Shown: in pieces, positions 1 through 64,000 of the stretch
Position numbering within the stretch: the stretch's first letter is position 1
How the letters are laid out: each line of letters begins with the position of its first letter
Source of the DNA: Bugulina stolonifera
Lineage: Eukaryota > Bryozoa > Gymnolaemata > Cheilostomatida > Bugulidae
Assembly: GCA_935421135.1 (NCBI GenBank)
Contig: OW285189.1
Span: 13,351,072 to 13,415,071 of the forward strand
Length of the DNA stretch: 64,000 bases
Reading direction: 5' to 3'
Program-made: the position numbers and the translations under genes
Notes under the pieces: generated by a model
The model's input: only the letters and a program-made list of their open reading frames with translations
Database searches by the model: none
What the model was told of the DNA's origin: nothing

Positions 1-1029
1 TGTGCTTTTTCACAGAGTCAATGTTGTGCTGTAGACACACTATAGCTATAGCATAGCAATGGCTAATGCTATAGCTGTAGTGTCTGCAGTAGTACCTAGA
101 GACAATTATGCTAGGCTTCATAGATGTTTTCAAATAGTGTAGAAAACAAAGAACTCAATCGCACTTAGCTATTTACATGTTTTCTATATTCGCAAGATTC
201 TGTGACCGAACTCAATTATATGCAATTTAATCGACTATTGCCCACTAAATTATTTGAACTGGTCACATGTGTTCTGTGGACTAATAACAATTATCTTTCA
301 GCCTATTTGCCGGATTCTCAAAAATTTTAATTTGCTGCAACAATAATTTCCATATCAGAGGAGGATTGTAAAAAAGCAGATTACCCCATTGTCCTTATTT
401 ATACATGTGCACAAAGTAGTCACTATTGGCTTGTAGCAGATGAAGAAATTTATAAGCAACAGCACTGTGGCACCTAGTTGGCCTACAAGCTGGAAGAATA
501 TTTAGCAAATGCACTTGGCCAATTTTCAATACGATAGCATCATAGTTACTAGTGCTAAAGCCCATTAACAGCACTGTCAACATACTAAAACCATGGAGGT
601 GAAAGTCCATGAATATTGAAGGTCACTATGGTACATCCTAGCTAATTGATGCAACGTTTAATGTCTCAATCACACTACAACAAAATCTCCATCGAAACTT
701 GAACTCCAACCACTAAATTTATGCCAAAAGAGAAATTTAGTCATACTGTAGACTGGTGATAAAGGGTAACAAATTTGTGTGGTTTCTTTGAGCCGGTGAG
801 GTTCGAGCATATTTAGCAATTACTAGTCTAACATCTCCTACTCTGACAGAAAAATGCCATCCTAAGACCTACGCACTGCTAGATTAAGGCAAATTTGTTA
901 TCGGCCAATATTGGTTATCTATTGCATACAAGTTGTAGTTGATAGGGCATTAAGCTAGTAGCAGTATGTCGCACAATTGTATAGTGTAGCAATGTAAATA
1001 TATTGACATAATAACATCTTATAGTATAC
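1..1029. other. Probable intron or 3' region of the SEA/mucin gene, no exon recognised
   Basis: The last exon seen of the minus-strand SEA/mucin gene ends at 1,030 with a good splice donor (gtatac), so this stretch should be intron leading to further exons beyond the window. Several short open frames occur, but none has flanking splice signals and recognisable protein character together. I see no repeat or RNA gene here. Confidence 0.4.
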
Positions 1030-4000
1030 CTGTTGTAGTAAAGTCACCTTCAGTTATGGTTCTGTCATCTGTTGTCGGTTGTGTGCTGCTTGGTTCTTCC
1101 TCGGATGTTGTAGTAGCGTCACCTTCAGTCGTGGTTCTGTCATCTGTTGTCAGTTGTGTGCTGCTTGCTTCTGAAGAGGTTGTAGATTCAGTTGGTTCTT
1201 CCTCGGATGTTGTAGTAACATCACCTTCAGTTGTGGTTCTGTCATCTGTTGTCAGTTGTGTGCTGCTTGCTTCTGAAAAAGTTGTCGAGTCAGTTGGTTC
1301 TTCCTCGGATGTTGTAGTAACGTCACCTTCAGTGGTGGTTCTGTCATTTGTTGTCGGTTGTGTGCTGCTTGCTTCTGAAAAGGTTGTCGAGTCAGTTGGT
1401 TCTTCCTCGGATGTTGTAGTAACGTCACCTTCAGTCGTGGTTCTGTCATCTGTTGTCAGTTGTGTGCTGCTTGCTTCTGAAGAGGTTGTAGATTCAGTTG
1501 GTTCTTCCTCGGATGTTGTAGTACCATCACCTTCAGCTGTCATTCTGTCATCTGTTGTCAGTTGTGTGCTGCTTGCTTCTGAAAAGGTTGTCGAGTCAGT
1601 TGGTTCTTCCTCAGATGTTGTAGCAACGTCACCTTCAGTCGTGGTTCTGTCATCTGTTGTCAGTTGTGTGCTGCTTGCTTCTGAAAAGGTTGTCGAGTCA
1701 GTTGGTTCTTCCTCGGATGTTGTAGTAACGTCACCTTCAGTCGTGGTTCTGTCATCTGTTGTCAGTTGTGTGCTGCTTGCTTCTGAAAAGGTTGTCGAGT
1801 CAGTTGGTTCTTCCTCGGATGTTGTAGTAACGTCACCTTCAGTCGTGGTTCTGTCATCTGTTGTCAGTTGTGTGCTGCTTGCTTCTGAAAAGGTTGTCGA
1901 GTCAGTTGGTTCTTCCTCGGATGTTGTAGTAGCATCACCTTCAGTTGTGGTTCTGTCATCTGTTGTCAGTTGTGTGCTGCTTGCTTCTGAAAAGGTTGTC
2001 GAGTCAGTTGGTTCTTCCTCGGATGTTGTAGTAACGTCACCTTCAGTTGTGGTTCTGTCATCTGTTGTCAGTTGTGTGCTGCTTGCTTCTGAAAAAGTTG
2101 TCGAGTCAGTTGGTTCTTCCTCAGATGTTGTAGTAACGTCACCTTCAGTTGTGGTTCTGTCATCTGTTGTCAGTTGTGTGCTGCTTGCTTCTGAAAAGGT
2201 TGTAGATTCAGTTGGTTCTTCCTCAGATGTTGTAGTAACATCACCTTCAATTGTGGTTCTGTCATCTGTTGTCAGTTGTGTGCTGCTTGCTTCTGAAAAG
2301 GTTGTAGATTCAGTTGGTTCTTCCTCAGGTGTTGTAGTAACATCACCTTCAGTTGTGGTTCTGTCATCTGTTGTCAGTTGTGTGCTGCATGCTTCTGAAA
2401 AGGTTGTAGATTCAGTTGGTTCTTCCTCAGATGTTGTAGTAACGTCACCTTCAGTTGTGGTTCTGTCATCTGTTGTCAGTTGTGTGCTACTTGCTTCTGA
2501 AAACGTTGTCGAGTCAGTTGGTTCTTCCTCGGATGTTGTAGTAGCATCACCTTCAGTTGTGGTTCTGTCATCTGTTATCAGTTGTGTGCTGCTTGCTTCT
2601 GAAAAGGTTGTGGATTCAGTTGGTTCTTCCTCAGATGTTGTAGTAACGTCACCTTCAGTTGTGGTTCTGTCATCTGTTGTCAGTTGTGTGCTGCTTGCTT
2701 CTGAAAAGGTTGTGGATTCAGTTGGTTCTTCCTCGGATGTTGTAGTAACGTCACCTTCAATCGTGGTTCTGTCATCTGTTGTCAGTTGTGTGCTCCTTGC
2801 TTCTGAAAAGGTTGTAGATTCAGTTGGTTCTTCCTCGGATGTTGTAGTAGCGTCACCTTCAGTTGTGGTTCTGTCATCTGTTGTCGGTTGTGTACTACTT
2901 GCTTCAGAAAAGGTTGTAGATTCAGTTGGTTCTTCCTCAGATGTCGTAGTAACATCACCTTCAGTTGTGGTTCTGTCATCTGTTGTCGGTTGTGTGCTGC
3001 TTGCTTCTGAAAAGGTTGTCGAGTCAGTTGGTTCTTCCTCGGATGTTGTAGTAACGTCACCTTCAGTCGTGGTTCTGTCATCTGTTGTCAGTTGTGTGCT
3101 GCTTGCTTCTGAAAAAGTTGTCGAGTCAGTTGGTTCTTCCTCAGATGTTGTAGTAACGCCACCTTCAGTCGTGGTTCTGTCATCTGGTGTCAGTTGTGTG
3201 CTGCTTGCTTCTGAAAAGGTTGTAGATTCAGTTGGTTCTTCCTCGGATGTTGTAGTAACGTCACCTTCAGTTGTCGTTCTGTCATCTGTTGTCAGTTGTG
3301 TGCTGCTTGCTTCTGAAAAGGTTGTAGATTCAGTTGGTTCTTCCTCGGATGTTGTAGTAACGTCACCTTCAGTTGTGGTTCTGTCATCTGTTGTCGGTTG
3401 TGTGCTGCTTGCTTCTGAAAAGGTTGTCGAGTCAGTTGGTTCTTCCTCGGATGTTGTAGTAACGTCACCTTCAGTCGTGGTTCTGTCATCTGTTGTCAGT
3501 TGTGTGCTGCTTGCTTCTGAAAAGGTTGTGGATTCAGTTGGTTCTTCCTCGGATGTTGTAGTAACGTCACTTTCAGTCGTGGTTCTGTCATCTGTTGTCA
3601 GTTGTGTGCTGCTTGCTTCTGAAAAGGTTGTAGATTCAGTTGGTTCTTCCTCAGATGTTGTAGTAGCGTCACCTTCAGTTGTGGTTCTGTCATCTGTTGT
3701 CAGTTGTGTGCTGCTTGCTTCCGAAAAGGTTGTGGATTCAGTTGGTTCTTCCTCGGATGTTGTAGTAGCGTCACCTTCAGTTGTGGTTCTGTCATCTGTT
3801 GTCAGTTGTGTGCTGCTTGCTTCTGAAAAGGTTGTGGATTCAGTTGGTTCTTCCTCGGATGTTGTAGTAACGTCACCTTCAGTTGTGGTTCTGTCATCTG
3901 TTGTCGGTTGTGTACTACTTGCTTCTGAAAAGGTTGTAGATTCAGTTGGTTCTTCCTCGGATGTTGTAGTAACGTCACCTTCAGTTGTCGTTCTGTCATC

Positions 4001-7000
4001 TGTTGTCAGTTGTGTGCTGCTTGCTTCTGAAAAGGTTGTCGAGTCAGTTGGTTCTTCCTCAGATGTTGTAGTAACGCCACCTTCAGTCGTGGTTCTGTCA
4101 TCTGGTGTCAGTTGTGTGCTGCTTGCTTCTGAAAAGGTTGTAGATTCAGTTGGTTCTTCCTCGGATGTTGTAGTAACGTCACCTTCAGTTGTCGTTCTGT
4201 CATCTGTTGTCAGTTGTGTGCTGCTTGCTTCTGAAAAGGTTGTAGATTCAGTTGGTTCTTCCTCGGATGTTGTAGTAACGTCACCTTCAGTTGTCGTTCT
4301 GTCATCTGTTGTCAGTTGTGTGCTGCTTGCTTCTGAAAAGGTTGTAGATTCAGTTGGTTCTTCCTCAGATGTTGTAGTAGCGCCACCTTCAGTCGTGGTT
4401 CTGTCATCTGTTGTCAGTTGTGTGCTGCTTGCTTCTGAAAAGGTTGTAGATTCAGTTGGTTCTTCCTCCGATGTTGTACTGGTATCACCTTCAGTTGTTG
4501 TTCTCTCATTTGTTGTCGGTTTTGTGCTGCTTACTTGTGAAATGGTTGTAGATCTAATTGGTTCTTCCTCGGTTGTTGTACCACCCCCACCACTTTCAGA
4601 TGTCGTAGTTTCGATAGTTGGAGCAACCGTAGATGTGGATTCAGTAACCGTGGTAGTTGTAACTGTGGTAGATGTAACTGTGGTAGATGTAGTTGTTGTT
4701 ATTACTTCATTGTAAGCCGATAGGATTGCCTCCGGGTCCACAATTACTGCAAAAATGTCAATCAAACCTCAATTAATTCAACGTATTTCCAAATATACAC
4801 TTTACAACTTTGTGCACAGATGTGGCATGGAGACATGAGAGTTTTCAGATCAAAGGAGAAAATGATAGTACCCATTAGAGAACATAATATCATTCCAATA
4901 TTAGGTTGCATCATGTTATACTATATTGCACATATATTGTTTTACATGTATGTTATTTACTCACTTATCATAACGATCTCTGTTGGAACAGTTTGGGGCA
5001 AGAAGTTGGGAAGTGTCCCTGTGACAATGGCAGAAACAACTAACAATTGTGCTTCAGTGTCAGTCTCTGTAGTATCGCTCACAGGTGAGACAAACACTAT
5101 CACAAAGTTCACCACAATAGATCCATTTCTACAAATATTGAAATTATATCTTGGCATCTAAATTTGTTACTAAATTATGTCGTGGAATAGTCAATTTTCT
5201 CTATCCCGAATAAAAAGAATAACTTGGTTTGTTTTATCATACTGGTTCCCTTAGCCACAGCAGTTATTTATGGAGGCACAGCTCCTATTGAAATTAAAAT
5301 TGATGTTTGTATAAATATGGATCCTGACCTGCAATCGAAATAGCTCAAAAATCATATCAGCCCTCAGATCAAATTATCTACATAATATGTGCATGTGTGT
5401 TCTCTGCAGAATTTTCTCCAAAAAGTTTGAATTCTTCGGTGGTGCTGCGTTCTTCAATATGATTTTAGTAGAAAGAGCATCAATGCTATTGGTTCTGTAT
5501 AGGCCTAGCTCTCAACTTTCATGGGGGAGATCTGGGTTGCTAAACTCCCCTTACTTCATTCACCTTTTGCATTTTCTAATTTTAAAGATGTCTAGGCTAT
5601 GATAAAAGTATACTATAAGTCTATAAGACACCTCAAAGTATTTAAAGCTGAGATTGCATAATAGTGATTAGGACAATGTTGCAATGTTACAATGTTACAA
5701 TAAATAGTACATCGATACTGTTGACAATCACATGATTGTGAAGGGTATGTTTATGAAGGTTGAAGCCTTTTAACTGTTACCAGTTAACAGCACAATCTGT
5801 CTAGGTGTTTGTCTGGGGGAATTATATTTCCTTGGAATTCCGAACACTGATGCTAAATGATTTGCATTATCTCTATATTATAGCTATCCTAACTTGTGTC
5901 AGTTACAGCTCCAACCTATCATTCAGTGTCAACAAATTTGAGGTAATTGGTGTCAAAAGTTAACTTGCTGTTGTAATCTTCAAATGAGCGTATTATATAG
6001 TCACTCGCATTGTGAAGTGAGTGATTAGTCATGTGACCAGCAAGCTGTCTTATGCAAGTATTGGTGCAGTGGAAGATGTCACCCAATGAAATCTCCACAT
6101 TATCAGCATAGTGATGTACGTGTATATAGAAATATGCATAGAAATTTAGCAGCTCGTCACCATCACATTACAATTAGAAATAGAAAATACAATCCAGTGC
6201 TGCAACTGCAAAGTACGAGCAAGCTCCATTGTGAATGTTATTCTTATTAGTCAAATACAACATGTTAGCAAACATATAACTTATCATTAGTCACATGTTG
6301 TAGTCAATATCCAATACTCACTCATTGCTGTAAATACATTAATAGATTATAATGAAATCTGTGAATCAAGGTATGCATTATGTACACATGACTTTGTACG
6401 AATTTACGTTACAGAAATCGCTATTATACTACACGGCATCATTTACTGCAGGGAAAACACCAGCATTTACTGCAGAGCAAACGGGAATGGTCTAATAGAA
6501 AACAAATTGGATGAGGACAGCTAGCTGGCTATTGTAATCAATTGCTATGCATGACCATGGGTAGAGCTTGATAAAAAGGAAATACAGAAATAATAGCAAA
6601 TACAGTTCATTTTACCATTTTTCATAATAGCCTTGTTCCTCTCAGTGATTTTTAAATTCCACTGATACACCTTTATTTCTTTTCTATAGGGATGGTCATA
6701 AAAAGGCATAATAATGACATCAATAAGTGGGTTACCAACGCAAATCTGTGTCAGTAATTATACTTACGTAAAACCTTTTACAGCACAGCCCGTGTAATTA
6801 TCAGCTAAAGATGATGCTGCATAGGTTGCATCCATAGCTGCGCAGAATGCATCAGCCTCATCTTTGAAGGCTTGTGAATTTGGGTCTGCAAGGTCTGATG
6901 TAAATGTCTTGTTCAACTCAACACTACCGTTAAAAGCCGCTGAAATTTTTAAAACAAAAATAAGCTTGAAGATATTTGGTCTACTTTTACTACACTCATG

Positions 7001-10000
7001 TAGTACTATCAATATCTGCATTATCTTCAATGTGTGCATGCATATAGTGATGACACTCATTCTACAACTTTAATCATGCATTCATATATGTAGTTGTTAT
7101 CCCCTGAACGACTAACTTGAGAAAAATGATATAGTTTAACAATTCATACACCCGTTGAATCTCCTTCATGTAATTGGACTAGATTTTTTTATCCTCAAAC
7201 TCACCTCAACAGTACGCCATCAACAATTTTTAAATACATGTAAATATTAATCTTACCAATTGATATAGGCGCAGTCGTCACATTTTGTGTTGTAGTTGGC
7301 TGAGTTGTGGTTGACTGTGTCACATTCGGCTGTGTTGTTGTTGGCTGCGTTGTTGTTGGCTGCGTTGTTGTTGGCTGCGTTGTTGTTGGATGTGTTGTAG
7401 TTGGCTCTGATGTAGTTGACTGTGTCGTATTTGGCTGTGTTGTGGTTGGTTGTGATGTTGTTGACTGTGATGTTGTTGGTTGTGATGTTGTTGGTTGTGA
7501 TGTTGTTGGTTGTGATGTTGTTGTTGAAGCAGTCGGAACAATCACTCGCTCTCCTATAACATTCATATAAATTTGAGATACTAATATTTTGGTAAAGTAA
7601 GTATTAGTTTTGAATGTTACCAAACCCGGTTTCTTTAAAGCATTATGAAACTACTTGTGATAAAAAGTGTTTCAATAAGATCCAGTTCTACTAAGATTTG
7701 TAGTTTGCTCTGCCACGCATTGAGCTCTATTAGCTGTAGACAAACTATTCTTGGTTTTTGGTATTCTAAGTCAATGTCTTCTTCATTATGTAGACCTGCC
7801 ACTGAATGCAGATTTTGTGGCATAAAGTTATCAGTGTATTTATATGTAGCCCTAAATATTTAATACAAATACCCAAGTATGATAAAAGGCAATAGAATAC
7901 AATAATATTACTGCCTGGTTTCCAAGCATGGCATCCATAAGTTATTGATCATGATTAGTAGTTATCCTCTCTCAATCTGTTACTACTTTTAGAACAAATT
8001 ATCACAAGTTCTTGATCATGATTAGAAGTTGTTCTCTCTCAATATGTTTACCACTTTTTTAGAAAACAAATTGAAAGAGGACACCTTCTAATTATGGTCA
8101 ATGACTTGTGGGTGCCCACGTTCTCTCAGCCTACCTTCTATTTCCAGACTCAGTGGGTCAAGTTGAAAGTATCCAAATGCTGCTCTACTAGCTGCTTCTA
8201 TGATTATTTCCTTAACACTTGGTAACACAGAAGGATCTGTAATGTCTTTTCCGAAAAATTCAAGCAGAAATTCTACTATGATGCTGCCGTTGCTACAAAG
8301 AATTAAATTCATATAAGACCTATGGGTGAAACTTTAGATGAACCATGTTCTATAACACAGTGAAAAAATTATTGTCAAAAATAGTTTTGCTTTACAATAT
8401 ATATATACAAATGTAGATACCAATACAATGCTGCCTAGCAATGTGAAAATCTGAAATTTTAATAAAGTTTGGATGGTGTTTTTTGATTTCCAAGCTATTA
8501 TAGGCCTGTTCTAATTTGAACATTTTAATATGGACATCGCAGCATACTATGCAACATGTATAGTATATACTGACGGCATATAACAAGCCAAAATCATCAG
8601 GAACTCTGGATGGAATAAGATAGTTATTTCAGCTTGAGATACTAACTTTGATTCACATTTGGGGTATGGCTGTAGGATAAGGGCATGGGTGTAGTGTAGC
8701 CTTATTCAACATGTCATTAGGGTGGTGGGTAACAGATCTAGTCTCAAATATTTGTCTTGGCTTTTATTGTTTGCATTCAAATAAAAAGGCTATAATATTG
8801 GGTTGTGGACATATCTTATTATGCAGTAATCAGCCCTTAGTTATGTAAATTGTACACCCATAACTAATCTACGTCCTGTCATCTCAGTGGTTGACCCACC
8901 TGTACTCGTGTTTAAGCGAATGCTTATATTATTTATCATTCCCATAGCACCTGTAATGGAGATGTCCAATTTTTTTTCGTGAAAATTTTCTGGGGGCTTT
9001 TCCCACCAAATACTTTCCAAGCACTATGTTGTAGCCCAGAGTTATTTGTCAAAGCTGAAAGCTCAGTTATTGCGATACTTTAGGCCTATGTTGTACAATA
9101 CTAATGCGTAGGCTCTATTTATGATTCACTAATGAGGCTTATTTGCCATTACTGCCCTAGTGGTAGGCTTCATTTTATACACATGTGTCAACCAGCCAAC
9201 TTTGACTTCCTTATCACTTATCAGTGCACTTGCCATTACATTGCATTCCACAAAAATTTTCTTAAATCAATGGATGTATAATTGTATAAAATAGAAACTA
9301 ATCCCCCCATTGTGCTCGAGTATGTTTGTTTCGATTCACAAAATAACTTACCTTATTTTTGTTACCTCACAAGATCTGTAATACTTGTCAGCTGTGCTGT
9401 CCCTTCTAACTGTTGATGATAACTATAAAACATATAGGCTACATGTATTACAGGATACAAACACGGGCACCAATGCAAAAAATCTTAATATTTTACAAAG
9501 AAGTGGTCTACATTACCATCTGCTTTTTCAGTAGTTAAGTTCATGTGCATGTATCATGTATGTATGCAAGTATGTAGGTATCCAAGGGGGTATTGAGTAC
9601 ATACTGTAACTTTACTAAAAATTTATTTCCTTCCATCAGATTATTATAGAAACAAATACGATGTGCCGAATTCATAACACTGAGAAATGTTAGTCAACGA
9701 CCAGCCAACATCTTCAATTTGATAAAACTACATTAGACATTCATCAATGTATAAATGGATAATATGAACTATTTTGCAGTTTCATCATATTATATTGGTC
9801 AAAATAAAGGCGTATAGGAAGATATACCTGTAGAAAGTGGCCAATTATCATGGTGAATTATCCGTTAAATATGGGTGACGGTGAACCCTGTGTGCTCTAC
9901 TCTAGCAGCAGGGTGTGCCTTATTTATTAGTATTACAAAGCTCATAGAGTCTATGTACAATTAAATGGACTGGAAATGGATGGCATCATTTAGTTTTAAA

Positions 10001-13000
10001 CTTTTTGTAAATTTGTTTGTATTGAATAGCATTCTTTTAGTCTTTTACAATGTATTCATACTTTCATTCATTACTGGCTATTGTAACCATTCAGTACAGG
10101 AATCTACCAACACACCTGCATGTATAACCACCTGCAAGCATAACCTATAAATATTTTAGATAAAATAGTCCTTATTTTAATTCCGTTTATGGATTGCACA
10201 TCAGTAGAATCTAGGACAGAAAATATCTGGTCACTGTTACTGCATGAAAAATGTCTGGGCTGCTTGAATGCTTCATAAGGTCTGATGTCTAGTTGAAGAT
10301 GTTTGTTTTATCAACCTTTTATTACATACAAACCTAAGAGTTGTAGACTTACGTATAGGTTACACCAGATAATGGGAATTCATAGCCTTGCCATCAGGCA
10401 TATACTACTCCCCACCAATTAGTAAGTAGAGTTTAATGTAGTCTAGTCACTAGGCTGAACCCTTCTCTGGGCCCCATAAAGATCTCAGAGACCATTTTGT
10501 AGTTAGCTGTATCCGGCCAAAACTGATCTCACCAGGCCAAAATTAGTATGTAGGCATTGCACATGCACCGATACCCACCAAGAAAACAACTTTGAAGATA
10601 CCTTATCAGCCAATAAGATTTCAAAGTTCAGGATTAGAATTTAATTTTGTCTCCAATTATTTATGTACATGTATTTTAACTTTAAGTTTATCTTTAGTTC
10701 AAACAAAATTCTAATTAATATTGAGAGGAAATGTCATTGAATCCTGATGACAGGGCCATTCCATGAGACAAGGTGTAGCTGTACAATTCATAGTGACATT
10801 GGCCCAACGAGATGTGGGGGGGGGGGGGAGAGGCAACAAGAAGTGAGTAAATGCGCCTTTACTCATTGGTTTAGACTTGTAGGCAAGTTGCACAGGTAAT
10901 TTAGTGACTGCATTATTTTGTAGAACTGACAAATGTGCGCGTACAAGCCTCTTGGTACGTTACCAATCTGCCTACCATCTGTGTCTGCCAAAGGCAGACC
11001 TCATATTAGGCTACTACTACCTTAGTTAACTATGGAGCATGGACCCCCAGAATATACTCGTACATATAATATTTCATATGAGCTACATGTAAATAATGTA
11101 ACTTAGTAAGCTGTTTGCATTGAGAAATATTGAAGTATGCAACATCATATGGGTGTGAAAGACTGGTAAGATTTTCAGCCAATTCACTAGTAACTGTTTG
11201 ACTATGGCCCTCCCAAAGAATATTGTTTGTATAGCTACGTGTATTTACAGAATGTATTGTCCATAATACCAAGATGTTAGATCACGCTTGAATTACACAA
11301 GTTAAGTATGGATAATCTTATATACCAAGTTGTGCACAGGAACAACCGAATAAATTACTGCTACAGTTTTCATGTTACAGATAGCGTGTAGTACCTGGCT
11401 CCACCCTATTTAGTCACTAAGTATATGTAGGGCGTAACTTTGGATTAGCTTAGGAAAGCATGGGCATTTGGATTTGTGACAACATAAAAATAATATTAAT
11501 TTTATAGTTCTTTCTGTTCATGGTGCAAGAAAAATTATTATTTATTTATAGTCTAGCAAATAAGGGGATTCCTATAATGTAGTTCCATAAATATGTTGTA
11601 CAATGTTGGAAGTAGGTGTAGCATAAGAATAGGGGATGGGTTACGTGATATGCACCCCTTACTGGGAGTTAACCCTCTGCAAAAAACTGATACTACATAA
11701 AGTACTTCAACTGCTGTTTACGAAATAATCTGTCATCATTTTTCATTAAACAGTACAGTCATGTAACTTGTAAGAATAGGGATTAAATGAAAGAAGGGTG
11801 GGTCATCTACTCCAAATGCTTGATGTTCATTTTTAGTTTGAGTTTCATAATCTCCTCGATTGTGGGTAAAATTACATGTACACTACTGTGTTGTTCATAT
11901 ATGAAATACAATAGTCTGTAGAATGTAGGTAATCTGAGTAAGAATAAAAATTATCAGACAAGTCAGCAGCTTTCTATTCTAACTGAGAAAATGGAATGAG
12001 ACACCATTTAGCCCAGCTATGAGTGCTTTTAGTTTAGCTTCTATAAAGATGCCATTTATTAAATCTCAGTTCAAATTCCATTGCAGTAGCAGTTGTAGTA
12101 CATGACTGTATGTAATTTATATTATTTTCTAGTATTGTAGCCTACTGCTCATTCTTTGTTCCAGGTGAGAGATTGACCATTTGAAAAATTTTCGTCTGAA
12201 GGCATAGCAAAGCAACCTTACATGTAGGCCTCTAATCGTGTCATGTATTATAACTTTCCCACTAACTACAAGGAAAATAATAGACTGATGTATGTATAAT
12301 TATTCTAGAAAGAATATATAGCTCGCTTACCACAGAGCAGTATTCTTCTTTTAGCTTCAAAAATTCTGGACTAGTTGCGTCTGAGTATTGTGGTATGTAT
12401 GTAACATTTAGTATCCTCATGCTTCCAGTTATATCCACCTTGCGTTGTTCTAAATTTATATACATGTATATGTACACATATTATATGAGCCACAACATGT
12501 ATACAACATGTACATGTGCATGTATCTATGCTTGTTTTATGAAAATTAAGGAGAACTTTTAGATGATGTCATAAAATTACTAAAATGCTGAACAGCATAC
12601 TAAAATAGTTGTTTTACCTGAAGCTTTAGCTACCAGGACACCGACGGTTACAGCTGCTGCCAATATGGTTATGAACGTAAGAATAGCACCAACAGCAATG
12701 CACGGCCTGGAAACTCCCTGTTTGTTTGTACTTTCACCTTTATAGGAAGCATAGAATCGGCTCCATGGGAATTTAGACCTATTGGACAGAGGAACTGAAA
12801 TATTATTGTATTTAGTCAAGCTGATATAATTATGAATCAAAAACAACAGATTTGGCCTAAAACTGAACTACTTACTTTATATGAAGGCAAGGTATTAGGC
12901 TAACTGATTTGAAAGGGACTTGAAGAGAAAACCATGAAGAAGGAATATTACGCTCAGAATAGTTGTGGTTCCAGATTTTGGTTTTGACTCCATACAGTGA

Positions 13001-16000
13001 TCTCTCCAGGAATAATCAACAACTAGTAAATATTTATTTCTATTTACCAACCTAGCCTGTATTCTCAGCTGCCCCACCCAACCCCCAGCAAACCAACCCT
13101 TGGGCCTAGTTCTAAAACACATCCGCCACTCAGCAACTTTTTTGTGGAAGATTTGCATCTAGACTGCCTCATCAAACCCTCACCAAAATCCAATCAAGAA
13201 TGGTAATTGTAGTTGTCCATAATAAAAGGTTATCGTAATCTGTAAATTGTTGAAGTATTTGAGGGCACTAGATGCACATGTATTGGTATTGGTAAAAACC
13301 CGAGGTCAACATGTCACACGGGTTAAAGTTAAACTAATGGTATTACACACTGATTTAAACGTACAAGGTGTTCGTTTGTGGGGCTTCTCTTTGACGCCAA
13401 CTAGGAAAGCTTAAAATTGCGACCCCACTCTTGACCTCACTGCCAACACCAGATAGCTGGGAGCCTCCATGATGGTCATGGTACATATCTCTGTAACCTT
13501 CGACATCTGGAATGTTTGTCCTCCTCCATTTACCACGATCCCCTCTTTCAGAGCTACTATCACTGAAAGTATAATGTCATATAACTGTATTATATCAACA
13601 ATCAGATATACTCAACAGCTGGTTATCAAAATACTATGTAGGCCTTACAATGTATTTTAGCTGGTTCTTGTTTTATAACAATCGTTTTATTCCAGAGCAT
13701 AAGATAAACACACTTCTTTATACAGCATAGCATACATATTACGATTGCTGGCCACATTATGGCCAATGTAAACATTTCACCTTTATTTTTCTTCATTTGT
13801 TTGTCTTTAACCATTTGACAAAAGTTAAGGCTGTTGTCTACAGTAAATAGTGTCTACAGTAAATAGTGTCTACAGTAAATAGTGTCTACAGTAAATAGTG
13901 TCTACAGTAAATAGTGTCTACAGTAAATAGTGTCTACAGTAAATAGTGTCTACAGTAAATAGTGTCTACAGTAAATAGTGTCTACAGTAAATAGTGTCTA
14001 CAGTAAATAGTGTCTACAGTAAATAGTGTCTACAGTAAATAGTGTCTACAGTAAATAGTGTCTACAGTAAATAGTGTCTACAGTAAATAGTGTCTACAGT
14101 AAATAGTGTCTACAGTAAATAGTGTCTACAGTAAATAGTGTCTACAGTAAATAGTGTCTACAGTAAATAGTGCCTACAGTAAATAGTGTCTACAGTAAAT
14201 AGTGTCTACAGTAAATAGTGTCTACAGTAAATAGTGTCTACAGTAAATAGTGTCTACAGTAAATAGTGTCTACAGTAAATAGTGTCTACAGTAAATAGTG
14301 TCTACAGTAGATAGTGTCTACAGTAAATAGTGTCTACAGTAAATAGTGTCTACAGTAAATAGTGTCTACAGTAAATAGTGTCTACAGTAAATAGTGTCTA
14401 CAGTAAATAGTGTCTACAGTAAATAGTGTCTACAGTAAATAGTGTCTACAGTAAATAGTGTCTACAGTAAATAGTGTCTACAGTAAATAGTGTCTACAGT
14501 AAATAGTGTCTACAGTAAATAGTGTCTACAGTAAATAGTGTCTACAGTAAATAGTGTCTACAGTAAATAGTGTCTACAGTAAATAGTGTCTACAGTAAAT
14601 AGTGTCTACAGTAAATAGTGTCTACAGTAAATAGTGCAAGGTGTGGTTTGTTATTTTACTGCTTTGTGTAAATGAACTCTTTTGTGGCTGCATCAATTGC
14701 AGGGCAGGAACTAGCTAGCTTTAACAAAAGGGAATAAATAATTCTTGGTTAATACCAAGAATTTTTTTTATATTTTAAGGAACTTTGGAACTAGGGACTT
14801 CTACATAAATCATATATTGTTCTAGCAGCTAAGATAATATAAGCTAAGCTAAGCTAAGATAATATACAAATGAATATTCAGATTAACGCTAGATCACTGT
14901 TGTACCAACACGCAAGAGCCGATGCTTTACAAATCAGCAAACCTTACAGACCTTGTTGAAACAGAACTGCCTGCAGATTCTGTGAAAAATCCATAATTGG
15001 CAAAGCCGCCACTTGGCCGTCTTCTGTGGTAACTTTGTGGTACTCTAGAAGCTGTGCCTGGCACACGAGTTCCAGTATAACTCCATTCTGGTGTAAATGC
15101 TTTCGGGAAATATTTACTGGGATCCTGTCCTGTGTCTAAAAATTTTACTTCGCTACTAGCTTCGCTGTCTTTGTACCTTGGTCTCTTCAAAAATAAAGAT
15201 GTATGTTTAAGAATAGAGAGTAAGATAGCCCTATTTACCAAGAGGTATCAATTTCAAACTTCTACAATTGCACCAAATAACTCAAGTGCTATCAAGCTTT
15301 TTTATTTGAGATACATCATACTGGGGAGCATGTGCCTTACATTGTAAATGAGATGATATCTACTGTCTAATTGCTCACTAGTCACATTGTGGGTTACTAT
15401 TATATAGAATATTATTAGCTCATACAGTCTATGCAAAAGTGCCTAAAATTATACTTATTAGTTTGCTGTTGGCTGCAGTCAAACCAGTGTACTAAACAGC
15501 CATTGATTCCGATTTACAATACACAAATAATTATTGTGCATTTACAAACTGACCTGACCACTCAATTACATGATGAGAAAATGTGCTCATCTGCTATATT
15601 ATTATATCAATCTCTCTGATGTTCACAGTAACTGTACAGGGCTTTGCTTTTCCGAAACTAAATTTGTCTGCACACTGTTTTCCAAACTTAGATGAATGAA
15701 GCAAGAAAATGTTGTGTAGCTCAAGCCATAGACTAAATACTTTTTGCACTGGATGTTTCTTTGTTTGTAATTCATCTAATCCATTTTTATCAAGATTTTA
15801 CTGCCATGTTATTAGTTAATATTTACTCCCTCGCACTCCAGGTATATGACCTGGGACCACACTAAAGATTTCTCAAACAATATATCTCTCTAGTATTGGT
15901 AACTGCAATAATTCACTTCAAGTTAGTAGCTATAATCTTATTCTACATATTGTATAAGTAACGTAATTATTAGCAACGAATACTCAGTAGAGGGAAATAG

Positions 16001-16196
16001 AAGCTTTTTGAAGAGAAGCCAATGTTGTCAACACAGTCACCAGACCAAATGCAAAAATAACAATACCACCTAATAGAACCAAACAGACATTCTGAGAATA
16101 TTCACAATAAATTATCATTAAGAAAATAGTATTCTGCATCAATAACCAATATTTAAGATTTTCACAAATTGTACTTACATCACGTCTGTAATCCAT
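1030..16196 (-). CDS. Type II membrane SEA-domain mucin-like protein (3' end beyond window)
   Basis: A probable cell-surface mucin-like glycoprotein. Exons: 16,196-16,179; 15,184-14,952; 13,562-13,441; 12,794-12,618; 12,449-12,331; 9,422-9,352; 8,292-8,135; 7,553-7,257; 6,939-6,768; 5,128-4,965; 4,746-1,030. Reading phase agrees at all ten junctions, giving 1,749 codons before the chain leaves through a donor at 1,030. There is no signal peptide. A basic, Ser-rich cytoplasmic part (about 1-156) precedes one membrane helix (about 157-180), then SEA domain 1 (about 188-300) with the motif GSIIV, a Thr/Gln/Pro linker (301-399), SEA domain 2 (about 400-515) with GSIVV, and a Thr/Ser/Glu repeat region of over 1,200 residues. 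GSIIV and GSIVV fit the G-S self-cleavage site known in SEA domains such as that of MUC1. The first exon codes only six residues (MDYRRD) and is the least certain part. Adhesion or protective-coat function is inference. Confidence 0.75.
1050..4500 (-). repeat. Coding minisatellite, 102-bp unit, about 34 copies
   Basis: The unit encodes 34 residues, including TTTSEEEPTESTTFSEASST and QLTTDDRTTTEGDV. Copies differ by scattered substitutions (E/D after PT, L/P after Q, V/A/G at the end) and keep one frame without any indel. The array is dense in Thr and Ser, as expected for O-glycosylation, and rich in Glu/Asp, so it would be strongly acidic. The opposite strand is also open for 1,219 codons, a by-product of the repeat composition. 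Confidence 0.95.
7290..7530 (-). repeat. Thr-rich short-period coding repeat between the SEA domains
   Basis: Within the 7,553-7,257 exon the minus strand encodes a run of short units of the type TTSQPTTSQP and TTTQPTTTQP, about 70 residues, linking the two SEA domains. It is likely O-glycosylated. The 15-bp periodicity makes length variation between alleles likely. Confidence 0.8.
13835..14634. repeat. Intronic minisatellite, 16-bp unit TGTCTACAGTAAATAG x 50
   Basis: Fifty uninterrupted copies of the 16-bp unit TGTCTACAGTAAATAG occupy exactly 800 bp, with only two substitutions that I can see (a C near 14,172 and a G near 14,310). There are no spacers, so it is not a CRISPR array. It lies in the intron between the second and third coding exons of the SEA/mucin gene. 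Confidence 0.97.
15984..16091 (-). other. Possible alternative exon encoding a membrane segment and a stop
   Basis: A clear acceptor (ttctcag) at 16,092 opens a frame in phase with the first coding exon (MDYRRD, 16,196-16,179). Joined, the product would be 41 residues: MDYRRD, then NVCLVLLGGIVIFAFG and on through one hydrophobic helix, ending in TGA at 15,984. It could be a truncating cassette exon of the SEA/mucin gene, or the second exon of an independent small membrane protein. I cannot match it to a known family. Confidence 0.4.
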
Positions 16197-16740
16197 AGTT
16201 TGTGTTATGTACCACAGAGACTCAGAAACGGACGATACTCCACTACATGATATTATTTCTTATCGTCGTTAGATTTATATATTTATTATCTCTAATTTAG
16301 TCAGTAGAAGTAATACATCCACAAAAACTGATTCCCCTAAAATTCAATTCCTGAAATGATTGAAAGTGCGGTTATCCAATAGTCGAGATAGAGTATAAGA
16401 AACCACACCTTATGTGAACCTTCAGCCAAGCAGCAACTGCATACAATGCTTTCTCCTATACAATAGAAAATACTTTTGCAAATAGACGTTACATTGTAGG
16501 AGTTCTGATTGTTCAAGAAGTATTATAGTATTATACAAATATAGCCTAAGCTCTTTATGTTATTCTATATCGAATTTAGATAGCCCATTGTTCATCTCTT
16601 GTACGTCATTTGCTGCTTGCTGTGACAGGCATACTAAAGATTCCCCTCCAATGATGAACTGCCCAGCCAGAGTTGGTACATGTATTTGTTACACAACTTT
16701 TATACATGTTAAGGGGTTTGGCCATTTGGTTTATATATAT

Positions 16741-17043
16741 ATGATGTATTTTTAGCAAGGAATTTATTTTTGAGCAGTCAGAGACTTGTTTGAAATCCAT
16801 GAAAATACCAGTTGCTGACTGGGGTTTGAACCTGGGCCTCTACAGCACCTAATCGCCTAGCACAGTGAACAGAACATGCTACCCACTACACCAGCCCTGC
16901 TGAGCTGGTGTAGTGGGTAGCATGTTCTGTTCACTGTGCTAGGTGATTAGGTGCTGTAGAGGCCCAGGTTCAAACCCCAGTCAGGGACTGGTATTTTCAT
17001 GGATTTGAAACAAAAATAAGTTCTTTGCTAAAAATACATGATA
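16741..17043. repeat. Head-to-head pair of tRNA-derived SINE-like units (large palindrome)
   Basis: About 150 bp is followed by its near-exact reverse complement, meeting near 16,897. The right arm starts with a tRNA-like head: an A-box-like segment (TGGTGTAGTGGGTAGCAT) and, about 45 bp on, a B-box-like segment (GGTTCAAACCCC). Both arms end in a shared tail containing GGTATTTTCATGG. Either strand could give a Pol III transcript, and the whole could fold back as a long hairpin. A decayed relative lies near 17,800-17,930. Confidence 0.7.
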
Positions 17044-17799
17044 ACTTTTATACATGTATAATCTTTGTAGGTCAATCTACATGTAAGTGTACATGACTTG
17101 TAGTCCACATAAAATATTGATTATACATGTTTTGGTGTTTTCATCTACAATTGTATGTTCAAATTGAATCCAACTGGCACTACTATAATCTGACACATTG
17201 TGAAAGACATTAAATTTTGATTCTTTGTAAAGTCTTGCAGCACTTGAACTATTTGAAACAAGGCGTTAGGGCTATGTGTATGTTCACACAACTGTTGTTT
17301 TATAATTTTTATAGTGGAATTTGCAAGTTTACAATACATATAATAAATTTACAAATTTACATGATTTAATAACATGTAATACACATCTTATAACCAATAG
17401 GTGTAATAATATCATCTAAAAAGTTCAGTCATACAGTGTATTACTAAATAATGGACAATGTCATAGCGGAGACTCATGGCCTCAAATATGTGATGGAATG
17501 GAATACCCTGTTAGACTGTTCAGAGTCTTCCTTAATGATATGGAATCGTAGAATTCAGGAGCATGCCTGGTAACTTGTGTTACTATTAGTATTAGAAGTT
17601 ACTTGTCACATATAGAGTCTGAATGACCTACGTCTACATATTGAAGAATGACAAGCAAAACCAGTTATATAGTGTAATAGTGATGCTTTTCTTTTTACCT
17701 AATGAAATCATTAGCTTGACTGACCCCTGGCTAACCCATCTATAGCAAGGTGACTATGATAAAGGAGTGTCTGTGTGCACTTGTTCAGTACACCAGTGT

Positions 17800-17930
17800 A
17801 CTGCCCACCAGTGGTCGATGTGACTGTCTATGGAAGCCGATTAGGTGCAACCAAGTCGTTGGTTGAAACCCCAGTCAGTGTAGGGCTATTTTAACAGAAT
17901 TCATATTGATGGGAATCCTTAGCTACTCCC
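17800..17930 (+). repeat. Decayed copy of the tRNA-like SINE
   Basis: It shares GATTAGGTGC and the B-box-like GGTTGAAACCCCAGTCAG with the palindromic SINE at 16.9 kb, but its head is heavily diverged. No other structure is evident between about 17,050 and 18,100. Confidence 0.4.
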
Positions 17931-18169
17931 AAATAAATTTCCTTGCAATAGTATACATGTACATGTATATAAAATATTTGGCCAAAACACATGCTATGCA
18001 TAACCTACACCTACAGCTGTTTTCACATCCTTAATGAGACTGAATAGTACTTGTGTAGGAGTTGAACAGCAAATTATAAAGGACACTTTCACATACATGT
18101 ATATAAGCTATATACATATATATGCATAACACATAATATTATGTATATGCATATTATATATGTATATCT

Positions 18170-18360
18170 ATACAAAGTCATGTACATATAAAGACGCAGC
18201 AGTTTTCTGTTTAGTTCAGTTGCTAATTGGATTGCTCTACAGTTAATTACGTCTATCTTCTTATATGCTCTGCATTCTTGTTAGAAACCTTTGGACTACG
18301 TAGGAGTCTCCCAGCCTAGTTCTCTGTGGAACTGAGTGTCAGAAGCAGGGGTCGGTCCTA
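18170..18360 (+). mobile_element. Possible LTR fragment with TATA box and primer-site-like sequence
   Basis: A TATA-like element (ACATATAAAGACGC) is followed about 145 bp later by GTGTCAGAAGCAGGGG, which resembles the start of an internal region just after an LTR. No coding remnant follows and no paired LTR was found, so this is a weak call. Confidence 0.25.
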
Positions 18361-18661
18361 TGTATATATAAGGATGTGCGTGATAGGAGCACATCGGACT
18401 TATTGGTCAAATTGTATTAGGGCCTGAGGGCTTTATAGATTGATTTCAGTGCATTTGGTGGGTCGGGCTGTACATTACCCACAGTCAAACATTACAATTT
18501 CAAATGAAAAAGGCCTCCCTGTGCCACCCTATATTTGTCATATCTTTACAGAGCAGCGTTTCTCACACTGTCTGATGGGAGGGAAGATACATTATTACAC
18601 ATACAGCATGCACAATAACATTTGGAGACTAAAATTATTACCAAGAAAAATTCCTAGATAA

Positions 18662-20040
18662 ATGCTTTCCAATGACCACCTCGCAATTGAGCATTTTGTA
18701 TTTCTGTACTTGGAAGCAATATTAAATTCCCCAAAGTGTATATTCTATTACATGTTATAGAAACCAGTACAAATGACACTAGACACTGACACTAGATTAG
18801 GGTCAGGTTAACTGACTGACTAATAGGCGGGAATCTCATCGTGTGTTAATAATATGTAGGCATGTTATTATACAATATAATATATTCACTTGGTGATCAT
18901 CAGATAAGTTAATTCCATTCATCTGATGAGTTGATGAGATGAGCGTCAAGTCAACGCCCAGTAAAATTGCTCAATGATCACACCCACATCACACAAAAGT
19001 TTATATAAATTTATAAACATGCCTTTACGAATTGGAATTTCATTTTTAAACGAGTCATATTCTATAATCCGTTTGGAAAATATTTCATCATAAATATAAT
19101 TTGACTTTCAAATTAAACACATGGTTGATGCATATGACTTTGTACTACTATCCATTGTACTAAACCGAACTCACGAGTGCTCGTATTTTTTCTGAGAAAA
19201 ACAGAAATTGAGAGAAAACAACTACTATTTATGACCAATAGCTTATGAGTGCTCATGACTGAACTACCTGTACTAAAAAAGAGAACATTACCTTTACTAG
19301 TTACTGGTACATGTACCTGTGCTATTTAGTGATCAATCAAGTACATGGTTGTTTGTACAGCTACTAATGTAATTGTGTATATAATGTTATTGTTCAATCA
19401 TAGGCATAGCACAAAAGCAGTTGTAGTCGATCAATATCAAATTCTCAGCCACCGCCCAAAATTTCTACATCACATTGTATGATAATCACATTGTATGATA
19501 ATCGTATTGTATGGTACTCAAATTAATTATGTATTATTGGTCAATTATACAATGTCCACTGTACAATAGACATGATTTAAAATCTATAACTTGATAATGT
19601 AACTTATAAATCATGTTGTTGAGATTTTATAACATTTCTTACTCCTTGATTTAATGTACCAAAAGATTTGATTTTGCAAATAATCTAGATAATTATTTGA
19701 ATTTAAAACTACCATATACTAAACCATTAAAAACATAAAATTATATATAAATTCTACAAAATATAAATAAAATATATTTGATTTCTATACTGCAACTCTC
19801 TACAGTATAACTACAAACTGATTGTGACAAAGTTCATGTATATGTATAACTTGTTATCCAAACCAAATGTATGATTATTTACCTGTGCAATGAAAATAAT
19901 TTTTGATGCCACATTTGATTGATAGGAAAATAGTTTTGATTCCAGCTATAGATTATTACTAAATAGAAACAAATAAAACTCATAAATATAAACAGCAGTA
20001 AAAGTTTTGTTCATAGGAAAGAAAAAAAGGTTGTATTATA
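18662..20040. other. AT-rich intergenic stretch, nothing recognised
   Basis: Between the SEA/mucin gene and the 3' end of macroH2A the sequence is AT-rich with only short open frames. No exon, RNA gene or ordered repeat is visible. Confidence 0.5.
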
Positions 20041-28202
<8,162 letters not shown>

Positions 28203-28500
28203 CACTAAAATTTATTTTTAAAGCATCATTGGGTGTCACCTAAAGTCATATGTAAGCTTTAATTCTGGCAGGTTTTTAAATTTCCATATTTAGCAACAAA
28301 GATATTAGAATTGAAAGTATGGCATAAGCATCTTGATTGACTAGACCAATCTTCCCCAGTAAACATGAGAACAACCATTACAAAACACCAACTCAATGCT
28401 ATTAAAAACATTTTTCAGTAATGCCTACACCTATATGACATGTAAATAGTCTACTTACCTTAAGTTGTGTGTGATTTAGAGATCGATCTAACTTCTACAA
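28203..28500 (-). promoter_or_regulatory. 5' non-coding exon of macroH2A
   Basis: A strong splice donor (minus-strand AAG|GTAAGT, exon edge at 28,459) lies upstream of the coding start, and a good acceptor (TTTTAG) sits two bases before the ATG. This indicates a leader exon ending at 28,459 joined to the first coding exon at 28,204. The true transcription start is not visible. Confidence 0.6.
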
Positions 28501-30991
28501 ATATAAAATACCAATACCACTAAGTCAGTCGTCTGTGCATTGAATAACACAAATCAAAACCTTACTACATTTTGATGAATTACCACAAAAACTTATACTA
28601 TACATACTATATTATAGTATTTACTAATATTTCTTTGCATTATTTATAGAAAAATCGTATTTGCATTGACTAACTCTTGTTCATTAAAAAAGTATAATTT
28701 ACCATTTTATGTGGCGCAGTGCGTGAATGAACAGTTATCATATTCATTTTAATTAACTGAGAAAATATATTTAAATCATATATTTTATATTTTAACCTTT
28801 TGTCATAAGACCATATTAATATTTTATTATCAAATAATTATCATTTCTGTCTACAATTTAATCATACTTCATTTATAATAATATTATATGATTATGCATT
28901 CACAGGGAACCTTGGTTCAGAATATTCATATTCATATTGAATTATTGTGTTCAATGCACATCATTTGCCGAATAGAATTATTGCCGTGCTCACATAGTTT
29001 ACTTTTAGTTACACGCTTGTCAGTTAAATGTATTGCTTTGTGCTAGTTGTTATACTTACCTAGGCTGTTTTGGACTTTCACAGGCAGCTTCACAGCACAA
29101 AAACCAAATTTCACACAGAATGTGAAGGTTAGTCTGAGTTGTTTATGCAGCACGCGTATAATAGCAACAGGACAGCGCAGTAGTATATATTGTAGAGCGT
29201 CTTTAAGATCACAACCACAATTTGACCCCTAAACAATGTTGCTGGACATACGCCGTTGCCAGGGTAACAACAATACTTCAATGCCTCAACATGCTCTGTA
29301 GTTATCCAACCTCTTTATACTTTGTACATTATCACTCTATGTGAGTGCTGCTGCTGCATTATTTAAAAGATAGAAGACAAGCTCCATTTTAATTCTGCTC
29401 ATTGTTTCTTACAAATAGTATCTCAGTTTCATCAAATAGTGTTGTGGATGTGTCCCAGACGGCCCAAGGTCTGTACACAAGCCACAGACGACTTGTAGGT
29501 GCAGATGCAGAGAACGGCTACCTAGCCAAAAAAACCTCTCTAGCGTATGTTCAAAGTGTAATGCTCAAGTATCAATTGATCAACGCATCAATATAACTCA
29601 TAGAATATATAAGTGTATGTATGATGTATTGAGTGATCTTGAGGGCACGAAGGCATACAAGAGATTGCAAAGTACAACAAGAATCAGGCTCCTTATATAG
29701 CTGAAGGAGACAAAGGAAATACTAGACAAAGAAAACCACTAGTTCCGGCGTTGGCCGTTTACATTAGTAAGTCGTTTACACAAGGTCGTTCAAATAACAA
29801 TAAGGCCGTTCATGATGGAGACGGCTAGTATGGTAGACTATTATATAATAACATAAAGGGCTCGACGGCCTTAAGGGTCGTCGGCTAGCAAACGGACTGG
29901 GGTCGTCCATTACAATAGCAGTCACTGCTCAGCCAAGCTCTAACCTACACCCTCCCTATTTTTAGAACTTTGTGGTTTTCTTAGAAGCACTTTATGAACC
30001 TAAAGAAATATACATGCTCATACAAAATGTATACACATTTTATCTTTATACAATGTCAAATTAGTAGCATAAATTCAACCTGGCGGTTATGAATAGGCTA
30101 GACATTGAAGGTAGAAAATAGTAAAATACTGTCTGTGTCTGTCCATAAAACCATCCACGTCAGCCAGGTAGCTTTTATGTAGAGTGTGCACCAACTACAG
30201 ACAACAATATTATGGTAGCTTTGTTTGCTGCACATGTACACAACCAGCTATTATAATGCTATTCAGATCCTAAAATTTCAACACAAATGCATGAATGCTG
30301 GTTTAGCTACAGGCAGCTTGTCTATGAAAAGTTATTCTTGGATTCGTAGTTATTCGCATCATGTAGTTGTAGGTAATGTCTAATGTAGGAATGCAACTGC
30401 TAGAGTAGAGTAGATGGACGAAGTTGTGCTTCAATAAAATTAGTTGCCAAGTTGTATTTATCGTAGGGACTGAAATTTACACTTGAACATAAATACCAAA
30501 CATATTCAGAGTTATAGATTATATTTTATGAATGGATTAAAAATAGTTTATTATAAGCTAAATTTAACATAATATTATCATTTATAATCAATTATATTAT
30601 AAGCAAACCAAAATTCATAAATATAGTAATGTAAGGATAAACTACTACATCGGGTATCAATTGGATCTCGGTACCTGTTACCATGCAATACCATATCATA
30701 TAATTATCTTAGTGATATTTAACAGGCTAGAGAGAGATACTGCTTGCTGCCTGTAGATAATCCATTGTCACTTGCAACATCATAATATGAAAGTTGAGAA
30801 ACTGAGCAGAAGTGGTAGGCATCGTCATCGTTGCTGTAGGGCGTAACAGTTACAGTAATGGTTTACACGTTTATGTGATGCCACATGCAATATTCTACTC
30901 TCAAGTACATGTATATATAAGAAGATATGACAATTCAAGTTGGCATAAATTGTCAGAGTAATCGTACGTTACTAGTAGAGAAATAAGTTAG
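28501..30991. other. Intergenic region upstream of macroH2A
   Basis: Mostly AT-rich. A perfect RFX X-box-like site lies at 29,255-29,268, and a strong minus-strand donor (CCTAG|GTAAGT) at about 29,061 could end a further non-coding first exon of macroH2A. A plus-strand open segment at 29,402-29,596 has weak exon character. A CG-rich patch at about 29,740-29,920 with repeated GGCCGTT/GGTCGT motifs may be a decayed repeat. No gene is certain. Confidence 0.4.
29255..29268 (+). promoter_or_regulatory. RFX X-box motif
   Basis: GTTGCC-AG-GGTAAC matches the X-box consensus GTNRCC(0-3)RGYAAC at every position. RFX factors use such sites in ciliary and some other promoters. It lies about 1.07 kb upstream of the macroH2A start codon, and the gene it serves is not established. 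Confidence 0.5.
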
Positions 30992-30997
30992 TATTAG
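30992..30997. repeat. Left target-site duplication, TATTAG
   Basis: TATTAG immediately precedes the left end of the 9.5-kb element. The identical hexamer follows the right end at 40,504-40,509. A 6-bp duplication is characteristic of Polinton/Maverick integration. Confidence 0.85.
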
Positions 30998-31368
30998 AGT
31001 AGTATAGTCAGTGCACTTCTAGACAGACACGCACTCATTGACCCCTGTTTTCAACCAATCACAAGCCGGTATTTCCGATTTCAACCAATCACAGAAGAGC
31101 ACAAAAATTTTGCACACGACCTTGCCAAGGTCACCCCAAAATCCCCCCTTCTGATTGGTCGAAAAAACATTTGCACACTTGACCCCGAACCCGGCCACGA
31201 CCCCTTCCCTTCCTCCTTCCCACCCTCCTCCCCTCCCCCTCCCCCACCTCCCACTCCTCCCTCCTCCCCGCCACCGCCCTCGTCCCGTCCGCGCCACCGC
31301 CGTCGCCGCCGCCGCCACCGCCGCCCTCACCACCGCCGCCGCCGCCGCCACCACCACCGCCCTCACCA

Positions 31369-31399
<31 letters not shown>

Positions 31400-32232
31400 C
31401 GCCACCACCACCACCGCCGCCACCACCACCACCGCCACCGCCGCCGCCGCCGCCACCACCACCACCACCGCCGCCGCCGCCGCCGCCGCCATCACCGTCA
31501 TCACCGCCACCCCTCCTCCGCCGCCGCCCACCCTCCCCACCCCGCAACCCCCACTCACCCGAACGACCAATCGTTTGAGGCGGTCAAGCCGCGTCCGCCC
31601 ACGTTGCGTGCGGCGCCGACCGTACACGTGGAGGCGACACCGGTGCCCCGTATCCACCGGGCCAAGCGACTAGGCAGCGGCCCGCCGCTTCTCCCGAGCC
31701 CTCCACTCGAAAAGCTTGTGATCTAAACGAGCGAATTCGGCTGCGCTTCTTCGCCTATAACTCTCATTAGCGATAAGAAGAAGTACTACGGAAGGGATGG
31801 TTTATGATGTGCATCGCATTGTTAATAAAGAAATGTGTAAAGTCTTGGCTATAAATACACTGATGGGAAGAAGGGTTGGTTCTATGATATACATTGTATT
31901 GACAATAAAGAAACGTGTGCATGTGTTAAGTCAGCATATATAATACATTAAATAAACTTTCCGCAATGGTGACAATAGAATGAATAAAAGATTGTGTACA
32001 CGTGTTAAAACACAATTGAAAGAATAAAAGACACATATTTAAAAGAGTATGTCATATCTGTTATTAGCAAGAAAGTCTGTGTACATGTGTTAAGACAGTG
32101 TATATTATACATTAGATAAACTTTTCACAATGGTAGCAATAGAATAAATAAAAGGTTGTGTGCATGTGTTAAGTCAGCATTATGTAATATATTAAATAAA
32201 CTTCACAATAGTAGCAATAGAATAAATAAAAG
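30998..32232. repeat. Left terminal inverted repeat, about 1.2 kb
   Basis: The outer 180 bp holds three CCAAT-type motifs (near 31,053, 31,086 and 31,152). A GC-rich block follows (about 31,180-31,720), largely a run of CCG and CCA triplets in an otherwise AT-rich genome. The inner 450 bp consists of degenerate units of roughly 75-90 bp containing GTGCATGTGTTAAGTCAGCA and AATAGAATAAATAAAAG. It reaches to within about 20 bp of the stop codon of the IkB-like gene. The long open frames in the GC-rich block encode only Ala/Pro/Thr or Gly runs and are not treated as genes. Confidence 0.9.
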
Positions 32233-32249
32233 AGGGGTTTAGGTACTTA

Positions 32250-33698
32250 TTACTCATCTTCATCAGAAGTCGTAGGAGCTATAATGTTTACGACTTCGGT
32301 CTCAGCATACTCTAATTGATATGCTCCAGCTCCAAACTCTTGACACAGTCTTACCTACAAGATGATTTTAGTTTTTTACTCAGACGAATATCACTCAAGG
32401 TGGACAAAGCAAGAAATCTATACTTCTTTATGTTGTTGGTCCCTTACCATATCTGCTGATTTGTAGAGGTGAGCTAGTTGTTGAGGAGTTTCACTTTTGT
32501 AGTTACGAACTTCAGAATCAGCTCCCAATCTTAGACATGTATGTAGACATTCGTAGTCTTCATTCTCTATGGCAATGTGAGATGGGGCATATCCATCTCC
32601 CATTCGCTATAATATCAAACAAGAGAATAGAATTAAACTCCCCATCTAACTTATCAATTCGATCTACTCTACTTTTATTCCACTGTAATGTATTCACTTA
32701 CCCTCATATCTAAGTCAGCCCGAGTATTTTTTTTTAGTACTTTTAGTGCCTCTCTATGCTTGCTGCTATGCGCTGTTTCAACAATGAGGTGGACTACACT
32801 CCTTCCATCATGATTGTAGCTCTGTACATTGTCTTGGGGAAGTGATTTGTAAGGAACTCTGAAGTATGGATGCTTTACTTCTGCTCTGGTCAAACTTGTG
32901 GTTAGAGCATGAATAACCTTAGCTCTACCCAGACGTGCAGCAATGTGAAGGGGGGTGTCACCTTCCAAATAAACATTAGCAATATAGATAAGTATCGAAT
33001 TGTTACAAGTTTTGCAATACTATATTTTTTAACAAGCAATGCATGCAAACATTGGTGCTATTAAACACTAACCCCAAGCATCGGCTATTGCTCCATCCGC
33101 TCCCCTTGTGATGATGAGACGAATTAGTGAATCCGAACAATAAGACTGTACAGTTAGGTGAAGTAATGTCTGCCGATTCGCATTCTTTGTATTCAGTTGT
33201 TTGTGACTCCTCGCAACAAATACCGCGAGTGCAATGGCTCTCTCATCTCTATCTCGGGCTGCTTCTAGTACCTCACTACATCATTTAGCATGATATTTGT
33301 TTTTCACATAGTTGAGAGGTAGTTATATGGGAAATTTGTCTATCATATTTTATTTTGATCATAAAAGACAATACGAAACAAAAAAAAAAAAAAAAATAGT
33401 TGGAAGTATGTATAACTTACAACTCTTCATCCTTTCCATCTTGCTCCCAAAAGATAGAACGAATTTCTTCTAGTAACTGTGTGCTAAGCTTATTACGAAT
33501 ATCGGTTAAAGGATCCCATTTCTGCCAATCTAGAGGTAAGCTTTTTTGGAGAAAGAGCTCAGACACCCCCTCAAATAAGTCTTTATTCTCATACTTGCTT
33601 TGTTCTGTACATCTTTCCACTGTTACCTTCATCAGCTCTTGGTTTATAGGAGTCATTAGCTTGTTGCTATACTCGCTTGATCCATATCCACTTTCCAT
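32250..33698 (-). CDS. IkB-like ankyrin repeat protein, cargo of the mobile element
   Basis: Five exons (33,698-33,421; 33,275-33,073; 32,961-32,702; 32,606-32,448; 32,354-32,250) join in phase to give 334 residues. Ankyrin repeats run from about residue 120 to 300, with the signatures NRQTLLHLTV, GDTPLHIAARLG, DGRSVVHLIVE, GDGYAPSHIAIE and SETPQQLAHL. A longer insertion between the second and third repeats, the GAD turn motifs and an acidic C-terminus (SDEDE) recall IkB proteins and the C-terminal half of NF-kB p100/p105. Residues 2-7, ESGYGS, resemble the phosphodegron DSGxxS used for stimulus-dependent destruction of IkB. IkB proteins bind Rel factors and hold them inactive; that role here is inference. 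A TATA-like box lies 87-95 bp upstream of the start codon. A Bcl-3-like or other ankyrin protein is the alternative. Confidence 0.75.
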
Positions 33699-33784
33699 GC
33701 TATTTGTGTGCTAACCTTCTTTAATTTCTATTAAGAACAGACTGGAGCTAGAAAGAGTTAACTAAACTACTGTTTCCACCTCTC

Positions 33785-33824
33785 TTTATATAGTGAATAA
33801 AAAGATACAAATAAAGCTGATTGG
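33785..33824 (-). promoter_or_regulatory. Core promoter of the IkB-like gene: TATA and CCAAT motifs
   Basis: On the minus strand CTATATAAAG (33,784-33,793) lies 87-95 bp before the start codon and CCAAT (33,820-33,824) about 27 bp further upstream. This is the arrangement expected for a TATA-type polymerase II promoter. It faces away from the companion gene. Confidence 0.55.
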
Positions 33825-33844
33825 CTAACAGCATATACATTGGA

Positions 33845-34790
33845 GTGCATTGGAAACACATCAGAGTGCATCGAATCACATCGGGAAAGATCGAAAACAC
33901 ATAGGGAAACATCGAAACACATCGGGAAAGGTCGAAAACACATCGGGAGAGGTCGAAAACACATCGGGACACATCGAATCACATCGGGGGAGGTCGAAAA
34001 CACATCGGGACACATCGAATCACATCGGGGGAGGTCGAAAACACATCGAATCACATCGGGGGAGGTCGAAAACACATCGGAGGAGGTCGAAAACACATCG
34101 AATCACATCGGGGGAGGCCGAAAACACATCGAATCACATCGGGGGAGGTCGAAAACACATCGAATCACATCGGGGGAGGTCGAAAACACATCGAATCACA
34201 TCGGGGGAGGTCGAAAACACATCGAATCACATCGGGGGAGGTCGAAAACACATCGGGGGAGGTCGAAAACACATCGGGACACATCGAATCACATCGGGGG
34301 AGGTCGAAAACACATTGAATCACATCGGGGGAGGTCGAAAACACATCGAATCACATCGGGGGAGGTCGAAAACACATCGAATCACATCGGGGGAGGTCGA
34401 AAACACATCGGGACACATCGAATCACATCGGGGGAGGTCAAAAACACATCGGGTTACATCGGGGAAGGTCAAAAACACATCGAGACACATCGAATCACAT
34501 CGGGGGAGGTCGAAAACACATCGGGGGAGGTAAAAAACACATCGGGTTACATCGGGTTACATCGGGTTACATCGGGTCACATCGGGGAAGGTCGAAAACA
34601 CATCGGGACACATCGAATCACATCGGGGGAGGTCGAAAACACATCGAGACACATCGAATCACATCGGGGGAGGTCGAAAACACATCGGGGGAGGTCGAAA
34701 ACACATCGGGTTACATCGGGTTACATCGGGTTACATCGGGTTACATCGGGTTACATCGGGTTACATCGGGTTACATCGAATCACATCGGG
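33845..34790. repeat. Minisatellite between the two divergent element genes
   Basis: About 950 bp of variant units built from CACATCGGGGGAGGTCGAAAA and CACATCGAAT, with two blocks of a simpler 10-bp unit TTACATCGGG (near 34,545-34,580 and 34,705-34,770, the latter about 7 copies). It fills the gap between the two promoters. Open frames exist on both strands only because stop codons are absent from the unit. It could be a binding-site array or a replication-related repeat, which the sequence alone cannot tell. Confidence 0.9.
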
Positions 34791-34829
34791 ATGCAATAAA
34801 TCAGACTAAAAAAAGGCAAATCACTTCTG

Positions 34830-34853
34830 ATTGGACAGAGATTTCCATAAAAG
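34830..34853 (+). promoter_or_regulatory. Core promoter of the novel element gene
   Basis: An inverted CCAAT (ATTGG, 34,830-34,834) is followed by GAGATTTCC (34,838-34,846), one base from an NF-kB-type site, and a TATA-like CATAAAAG (34,846-34,853). The first ATG is at 34,962. The kB-like resemblance is weak evidence alone but notable next to an IkB-like gene. Confidence 0.4.
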
Positions 34854-34961
34854 CAAGCGTGAGAGAGGATTTTTATCATTACCACTCAACCACCTAGTAA
34901 AGACTTGCAACTCTGTGGATATTTACTAATTTCTCTGAATAAACATCACTCAACAATTAAT

Positions 34962-37900
34962 ATGGTGAGTAAACTTATTTTAATATGTATTTTAGTATGA
35001 ATTTACTCATTTGAGTTAACATTGGGACTAATTCTATTTTAGTAGTGATATAATACTCCCTTGGTATGACTAGAGCTTAGAAACTTTGTAAGCTTATGTA
35101 TTAAACTGTTTTGATTCTCAACATGAGAGCAAGTATGTAGAGATCTGATCTGTCTATACTACAATTTGTGTGACCGGAGCTTAGAAGCTTTATATGTGGT
35201 GAGATTTTTTTCAATATGAGTAGTTATACCACTAGTAGTGTAATAAGTATCAAAACAGTTTATTACCACTTGTACTGGCTATACTAGTACATCCTAGCTA
35301 TTTTAATATGTATTTTAATATGAACTTACTCATTTGAGTTAACATTGGGGCTAATTATATTTTAGTAGTGGTATAATTCTCCTTTGGTATGTCCAGGGCT
35401 TAGAAACTTTGTAAGCTTATATATTAAACTGTTTTGATTCTCAACATGAAAGCATGTGTGTAGAGATCTGCTCTGTCTATACTACAATTAGTGTGACCAT
35501 AGCTTAGAAACTTTATAAGTGGTGAGATTTATTTTCAATATGAGTAGTTATACCACTAGTAGGGTAATAAGTATCAAAACAGTTTATTACCACTTGTACT
35601 GACTATACTTGTACATCCTAGCAAAGAAGTATATTATCAAGTGTAGCCTATACTCTACATCCAAGACTATACTGTACTAAAGTGGCCTATCACAATACTT
35701 GGGGTGGACTTGCTGCTAAAAAGATTAACTGGATAATTCTAATGAATAGGTCTGCACTAAAGTGATTTATTACACTACTTGGGATGAACTTGTTGCTAAA
35801 AAGATTAACTGAATAATTCTAATAAATAGGTCTACACCAAAGTGATTTATTACACTACTTAGGATGAACTTGAAGCTAAAAAGACTAACTGATTAATTCT
35901 AATAAATAGATCTGCACTAACACAAGAGTAATTTATCTCTCTGTTTGGGAGGAGCTTACCATCAGAAAGACTCAATTGGTTGAAAAACACATAAAAAGTA
36001 AGGGGTGGTATTTTTGGTTTTTTTTCTGTCTTATACTGATTATTCACTTCAAAATTAATTCTTGCTAACACATGTTCTGTTTATCTGTTCTTGTTTCTAT
36101 TCCCCAGTGACTATGGTGAGTTGGTGGTTTTATCCACACAGTTAAGGCTTTAGTATATATTATTACTTGTTATTTAACTTGCCTATGCTATTCATTCTAA
36201 AAGTAGTTGTTATCAGTATTCTTATTCTCTTGCTCAATAACTATAGGGATTAGTATTTTTGTATACTTGACTTGTACACTACCACTATGCTCATGTTTCC
36301 TATATATTTTTATTCATTCTTATTTTCTTTGTTTAGTAACTATGTTGCATTAGTAGTTCCGTTTACTTGACTTATGCTTTGGTATATGTTTATTACTCTA
36401 CATATACTTACAGGCTTCTACATCTAAATATCAAAGAAAGAAATATATAAGAAAAATTAAAACATCAAAAAAAGGTACGAAGTATATGATTACGTACGAC
36501 TCGGAAGACAGAAGACGAATCTCGAGGAAAAGAATCCCATCTCCAGAAATGGTTAGTCTATTATCTTATTTGTTCACACATGCATTACACCTTCAATCCA
36601 CTATGGTGTTGGGTTTCTAAGATGTCAAAGGAGATTACTGACATTTCTGCAGAAGTACATGTTAGTTACACATAATGATGATGTACTTTTTTATACTATA
36701 AGCCTCTTACCATGTCTAGAATGTCAAAAGAGACTACTTCCTTTTTAAAACCAGATGTTAATTAGTCATAGTATGATTTTCTCTAATTCTATAAGTCTCT
36801 TACCATGTCTAAGATGTTAAAGATTAGTGATATTTTTATTATAAGTATTGCACTTTCTTTCTTATGTATTATTTTTATCAATAAGACACTTTTTTTCTTT
36901 TCTTATGTGAAAAAATATAACATAAATTACAACTGGTTTTCTTATGTTGATGATGTATTTCTCTTTATGTGAGTAAATAGACAGGCTTTAGTAGACTTGC
37001 TTAGTACTTAGAGTGCCAGTTTTTTCATCAAATTCTTCAAAAACCATATATTACAAATAGCTATGTTAATGTAGTTTGTTAATTAGTCACTGCACATTTT
37101 ATTTACATTATAGAATGAAAAAGAAACAGAACTAGGGGAAGAAGAGATTGCTTTATTTGAACAATGTGGGGGAGTAGATGGCTTCGAGATAGGTAAGAAT
37201 GATTTAGTATCTATTTGTAGATTTAGAATCTTTTTTTTTTTTTTTTCTGATTTACAAGTAAGTCATATGTTCTCTCTCACTTATTCTTGTTATTTTCTTT
37301 CTTTTTTAGGACTCAGAGCAAAGTCGATATGTAAGGGGGGTCTAAGATTCTATGTCTTTGTTAGTGATGAGACAAAAAGAAGACTGGAGATGTCACTAAC
37401 AAAGCCATTTGAATCGGATGACCCCTGTTTTTTATGCAATAAGAATGTTGGGCACCGACGAGGTGTCCACATTCAACAGCATTTTTTGCTCCGAATCTGT
37501 TTTTGCTATCACATAACAGTAGATGATGAGGGGATGAATAGACACTACAACTTTCCATCTAATCATCATATTGATGGAAAGCCCTGTCACCGACACATCT
37601 CATTCAACACACGCTTTCTAACAGATATCTATTCACTAAAAAAGACCATATCCTTTTTGCAAAGGGTCACTGGTCACTCTCCACCTTCCAAAATACTCAT
37701 CCCCGCATACACTCCAACAACTGTTGGTGGGGTAGTATACCCTCCCTTCTTTAAGGGGATGTCTACTACTCCATTCTCTTTAAAGTCTGGGGTGTGCTCT
37801 TCACAATTTCCTCTCCCTTCTCACCGTCATTTTGATTCAGATGCTTCTTCCATCAGTAACTCTCTTACTAATGGAGACATTTCCATCTCTACTTCTTCTC

Positions 37901-38670
37901 TTACAACTACTACTATTACTACTACTCCTTCTACTACTTCTTTTCCTCCACTCTTTTCTTCACATTCACCCTCTCATTCTCCTGAAAGATCTGTAAAGTC
38001 TGGGGTGTGCTCTTCACAATTTCCTCTCCCTTCTCACCATCATTTTGATTCAGATGCTTCTTCCATCAGTAACTCTCTTACTAATGGAGACATTACCACC
38101 TCTACTTCTTCTCTTACAACTACTACTATTACTACTACCATTACTACCACTCCTTCTACTGCTTCTTTTCCCCCACTCTTTTCTTCACATTCACCCTCTC
38201 ATTCTCCTGAAAGATTTGATGATACAGTTACCACTGTTTCGATACCTACTTCTACTCCCACCTCTTCACCTGCTCCACTCTTTTTCTTAGATTCACCCTC
38301 TTTTTCTCTTGGAAGGTCTAATAATACAATTACTAGTCTTTCAATACCTACTTTTATTACTACTTCTACTACTACCACTTCTTCCTTTTCTTTAGCTTCA
38401 CCCTCTCTTTCTTTTGGAAGAGAGCTACTTAGCTCGCAATCTCCTTCTTGTTCGTCTGAACTCAATCTTAATACCCCCACCACTATTACCCCCATAGAAG
38501 AGGAGACTGTCAGTGAACTAGTTGATCGAAGCAGACTCCCCCCATCTTTTTTCTCTGGAGCAGTTGAGTATTACCGCTCTGCCATTTTTCATCTCAAGAA
38601 GAATGGGTATCACAGAGAGGTAATAGCACAAGCTGAAGCTTACCTTCGAGTCAGTGAAGAAAAGCTCTAA
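34962..38670 (+). CDS. Unknown 526-residue protein of the mobile element, Cys/His cluster and Ser/Thr-rich region
   Basis: Exons 34,962-34,964 (the ATG alone, followed by gtgagt), 36,414-36,551, 37,114-37,192 and 37,310-38,670 join in phase to 526 residues. A lone ATG exon is unusual, but donor, acceptors and phase all fit. The N-terminus (2-47) is strongly basic (KYQRKKYIRK, DRRRISRKR), suggesting nuclear localisation. A compact, Cys/His-rich domain follows (about 74-190): C113-x2-C116, H122, H127, H131, C137-x-C139 and H141 could bind zinc. Residues of about 230-440 are Ser/Thr-rich and include a roughly 71-residue module in tandem (KSGVCSSQFPLPSH twice). The C-terminal 45 residues look helical (SGAVEYYRSAIFHLKKNGYH). 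I do not recognise the family. It could be a DNA-binding or transposition protein of the element, but there is no direct evidence. Confidence 0.7.
34977..35625. repeat. Tandem duplication of about 323 bp in the first intron of the element gene
   Basis: Two adjacent copies, each starting ATTTTAATATGTATTTTA (34,977 and about 35,300), are roughly 90 percent alike by eye. Just downstream (about 35,680-35,920) there are three copies of an 80-bp unit containing GCTAAAAAGATTAACTG. The intron is thus largely built from local duplications. Confidence 0.85.
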
Positions 38671-39239
38671 TCATCTTTTCTTTTTTCTCCCACTCTCTTT
38701 CTCCCACTCTCTCTCTCTGTAGTGTCTCATTCCCTCTGCATTTACTTTTATGTGATATCAAATCAGTGAGGATTTTTTTAAATTATTTTTTAAATTATTA
38801 TATAATGGTATTCTAACACTTATACACATCCTTTTATACATTCTATTGCTACTTTTGTAAAAAGTTTGTTTAATGTATTATATGTGCTGACTTAACACAT
38901 GCACACAGCTGTCTCTTGCTATAATAGCTATGACATACTCCTTTACATATGTGTCTTTTATTCTTTCAATTGTGTTTAAATCATATTATAATGATATTTC
39001 AACATGTGTACACAATCTCTATTTATTCTATTGCTACTATTGTGAAAAGTTTATTTAATGTATTATATATGCTGCCCTTAACACATGTACACAGACTTTT
39101 CTTGCTAACAATAGCTATGACATACTCCTTTACATATGTAGCTTTTTTTATTCATTCTATTGCTAGTGTTGTAAAAAGTGTATTTAATGTATTACATAAT
39201 GCTGACTTAACACATACACTCAATCTTTTATTTATTCTA

Positions 39240-40101
39240 TTGCTACTATTGTAAAAAGTTTATTTAATATATTACATAATGCTGACTTAACACATGCACA
39301 CAACCTTTTATTTATTCTATTGCTACTATTGTGAAAATTTTATCTAATGTATAATATACACTGTCTTAACACATGCACACAGACTTCCTTGCTAATAACA
39401 GATATGACATACTCTTTTAAATATGTGTCTTTTATTCTTTCAATTGTGTTTTAACACGTGTACACAATCTTTTATTCATTCTATTGTCACCATTGTGAAA
39501 AGTTTATTTAATGCATTATATATATATATGCTGACTTAACACATGCACACGGTTCTTTGTTGTCAATACAATGTATATTATAGAAACAACCCTTCTTCCC
39601 ATCAGTATATTTATAGCCGAGACTTTACACATTTCTTTATTAACAATGCAATGCACATCATAAACCAAGCCTTCCGTAGTACTTCTTCTTATCGCTGAAA
39701 CCAAGCCTTCCGTAGTACTTCTTCTTATCGCTAATGAGAGTTATAGGCGAAGAAGCGCAGCCGAATTCGCTCGTTTAGATCACAAGCTTTTCGAGTGGAG
39801 GGCTCGGGAGAAGCGGCGGGCCGCTGCCTAGTCGCTTGGCCCGGTGGATACGGGGCACCGGCGTCGCCTCCACGTGTACGGTCGGCGCCGCACGCAACGT
39901 GGGCGGACGCGGCTTGACCGCCTCAAACGATTGGTCGTTCGGGTGAGTGGGGGTTGCGGGGTGGGGAGGGTGGGCGGCGGTGGAGGAGGGGAGGCGGTGA
40001 TGACGGTGATGGCGGCGGCGGCGGCGGCGGTGGTGGTGGTGGTGGTGGCGGCGGCGGCGGCGGTGGCGGTGGTGGTGGTGGCGGCGGTGGTGGTGGTGGC
40101 G

Positions 40102-40132
<31 letters not shown>

Positions 40133-40503
40133 TGGTGAGGGCGGTGGTGGTGGCGGCGGCGGCGGCGGTGGTGAGGGCGGCGGTGGCGGCGGCGGCGACG
40201 GCGGTGGCGCGGACGGGACGAGGGCGGTGGCGGGGAGGAGGGAGGAGTGGGAGGTGGGGGAGGGGGAGGGGAGGAGGGTGGGAAGGAGGAAGGGAAGGGG
40301 TCGTGGCCGGGTTCGGGGTCAAGTGTGCAAATGTTTTTTCGACCAATCAGAAGGGGGGATTTTGGGGTGACCTTGGCAAGGTCGTGTGCAAAATTTTTGT
40401 GCTCTTCTGTGATTGGTTGAAATCGGAAATACCGGCTTGTGATTGGTTGAAAACAGGGGTCAATGAGTGCGTGTCTGTCTAGAAGTGCACTGACTATACT
40501 ACT
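39240..40503. repeat. Right terminal inverted repeat, about 1.26 kb
   Basis: This is the reverse complement of the left end, almost base for base through the GC-rich triplet block (about 39,780-40,320). It differs by an extra copy of a roughly 40-bp segment near 39,660-39,730 (CCTTCCGTAGTACTTCTTCT appears twice). Further degenerate copies of the inner repeat unit extend inward to about 38,830, so the repeat zone is longer here than on the left. Confidence 0.9.
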
Positions 40504-40509
40504 TATTAG
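40504..40509. repeat. Right target-site duplication, TATTAG
   Basis: Identical to the hexamer before the left end of the element. It lies 9 bp from the stop codon of CFAP52. Confidence 0.85.
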
Positions 40510-40518
40510 TATTTGGAG

Positions 40519-43500
40519 TTAGAATGGAAACCTCCATCTGAGAACGGCGCCATCAGCACTGACGCTTACTATGTGTTGTGTGTTTGGACATATTTTTACA
40601 CGGTTAATATCTCCACTATGTCCTAGGCCAACGTGGGTTACCTCTCCCTCATTGTATTTCCATACCTAAAATATAGTTATCATAAATATAATGCACATGT
40701 ATTAGTTTTTTATGAACAATATGACGTGTAATGCATTGTGGAGGCAACAAATTCTTTGTTGCCCAATGTATAATCTTGCACATCACAATAATAACTACAC
40801 TGTATATCAAATGTTATATATATCATAATCATATATTACAAATATAAATCTATAAATTATACAATAAATAAATATGTATACACAATAAACAAATACACAT
40901 GTGCATGTACACATATACAATGTAGGTATATATACATGTATATATCACATACTATGCACATACACATACACATGCATATACAAACTCACATTGTACATGT
41001 ATATTTAGATTACATGGAAGTGAATTGTTCACTACTTTTTAAGTTAGATATCAGATGACACATTTCTACATTAGGTTACACACAACATGTGCACACAGTA
41101 TGAAACATTCGAATGAGATTGCACGATTACAATTAATAAAATACCACATTTCTGTACATTTTGTAGATGAGTTGATTGCTATCTAAAATGTTGAGGGATG
41201 GATAAGACGTACTGCCTCTACATCTATACCATGAGAATGTGCCACTAACCTTGACCAGTTTGTCGTTTCCTCCCGTCACAAAGTATGTTCCGTCAGCAGT
41301 GATATCGAGGCCATTGACAGATCCAGCTTTGGAGCCCTCTAACTCTCGGATGAGAGAACCGTCAAAGTTCTCCCAGTAACCGATCTTTCTGTCGGTACCA
41401 CTGGTGATCACCTGACACTCATTGGGGTGGTAGGCAATAGTCTTGAACAATGTATTGGCAAACATGATCTGATTTCTTACAAATCGCCTGAAATATAAAT
41501 AAAGAATAATGCATGCCAGTAAATTCAATTATAATCATTAACTTGTAATTTACAATTGACCTAAAGATAGTCAATACTTTTCATGAAAGCATTAAACTTT
41601 CCCACCTTCACATTTAATACTGTCCTCATTTCTTATCTAATATCATACATATTTCATCTAGTTTCATCGGATCCAAAGGCTTAACAAAAATTTTTCCAAA
41701 GCATCTACATAAATTGTCAGGTGTTCTAAAGTATGTATATTTTTATAACAGTGTAACAAATGATTAAGAGATGAATATTGCTAAACAAAAGATAAAATAA
41801 TAATATAAGTTGCATATAAATCTACAAGTAAAATGATAATAATGATAATATTATAGCACTTAGTACAGTTATATGTACACTGTGATATACATGTACAAGG
41901 ATGATACTATATCTAGATGAGTATACTAAAGCTGTGCTTGACATAAGTAATAAAACTGGCAGCAAAGTAGAATATCTGCTACAGTCAGCTACATGGCATA
42001 TTAGAAATTTTACCTCATCATTAATGTTCTGAATAGTGTAGATAAACATTACGGATCAATGGAAACGAATGATCATATTATATAAATGTATAAATACACG
42101 TAAATACATGCACTCCTATTACACAAGCAGACAATTTCCTAATATATCAGTAGAAGTTCTAATATGCTATGGATATTAGATGGATTTAAATGGAACAGAC
42201 AACAAATTTCTAAATAAATGGAAAATACAATACAAATATGGTTAGGCAATCACACACCCTTACATGTACATGTAAATTTTCATACTCTACAGTACAGCCT
42301 ATGCTGTGATGGTATTGCATTTATAAGTGATTTATAATCATCTGTATAAAAATTCAATTCTCTAGATCAACGACAAGGGAATGATTCAAAAGTGTAAAAT
42401 CACCGAAAAACATGGGCTTACAAACTGCGAAACAAGTGCATTCTTTCTATGATACACGATACACAAAGTAATAGATATTGACATACTTGAGATCCCAGAT
42501 GATACATGTGCCATCTGTGCTGGCTGAAACACATTCTGAATCATTCTTTCTAATCCTTATGCAGGTAACAGAGCCTTTGTGTTCTTTCAATGCTTCAACA
42601 AGACGGGTGGTGATGCGGGCTCCCTTCATTGTGTAGCCTTCGCTGATTTCCCAAATTCTAACCTAAATGTGTATGTAGTAATATATGAATATCTGTGCGT
42701 TATATAACCATATATTGTGTCTTTCTCCATGTGCATTGAACAAGCAGCTACTAAGATTGTAATAATTGCATACAACATCAAGAATTGCTTCCCCTTACTT
42801 GTTCATGCACAAGGGTAGATAAATCCTAGATGGGAGGTAATGGGTCAAACAACTACATGGATATTAGACAAGCATGTATGAACAGGTATACATGCATGCA
42901 TGTCCAGGGGTAATTTTAATCAGAACAAGTTTTCGATCTCACGTTTAAAATACAGACATAGCAGGTAATTACCTGGCCTTCACCGCCACCACTGATGATG
43001 TGCCTGCAGTCCGAGGTGAGAGCAAGGGCAGTAACTCCTTTATTGTGAGCGTTTTCAATTGTATACATTACCTTTCCTGACTCTGGGAAAAATGTTCTAA
43101 TTTTTCCATCGTCCCAAGCTGCAACGAAACCCAAAAGTATCTTTGACTCTTTGTCACAGCATGTTAGAAAAATCAGTGGTAATGCTGCCGGTAATACTAA
43201 CAGCACAGTCATGTTGCTACAGAGGCCTACACCAATACCAATGCATACCACAAATTTGTGTTAGTTACCACTTCTAGTTTGGCTGGATTGTATTTATGGA
43301 TACATGGTGACTAATTCTCTTTGAATTGGTCATATAATGAGGATGTTGTTTTACCTGACACAATACTGCGTCCATCTCGAGTAAACTCAATGGCATTGCA
43401 AGTCATATTAGGAACTGTGATCCTTAGAAGCTCCTTATTGGTTGGCAAGTGCCAAACTCGGATATCCTGGAAACAGCATGTGGCAAACAAGTCGGATGTT

Positions 43501-46500
43501 CCGCTACAACCATAAACATAATGTGATAAGTTATCTCCATAAATCAATCTATAGTAATCATCATTAGTTCATTTACAATACATACAATCGTACATACCAC
43601 AAACTACATTAGCTCACAGCCACAGTGTATCAGAAGTTATCTTCTCTTTGACAAAAGCAAAGGGAAATCCATGTTATACATTGACATTGAAATAGCTGCA
43701 ATGTTACTTGTGACTCTACAAGCCTGTATATGCAGTGCCACAACAATACATGTACCAGTATCAGTATTGTAATGGTACGCCAAATCGTATCTTACATCTG
43801 ACACTCATTCTTGTGTGCATATAATTGTATATATCTGCTTGTACTTCACTCCTATATTATTGTATATAGTTACATGATTATATCTAAGTCTTTTAATGCC
43901 TTTTATACCCATGTACAGAAGCCCGACCTCTCAGAATCCATTGATATTCATTTTGTACATGAATTGGACCATTATAAGCAACTTTTGTAGAACCCGACCT
44001 ATTTTGGGTCGGCCGTCGGGCTTCCGGCGGCCATCTTGTTGCGCAACTTCCGGACGACCACACGTCGTCTTTTTCCGGCACTACGTCGGCCGGAAGTCCT
44101 TATACTATATAAAGGGCGTTGTTTTACTGTTCATTGTCTCAGTCTTCACTTGGCTTTCAATAAAGACACATCTATACTTGATACAGAGACTTTCACTTCC
44201 TTTTGTCAGGTCATTCGCTTAGCGAACCGCCTACTAGGTCGGATCACTCTCTTTCATAGTATAGTCTAAAGGTCAGACTTGGGACCAGATGGGTCGTCTC
44301 TGGTAGTTATTGGGCTACTGAGACCGCTCGATCTTTCATGTAATGCGAAGTCCTATTACCACTCATAGGCACTTCATTTCTGGGTCGATAGTCGTCCAAG
44401 GACGACCGCACCAAATCACAGAAACCATTACAGTATGTTAGCAACCCGTGTGAGAATATTTCACTGAGCCACGTAATGACAATGGCAATACAGCAGAAAC
44501 AATACTTACAAGGGGAAGGAGACATCGTTAACTGCAGAGTAGTGACAAGTGTTGATGAGTTCATGTGTAAACTCTGTCAGATTGAATTTGTAGATGTGAG
44601 ATTTTCCTGTTCCAGCAAAGAACTGGTGGCCTTGACCTCGAAGAGCTATTGATGTGACTGGACCATCCAGTTTTTGAGCTCTCCTGTTTAAAAAAAGATA
44701 ATACTGTCATAACAGCTGCTATGGAGCTGTGTTTGTAGTCTAACAGACTGAATGATTTTCCTCAAGATAGCAGCAAAGGAATATATTAATATAATCATTG
44801 TCAATAAAATTTACATCTACATCAGCAAAAAGAGCTTTCTTTTGCAAAATAAATGATCCCTATTTTAGTGCTCACTAAAAATAGTTATTTGTCCATAAAA
44901 TATTTTGAGATTCACATAATAATCCATTTCTAACATACAGTATTTTATCATATCTTTCAATGCTAGTATACACATAATATACATGTATAACATACTTTGA
45001 GCGCTTGAATTTTTGTTCCAGAGTTCCACAGACACTAACGGTGCCGTCACCTGCTCCACAGATAACTTCTCCAGTCTTTAGAATAGCAAGTGAGGAGATG
45101 CCTTGACTGAAGAGGTCCTTGGCTGGGCCAACATGCTGTGTAATGATGGATAATAATATTTTAACATTCAATATAGAATTTATCTATTTCCATGTATACG
45201 ACATGGAACTTTCGTAAACTATAAAAATCTTATTGATACTGTCGCTGTTGAGATTATTGAAATTACTTGTATGTAGTCCTAACAATGAAGGCCACAAAGC
45301 AACAGGGATAGATAATTTCTGTTGAATGAATATTGTGTTTCCCTTTAGAGGTGTCTCAGGCAAATATGATTGAGAGTGCACATATAGATTCTGAGTGATG
45401 CTTGTGCATTGACTGACCTGGAAGAGTCGGGTGTGAGTGTTGATGGCAATGATGTCTCCAGTGGTTGTTCCACAGTAGAAGAACTTATCATCATCAAGCA
45501 TCTCCATGCACTTTACAACTCGCTTAACTTGACCCATGTTGACATCGGTAGGCCTAATCTTCCTATTCTCCACATCAAGCTCCCACACCCTCAAAGTGTT
45601 GCTAGAAATACACAATAAAATTAGTGCTAACCAAAATGAAATATTGAAAATTGGCATTTATTTTACATTTAGACATAAAAGATTTACTGCATTATTGTTG
45701 CCAAGAAGTGCGGAATAGTGAGCCTCTTTGCTAGTGTTTAAACTTACTTTCCTCCAGTCACAAAGAGAAACTCATCATTGTTAGCATACGCTACACAATG
45801 TGTCACTCCTGCACTTTCTACTTGGGCCGGTGATCCACAAATAGCCTCTTTTTTGGCAACATTCCAAACAACAACAGCGCCATCATCTTGACCACCCAGT
45901 GATACAAGAAACGCATCATTTGGAGAGAAGGCTAGTGCTTCTACTTTGACTTTGTGTAAGACTAATCGTGCGTGTAGAGATCGAGTTTCATAATCCCAAA
46001 TTATCACGTCAGCCTGTAACATTTATGGACATATTTTATAAGTTCATCTGCAATGAATTCCATAAGCCATGCACAATCATAACAGAAATTATAGTGTCGT
46101 ATCATGTGATTACTACAATACCTTATTCAGTTTGCACACTAAGAAATTTGCATAGAACATTATCTTCTTACTCCAATTACCTACTTTTCCATTTGTGAGT
46201 TTGCTAAAAATGAGTAACTTTTTAGTTAATATACTGCTTGAGATACGTACCTTAAATCCCATATATGTCAGCTGTCCAGAAGCAATATATCGACCACTTT
46301 TAGATATTGCAATGCACGTGACGTCATTACTATGCCCTGTTAGAAATTCTTGTTTACCAGATTGGATGTCTTCCACAACAACAGTACAGCCAAGGGCATA
46401 AACTAAGTGCTGTCTGCCAGGGTGTACTTTCATGCCACCTGGGATCTGCCCTAAAGAAAGGCTTAGTCAAGTTAAATATAAAAGATAGCATGATAGCTAG

Positions 46501-46804
46501 TTATTGAACATGTTCAGTTAATAAACCTGAGCTATATATAAACATATGATGATAAAAAAGAATCTTCCATTATTGAATTTTAAAAACCATTTCATGTATT
46601 GAAAAAAATCATTATTGTTGAAGATAATATTATATATATATAATGTTAATATTATTATTATAATTAATGCTATGTAATAATAAAAAATAATTTTGGGGAA
46701 CAGTGAGGACCTGAAAGCAGATACACGCAGTTACCTTCAAAACCAATAGTTGCTTCAAGCTCTAAGCGAGGAACACCAATTGAGTTATCGGGATTTCCAG
46801 CCAT
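40519..46804 (-). CDS. CFAP52: Cilia- and flagella-associated protein 52 (WD40 repeats)
   Basis: CFAP52 (WDR16) is a WD-repeat protein of motile cilia, located inside doublet microtubules. Eleven exons (46,804-46,735; 46,450-46,251; 46,013-45,748; 45,601-45,418; 45,135-44,996; 44,683-44,510; 43,503-43,355; 43,118-42,973; 42,662-42,487; 41,487-41,250; 40,665-40,519) join in phase to 629 residues, against about 620 in vertebrates. Characteristic stretches include RELLRITVPNMTC-like KELLRITVPNMTC, ASTDGTCIIWDLK, ITSGTDRKIGYWE, FVTGGNDKLVKVW and the C-terminal VSADGAVLRW. The start MAGNPDNSIG directly precedes the first beta-propeller strand and no earlier ATG fits. An RFX X-box lies about 86 bp upstream. 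The mobile element ends 15 bp from the end of the stop codon, so the present 3' UTR and poly(A) site must lie in element sequence. Confidence 0.97.
43913..44440 (+). mobile_element. LTR-like or promoter-bearing repeat in a CFAP52 intron
   Basis: A CG-rich island in an AT-rich intron. It carries GGCGGCCATCTTG, a TATA box (CTATATAAAGG near 44,107) and, about 50 bp later, CAATAAAGAC, a poly(A) signal. Promoter followed closely by a poly(A) signal is typical of an LTR. An inverted pair AAGCCCGAC/GTCGGGCTT lies near the left side. I could not fix the ends or a target duplication, and it carries no coding sequence. Confidence 0.4.
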
Positions 46805-47978
46805 ATTTAGCAGATTATGTTATGAGCTAAGAAGCAAAAATTCTCCAATATCATGTATAACCAAAATGTGTTACTGCTAGTGAATCGGAATTGCCTAGCA
46901 ACAGTGAAAAACTGTTATCTAGAAATCTATTGGCCGAAACATGCTCTTTAGCTTGTAAGTCAAAATCATTAATAACAACTTTTTGAAAACATTTCCGGTT
47001 CATGCTCGCAGCTGAATTTTTTGCCAAAAGTAAACAAAAAATATAGCAAATGACATCCACAAATATGATGTTTTGGTACATTATTTCTTGTGTTTTAATT
47101 GAACTCTTTTACTGAGACCTTTGCAAGAGGTACATGTACGAACTGCGGAAGCTCATTAATTAATAGCACCTATTTTAATTTTTATTGGTTTTTAATTATT
47201 ATTTTTAATTTTAGAAAACAGCGAAAAGTTGTAAATTTATATCAATATGTATCAATGAAGTTTTGATAACGCATTTACTCTTTTATGTATATATATATGC
47301 ATATTTTTTTAATCTTTCTAATATTAGTGACATGAGTTGTAATGTCAATGTAGCCTACATTCACACTGTACGCAATGGAAAATAGATTAAGATTTCAGTT
47401 TCAATTTGACAGAAAATATTATTTATAAAATAATGATACAACTGATTGTACATTATTAAAGTCAAACAATGGAGAGCAAAAAATATTCAGATGAGATTTG
47501 GATTAGATTCCTATCTCAAATTATCTGATATTTGCAGTAAACTTTAGTTGAAATATTAGTCTAATTTACATTTTTAATCTTGTGATTATAGTGGTCCGAG
47601 CAGTGTTTAATGTTGCCCAGGTCTAAAATGTTAGATCTATTGAATCATTGCACTGGATTATATGATGATAGCAGTGTAGTCCAGAGGTAAAAACTATGTT
47701 GTGTAGGCCTATATTGTGGTGTTTCGAAAATTAGTAGCAAACTAAATAACCCGATATGTGTTTCTTTAAAAGCCATTTATTTTACCATTTTTTGATTAAT
47801 TTAATTCAGTTTTGTATTTCGAATTTATCACTTATGGGAAATTATGAAATGATAAAGATAACATTGAAAGGTTTGATCATTGATTAATGCTGTTATCCAA
47901 TTATTTGGGCTACATTATGCATTCATACATCTGGGGAAATTTTCTTGCAATGTAACGATATTTAGTAAAATTTTTTAG
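46805..47978. promoter_or_regulatory. Shared upstream region of CFAP52 and the MYND gene
   Basis: The 1.2 kb between two divergent genes is AT-rich. It must contain the first exon of the MYND gene. An open ATG segment at about 47,610-47,690 ends in a donor (GAG|GTAAAA) but its phase does not match the next exon, so the first exon remains unassigned. Confidence 0.5.
46890..46902 (-). promoter_or_regulatory. RFX X-box upstream of CFAP52
   Basis: ATTGCC-T-AGCAAC matches the X-box consensus GTNRCC(0-3)RGYAAC except for the first base. It is 86-98 bp upstream of the CFAP52 start codon. RFX factors control many motile-cilium genes through X-boxes close to the start, so position and gene function agree. 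Confidence 0.65.
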
Positions 47979-50900
47979 GACTAGTCTGCCTTGAGGAAGC
48001 ACAACTTGTTTTGGCAGAATCAATCTGTAGAGCTATCGTCTATCTTGTTGATGAAATGTCAGCATGTGAATGCTTAAACACCTTTGAGGGAGCTGCCTGG
48101 AAATGTTGCCACCTATGTGGCCACACTTCCGATACTAAGTCACTATCCACCTGCACTCACTGCCACACTGTTTATTACTGTTCAACAATCTGCCATAAGA
48201 ATGATATGACTCATCGCATTCTTTGCTCAAGTTCCATAGTCAACAGATTTATGCAGCTACAATCACAACTTACAAATCAACCATTCGAATTTTCACAGGT
48301 ATTGTTATGAGTAATAATCATATTTCTGAACTAGTACTGCTAGCAAATTTTTACGCACAAGCACTTCGTGCTTGGTCTGCGACGCAAGCTTCACTGCAAA
48401 ATTTGCTCGCTTCGCTCGGATCAAATGATGGCTTGTGTTCATGTACTGTGGTCATACATGTACATGACCTCTGGTGGCACAGGCATGTTACAATGATTCC
48501 ATGAGGAGTTGTGCCCCCTTGCATTAAGAAGACAACTCCAAGTCAATAGCGCGAGTTCTAACACCAATGTGTGGGGTGGGGTGGGTCATGTACCCACCCG
48601 CCCTTGATCAGGGTTGAGGGCCTAAGGCTACCGACCCGCCCCGGCAGCGATGCCTGGGGACCCGGTTCCAAGGTCCTACCACCACCCAGAACCGAGATTC
48701 TCGCCGACAGCATTATAACATATATTATGAATCATGGGTCCGGGAGGGTCTTCGCCGTCGGCATAGCCCGAGATCCAACACTTATTTGGCGTGTGGGGTG
48801 GGTTGTGTACCCACCCCACCTTTGGGTCGGGGCCGAGGTCCTAAGGCTAGTGACCCGCCCCGGCAGCGATGCAAGGGGACCCGGTCCCGAGGTCCTAGCA
48901 CCACCCGGAGCCGAGATCCTGACCGGCAGCATTGCAACATATATGAGTTGTCCCGATTTTCGACCCCGAATCTGATTGGAAGACGGCAGACCGCGGACCG
49001 TTTCGTCTTTTTATATACAAGCACTTCGTGCTTGGTCTGCGACGCAAGCTTCACTGCAAAATTTGCTCGCTTCGTTCGGATCAAATGATGGCTTGTGTTC
49101 ATGTACATGTACGTGACTCTGGTGGCACAGGCATGTTACAATGATTCCATGAGGAGTTGTGCCCCCTTGCATTAAGAAGACAACTCCAAGTCTATAGCGC
49201 GAGTTCTAACACCAATGTGTGGAGTGGGGTGGGTCATGTACCCACCCGCCCTTGGTCAGGGTTGAGGGCCTAAGGCTACCGACCCGCCCCGGCAGCGATG
49301 CCTGGGGACCCGGTTCCAAGGTCCTACCACCACCCAGAACCGAGATTCTCGCCGACAGCATTATAACATATATTATGAATCATGGGTCAGGGAGGGTCTT
49401 CGCTGTCGGCATAGCCCGAGATCCAACACTTATTTGGCGTGTGGGGTGGGTTGTGTACCCACCCCATCTTTGGGTCGGGGCCGAGGTCCTAAGGCTAGGG
49501 ACCCGCCCCGGCAGCGATGCAAGGGGACCCGGTCCCGAGGTCATAGCACCACCCGGAGCCGAGATCCTGACCGGCAGCATTGCAACATATATGAGTTGTC
49601 CCGATTTTCGACCCTGAATCTGATTGGAGGACGGCAGACCGCAGACCGCGGACCGCAGACCGCGGACCGTTTCGTCTTTTTATATATGATGATGATGATG
49701 ATCCTACATGTACATGTACAGTAATATATCAATAGGCTTAGGCTATTGTGATGCATAGTATAGCAAATTGAAATGTCTATGACTGACCAATTCACAAAAA
49801 TGTGCTCATAACACTGAATGATCTGCTGTTATACGTCATTAGTACTGCCACAATTAGCCTACTAAATTTGGAAGTTGAAAATTACGTGATGATAGATATA
49901 AACAATAATATCCTATTGCTGTGGTATCAAACGCATCACCTCCTTTTAGTTCAAATGACAATATAGTCTAACAATTCCACGAGTAACATAATATGGTGGT
50001 AAATAGCATTATATACAATATTATATTGCATATAAAGTGCAGTAAAGCTGAATTCATAAAAACTTTTTACTGTTTTACTACACTTCCTATTGTGCTCTGG
50101 CTAGCATTGAGTCATTTTTGACTTCATTTCTTAAGAAGTTCTTCTTTCCAATTAGCTGCTTGTGTAACATAAGATGCTATTATTGATAGATATGCAATAT
50201 AGAAGGATGACTCCCATTTATTTAGCAAACATGTTCCGATGAATTTACGAATGAAGCTTTGATAAAGTACCTTAGAAGTGAAGGCTTGTTTAAGCACGGC
50301 ATGTGGTCTAGAGAATCACCTGTCTGTATATATTGTTCAGATACTGCATCATACGGAGAGCTCAATGTTGAACCTGATCCCTACGTACTACCAGCTGAAG
50401 GGTGAGTCCATGTTGTATACTGATGTTACCATGGTTACGATCAGCTCTTTTGTTTATCTATTGTTTGTTAGATTGATACGTCTAATAATGCTATCTATTT
50501 GATATAAGTTGTGTTGCTTGCTACAGTGTGACACTGATTACTGTAAACACTGTATAACTCATGTCTTAGAATTAGTCTTTTATATTCTTCAACGTAGCGG
50601 AATAACTAGTTTTTGTACTATTTTTGTTACAATACCATTACACTGTGATATGTGACTTACCCACCATTACAGAGATATAACATTTCAGGGTATTCTCTCG
50701 AATTGTTTCAGGTTGGCATTAGAAGACCTAAACATAGCTGCACCAAGTGAGGTGCTCACCTCTTGGCTGGAGTACTATCAATGGAGAGGCTTTAGTTTAT
50801 CTTCTCCTATTGCTATGCTCATGCATCACCCCTTGACAGTTTACCATATTGTTCAGGTATTGTGATGATACTATAGTATATAATAGTGGTCATGTAGTAG

Positions 50901-51585
50901 TATGGGTCATATGGTGGTTGGGCCATGTAGTGGTATGGACCATGTAATGGTATGGGCCATGTATTGGTGTTACCTGTAACATTATTTTTTTATACAATTT
51001 GTAACTATATGTAATAAATATGTTGTGATAATAATAAACTCTTATTTCTTGTAGGTAGCAGCTCTAGCAAACCACAAAACCCTCACCATTGTCCTAGCCG
51101 GCGTAGATAAGGAAGCAGATTTAGTTATCACATACTTGGAGTTGTGTGCTCTCTTACCTCATATACTTATCACTATAGTAATGGTTGGACCTCTGATCTC
51201 CAAACAAGTCTCACATAGTATATTCACAAGACATAATCTTACGGTGAAGAGATATTCTATGACACTGCAAGACTTCCTGACCAACTCAGATGTAGCATGC
51301 CCAGTTGATCTAGTTATCTGTTTGAATGCAGGACTGTCTGCCTATTCCAGCTGGAGGGAAGCCATGACAGTCATTGTACAAGATGGCCTCCTATGCTATG
51401 TAACCGATTATTGCCTGTTGAGTCTGGAACTTAGCAAACAAGCGTTAGCTTCACTAAACTCTTCTTATACTATTACACTTAGTCAGCCTTCCATCAACCC
51501 TTTCAGAGATCCTAAGAGAAAGTTTTGTGACTCTGCTAAATTGCCATGGTACAGTCATGCATTTATATGTCAACTTTTATATTGA
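47979..51585 (+). CDS. MYND zinc-finger protein with MSS51-type C-terminal domain (5' exon not found)
   Basis: Exons 47,979-48,298, 50,226-50,401, 50,712-50,856 and 51,055-51,585 join in phase to about 390 residues. At least one upstream exon is missing. Exon 1 holds a MYND zinc finger: CCHLCG, CTHCHTVYYCSTIC and HRILC provide the Cys/His ligands. The C-terminal half fits the domain that follows MYND in MSS51/ZMYND17 and ZMYND15: TLTIVLAGVDKEADL, then a Leu-rich ELCALLPHILITIVMVGP segment and a closing DLVICLNAGLSAYSSW. In yeast, Mss51 activates mitochondrial COX1 translation; animal relatives act in muscle metabolism or spermatogenesis. Which branch this belongs to is undecided. A 1.3-kb tandem repeat lies in the first intron. 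AATAAA at 51,765-51,770 is a likely poly(A) signal. Confidence 0.85.
48357..49687. repeat. Tandem duplication of a roughly 660-bp GC-rich repeat in the MYND gene intron
   Basis: Copies at 48,357-49,016 and 49,017-49,687 are nearly identical. Each begins with the hairpin-forming AAGCACTTCGTGCTT. Each copy also contains two diverged versions of a roughly 150-bp subunit (GACCCGCCCCGGCAGCGATG present in both). GC and CpG content are far above the surroundings. There is no coding evidence. The type of repeat is unknown to me. Confidence 0.85.
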
Positions 51586-51764
51586 TGTTTACTCATCTGC
51601 CAGCTTATTGATATTTACTTATCTGCCAGTAGCTAGGTTTTTGTGTAGAGTCCATCTTCATTGTACATTATTTATATGTCCATGTACTATTGTATACATA
51701 TGCAGTATACTGTGTAATGTGCGACAAACACATTTTTCCTGTGCAATGTTTATATTGTTCATAA

Positions 51765-51770
51765 AATAAA
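51765..51770 (+). terminator. Poly(A) signal of the MYND gene
   Basis: AATAAA 180 bp after the stop codon, followed by AT-rich sequence. Confidence 0.6.
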
Positions 51771-52089
51771 TTATATTTCTAATAACTAGTAGAACACATA
51801 TTAGCAATGAATTAAATAATTGATCATGATGTTGGTAGCTGATGTGATTTCTGATACAAAGTGGTACAATAGTCACTTTGGTCTGATAGTTAGTTACTGT
51901 TATGTTCATATGAATTAGTCTTGGCTTGACAATGAATTAATTTGAAGTTGTCTACTTTCTGGGCTATTTATTTGACTCCCTTCAGTCACGAGTTATCTCC
52001 TTTTACTAAAACGAAATCTCTAGGAAACATTTACCAAATGCACGCGTTATAAGCCAATAAGAATACGTGTGACATTATATAGCGTCATT

Positions 52090-52230
52090 AACTTCAAACA
52101 ATATGGCGGGACATGGGCGGTGAACCACGGTGTAGAAACACGTCGAGATATTTTCCTGTAATGCAATTGATTCCCTCGTTATTTTAGAAGCGAACCAAAA
52201 CAGTAGAAGTATTCCAAAAGGTGGGCAAAT
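52090..52230 (+). promoter_or_regulatory. Probable CCP110 promoter and 5' non-coding exon
   Basis: ACAATATGGCGGGAC matches a YY1-type site (AANATGGCGG), often found at transcription starts. A donor-like AAAAG|GTGGGC follows at about 52,225, suiting a leader exon spliced to the acceptor at 53,363. The ATG in this segment opens only a six-codon frame, so it is not the protein start. Confidence 0.45.
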
Positions 52231-53389
52231 TATCTGGCTGGTTGTGCATGTAAAAATTGGAAATGTCAGTTATTCCATTTAGTTATTTGTCATTGATCTG
52301 ATGAAGCTCAAAGTTATCATAATCATAATGATTTATTTTATAGTCACAATTATCTTATGTACTCTATAATAGTTAGTAGCAAAGCATTGCAATGGTTATA
52401 AATATAAAATTAATTATAAACATAATTTGTTTTCATTAATTTATAAATTGTGATGCTATTATTGTTTTGTAGGCTAGTAGACGGATGTTTGCTATAAATA
52501 AATAATTGGGGAAAAAATATTACTACATTATGAATGGTGATAGTACTACAGTAAATGAAAAATTATGAAGTTAACGTTATGTGTGTATATCATATAAGGT
52601 GATAAATTAGTAACCATGATTATGAATGATACTTTTGCAGTTCAATTTAAAATATTAATCAATGATGATAATGGAAAATTCCATGACAATAATTCAAAAT
52701 CTCAATAATTAATCTTTTACCTATTATATGCATCAATTCACTTATCTGTAGTCAACATAGGCCTACTTATATTATGTGATATCAGCATGTGGAAGCAATC
52801 GGAGCATGTAGATTTTGAACCTGTGGCCATAAATTCTGCAGGTCAGCAAGTTATACATTGCACCATGTGTAAAATTGGTATTAAATAGGGTGTAAAAAAT
52901 TAGGCTATAGATCAAACAGTCTAAATGTATAAATTCAACAATGCAGCTCACTGGGCATACAATATGAACATAATGCAACATATACTTGCATTTCTATTGT
53001 AAGACTGGAGTATGCCTCACACGAATAACGGCATTCTGTGATTAATAGCACAAGCTAAGCTACCCAGTGATCTCCTACTAAAAGTTATTTTTACTGCCAG
53101 ATAATACGAGTGTGTACTAAGTCTATCAACTGGCTCAAGATACTAAGTAGAGTGATCTAATCAAACTAGTACAATCATGTAGTTTGACCAGTCTTCAAAT
53201 AAATAAGTTCATCACAACCATGGAAATCTACTGGCTATGCACTATGCAAGACAGACCTTGTACTGCCTGAAACCCCACGAAGTATTTATGCATGTCCTAT
53301 CAGTAGTTTACATAATCTATTACCTGTTTTGTTTTAAAGAAATTGTACTTTTCTTTGTTGTAGAACCCCCCATTTCAGATATTATAAAC

Positions 53390-56300
53390 ATGGATCAATT
53401 AAAGAGTTGCGAGAAATTGGCATTGCATTTGGATAAACAGATTGCCGAGTCAAATGCAAGATGGAAGGTATTTCTAGCATCACAATCAGGTTATAAATCA
53501 TCACTACGTTGTGATGGAAAGATCCTGCCTCCACCTGTGGTATGCCTTCTTATAATATATTCTTTTTATATGTATTACTACATTCTTATATGCTAACAGC
53601 TGATACTTCATGTATGTCCAAAAATAAAGTCACAGATTTTCGGCAAGATGTTTACAAACTTGGCTATAGCTTTAATAGATTTTAGGTAATATCTTTTTTG
53701 CTACATAAGTTTTTTCATGAATAAGTCGTAATTGCTATGACAGGCCTGCATTCTCTAAAAACTACATGTTGTAATATTTTCTCATATCAAAAATTTGAAA
53801 ATTGAGTTTCAACAAATTTAAACTAATGCATAGAACCATTTGATGATCTGCAGAGAATATGTTGGGAATTAAGCAGATGGCTTATATCGCTTGTATTCTT
53901 ATCTTCTTGTAAAACAATCACTGCCATGAGAATGTGTTTTTTGTTGGTTAACTTCATATTACTATTACTTGGATTAGTTGATCTCTTCAGATGACTGCTG
54001 AGAAGAGAAGAAAGATGCTGTTATACAAGAAGCAGGCATACATTGTAGAGGTCAGAGTGAAGTCGCGCTCTAGAGATAAAGCCCTTCTCAACACCATTCA
54101 AGGAGCCTTAGACCAAGTTCGGGTAAGATTATTGAAGCTCATAGCGAAACTACTGATGCTGCAGTGACTGGTGTTGTATAGCTATTGTGCAGTACAATGT
54201 GCATGTATAATTGTGTTGACAGTGAAGCGGGCAGATTTTTATGGGAGTGGAATATTTTTTATTTTTTACCTCATGTTGTATCTTTATAGGATAATATTTA
54301 TATTGATACCAGTGAATCGCTAGACATGGCGGACTGTGAGTGTGTAGACACAAGTTTTACTATTTCCTCCCAACCTTCATCAGATAAAGCTATGCCATCG
54401 CATGGTAAGTTTCACATAATGTTTCCTACAAGCTACGTGAATATTATATACCATTTATATATACGTGATGTAGGCCAGCATGGTACATACTGTGTATTGC
54501 ATGTATGTAGTTCTCTGGCCTAGATTTGTTATTTTACTTGGAGCTCTGATTTTATTTATTTCTATATTATAAAGCCTACTTGTGTACCTGCATGACTTTC
54601 AGTCGTGAGTAGAACTAGGCCTATGTTTATGATTACTGTAATTATTTTAATGTTACACAATCACTCTAATGGGTATAAACAAATGGTATATATGAAGTAA
54701 TTTAATTGAAAGCTTCTCCATGGCAACATCAACAATATTCTTGGCATAACAATAGGATATGATTATATTTGTATGTATGCTAGACTCACAGGCGAGGCGT
54801 GGTATGTTATGTCTGCTCTATCCATGAACTTGATCTTAGCTTGTAGGATTTGGAGTTAATAACTTGATACCCTAGTCCATGGCATCACAGATTAGAAATG
54901 TTTACAAATGTTTGTTCTTTTATTTGTTACGATTATTTACATAGCAAGCAATCTTTTAGCTTTGTTAATCCAGGCACTGCAATGTAAATCTAAAGATTGG
55001 TGTAGAAGCAGGGAAATGTCTTGGTTGTAACAAATATAGTCCATACAAACACAACATGTACTCAAGTGTTGCTGTGACTTTAAACCATATATCTGTTGTT
55101 TTCTAGTGTTATGCTAGACACATTGGTCTTATAATAATTATTATTATATCTTCTACAATATATTAAGCACCAATACTCTTTATTTGGTATTTCTCAGCAG
55201 GCTACTAAATAACATTGTATTAGCTGATTGATATATTTATTTCACCTTGCCATGGTATTATAACACCTGCTTCTGTTGAAGTAGAAATGAGTTTATCCTG
55301 CGTATCAACCAGCTCTTTCATACCTCCTGCAGTCTATAGAATATATGTGTTATGGTTTGCTTCTTGTTGACAAGGATTATTCTAGATGTTATAACGCATG
55401 GTTACCTTAAGCGTGCTATGTTATGTAAATCTCTTTACCGTTGAATATAACCCTTTGTAAGGTCCCTTAGAAATTATGAAATATTGAGTTATAGACAATA
55501 CCCCAGCTCCTGAACACATTGGCCAAGTGCCAGATGCTAAATCCAATTGCATCTTTCATATTAAAAGGTTTTGATGTTTTTGTGTAGAGGTGAGGTTGTT
55601 GTGTCAGCATTTCAATAGCTAATTGGCGGCTGCCCAGATTCTATATTTTTGAATATACAGTTTCATAACAACAGCTTGTTTCTCTGTTATTGTTGCAATC
55701 TGTTATGCCTAGTAATAGGACGAAAATTGACAGCCATTTACTAAGGACCCATTATGCATTGAGGTTTTAATTGTGGCCCCTGAATGTTACAATACAACAC
55801 AAATTGTATATAGTAACTTAGATACTGTATTTATATTATGTCTACAGTTATAAATAACAATGTGGATGTGGTATTAGATATTCCACATGCATGTATTTTA
55901 TCCATTTATTAGGACTAGATTATTTTTGCAAAACAATATTTGAAACATTGAAATTAAATTACTAGAATTTTTGAGGGTAAATTTGACCTAAATCTCCTAG
56001 AAATAATTATTTAGGACACGATTTTTCTGTTATAGAAACTCCTATACATCAGAAACAGAACAAGGCAAAATCAACGACTGATATATCAAAAGTTGGAAAA
56101 ACAAATGCTGATGAAAAACTACGGCAGGTAAAAAACCCCAAATGCTGTATGTAAACTGCATACTTGTATTTATTAGATTTTCCCTTAGATATTCACACAT
56201 ACACCTGATGTTTGTAGAAAGGGAAAGAAAAACGGAAGCGTAGGCGTTACAACAGTGAAGGAAAACCTGATTGCGAATCACAAAGTACAGGTCTGACTAA

Positions 56301-59300
56301 ACCCTGTCAGTCCAATAACTTGCCGAGTCATTCCAAGAAATGGCATTCTAGTGGAAACTTGTTAGCCGTTCCATTTGAGCGATATGAGAAGCAAGTAGAG
56401 AGCGAGAAAGAGCTATCCAAACCAAGGCAAAGATATCGTGGTAGCTTATAACAATGTATTCACATGCTATAAGATTATCTAGGGGTAACATGGATATTTG
56501 TAACGACAAAGGATTAAAATTCCAATCTAAACCTGACACTAATTTACTCTCTTCTATATAATATTGATCAGAAATACATGAGCTCACCACTTGGACAAGT
56601 TTACTTGAATTTATGGGCCCTGTGAAATGTGAGTTGGTATAAGAGAATATATAATAATATGATAAACTCAATATGCACACAGTGTACTATTTTAGTGTTT
56701 CACACCACATCATATCTGCTCAAAGGTAGTGGCATCCTTTGCTATACTATTAATGCTATTTATTAATGACACAAGTTTGTCTGTAGATTACACATGTGCA
56801 TATTATTATAGCAGACAGCAATCAGTGAAGTTGTTATACTAGCAATTACTGTTTATAGAAGAACGAGCTCAAGCAAACACCCGACGTACCTCTTCACCCC
56901 AACCACCACAACACAGAATAATAACCCTGAGTGATAGACCAGCCTCCACTCCTCCAGGATTCTCGGTAACTAACCAGAATTCTCCAATCAAGCGTATGCC
57001 TACAACCATCACTACCACTGCCATAGATGTCATGGAGTTAGGAGAAAAACAAAAGTTAATAGAAACCAAACAAATCGTTTCACGGAAAGGTCAGTAGAAT
57101 GTTTGTTTTATTATAATATTTATATCAATAGATTAGATAGTCAGAAAATGGCGTAAAAAGAACCTGTCTGAACAGCACATCCATAACTAAATGTAATGCA
57201 TGTAGGCTATGTTTATGGTGTAGCATATTCAAAAGTTGTTCTCTCTTTACAAACAAAGTGCTGAGATGGGATAACTACTCAAATTCATACTCTCGCTATT
57301 TTATGCAAGGACAACTTTTGAAAACTTTGCCAATTGCTATCAAATCTTTACTGAAACTGATGGCAAATGTAAAATTTGTATTTATAGTAGCTATTACAGT
57401 TGGGGTTGCATTTGCACACAGGTAAGTTGCTGCTAATGAGCTTAGTTCGACCTTTACTCTCTTCAGTTCCCAAATACAGACACTGCATGCACCTATTACT
57501 TCATAGACATGCAAAACACTACATTTGATCATTGTGTGTTGATGGATGTGTATGTCTGTTCTTTAGTTTTGTTTATTATATACACCTTTTGTGAACCTCC
57601 TGGGGTGGGCATGTACAGTGTATATGACATTATTTGGAAATTTATGTAGCACAACTTTTGTTTATACCCAATCATTGTGTATGTTATGCTTTGTGTTTGG
57701 CAATGCCCTTGTTGTTACCTAGTATATGTTCACACTAATGTGGTATGCCTAGTGATATTGAGTCTGAGTGGTTAAATGACTGTGTGATAGAAAGTTAGAT
57801 ACACACGACTTCATAATTACTAATTTTGGACTTCTGTACTAATTGTAGCTCTGAAGTCATTGTTGGATGATCTTGACCCATGTTCTGACCAGCCGACACA
57901 TCAATGGTTGTCTGCGAGAGTATCGCATCAAGAGAAGAATACGCAAGAAGATATCAGTCTAGAGGATTGGTTTCAGAACGCTCCAGACAGGTGAATGCCG
58001 TCACAACTATTATATTTGTTCTGTAAATTCTATTCAAACTACGCAATATGTACTGGTTTCTGGTAGACTTTATTTTGGTATGTCAAAGTATATTGTAAAT
58101 AGCTTGTGTAATGTATTGTATATATTGTAGCGTTAAACAGAAGTTAGCTTCACTGTTACCTAAAGTACCGAGTAGCAGGCCAGAACTGCAACACACTGAT
58201 GATGGTAAAGTTGTTGGTAAATCTGTGGACATCCAGGTTTCTCCAATTCACACCTGCAACTCTTCTGATGATACGCTAAGAAGTACGTCGCCTATAGCAG
58301 AGGTTGGCCAGACGCTTCACTGTGAGGTGACTGTTTACTGTGGACTATGTCAATACTGTTAACTTGGTCAATACTGTCAACTGGTTTGGTCAACCAGTTC
58401 TCCTAATTCAGATGTGTTTTCTGTCTGTTAGTCTCTGAAGGATTATCCTACATACCCAGTGAATGATGCAGATGACATACCATTACTAGTAATAGAGAAG
58501 TCTCCATCCAGTAGCCAGCAGCTAACCAAGTCTCTCAACAGAGCCGAGTCTTGTACAGTGCTAGAACCTTCATCTACTAGTATGGAAACTGTATGTATAG
58601 TTAAATACCATTAGCGTTATTAGGTCGATATTGACCTAATTCATATTGATACACCTTTATACGCGTACATTGCTTATTCTACTTTTGAGAGGACTTCATA
58701 ATATTTTGATTCTTCATTCTGTTAGAAGCAAATGAGTAGCTTAACTACTATTACTTACATGCTTTCTGCTTGCCACAATTATACTACAGGTGCATGGATG
58801 CAGTATGTTCTCTAATTGGATAAATATTGTTAGTCGATAACAATGACATTTGATGTACATGTATATGTGTTTCACTAATGAATTATAGAAATTTGTCGAG
58901 ACGACAGGTCTAAAGTCAGAACTAGCTACATATTTAGGGTAAATTGTGTTACGTGGGAAGATAACTTTTGGCAGTTAGGGTATGTGATATTGGCTATTAA
59001 AATAGACATGGTATGTGCTTTTATTCTGAAGGTGATAGAAGTAGATACGATGTCAAAACTTACAGACAATGAACCATCTGTACCTCCACTAGACCTGGAA
59101 GATGCCACCATATCTGATGATACTGAGGATGAGGCTGACAGTGATGTTAACTTACCAAGTAAGCCTTTTTTAAACATTTTATTGATATCAGAGGTAATCT
59201 CAGATCGGGAGGCAGCATTGATTATTGGTCCATAGTACTAATGGATCTGCTTCAAAATATTAATGGGTCTTCATAAAAAGTCTTTATTTCAAATTCAGTT

Positions 59301-62300
59301 TTAGGTTCCGAGTCAGTACTCACTGATACAAGAGTTGTGATTTTCAAACAAAAGAAAAATTTTTAATGGAAATAGTAGTATGGTGTGTTAGTAGGTGTCT
59401 TCACGACCTCTTGGACGGACCCGGGTCGCAAATAAAAGTTACAAGATGGCCGTCCGACCAAGGCCAGAAGGGCTATTGGCCTAAGATTTTGCTTGGCCGG
59501 ACGAAACCATCCCTAGCTCATCGGCACACCTGATTTCTTCGCGCGAAAACGAGGATTTTGCTTTTGGCCCAGGCCGGTGTGTTCGCGACCCTGTGACAGA
59601 TGTGTGCCGGAAAATATTTTTGTAAATCGGCCTGGGTCTGAAGTTTAGGTCGCGAAGACACCTATTAGCTCTTGTAAAAGTAAATGTGTTCTACATGTAC
59701 AGGAAGTGGATGTACAATATGTAGGGTATTGATTTTGTTTGTTTAGATGGCTCAGCTGGGGAGAGAAGGAGAACACTATCGATGCAGTCCTATACAGTTG
59801 ATGAGCCTTCGGAAGCTCTCATTAATTTCACACTCAATTCTACTCATGAAAGTTCGTCAGTGATTCCATCAAAAGAAAGAAAGACTACACCAAACAGAGA
59901 TATCAGCGGAAGGGCAACTTCAAATAAAGATATAAATGGAAGGGCAATTCCAAATAGGGATGTTGATCAAATATCAGCGAAATGTCAGAAATCATCTAAT
60001 ACTGCAGCAGAAGGTGTACCGACCGATGTTACTGAAGTAGCATTAACAAAGCCATATAGATCAAAGATCCCCACACCTAGCTCAGCTAAAACCTTGCTAT
60101 CCAAATGTCACTTTGACACCCCTTCACCAGTGGTTAATGCAGAGAATGTTTTGTCACAAGCTAAAGAAGTGGGAGATAAGCGACCATTGAGCACACCGGT
60201 GAACACCTCGAGACACCGACAGTTTGTGAGACTTATCAATCAGGAGGTAATGAGGAATCGATCTCTCACTCCAACTCCACCAAGTCGAGCAATGACACCT
60301 ACCCCTCCTAGTCGTCCCAAATCTGTGCTTGGTACACGCTGGACACGATCTCGATCTTTACCACAACATCAAGATACTAAAGGTAGTGCTAGATTACTGT
60401 TTACTAATAACTCGTACCCATTTGCAAAATGTCTTCTGAGATATCAGTTGGAGCTTCCAGCCCTACATGCAAGCCTGCATGAACATCATAAGTTAATTGT
60501 TTTGCTATCTCCCTGTAAACACACTTCATTAATGTATTTGTATGCAGATGCTCCTCAACATCAGGAGATGCAGAAAAGTATGAGTCGTCAATTGAAATAC
60601 GCTGGTGACACTGATTCCTCTAACCCTGACACTAAGCATGGTTCATCGAAGAAAAAGTCAGAACACCGGCACACTACAGCTAGGAGCTCAGAGAAAAACA
60701 GTAAGTTATTTTAACTTGGGTTTCGTTGTCAATAATGCCGTTAAAACTGCGTTCCATCTCTATCTGACCTTTCATCAAAGATTTTCTATCTCGTGTTATA
60801 GAGAAAAGTGATGTGAAAAGAAGTGCCAAGTCAGATGTTAGTAAAGAAGACGTTATAAGACATAATGCCATGAATGTAGAAGAGAGCCCGTTAAAGGTAT
60901 GTCAAGCTTTTATAAATCTTATTGCGCATTATTTAATAATTATACATAAAATACCTCTAGTTTATTTTGGATGTTGTCTACGTTTTTCTTTAATGTTATT
61001 GAACACCTTTCACTATGCCACCAACAAGTGCATGTTTTTTACCATTGGGAGATAATTTTGTGTATATTGTTTGACTTTTAACAGGACTATGAAGGTAAAA
61101 AAGATAAATTGATCAAGGCTCGGAAACAGCTTGCATTGCTGAAGTCAAAGTTCTTAGCAATCTCTGGAAACAAGAATGTGGCGGTAATTCTATCAACAAT
61201 ATTTTCATATAATATGTAAAATCAGCATATAAAGTATAGAATTACTTGCAGAATTCTCACTTATTCTCTCATACTACATGTAGGTGGAGTCACATGTAGG
61301 TAGTGCCGAATCAGCTGAAAAAGTGGAGAGACTTACATCTTTACCTCCAGTGTCTACATCTGATGAGAGTGAGTATGGAGCACCACCATCTATATCTGTG
61401 ATATCATAAAGTGTTCGTTTGTACTACTTCTTTCTTGTGATGATACTGTAACCAAATTATCCTCTCTGCCCTCAGGTGTGGGCAAGGAGAATGCTGCTGT
61501 AGATCACAGACCAAAGAGTGTAGGAAGAACTTACAAACAGAGAGATGAAAGGCCTGTTGTGGTGACTCATTCACCTGCCGAGGAGAGTAAAGATATTTGG
61601 TAAGACAACCAGTCCTTCTGTTAGTAGTATATTGTTACAATAGAAACTCTGATATAGTGGTAAAATATGATATAAAATTATAAATGTGGTCTATAGGCCT
61701 ACCAGTTCTTCTTTATTCCTATGCCATAAGGTAACACATTGCCACCCTACTAACTACTGTTCTGTTGCCAATTGATTGACTGACTAGCTACGTTTTATTA
61801 TGCAATAGTTTAACTCTGAATGATTTAAGTACTAACCTTTTTGTTACAGTTCGGTCGGGAATATTCTCTCTATCAGTCATAAAACCAACAGGGTCAGCTC
61901 TCCCAATGAAAGTCAGCAGCACAAAGCGCAAGATTTAGCAAGAAAAGAAAGATTTTCAGAAGTAAAAAGTCTTCTAATATGTTTACAGGTTGGAGATTTT
62001 AATTGCTTTACTCCTAGTGGGATGGATCAAAGCGTAAAAAATCTGTTCCATCTGATGGTTTTACATTTCATAGTTATTCCATTCAGCAATTGCACTGTTT
62101 CTGCTTATTGAAGTTACAATGTGTTTACTACATACTGTAAAATATTCACAGGGTGTTGGTTCTGGTAAACTTTATGCTGTAATTAAAGGACACTTGTGTC
62201 GAAAGCTGTTTAAATGCTCAAAGGTGAAGTCAATTGTCAAGACAATTCAGGTGAGAAATATTTAGAATCTATAATGTTCTCAGTCTAGATTCGATATAGA

Positions 62301-63180
62301 CCAATACTGCTAGAGAAGTCAGTTTAGTACTCATCTTACCGAAAGTTGGATATGATCACTAGCTCTAGACCCCTCTGGGTCTGGAATAGGCAATTTCTTG
62401 CCCTGACCTCCATTTTATATAAGTGTGTGAAAAATAGGTGTTATAGTTTGATGACGCATAAATTCATACTAGATCCATAGCTGAATTGTAGTCTTATCAC
62501 CACATGCAATCCTAGCTTATCTTTATTTAATATATTTAGGACTGCCGCAACTTGCTGCCGAGTATTTCGTTAGCCAATAGCAACTCTGCTATACAGGATG
62601 TTAACTTTCAACAGAAACTAAAGTTACAGGTAAAAATTCTATAGACTGAGATATAAATCCCACCTATAGACTAACGAAATAGTGGTTTCTACCGTATTGG
62701 CACTGTCATAAAGAGCTGATAGTTTTAATTCTTGCTCTCTTGTAGATGGCCGTTGCCAAGAGAGATCTGCATGATATATTCTTCAGTCTTCCCACATATC
62801 AAAGAATGTCTCTAATCAAACAGTCAGAGATGGTACTAGCAAGGCATCGGCTCAGGCAACAAAATAAGGTAGAACCAATACATTAGAGCATATTTTGTAG
62901 GAGCGATTTTCGACGTGACAATGACAGATTAGTGGTTGTCTTCTCCTGACCCAAGTGAGAACAACTTCCAAAGTGTAAATTCTACTAATAATTTAAAAAT
63001 TACACGTTTTAGATTAAAACTCGGGAAGATAGTAAAAGATCCGAGAACAGTCAACAACCAAGAAGACATCGCAAGGGTGATACATCCACTGTGTTCACCA
63101 GACCTAGAATACATACAACTTCGGTAGGCAGGCAACACCATGTTAAACCCACTGGAATTATGAAGCCTGTAGCTGTATAG
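53390..63180 (+). CDS. CCP110: Centriolar coiled-coil protein of 110 kDa (CP110)
   Basis: CP110 caps the distal end of centrioles, limits their length and blocks cilium formation until removed. The start MDQLKSCEKLALHL parallels the vertebrate N-terminus, and the next exon carries the conserved basic helix (EKRRKMLLYKKQ, then KALLNTIQGALDQVR). The 3' exons carry the C-terminal signature: AVIKGHLCRKLF, an IQ-like segment, and AVAKRDLHDIFFSL with YQRMSLIKQSEM. Exons used: 53,390-53,539; 53,991-54,122; 54,290-54,404; 56,036-56,127; 56,218-56,440; 56,859-57,089; 57,849-57,990; 58,131-58,326; 58,432-58,590; 59,032-59,158; 59,747-60,382; 60,548-60,700; 60,802-60,896; 61,085-61,183; 61,284-61,368; 61,476-61,599; 61,850-61,988; 62,152-62,250; 62,540-62,629; 62,746-62,868; 63,013-63,180. 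All phases agree: 1,125 residues, a little longer than human. The middle is low-complexity and poorly conserved. Confidence 0.9.
59392..59664. mobile_element. MITE-like element in a CCP110 intron
   Basis: The 273-bp segment starts TAGGTGTCTTCACGACC and ends GGTCGCGAAGACACCTA, an inverted repeat with one mismatch, between two copies of TTAG. It is CG-rich and contains no coding sequence. The superfamily is not clear. Confidence 0.75.
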
Positions 63181-63379
63181 TATCCCACCAAAGTGAGCTT
63201 TGGCAGTCGACTTATTCGTCTTATTATTATTTATTGTAACTATGTGGAGAAAGAGTGCAATGTGTGGTTTGAACTGCTGTGAATGTCTTATTTTAATTTG
63301 TGTTAAATGTTGTACAAATGGTGCTAATTGCAATATTCCAAGTGTGTAGTTTGTGGACCAGAAACTTTTTGTCCTTTTC

Positions 63380-63385
63380 AATAAA
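63380..63385 (+). terminator. Poly(A) signal of CCP110
   Basis: AATAAA 200 bp after the stop codon. The converging gene on the other strand ends its coding region at 63,560, so the two 3' ends lie close together. Confidence 0.7.
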
Positions 63386-63559
63386 ATTGTTTGTATACAA
63401 GTAACCGTTCTGGCAGTTTGGTTAGATTAACCAATAATCTGTATTACATACTACAATACATGTCCAACCAAATATCTAAAATTTGCAGCAATAGGTTACA
63501 AAAAATATAATATACTCATATTTAAATTAGTAGCATAAGCAAAGTCTTCTCTCAACAAA

Positions 63560-63664
63560 TTATAGTTGAGTAGCCAAGCCAGCAACAACTGCTGCTCCAA
63601 AGATGGCAAACCACCCGGTCTTGTAGATAGTTCCCAAATCAAAACCTTTACCAGCATCCCAACT
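63560..63664 (-). CDS. Last exon of an unidentified gene with a C-terminal membrane segment
   Basis: A good acceptor (TTACAG) opens a 34-residue frame ending in TAA. It begins SWDAGKGFDLGTIYKTG and ends in a hydrophobic stretch (WFAIFGAAVVAGLATQL) right at the C-terminus, as in tail-anchored or multipass membrane proteins. The upstream exons lie to the right. I saw no convincing partner between 63,665 and 64,000, and the family is not recognised. Confidence 0.5.
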   Translation of the reverse strand, partial: SWDAGKGFDLGTIYKTGWFAIFGAAVVAGLATQL

Positions 63665-64000
63665 CTGTAACACAGCATACATAAGATAAGTATAAACACC
63701 AAAACAATGCCGTCAATTTGTGTGCCAACAGTATGGTGTGATACTACCAATGTGTTCAAGGTTTTGGATGACCTGGGGATCAGGATGAACAATTTGAACC
63801 AATCAGTAAATAAGAGGTCAGTTCTGTGTAGTATGACTAGGTCTGAGGTGAGTTACCAAGTTGAACTCACTATTTGGTTTACATATACATGTAGATATCT
63901 AAGACTGATGCCCAGGGTAGGTATTGGAAGACTAAAGGCAATAGGGAACTCTCGTTGCCAAAGTGACTCAACTATTTGATACTGTGGATACATTGAATTG

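Follow-up and report, generated by a model that had tools for sequence, protein, structure and literature searches.

A Polinton-ended element with an IkB-type gene, and its integrase-bearing partners, in the genome of the bryozoan Bugulina stolonifera

We found, in the window (the whole 64,000-nucleotide stretch of Bugulina stolonifera DNA analyzed here), a 9,506-bp element with Polinton-type ends that is probably the non-autonomous member of a Polinton-like system comprising two element types. It would be a satellite or second segment, hereafter W, moved in trans by the proteins of a partner type, S, and spreading an inhibitor of NF-kappa-B. This reading is based on the common ends, the target-site duplications, the copy numbers, the mutually exclusive gene sets, the IkB homology, and exon boundaries placed as in the host's own gene.

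Structure of the element

The element occupies positions 30998-40503 of the window, and its inverted ends, of about 1.25 kb, begin with AGTAGT. The outermost arms (30998-31803 and 39698-40503) pair over 806 nt with 99% complementarity. Inward of these come two further pairs, 174 nt at 95% and 268 nt at 97%, the pairs being separated by small indels. A C+G-rich, trinucleotide-like stretch lies inside the left end (approximately 31203-31528). Two divergent genes, A and B, are separated by a tandem array:

30992..30997, no strand: left target-site duplication TATTAG (from the sequence)
30998..32203, plus strand: left inverted end, beginning AGTAGTATAG (from arm pairing; first 691 bp common to S-type elements)
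32250..32354, minus strand: gene A exon 5, with the stop codon (gene model)
32448..32606, minus strand: gene A exon 4 (gene model)
32702..32961, minus strand: gene A exon 3, ankyrin (gene model)
33073..33275, minus strand: gene A exon 2, ankyrin (gene model)
33421..33698, minus strand: gene A exon 1, with the start codon, N-terminus MESGYGSS (gene model)
33843..34790, no strand: tandem array between the divergent genes, built on CACATCGGG, in units of about 10, 21, and 31 bp
34962..34964, plus strand: gene B exon 1, consisting of the ATG alone, followed by GTGAGT (model start; alternative ATG/GTGAGT at 36113-36115)
36414..36551, plus strand: gene B exon 2 (gene model)
37114..37192, plus strand: gene B exon 3 (gene model)
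37310..38670, plus strand: gene B exon 4, a Cys/His-containing stretch, then S/T-rich repeats and the stop codon (gene model)
39256..40503, minus strand: right inverted end (from arm pairing)
40504..40509, no strand: right target-site duplication TATTAG (from the sequence)

A sequence-only reading of this stretch had described inverted ends of about 1.25 kb, a TATTAG duplication, two spliced divergent genes, and none of the expected Polinton genes, and each of these points held. The ends were measured at that length and the duplication is perfect; both genes are present as models in which all introns are GT..AG and the full reading stays in frame. When ten S-type proteins were compared with the element by tblastn, there was no credible match for integrase, protease, ATPase, or capsid genes (the sole match, E 0.21, spans 16 aa), nor was there an ORF for a protein-primed polymerase B in the element.

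Partner elements with the same ends

Ten S copies, chosen for their differing interiors from the 18 of 29 loci that matched only the ends of the window element, have one common core and measure 10.6-11.4 kb (about 10.9 kb). In all ten, the terminal 691 bp are 87-99.7% identical to those of the window element and the 6-bp duplications are perfect; with the window element included, the 11 elements read at both ends all have identical 6-bp flanks, with a different hexamer in each. The S core codes for an integrase with a chromodomain (rve PF00665, E 2e-11, over the cut-off; chromodomain, E 1.2e-6), an A32-type ATPase (Pox_A32 PF04665, E 1.3e-6, over the cut-off), a weakly adenain-like protease (PF00770 at E 0.097, below the cut-off; S273R protease at E 0.047), and a capsid-like protein of 448 aa, which has seven relatives at 28-49% identity and one 100% match. 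The capsid-like protein is a candidate for the double jelly-roll major capsid protein of Polintons; no match to it was found in Pfam, PHROG, solved structures, or phage records. For the ATPase, phage records yielded 13 partial matches, every one to an Enterococcus phage (26-28% identity across 41% of the query), and when viral contigs were scanned with the alignment of capsid-like proteins, the ATPase, and the integrase, no relative came up.

These same-ended relatives, with their integrase, ATPase, protease-like, and capsid-like genes, agree with the earlier suggestion that the window element is a non-autonomous derivative whose core has been replaced. The same suggestion had anticipated polymerase B in full-length relatives, and here it failed, the coding relatives found being without one. 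No polymerase B ORF was found in two S copies (L047 and L031), and none of the 11 places matching PF03175 lies inside the 50 exact-ended elements that we classed; on the contigs that these came from (C1, C2, and the beginning of C3), we found no element combining the same exact ends with a polymerase. The array pattern had no match from C1:3991645 to C1:5415724, the interval that holds the polymerase B place C1:4280945. A 13.9-kb element was considered as a polymerase-bearing class and rejected: it contains the W genes, and the one stretch of it that was read, L051, has an Exo_endo_phos endonuclease frame and an ORF1-like frame, as in a LINE insertion.

Copy numbers, classes, and recent activity

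The exact first 46 bp of the element occur 542 times in the genome (268 + 274; reversed control, 0). The 50 exact-ended elements fell into 24 S, 22 W, and 4 with neither gene set; none had both. Genome-wide, the W core has at least 121 matches and the S core 195 (up to 3 mismatches). At up to 3 mismatches, the ends occur 1115 times, i.e., about 557 element equivalents, approximately 240 more than the 121 + 195 core matches, and of six arrays located within the initial 6.1 Mb of C1, three fall outside the lists of exact ends and exact capsid genes; hence, there may be a third element type with diverged ends.

The two types also have other sequences in common. The array motif CACATCGGG is found 32 times inside W and 24 times inside one S copy, with no occurrence in the remaining 54.5 kb of the window. 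The ends exist as three alleles at positions 572/599 (A-C, G-C, and G-T), all of which are found among S as well as W elements, with G-T present in a single element of each type.

Recent activity, proposed from the near-identity of the two ends, is supported: the arms of the window element are 99.5% identical across 798 nt, and 401 interior bp of W were 100% identical at 40 of the 40 places scored (of 153 candidates, counting the window's own). The W copies compared are more than 99% alike across 1.7 kb, and therefore gene A diverged from the host gene long before their burst.

Gene A, an IkB/Cactus-type gene

The cargo that had been suspected turns out to include a gene of the IkB type. The gene A model codes for 334 aa in five exons and has ankyrin repeats (Ank_2, E 9.9e-13). 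By sequence comparison, it is an IkB/Cactus gene whose best named relatives are bryozoan IkBs: 'cact' of Bugula neritina (P0009; 71% identity over 87%) and the 'NF-kappa-B inhibitor alpha-like' protein of Watersipora (P0010; 59% identity over 85%). The host's own IkB gene was found on C5 by a search with the N-terminal piece of the protein; an earlier search with the entire protein, looking for a host gene more similar than W to B. neritina cact, was dominated by W copies, and 104 of 896 candidates were scored. Intron 1 and the donor position of intron 2 are the same in both genes, and 160 codons align without gaps, with a dN of 0.30, a dS of about 2.4 (saturated, and thus no guide to the date or source species of the capture), and a dN/dS of approximately 0.12 for both branches together. 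The canonical N-terminal phosphodegron of IkB is DSGxxS; this region reads ESGYGS in W and the host and DSGFMS in B. neritina. The host genome also has Rel-homology exons (four PF00554 matches).

It is possible, although we consider it rather unlikely, that gene A was brought in along with the element by horizontal transfer from a different animal, where it was formerly an IkB gene, instead of being captured in this lineage. In exons 1-2, the identity of W to the host gene (72/101) is not above that of W to B. neritina (71/100) or of the host to B. neritina (68/100), and such a transfer is also consistent with a burst that long postdates the divergence from the host gene. However, the N-terminus MESGYGS is found in the Bugulina gene as well, and a longer alignment slightly favors the Bugulina gene (96/161 identical residues versus 88/160 for B. 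neritina).

Gene B

The gene B model codes for 526 aa in four exons. No homologue of residues 1-230 was found in a protein search (371 candidates), and comparison of gene B with PDB and Pfam gave no credible match. A 150-aa piece is free of stops in 140 of the 150 matches listed and has stops in the other 10.

Proposed mechanism and alternatives

In the reading that we prefer, W would have kept the cis-acting parts (the ends and the CACATCGGG array), and its core would have been replaced by a captured intron-containing IkB/Cactus gene and the spliced gene B. The S integrase would insert W in trans and S particles may carry it, while the IkB protein would restrain NF-kappa-B signaling in the host, helping both S and W to persist. 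Candidates for the replicase are the host machinery or the polymerase B of other elements in the genome.

A more tentative proposal, to which we give limited credence, is that S and W together make up a single bipartite polintovirus-like agent of animals, each being an obligate segment, S serving morphogenesis and integration and W the control of the host through IkB, with gene B as a putative transcription-factor-like gene acting on the common array. The near-equal numbers among the 50 classed elements and the absence of any with both gene sets are in keeping with it, as are S ends up to 99.7% identical to those of the window's W over 691 bp, the end alleles and array motif common to both types, and the mostly stop-free gene B matches. 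However, the genome-wide core counts are unequal, a polymerase is absent from both types, and gene B is without a homologue in the protein, PDB, and Pfam searches.

We consider it unlikely that W simply parasitizes S, spreading through end recognition only, with an IkB gene trapped by accident and devoid of a role. Functionless captured cargo is known in other transposons, and some copies are broken, with the gene B stops mentioned above and a TGA in gene A exon 3 in four of the matches listed. Against this stands the gap-free alignment of gene A with the host gene at a dN/dS of about 0.12 for the two branches together. Within the parts of gene A exons 3-5 that were read, the differences from the window (synonymous/amino acid changing, few and mutually non-independent) are 4/0 in L005 (with a 1-bp gap), 3/0 in L025, 3/1 in L013, 5/6 in L019, and 0/0 in L010 and L024. 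Finally, an assembly artefact or a simple inverted duplication, for which we found no support, is ruled out in practice by the hundreds of end copies and by perfect duplications with differing flanks in 11 of 11 elements.

Comparison with known systems

Polintons are usually 15-20 kb long. W and S resemble Polintons/Mavericks (polintoviruses, adintoviruses) in their 6-bp duplications, long inverted ends, and (AGT)2 start, and S also in its rve integrase and A32-type ATPase and, more tentatively, in its capsid-like gene and its protease, which is weakly adenain-like. However, both are shorter (9.5 kb and about 10.9 kb) and without polymerase B, and W has intron-containing host-type genes and none of the core genes. 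Ends with an (AGT)2 start have been reported for Mavericks (PMC8097293). Polymerase-less integrated Polinton-like viruses of protists differ in being capsid-bearing protist elements, and the published passages that we drew on do not describe for them a two-type system with a common end and host immune cargo.

The segments of polydnaviruses are without structural genes, which are located elsewhere, and, like W, those with vankyrins have IkB-type genes on virus-like DNA. Vankyrins have been reported to inhibit NF-kappa-B (PMC3757122). They act in the victim of the wasp and are said to be without regulated-degradation sequences. W, by contrast, keeps the MESGYGS N-terminus seen in the host gene, and it is mobile and dispersed, with Polinton-type ends, within the genome of the animal itself. 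Pack-MULEs and Helitrons carry a host gene between transposon ends and are moved in trans, and W likewise has a host gene in this position. Full-length capture of host genes has been described as exceptionally rare in both (PMC6431247), whereas in W both multi-exon gene models are complete and the copies number at least 121. In the literature searched (titles and abstracts in one library), we found no description of a Polinton-ended element with an IkB gene or of bryozoan Polintons.

Significance

If the two-type reading is true, this would be a Polinton-family element that divides its genes between co-amplified partners and carries an intact immune regulator of the IkB type in at least 121 copies. 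Were the bipartite reading true, the system would parallel, among Polintons, the way polydnaviruses separate structural from immune-effector DNA, and it would have arisen within the very host that it inhabits. Two questions would become testable in a living animal: whether there are Polinton particles that encounter innate immunity, and by what means polymerase-less Polintons replicate. For B. stolonifera itself, the finding would mean a bryozoan with an unusual dosage of NF-kappa-B inhibitor genes, which is relevant to studies of immunity and to genome annotation there.

The element and its ends

The element in the window, whose type we call W, is laid out as follows.

30998-40503: W element, with TATTAG on either flank
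33843-34790: tandem array, between two divergent spliced genes (A and B)

The inverted ends of 1.25 kb, the 6-bp duplication and the two divergent genes, all described in the sequence-only reading, were confirmed: the arms comprise 806 nt at 99%, 174 nt at 95%, and 268 nt at 97% identity, separated by small indels, TATTAG is found on both flanks, and the genes lie on opposite sides of the array. The first bases are AGTAGTATAG; according to an excerpt of PMC8097293, (AGT)2 is one of the end motifs of Mavericks. In the assembly (234,951,659 bases; the window lies within contig C3), the genome search proposed earlier found the exact first 46 bp at 268 + 274 places and the first 25 bp, allowing up to 3 mismatches, at 561 + 554 (complete counts; 0 for both reversed controls).

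Besides the window's own end, 29 loci were examined; the match to the window element continues past the terminal 691 bp in 11 and fails to do so in the other 18. Ten copies of the partner type, S, were fetched from these 18 loci, and are therefore a non-random sample. All ten have perfect 6-bp duplications, as does the window's W, and share 87-99.7% identity with its ends over 691 bp; arm-to-arm identity inside a single S copy is 91.9-100% (best alignment). At C10:7255103-7255605 (L014), two element ends lie back to back with a gap of 77 bp, representing two neighboring insertions.

Two interiors sharing the same ends

The ten S copies have interiors in common, with little likeness to the window's W beyond the ends, and three of them (L032, L038, and L049) also match W subterminal sequence up to about position 1067. 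In the S copy L047, all genes are on one strand, in this order:

175 aa, protease-like
448 aa, capsid-like
141 aa
248 aa, presumably penton-like, from a sequence motif
356 aa, integrase with chromodomain
194 aa
132 aa
219 aa, ATPase
135 aa
416 aa

The integrase (rve, E 2e-11; Chromo, E 1.2e-6) and the ATPase (Pox_A32, E 1.3e-6) were identified by profile matches, while the protease-like protein has a weak match to Peptidase_C5 (E 0.097). The capsid-like protein has eight protein matches, of which one is at 100% identity and the other seven range over 28-49%; neither a family nor a structure match was found for it in Pfam, PHROG, or solved structures. All ten proteins are full length and stop-free in 5 of 10 copies (counting L047, itself the query). 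L035 and L041 are also stop-free, with the 416-aa protein matched over a shorter length, and stops are present in L031, L037, and L049, the last also with split frames.

A census of 50 elements in which both ends are exact, covering C1 and C2 completely and C3 as far as its second pair of ends (two unpaired C3 ends, last in the list, were left out), gave 24 S, 22 W, 4 neither, and none both; since S was scored by exact matches only, the four may include diverged S. Both genes are matched in 21 of the 22 W elements and gene B alone in the other. Most W elements measure 8.4-9.6 kb (19/22) and most S elements 10.0-10.9 kb (20/24); a 13.9-kb W copy holds a LINE-like insertion. Genome-wide, a gene B 47-mer occurs at 121 places within 3 mismatches (60 exact) and an S capsid-gene 46-mer at 195.

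The sequence-only reading had anticipated full-length relatives carrying integrase and polymerase B on the same ends; the integrase was found, the polymerase was not, in the elements classed here. PolB is in none of the 50 census elements, and neither L047 nor L031 has a polymerase ORF. PF03175 is matched at 11 places genome-wide (six on C1 and C2, none on C3), none inside the exact-ended elements of C1, C2, and the start of C3. Five of them (C1:12828897, C2:16262050, C10:524940, C1:4280945, and C4:2373604) cover positions 4-460 of 468 and sit in frames 1,214-1,381 aa long, the match being stop-free in four; C1:12828897, C1:4280945, and C2:16262050 fall outside exact-ended elements. These five could possibly be helpers or a separate Polinton family.

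Unlike Polintons, W has no polymerase, integrase, protease, ATPase, or capsid genes, and we class it simply as non-autonomous, with ends of the Polinton type. This agrees with the first of the two alternatives given earlier, a non-autonomous derivative, relatives with the same ends carrying integrase and ATPase. S has the integrase and ATPase expected of a Polinton but no polymerase, and its protease-like and capsid-like proteins are candidates for the Polinton counterparts; polymerase-less relatives exist in protists, as stated in an excerpt of PMC10120064.

S and W also have an arrayed motif in common, CACATCGGG, with 32 occurrences in the W interior, 24 in the L047 piece, and none in the window's other 54.5 kb; the two-motif array pattern is found at 10,006 places genome-wide (reversed control, 0). 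At end positions 572 and 599, three allele combinations occur, every one of them in S as well as in W, with the third represented by a single element of each type (50 rows compared, some being the same locus fetched twice). This recurrence suggests that ends have been exchanged or that those of both types are of common descent. From about position 692 inward, most ends are type-specific, S being unlike W. Arrays of CACATCGGG with S-like inverted halves at C1:3757747, C1:5434912, and C1:6092591, absent from the exact-end and exact capsid-gene lists, may be S copies that have diverged or may represent a third type.

Elsewhere in the window, a long tandem array (1019-4765) has an open frame on each strand (1,248 and 1,219 aa); the one on the minus strand would encode a repeat protein rich in T, S, and E, of mucin-like composition.

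Cargo genes

Gene A codes for an IkB/Cactus-like protein of 334 aa in five exons, every intron being GT..AG. Among 19 matching proteins, the closest are "cact" of Bugula neritina (P0009; 71% identity over 87% coverage) and, from Watersipora subatra, "NF-kappa-B inhibitor alpha-like" (59% over 85%). P0014, a 318-aa IkB-like protein encoded on an 8.5-kb contig and 46% identical to gene A, is a candidate for a further mobile or viral IkB.

One of the 148 gene A exon-1 matches (150 of 160 candidates scored) is the host IkB gene, C5:15180327-15180725; the remaining 147 were assumed to be W copies. No gene B match lies near it among the 150 listed. The host gene (901 bases, L052) and W agree in the placement of exons 1 and 2, of intron 1, and of the donor of intron 2. 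An open frame upstream in the host gene resembles the P0009 N-terminus, so the start codon of gene A in W appears to correspond to an internal Met codon of the host gene. Over 160 codons without a gap, dN is 0.30 and dS about 2.4 (saturated), giving a dN/dS of about 0.12 for both branches together. Core identity is 72/101 between W and host and 71/100 between W and B. neritina. Because W is equally far from both genes, the capture is, judging from these distances, old or took place in another species, whereas the W copies are young, in keeping with the recent activity proposed earlier. From its introns, we infer that gene A was captured from genomic DNA rather than cDNA.

Gene B (526 aa) has a basic N-terminus, a Cys/His-containing stretch, and S/T-rich repeats. 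No homologue of residues 1-230 was found among 5.8 billion proteins, nor of the protein in PDB or Pfam; from its composition, our guess is a transcription-factor-like role. Among the 150 genomic matches listed for a 150-aa piece (150 of 199 candidates scored, at least one copy counted as two rows), 59 are at 100% identity and 10 have stops. Diverged matches at C1:13706322 (49%, two stops) and C5:12615306 (79%, stop-free) hint at an older gene B lineage.

Proposed mobilization and possible role of the IkB

From the shared ends and the missing integrase of W, it follows that W would be mobilized in trans by S. The S integrase probably recognizes the ends common to both types and inserts either type, producing 6-bp duplications; W would retain the ends and the array while S does the work.

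The nearest parallel to an IkB on virus-like DNA is the polydnavirus vankyrins, which, in the excerpt of PMC3757122, are said to be without sequences for regulated degradation; unlike the vankyrins as described there, gene A of W keeps the host's MESGYGS start. Rel-homology exons have four matches in the host genome, and the IkB of W may damp NF-kappa-B signaling that would arise in response to S proteins or DNA.
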